From positions 1 through 8,457 of the forward strand of contig JAKSOJ010000042.1 of assembly GCA_024405645.1 (NCBI GenBank): DNA of 8,457 bases. The letters are read 5' to 3'. Both the position numbers and the translations under genes were made by a program. Source of the stretch: Phascolarctobacterium sp. GTDB taxonomy: Bacteria; Bacillota; Negativicutes; Acidaminococcales; Acidaminococcaceae. Under the pieces are notes generated by a model. It was given only the letters and a program-made list of their open reading frames with translations. It was not told where the DNA came from and made no database searches. Below are positions 1 through 8,457 of the stretch, in pieces (the stretch's first letter is position 1; each line of letters begins with the position of its first letter).

Positions 1-8
1 AAACAAAT

Positions 9-1205
9 ATGATTTCAAAATCCTTTATCGAATTTTTATATGAAGCAGCGCATATCCAACGTTGGAATGACCATATTCGTCCTAATGGTTTCACTGAACT
101 TGATAAGCAAGCTCACAAAATGATGATTATGTATGTGCTTGCTCGTCATGAAGAGGATGACCATCAGCAAAAGTTAAACTGGCGTATTTTGGTTGAGGGT
201 GGCATTTACGAATTCTTGCATCGTAATATTATTACCGATATCAAGCCTCCGATTTTTCATGAGCTGATGCGCATTCATGGTGCAGAGCTGAATGAGTGGG
301 TTTATAAGGAAATCCGTCGTCGCATTCCAGATATTAGCGAAGAGTTTATGATTGGGATTAAAAATTACCTGGAAAAGCCTGAAGAATACAGATTGGAAAA
401 GAAGATTCTCCGTGCAGCTCACTATTTAGCTACTCAGTGGGAATTTGAAATAATTTACCATTTCAACCAAGGCATCTACGGTGTTGAGGAAACAAAGCAA
501 GCCATCAATAACGAAATTGAGGACCACTATGATTTGTCCGGTGTGCAAAAATTGGCATTGAAGGGCAAGACCTCTAAATTTGTTGATCTCATTGGCAAAT
601 TGCGTTTCCAAAAACGTTGGGCGCAATCTCCTCGCGTTCCCGAAACATCTGTTATGGGGCATGTATTGATTGTAGCAATTATGGGTTACTTCTGTGCTTT
701 GGAGATGGGTGCTTGCGATGAACGTATTGTGGACGATTTCCTGTGCGGACTTTTCCACGATTTACCCGAGGTTTTGACTCGTGACATCATTTCGCCAGTA
801 AAACGCAGTGTTGAGGGCTTGGATGCTTTAATAAAAACTATTGAGGAAAGACAGATCAATGATCAAATTCTTCCTCTGATTCCAGCTTCTTGGCACAAGG
901 ATATTTTGTATTTTACTATGAATGAATTTGCCAATAAAATAACTTTGGATGGTAAGGAAATAGTAGTAGACATTGATGAGCTGAATACCAAATACAACAA
1001 GAATGGATTCAAGGTTATTGATGGCTCTGTGCTGAAGGCCTGCGATAATTTAGCAGCTTTTGTCGAAGCTTGGTTAAGCATAAGCTATGGTATTACTTCC
1101 CATCATCTGGAGGATGCAATCAAATCCATTAGGGCTCAATACAAGGATAAAGTTATTGGCGGAGTTAATTTCGGCAGAGTTTATGACGAGTTCGAAGAGA
1201 TTTGA
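9..1205 (+). CDS. Tandem YfbR-like HD-domain protein; first domain degenerate
   Basis: This is a probable metal-dependent phosphohydrolase of the HD superfamily, closest by motif to YfbR-type 5'-nucleotidases; the substrate is unknown. The C-terminal half (about residues 200-360) has the full set: RW at 203-204, E212, H218, the HD pair H250-D251 in LFHDLPEVLTRDIISPVK, E254, and a late Asp, D346, in LKACDNLAAF. The N-terminal half (about 17-150) repeats the same order: RW at 18-19, E30, H36, LVEGGIYEFLHRNIITDIK at 61-79, and LRAAHYLA at 134-141. There the HD pair is replaced by G64-G65 and the late Asp by H138, so that copy probably does not bind metal in the usual way. No signal peptide or membrane segment is seen, so it is probably cytosolic. 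The ATG at 9 is the first start available, but the frame is open to the window edge and no SD is visible, so the true start may lie upstream. No functional link to its neighbours is evident. Confidence 0.8.
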   Translation: MISKSFIEFLYEAAHIQRWNDHIRPNGFTELDKQAHKMMIMYVLARHEEDDHQQKLNWRILVEGGIYEFLHRNIITDIKPPIFHELMRIHGAELNEWVYKEIRRRIPDISEEFMIGIKNYLEKPEEYRLEKKILRAAHYLATQWEFEIIYHFNQGIYGVEETKQAINNEIEDHYDLSGVQKLALKGKTSKFVDLIGKLRFQKRWAQSPRVPETSVMGHVLIVAIMGYFCALEMGACDERIVDDFLCGLFHDLPEVLTRDIISPVKRSVEGLDALIKTIEERQINDQILPLIPASWHKDILYFTMNEFANKITLDGKEIVVDIDELNTKYNKNGFKVIDGSVLKACDNLAAFVEAWLSISYGITSHHLEDAIKSIRAQYKDKVIGGVNFGRVYDEFEEI

Positions 1206-1230
1206 CAAAAATAAAGCTTTAAGATATAAT
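1202..1230 (+). promoter_or_regulatory. Consensus sigma-A promoter of the queT-queF leader
   Basis: TTGACA at 1202-1207 and TATAAT at 1225-1230 are separated by exactly 17 bp and match the housekeeping consensus at all twelve positions. The -35 box overlaps the TGA stop codon (1203-1205) of the HD gene. Transcription would start near 1237, about 10 nt before the aptamer begins. A promoter this strong suits an operon controlled after initiation by its leader RNA. Confidence 0.88.
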
Positions 1231-1246
1231 TAATGAGCAATTTAAT

Positions 1247-1287
1247 AAGACAGTTCGTGACCATCCTGTCTTTAAACAAAACTACGG
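1247..1287 (+). promoter_or_regulatory. preQ1 class I riboswitch aptamer (probable)
   Basis: Stem P1 is GACAG (1249-1253) with CTGTC (1266-1270), extendable by two A-T pairs. It closes a 12-nt loop, TTCGTGACCATC, the same length as in the known Bacillus subtilis aptamer. That loop also starts with UUC and ends with the C that pairs with preQ1. The A-rich tail TTTAAACAAAAC (1271-1282) resembles class I tails. The H-type pseudoknot helix P2 can form from C1256-G1257-U1258 with A1284-C1285-G1286, with an added G1259-U1283 wobble. The element lies downstream of a strong promoter and upstream of queT-queF, a classic setting for this riboswitch. The tail between P1 and P2 is a few nucleotides longer than in B. 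subtilis. The assignment is by eye from motif and context. Confidence 0.75.
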
Positions 1288-1308
1288 ACCAATGCTTGAA
1301 TAAGCATT
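1286..1308 (+). other. Leader segment GGACCA plus 7-bp hairpin
   Basis: Directly after the aptamer tail, AATGCTT (1291-1297) and AAGCATT (1302-1308) form a perfect 7-bp hairpin with a GAAT loop. The preceding GGACCA (1286-1291) is complementary to TGGTCC (1414-1419) just before the queT SD, giving a possible long-range helix that shares A1291 with the hairpin. There is no U-tract, so it is not a terminator. Confidence 0.6.
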
Positions 1309-1316
1309 ACTTTGTT

Positions 1317-1403
1317 ATGTGCAAGGGCTTCGTCTGTAGGCGAAGCCCTTTTAAACTTTTAAAGCCTGCGAGCTTCCTCGTATCTTGCACATTCTAAAAG
1401 TTT
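1317..1403 (+). other. Interleaved inverted repeats in the queT leader
   Basis: Two perfect 9-bp pairings interlock. ATGTGCAAG (1317-1325) is complementary to CTTGCACAT (1384-1392). AAACTTTTA (1353-1361) is complementary to TAAAAGTTT (1395-1403). Because the arms alternate, they make either a pseudoknot or two mutually exclusive folds. The first pairing encloses the terminator-like hairpin at 1323-1352 and a small hairpin TGCGAG/CTCGTA (1367-1372 with 1377-1382, including one G-U pair). I do not recognise this as a known RNA family. It lies between the aptamer and the queT SD and may be part of the expression platform or a second structured domain. Confidence 0.55.
1323..1352 (+). terminator. 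Terminator-like hairpin inside the queT leader
   Basis: AAGGGCTTCG (1323-1332) pairs perfectly with CGAAGCCCTT (1341-1350) around an 8-nt loop, followed by only two more T residues before AAAC. The stem is strong but the U-tract is short, so it may be a weak or conditional attenuator, or simply a structural hairpin. Its outermost AAG (1323-1325) is shared with the ATGTGCAAG arm of the larger pairing, so the two compete for those three pairs. Confidence 0.5.
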
Positions 1404-1410
1404 TATATTT

Positions 1411-1431
1411 GGATGGTCCTTTTAGGAGGAC
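1411..1431 (+). promoter_or_regulatory. queT SD with switchable anti-SD segment
   Basis: The queT SD is AGGAGG (1424-1429), five nt before the ATG. GTCCT (1416-1420) can pair with AGGAC (1427-1431), burying half of the SD in a stem. The overlapping segment GGATGGTC (1411-1418) is perfectly complementary to GACCATCC (1259-1266) inside the aptamer loop and P1. The pairings share 1416-1418 and cannot coexist. The inferred logic is that a ligand-bound aptamer leaves the anti-SD free to block the ribosome, while an unfolded aptamer captures it. Confidence 0.6.
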
Positions 1432-1434
1432 AAA

Positions 1435-1926
1435 ATGAATAATAATCGTAAATTAGCAATTTCTGCTATGGCAATAGCTCTCTATGTTGTTGTAATGATG
1501 TATACTCAAAGCTTTGCCTTTGGCCAATATCAAGTGCGCATTGCTACTTCACTCTACGGCCTTAGTGCTCTTTTCCCGTTCTTGGTGGTTCCTATGGGTG
1601 TGGCTAACGTTTTAAGTAATACTCTGATGGGTGGCTTGGGTATCCTGGATATCATTGGCGGTTTTATTGTTGGTGTAATGACCACAAGCCTTATTGTTTT
1701 TGGTAAAAAACAAGGCTGTGGCAATTGGATTGTATGGATGGCTGTAACCTTTGTGCCAGGACTTTGCGTTCCTATTTGGTTAAGCTATCTTTTGAATATT
1801 CCTTATTTGGTGCTTGCGTCTTCTCTGTTGATTGGCCAATGCATTGCTGGTTTGGCAGGCATGGCTCTTGTAACTGCATTGGAGAAGGTTGGCGTTGGCA
1901 GTGCAATTTTTGCTGGAGGTAAATAA
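1435..1926 (+). CDS. queT: QueT family queuosine-precursor transporter
   Basis: This is a small, very hydrophobic integral membrane protein of 163 residues, the usual length for the QueT family. These proteins are thought to act as substrate-binding membrane components for uptake of queuosine precursors such as preQ1 or preQ0. Hydrophobic segments fall at about 7-28, 40-60, 66-90, 98-120 and 122-148. The family-like stretches are [10 protein letters not shown] near residue 31 and [20 protein letters not shown] at about 55-74. Basic residues at the extreme N-terminus (NNNRK) fit a cytosolic start. The ATG has a strong SD, AGGAGG. It is followed one nucleotide after its stop codon by queF, and a probable preQ1 aptamer lies in its leader; both support the assignment. 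The family call rests on motif, size and context; the exact ligand is inferred. If it is an ECF-type S component, the energising module must be encoded elsewhere. Confidence 0.82.
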
Positions 1927-1927
1927 A

Positions 1928-2425
1928 ATGGCATCTGGTCGCAGTCAAGAAGAACTTGTAGGCGTAAGCCTTTTAGGTAATAAAACAAAATACAAGAGTG
2001 ATTATGCTCCAGAGGTTTTGGAAGCATTTCCTAATAAACATCCTGAAAACGATTATTTCGTTAAATTTAACTGTCCAGAGTTTACTAGTCTTTGTCCTAT
2101 GACTGGTCAACCGGATTTTGCAACCATTTATATTTCCTATGTCCCTGACAAGAAGTTAGTCGAGTCCAAGTCCTTGAAGCTCTATCTTTTTAGTTTCCGT
2201 AATCATGGTGATTTCCATGAAGATTGCGTTAACATCATCATGAAGGATTTAATCAAGTTAATGGATCCAAAATATATCGAGGTATGGGGCAAATTCCTGC
2301 CTAGGGGTGGTCTCTCCATCGACCCATACGCAAACTATGGTAAGCCTGGAACCGAATGGGAGGCTGCTGCAAAGAAGCGTCTTTTCATGCACGATATGTA
2401 TCCGGAAGCAGTAAATAACAGATAA
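1928..2425 (+). CDS. queF: NADPH-dependent preQ0 reductase (QueF, short form)
   Basis: QueF reduces the nitrile of 7-cyano-7-deazaguanine (preQ0) to preQ1 with two NADPH, a step in making queuosine for tRNA wobble position 34. The protein is 165 residues, the same as the B. subtilis unimodular type. Visible motifs are [13 protein letters not shown], with the nucleophile C56 and the proton donor D63, the ESKSLKLY substrate motif (79-86), and [11 protein letters not shown], with H97 and E98. The start at 1928 is chosen because GGAGGT (1915-1920) lies seven nt upstream and the length then fits the family. An earlier in-frame ATG at 1889 would overlap queT and add 13 residues without homology. 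It is translated right after queT and ends at a strong terminator, so the operon is queT-queF. Its product is the expected ligand of the upstream leader, which makes a feedback loop. Confidence 0.96.
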
Positions 2426-2426
2426 T

Positions 2427-2464
2427 AAAAGTCTCTGCAAGCTTTAGCTTGTGGAGACTTTTTT
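2427..2464 (+). terminator. Intrinsic terminator of queT-queF
   Basis: AAGTCTCTGCAAGC (2429-2442) pairs with GCTTGTGGAGACTT (2447-2460) around a TTTA loop. The stem has 14 pairs with two G-T wobbles and is followed by a run of six T residues ending at 2464. It begins one base after the queF stop codon and separates the queuosine operon from the glycolytic operon. Confidence 0.93.
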
Positions 2465-2523
2465 AGTTATGAGTGCAGAGTTATTTAAACCTTTAAGTTT
2501 GCCATAGAAAAGATTTATTACTG

Positions 2524-2539
2524 TGGGACAAAATTTGTC
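2524..2539 (+). promoter_or_regulatory. CggR-like operator half-site, upstream of promoter
   Basis: GGGAC, six bases, then TGTC (2525-2539) matches the known CggR half-operator CGGGAC-N6-TGTC at all but the first base. It contains the palindrome GACAAA-A-TTTGTC (2527-2539). A second adjacent copy, as found in B. subtilis, is not clearly present; TTGTAC at 2542 is a poor match. The position suggests autoregulation of the cggR-gap operon. Confidence 0.65.
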
Positions 2540-2567
2540 TATTGTACTTTATTTCTATATTAGAGTA

Positions 2568-2582
2568 TGCTAAAATTATAAT
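2568..2582 (+). promoter_or_regulatory. Probable cggR operon promoter (-10 region)
   Basis: TGCTAAAAT (2568-2576) is a good extended -10 element, and TATAAT (2577-2582) lies directly after it. No good -35 is found at the right distance for either, which is tolerable for an extended -10 promoter. Transcription would start near 2583-2590, giving a leader of about 80 nt before cggR. Which hexamer is used cannot be decided by eye. Confidence 0.5.
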
Positions 2583-2619
2583 GATGAAAACCTAGCTTTT
2601 CATATTGTCAATAATGTTT

Positions 2620-2640
2620 ATAGAACATCAAAAGTTCTAT
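2620..2640 (+). other. Hairpin in the cggR 5' leader
   Basis: ATAGAAC (2620-2626) and GTTCTAT (2634-2640) form a perfect 7-bp stem with a 7-nt loop, ATCAAAA. There is no U-tract and the stem ends 17 nt before the SD, so it does not block translation directly. It may protect the transcript 5' end or be a protein-binding palindrome; neither is shown. Confidence 0.5.
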
Positions 2641-2641
2641 G

Positions 2642-2657
2642 CTGGACATAGTTTGTT
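2642..2657 (+). promoter_or_regulatory. Second, weaker CggR-like half-site
   Basis: CTGGAC, six bases, then TGTT differs from CGGGAC-N6-TGTC at one base in each arm. It lies in the transcribed leader next to the cggR SD, 118 bp downstream of the stronger half-site, so the pair brackets the promoter. Chance occurrence is possible. Confidence 0.35.
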
Positions 2658-2667
2658 GAGGGGCATT

Positions 2668-3705
2668 ATGGATACTATTATTAACCTACAAAAGAAGATT
2701 GTACCGGAAATGACGGACCTTCTAGTTACTCGGTACCAAATCCTTTTACAGGTAAGTCACGAGCATCCAATAGGTAGACGTGCTTTATCTAGTAAGGTTG
2801 GTCTTAGTGAGAGGGTTTTAAGAGCTCAGGTCGATTTTCTCAAGAAAAGCGGGCTTTTGGATTTTTCTTCGGCTGGCATGACTGTTACCGAAGAGGGTAT
2901 GGGAATTTTAAAAGAATTGGCCGATTACGTTCGTAAGCTGGAAGGCATTTCTTCCTTGGAAAAAACTCTTGGAGAAAAGCTTGGCATTGGACAAGTTGTA
3001 ATTCTCCCTGGGGATAGTGACGAGGACGAGGTTGTTAAACAGGAAATTGGACGTACCTGTGCTGGTATCTTGAGTAAAATTTTGGCAGATGGCGAAAAGC
3101 ACATTGTTGCTGTATCTGGTGGTACAACTATGGCTGCCATGGCGGCAAATGTTTTTGGTGCAAGACCTAATACGGTTGTTGTTCCAGCTCGTGGTGGGTT
3201 GGGGGACAACGTGGAATTGCAAGCCAATACCATAGCCACTGTTTTGGCTCAACGCTTAAGCGCAACCTATCGTCAATTATACGTTCCCGATTCAGTTAGC
3301 TCCGATATTTTAAACAGCATTCTCAAAGAGGATATAGGCGTACGTGCAGTTGTAGATATTATTAAGCGAGCAGATATCCTTGTTCATGGTATGGGCAGAG
3401 CTTCCGTTATGGCAAAGCATCGCAGGATGAGCCCTGAACTAGTTAAAAAACTCATGGATGATGGAGCTGTTGGTGAAGCCTTTGGCCAATATTGCGCAAG
3501 AGATGGTCGTCAGGTTTACATGACTAATAATGCTGGTTTGATGCATCAAGATTTGGATAACATCAAGACAATTATTGGTTTGGCTGGTGGCAAGAGCAAG
3601 GCTGAAGCTATTCTGTCCGTTATAAGAGCTTCTCGTCAGGATATCTTAATTACTGACGAAGCTGCTGCCAACGAAATTATGCGTTTGGTAGAAGAAAATG
3701 TTTAA
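2668..3705 (+). CDS. cggR: Central glycolytic genes regulator CggR
   Basis: This is a SorC/DeoR-type transcriptional repressor of 345 residues that controls the glycolytic operon it heads. In B. subtilis, fructose-1,6-bisphosphate relieves repression. The N-terminal DNA-binding part (about 1-75) has the winged helix-turn-helix GRRALSSKVGLSERVLRAQV (37-56) followed by the wing region SSAGMTVTEEG. The C-terminal sugar-phosphate-binding domain shows VAVSGGTTM (148-156), VPARGGLGDN (172-181), HGMGRAS (240-246), DGAVGEAFG (265-273) and IGLAGGKSKAEA (303-314). The ATG at 2668 is preferred: GAGGGG (2658-2663) lies four nt upstream, and the N-terminus MDTIINLQKKIVPEM then aligns with known CggR starts. 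A TTG at 2605 would add 21 residues and has no support. The gap gene follows 54 nt later, the standard arrangement. Confidence 0.94.
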   Translation: MDTIINLQKKIVPEMTDLLVTRYQILLQVSHEHPIGRRALSSKVGLSERVLRAQVDFLKKSGLLDFSSAGMTVTEEGMGILKELADYVRKLEGISSLEKTLGEKLGIGQVVILPGDSDEDEVVKQEIGRTCAGILSKILADGEKHIVAVSGGTTMAAMAANVFGARPNTVVVPARGGLGDNVELQANTIATVLAQRLSATYRQLYVPDSVSSDILNSILKEDIGVRAVVDIIKRADILVHGMGRASVMAKHRRMSPELVKKLMDDGAVGEAFGQYCARDGRQVYMTNNAGLMHQDLDNIKTIIGLAGGKSKAEAILSVIRASRQDILITDEAAANEIMRLVEENV

Positions 3706-4764
<1,059 letters not shown>

Positions 4765-4780
4765 TTAAGGAGAGTTTTTC

Positions 4781-6706
4781 GTGGATAAAAAATCTTTACT
4801 TGATTTAGACGTTGCTGGTAAAAAGGTTCTCGTTCGTGTAGATTTCAACGTTCCTTTTGATGATGCTGGCAAAATCTCTGACGACACTCGCGTACGTGCT
4901 TCCTTACCGACCATTCAATACCTTTTGGATCAAAAGGCTGCTGTAATCCTTATGGCTCACCTTGGTCGTCCTAAAGGACAAGTTAACCCTAAATACACTC
5001 TTGCTCCCGTAGCAAAACATTTAGGCAAGCTCCTTGGAAAACGTATTGCTTTCGCTCCTGACTGCATCGGTCCTGATGCAGAAGCTGCTGCTAAAGCTTT
5101 GAAACCTGGCAAAGTATTAGTTCTTGAAAACCTTCGTTTCCACAAAGAAGAAGAAAAGAACGATATGGAATTTGCAGAAAAGCTCGCTTCTTTGGCAGAA
5201 CTTTATGTAAATGATGGTTTCGGCGTTTCCCACCGCGCTCATGCGTCTGTAGAAGGCGTAACTCATTTCCTGCCTGCAGCTGCTGGTTTCTTGCTTGAAA
5301 AAGAAATCGCATATGTTGGCAAAGCTGTAACCGAACCTCTGCATCCCTTTGCTGCAATCATCGGTGGTGCTAAGGTTTCCGATAAAATTGGCGTAATCAA
5401 CAACCTCCTTGATAAGGTTGATACCTTAATCATTGGTGGTGGCATGGCTAATACCTTCTTGGTTGCTAAAGGCTATGCTTTGGGCAAATCCCTTGTTGAA
5501 GCTGATAAAGTTGAACTTGCAAAAGAACTCATTGCTAAAGCTGAAGCAAATGGCGTAAACATGCTTCTTCCTACCGACTTGGTTATGGCTGAAGCATTTG
5601 CTCCCGATGCAAAGCATGCTAATGAAGAAGTTGCTGCATTGAATCAAGAAGCTATGGCTCTGGATATCGGTGAAGCTACTCGCAAGGCTTATGCAGCAGC
5701 TCTTGCTGATGCAAAGATGATCGTTTGGAATGGTCCTATGGGCGTATTCGAAATGGATGCTTTCTGCAAAGGCACTGAAGCAGTTGCTAAGGCAGTTGCT
5801 AAATCTCGTGCAATCTCCATCGTTGGTGGTGGCGATAGCGTTGCTGCTATTGAAAAGCTTGGTCTCGCTAAGAAAATCTCCCACATTTCCACTGGTGGCG
5901 GTGCATCCTTAGAATATCTCGAAGGTAAAGTATTACCTGGCGTTGCTGCTCTTGATGACCTGCGTGTTAAATTAATCGCAGGCAACTGGAAGATGCACAA
6001 AACTGTTGATGAAGCTCTTGACCTTGCTGAAGGCCTTGTAGAAGAAACCAATGGTACTACTAGCGAAATCTTAATTTTCCCGCCGTACACCGTTCTTGAA
6101 TCTGTTGCAGATGCAATCGATGGCAAACATGTACATTATGGTGCTCAAGACCTGCATTGGGAAGATAAAGGTGCTTTCACTGGTGCAGTCTCCGGTGCGC
6201 AAATTGCTGATATTGGTTGCGAATATGTTCTCGTTGGTCACAGCGAAAGACGTAATGTTTTTGGCGAAAACGAAAAGATTATCGCTCAAAAGCTCATTGC
6301 TGCATATCGCAATGGCTTGAAACCCATGCTCTGCGTTGGCGAAAATCTTGCTGAACGCGAAGCTGGCAAGACTGCTCGTATCATCAGCATGCAACTGAAG
6401 AGCGCTCTGAAGGTTATCACTCCGGAACAAGCAGAAGACCTGGCAATTGCTTATGAACCTGTTTGGGCAATTGGTTCTGGTAAAGCAGCAACTGCTGCTG
6501 ATGCTCAAGAAGTATGCCACTTGATTCGCGAAAAGGTTGCTAAGCTCATTAGCCCTGCAATCGCTCGTAAGATTCGCATCCTCGATGGTGGTTCTGTAAA
6601 CGAAAAGAATGCAGCATCCTTCAGCATCGGTGATATCGATGGCGTTTTGGTTGGCGGTGCAAGCTTGAAGGTTGATACCTTTGCAGAAATCGCTCGTAGC
6701 TTTTAA
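4781..6706 (+). CDS. pgk-tpi: Fused phosphoglycerate kinase / triosephosphate isomerase
   Basis: One 641-residue frame encodes two glycolytic enzymes. Residues 1 to about 393 are phosphoglycerate kinase, which makes ATP from 1,3-bisphosphoglycerate: [10 protein letters not shown] (16-25), HLGRP (60-64), LENLRF (115-120), GGAKVSDKI (195-203), WNGPMGVFE (316-324), and GGGDSVAA and TGGGAS near the end. From about 395 it is triosephosphate isomerase: GNWKMH (401-406) with N402 and K404, VGHSERR (485-491) with H487, and [12 protein letters not shown] (557-568) with the catalytic base E559. No stop, start codon or SD lies at the junction (near 5960), and there is almost no linker. Two isomerase residues are odd: loop 6 ends GSGK rather than the usual GTGK, and the YGGS motif reads DGGS (D602-S605). 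The start is GTG, with AAGGAGAG (4767-4774) six nt upstream, 16 nt after the gap stop. Similar fusions are known from Thermotoga. Confidence 0.94.
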
Positions 6707-6712
6707 GATACT

Positions 6713-8227
6713 ATGAAACCTGTTTTGTTAATGATTTTAGATGGTTGGGGAATTGCTCCTGCAATTGCTACCAATGCTGCAGTAGTTGCAAAAACTCCGC
6801 ATCTTGATTCATATATTAAAAATTATCCAAATACAACTCTGGAGGCCAGCGGTATGTTCGTTGGTCTTCCCGAGGGTCAAATCGGTAACTCCGAGGTTGG
6901 CCATTTAAATATTGGTGCTGGTCGCATTATTTACCAAAGCCTTACTCGTATTTCCAAGGCTATTAGCGATGGAGACTTCTTTGCAAATCCTGCTCTTGTT
7001 GATTGTATCGATAAAGCAGTTGCAAATGGCAGTGCACTGCATTTAGCAGGTCTGCTCTCCGATGGTGGTGTGCATTCTCATATCAACCATGTTGTTGCTC
7101 TCTTAAAGATGGCTAAGGAAAGAGGCGTTAAGAACGTGTTCCTCCATGCTTTCTTAGATGGACGCGATGTACCGCCTAAGAGCGCATTAACCTATGTTGC
7201 GCAAATCGAAAAGGCAATGGCAGAGATTGGCATTGGGCAAATAGCTGTGGTAAGTGGCAGATATTATGCTATGGACCGCGACAAACGCTGGGAAAGAGTT
7301 GAGCGAGCTTACAATGCAATGACTCGCGGCGAGGCAGATGTTTTTGCTTCCGCAAGTGAGGGCATTCAAGCAAATTACGATAAGGGTATTACTGATGAAT
7401 TCGTTGAACCCTTTGTAGTTAGTGGTGTTAATGGACAAGTTAAAGCCAATGATAGCATTATCTTCTTTAACTTCCGTCCTGACCGTGCTCGTCAAATTAC
7501 TCGTGCGTTAAACGATAAGGAATTCACTTATTTTGCTCGCGAAGAAAAGGCACTTCCTGTTAATTACTGCTGCATGGCTCAATACGATGCAACCATTGAT
7601 GCTCCTGTAGCTTATCCACCGGAAGAATACGCAGACACTTTGGGCGAAGTTCTTGCGAAAAACGGTTTGCATCAACTGCGTATCGCAGAAACCGAAAAAT
7701 ATGCCCACGTAACATTCTTCTTTAATGGTGGCGTAGAAGAACCTAACAAGAATGAAGAAAGAATACTCATTCCTTCTCCAAAGGTTGCAACCTACGATTT
7801 GCAACCGGAAATGAGTGCAGAAGAAGTAACTCAAAGTCTTCTCGCTGCAATCGACGAGGACAAGTTCGAAGCGATTATTCTTAATTATGCTAATCCAGAT
7901 ATGATTGGTCATACAGGCATTATGTCTGCGGCAATTACCGCAATGGAAAAAATCGACGATTGCGCAAGACGCGTGGTTGAAAAGATTTTGGCCAAGGGCG
8001 GTACCGTATGCATTACTGCTGACCATGGCAATATCGAACGCATGGCAGAAGAAAATGGTGAGCCTAATACAGCTCATACCACTAATCCTGTTCCCTTCAT
8101 TATTGTTAGTGATAAACAATACAAATTACATCAAGGCGTCTTGGCAGATATTGCTCCTACCATGCTTGAAATTTTAGGAATTGAGCAACCTGCGCTGATG
8201 ACTGGTCATAGTTTGATAGAAAAATAA
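6713..8227 (+). CDS. gpmI: Cofactor-independent phosphoglycerate mutase
   Basis: It interconverts 3- and 2-phosphoglycerate through a phosphoserine enzyme and needs Mn2+; it is not related to the 2,3-bisphosphoglycerate-dependent mutases. At 504 residues it is full length. Visible residues are D10 in LMILDGWG, the nucleophile S60 in GNSEVGH, H121 in SDGGVHSH, DGRD (149-152), R183 in SGRYYAMDRD, FRPDRAR (254-260), K329 in ETEKYAHVTFFFNGG, D396 and H400 in NPDMIGHTG, D437 and H438 in TADHGN, and H455 in TAHTTNPVPF. The set is complete, so it is probably active. The ATG comes six nt after the pgk-tpi stop, and no convincing SD precedes it, so translation probably depends on ribosomes finishing the upstream gene. 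eno follows 18 nt after its stop. Confidence 0.97.
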   Translation: MKPVLLMILDGWGIAPAIATNAAVVAKTPHLDSYIKNYPNTTLEASGMFVGLPEGQIGNSEVGHLNIGAGRIIYQSLTRISKAISDGDFFANPALVDCIDKAVANGSALHLAGLLSDGGVHSHINHVVALLKMAKERGVKNVFLHAFLDGRDVPPKSALTYVAQIEKAMAEIGIGQIAVVSGRYYAMDRDKRWERVERAYNAMTRGEADVFASASEGIQANYDKGITDEFVEPFVVSGVNGQVKANDSIIFFNFRPDRARQITRALNDKEFTYFAREEKALPVNYCCMAQYDATIDAPVAYPPEEYADTLGEVLAKNGLHQLRIAETEKYAHVTFFFNGGVEEPNKNEERILIPSPKVATYDLQPEMSAEEVTQSLLAAIDEDKFEAIILNYANPDMIGHTGIMSAAITAMEKIDDCARRVVEKILAKGGTVCITADHGNIERMAEENGEPNTAHTTNPVPFIIVSDKQYKLHQGVLADIAPTMLEILGIEQPALMTGHSLIEK

Positions 8228-8242
8228 TTTTTGAGGTGATAA

Positions 8243-8457
<215 letters not shown>

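Follow-up and report, generated by a model that had tools for sequence, protein, structure and literature searches.

How could a preQ1 aptamer at the start of a long leader control genes whose Shine–Dalgarno sequence (SD) lies about 140 nt away, behind a terminator? At the locus considered here, from a 1.4-Mb Phascolarctobacterium genome (73% complete), the order is promoter, leader, queT, queF, and the nearest named relative of the queT that we found comes from a Phascolarctobacterium MAG (89% identical). The original prediction for the window (the whole 8,457-nt stretch of DNA analyzed) was a long-range three-way switch, in which the preQ1 aptamer, an anti-SD and the SD of queT compete over about 150 nt. 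We find that the leader of queT–queF has a conserved aptamer of preQ1 class I, type I, which, as a member of that type, would be expected to bind two molecules of preQ1, and that preQ1-controlled attenuation through the aptamer tail and a nearby terminator is the best explanation of this leader, and probably the correct one. The coordinates of the features are given in Table 1. Directly 3′ of queF is a hairpin (AGTCTC/GAGACT) with a T run (2430–2464), which is the likely end of the operon. Farther downstream, a single open frame (4781–6706) has a translation that, from our reading of it, resembles phosphoglycerate kinase fused to triosephosphate isomerase. Searches of plasmid and phage sequences returned no matches.

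Table 1. Features of the queT–queF locus, in window coordinates.
Feature	Position	Strand	Evidence or remark
Sigma-70-type promoter, TTGACA-17-TATAAT	1202–1230	+	12 of 12 consensus positions; consensus match alone
Predicted preQ1-I aptamer, type I consensus	1249–1288	+	Rfam 21.5 bits (sub-threshold); own model 69.7 bits (window in training set); alignment A1
Aptamer P1	1249–1253/1266–1270	+	Part of the type I consensus match
Aptamer UU (1254–1255), UC (1264–1265), A-rich loop and tail	within 1249–1288	+
Candidate P2 of an H-type pseudoknot, UUCGU (1254–1258) with ACGGA (1284–1288)	1254–1258/1284–1288	+	Sequence complementarity alone
Aptamer tail, 5′ strand of predicted antiterminator; core CTACGGAC (1282–1289)	1282–1292	+
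Small hairpin between aptamer and terminator	1291–1308	+	Contains ATG CTT GAA TAA (1292–1303)
Predicted intrinsic terminator hairpin	1323–1350	+	−19.7 kcal/mol
3′ strand of predicted antiterminator; core GTCTGTAG (1332–1339)	1329–1339	+	Upper 5′ arm and loop of the terminator
U tract, TTTT then AAAC, apparently shortened by insertion	1349–1352	+	nT 3.36
Putative insertion with terminal inverted repeat AAACTTTTA/TAAAAGTTT	1353–1404	+	1369–1404 are 81–86% identical to dispersed repeat members
GGATGGTC, complement of aptamer core 1259–1266	1411–1418	+	Position unique to the window
Anti-SD/SD hairpin, GUCCUU-UUAG-GAGGAC	1416–1431	+	−5.9 kcal/mol; arms GTCCT/AGGAC kept in L010
queT, preQ1 transporter gene	1435–1926	+	Pfam PF06177, 83.6 bits
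queF, preQ1 synthase gene	1928–2425	+	TIGR03139, 179.3 bits

According to the description in PMC11625349, type I preQ1-I aptamers have UC immediately 5′ of the second P1 strand, UU on top of the first and a conserved C in the tail. The window has all of these (U1264 and C1265, U1254 and U1255, and C1282), they are kept across alignment A1, and the aptamer core is near-invariant across 49 aligned sequences. As C1265 directly precedes the 3′ strand of P1, the earlier assignment of the base expected to pair with the ligand fits the type I consensus. The Rfam PreQ1 model (RF00522) matched positions 1245–1291 with 21.5 bits, below its gathering cut-off of 39, and by score we do not assign the aptamer to RF00522; none of the 16 relative loci tested reached the cut-off either (best 27.2 bits), and thus none of the 17 sources did. 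We accept the identity of the aptamer despite the low Rfam score because relatives carry the same aptamer before queT. Our own model, built from 49 aptamers that include the one in the window, detected it in 43 of 59 genomes of the family and in 95 of 380 genomes of the class. With the consensus match and this recurrence, the part of the original prediction that placed a preQ1 aptamer before queT is supported.

Upstream of queT in Negativicutes and Clostridia, the stretch GACAGTTCG..ACCATCCTGTC....AAACAAAACTA is found again with minor variations, and six genomes of one genus show a compensatory change in P1 (GACTG/CAGTC, versus GACAG/CTGTC). At L158–L163, an aptamer with this compensated P1 precedes a queC-like gene (named from its sequence), with queT further downstream. 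Genomes G016 and G028 (L164 and L165) each carry two preQ1-type aptamers, the second with an enlarged loop; the queT search gave no match in these two, nor in four further genomes in which the aptamer is present (L131, L136, L143 and L147, in G041, G032, G037 and G022).

The terminator begins about 35 nt after the aptamer, and the partner of the tail lies about 45 bases downstream, CTACGGAC of the tail being complementary to GTCTGTAG of the terminator. The original prediction mentioned neither this hairpin nor its complementarity to the tail. Folding of the nascent strand with its 3′ end at 1339–1344 gave the antiterminator a probability of 0.99–1.00 when the aptamer was free and 0.00 when it was held. 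Since the antiterminator forms with the free aptamer alone, preQ1 would favor termination. At equilibrium, however, the terminator (−19.7 kcal/mol) beats the antiterminator duplex (−9.6 to −10.7 kcal/mol) once base 1346–1348 has been made, even with the aptamer free. The terminator thus wins at equilibrium in both states, and therefore control would have to be kinetic. A tiny leader reading frame of three codons within the small hairpin was also considered and set aside; its ATG is ACG in L010, the closest relative.

The order of events, including ligand binding and termination, would be as follows. With preQ1 bound, the aptamer tail would be locked in the pseudoknot, the terminator would form, and transcription of queT–queF would stop early. 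With no preQ1, the tail (CUACGGAC, 1282–1289) would pair with GUCUGUAG (1332–1339) as the latter leaves the polymerase, capturing the top of the 5′ arm of the terminator before the 3′ arm emerges, and transcription would continue. In the folding model, the antiterminator is mutually exclusive with the ligand-competent aptamer, and it is conserved among relatives; ligand-dependent termination is the predicted outcome.

Downstream of the aptamer, 95 of 108 rows gave a hairpin resembling a terminator, together with a U-rich tract. The helix-score test covered 40 of the family's 47 aptamers; the search pattern did not recognize six that have the other P1 spelling, and the U-tract rule removed L156 even though that leader has a complement to its tail. 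In these 40, the helix between tail and terminator scored 17.85 with its own partner, versus 15.32 with swapped partners and 11.47 with shuffled regions, and none of 5000 permutations reached the own-helix score. For 27 of these 40 leaders the score exceeded 95% of shuffles, and for 13 it did not. Outside the family, only 3 of 55 leaders exceeded 95% of shuffles, with the swap test again at 0 of 5000. Overall, 13 of the 108 rows were dropped from the helix-score test, the terminator of L147 was mis-detected and the hairpin call for L122 looks wrong.

We also examined co-variation at the variable base of the tail in 104 rows, after removal of ten rows with a direct SD or no clear terminator, addition of six rows with the other P1 spelling and setting of the L147 region by hand. 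The complement of CTACGG occurs in 25 of 50 platforms with a CTACGG tail and in 0 of 54 with other tails (16 of 37 versus 0 of 49 when near-duplicates are excluded). The trend is the same for CTAGGG (6 of 45 versus 0 of 59) and CTAAGG (6 of 7 versus 12 of 97), whereas CTATGG shows no significant co-variation (1 of 2 versus 16 of 102); the rows are related by descent, and permutation and Fisher values here and in the helix-score test overstate their independence. Thus, as judged from aligned leaders, the terminator complement tends to change when the tail of a relative changes. Four congeners keep TTTCGTCTGTAG or TTTCGTCTGTGG within the terminator, and relative to these aligned congeners the aptamer, antiterminator strand and stem of the window are intact.

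The window differs from the four congeners in having 47–50 extra nt after the terminator. Positions 1369–1404 have 86% and 81% identity to two other places in the genome, and an 81-nt repeat piece from one of these has seven matches in the genome besides that of the window, the query itself included. At E ≤ 0.001, five of six congeners match the piece (12, 6, 4, 3 and 9 times), and one genome from a different genus of the family matches it once; no match came from the other 52 of the 59 genomes. Six of seven repeat copies end in 10-base inverted repeats with 0–2 mismatches and span 102–108 nt; the ends differ in bases among copies and are mostly still complementary, i.e., they covary (L201–L207). 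The insertion in the window has the same layout and is shorter, with 9 of 9 inverted-repeat bases paired and a span of 51. It was placed slightly differently by the MAFFT alignment (A2) and by pairwise alignment, and we set its ends near 1353 and 1404 from the inverted repeat and the BLAST match of 1401–1440 to L010. It looks like an abbreviated form of an inverted-repeat element that is largely confined to the genus of the window, and it appears to split the U tract of the terminator in this lineage. The U-tract score is the lowest among the 38 (of 47) family leaders that were scored, and a simple terminator scan of the window called no terminator. The d score is 13.3, still positive and above that of six of the other 37 leaders, one of these six being a doubtful hairpin call.

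The sequence GGATGGTC, on which the long-range switch was based, is located a little 3′ of this insertion of about 50 nt. The three complementarities that had been described are all present as given: GACCATCC (1259–1266) with GGATGGTC (1411–1418), GTCCT (1416–1420) with AGGAC (1427–1431), and GGACCA (1286–1291) with TGGTCC (1414–1419). Of 3000 dinucleotide-shuffled sequences, 4.9% gave at least 8 bases of match to the aptamer when the 42 nt preceding the start codon were tested, 7.6% with the 85 nt that follow the terminator and 11.9% with the whole downstream leader. Across 76 leaders in which the aptamer is 90–420 nt before a start codon chosen by script, the longest aptamer match in the 45 nt before the start averaged 5.46, versus 5.36 in shuffled sequences, so there is no enrichment. 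Within 330 nt after the aptamer, GGATGGTC occurs in 2 of 108 rows, the window and L165, and the L165 copy is inside a coding frame after the aptamer, outside the leader. GGATGG occurs in the post-terminator stretch of one of 70 leaders, that of the window, versus 1.4 expected by shuffling. Thus, we consider the distal GGATGGTC most likely incidental, at the edge of a repeat-like insertion.

Three other readings of the leader were compared with attenuation at the nearby terminator, besides a scenario for its origin. A two-layer arrangement, confined to this lineage, would combine a terminator weakened by the insertion with an SD hairpin tuned by the distal complement of the aptamer core. The interrupted U tract, the stability of the SD hairpin (−5.9 kcal/mol) and the presence of the 8-mer in the insertion-bearing leader alone, among five leaders aligned, are consistent with it, but it draws on a single sequence (a search for a second strain found none) and the terminator score is still positive; we regard this arrangement as improbable.

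The long-range translational switch is, in our estimate, very unlikely. In this model, the ligand-free core would capture GGAUGGUC and thereby free the SD, and bound preQ1 would release the anti-SD. The duplex is perfect over 8 bp (−12.7 kcal/mol), GGATGG is enriched in relatives between the aptamer and the terminator loop, and the energy model gives the right direction, with the SD (1427–1431) unpaired at a probability of 0.06–0.20 when the aptamer is free versus 0.00–0.02 when it is held. However, the SD is mostly paired in both states, and pairing of the core with the distal element reaches a probability of just 0.12–0.27 in the free state. Moreover, the minimum-energy fold of 1237–1450 holds CAUCC:GGAUG and the SD hairpin together, so the proposed helices do not exclude each other. 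Lack of conservation in related leaders, which the original prediction had named as refuting, is what we observe for the 8-mer, absent from all four congeners aligned; GTCCT/AGGAC is kept in L010 but absent from the other three. With a near-chance match (P 0.05–0.12), this absence and GGATGG in 1 of 70 post-terminator stretches, we rejected the 8-mer as a conserved switch, and the three-way switch was not borne out. Two other pairings were tried and discarded: GGACCA:UGGUCC as the main partner (pair probability 0.04–0.10) and CUAAAAG:CUUUUAG as an anti-anti-SD (0.00 in both states).

A very doubtful scenario for the origin of the leader is that a palindromic repeat jumped into the U tract and weakened transcription control, that GGATGGTC, which contains the GGATGG of relatives, now lies on the queT anti-SD, and that control, once transcriptional, now acts on translation through a folded bridge of 150 nt. 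Least probable of all is that the insertion disabled the terminator and made queT–queF constitutive here, as the lowest U-tract score of 38 might suggest, given the intact aptamer, antiterminator strand and stem and a d score above that of six other leaders, one of them doubtfully called.

In some relatives, the core may offer a second docking mode. GGATGG, the complement of the CCATCC core, occurs in 11 of 93 platforms within the stretch that runs from the aptamer to the end of the terminator loop, some of these 11 being closely related, versus 0.84 expected and a maximum of 4 in 300 rounds of shuffling. The control hexamer GATGGG occurs in 6 of the 93 and the other four controls in none. At L164 and L165, GTTTGTACC of the aptamer (the enlarged loop of the second aptamer) matches GGTACAAAC/GGTACAGAC of the terminator loop. 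GGATGG is present in 5 of 40 family leaders, and the core helix showed no overall signal: in the family, own partners scored 12.08 versus 11.64 for swapped ones (reached in 264 of 5000 permutations; 2 of 40 rows above 95% of shuffles), and in leaders from outside it 13.36 versus 13.43 (3040 of 5000; 3 of 55). The aptamer core, not the tail, seems to be the docking site in some relatives, with GGATGG close to the terminator as its partner; the distal element of the original prediction may be a sequence of this kind that lies in an atypical position.

In sum, the leader joins a preQ1 aptamer of class I, type I, to what is likely a transcription-attenuation platform. In the preQ1-I riboswitch of Bacillus subtilis queC, as described in PMC11625349, the bound pseudoknot likewise favors the terminator, and in the unbound state the 3′ sequence of the aptamer joins the antiterminator. 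That switch, however, belongs to type II (AC next to the 3′ strand of P1, on its 5′ side) and works through its A-rich L3, whereas the window has the type I consensus (UC) and would use the tail strand that would otherwise form P2. Strand exchange is also the mode by which related Firmicutes preQ1-I riboswitches regulate transcription in the account of PMC10907184, which leaves their type unnamed there. The type I switches of Carnobacterium antarcticum and Listeria monocytogenes share the consensus, and that of Listeria also precedes queT, but both are reported as translational (PMC11625349, PMC12519234), and the SD of the window is far from the aptamer, behind a terminator. The Veillonella queT leaders examined have the same aptamer before queT; their tail CTAAGGAG, however, is followed at once by the start codon, which leaves no space for a terminator. 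In the guanidine-IV riboswitch, as in the window, the terminator loop takes part in pairing, there in a pseudoknot; its ligand promotes loop pairing and destabilizes the terminator (PMC10907184), whereas that of the window would prevent pairing.

In the table of PMC11625349, the type I examples are classed as acting on translation and the type II switch of B. subtilis on transcription; in the portions of the literature covered here (PMC11625349, PMC12519234, PMC10622847, PMC11477304 and PMC10907184), the type I preQ1-I riboswitches named act on translation and no type I transcriptional platform is described. The family-wide set assembled here offers type I aptamers that look transcriptional and can be tested as a group. 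The window itself offers a natural experiment, with a repeat-like insertion within the terminator of a riboswitch, and the leaders together point to two possible docking sites for one tiny aptamer, the tail and, in a few leaders, the core.
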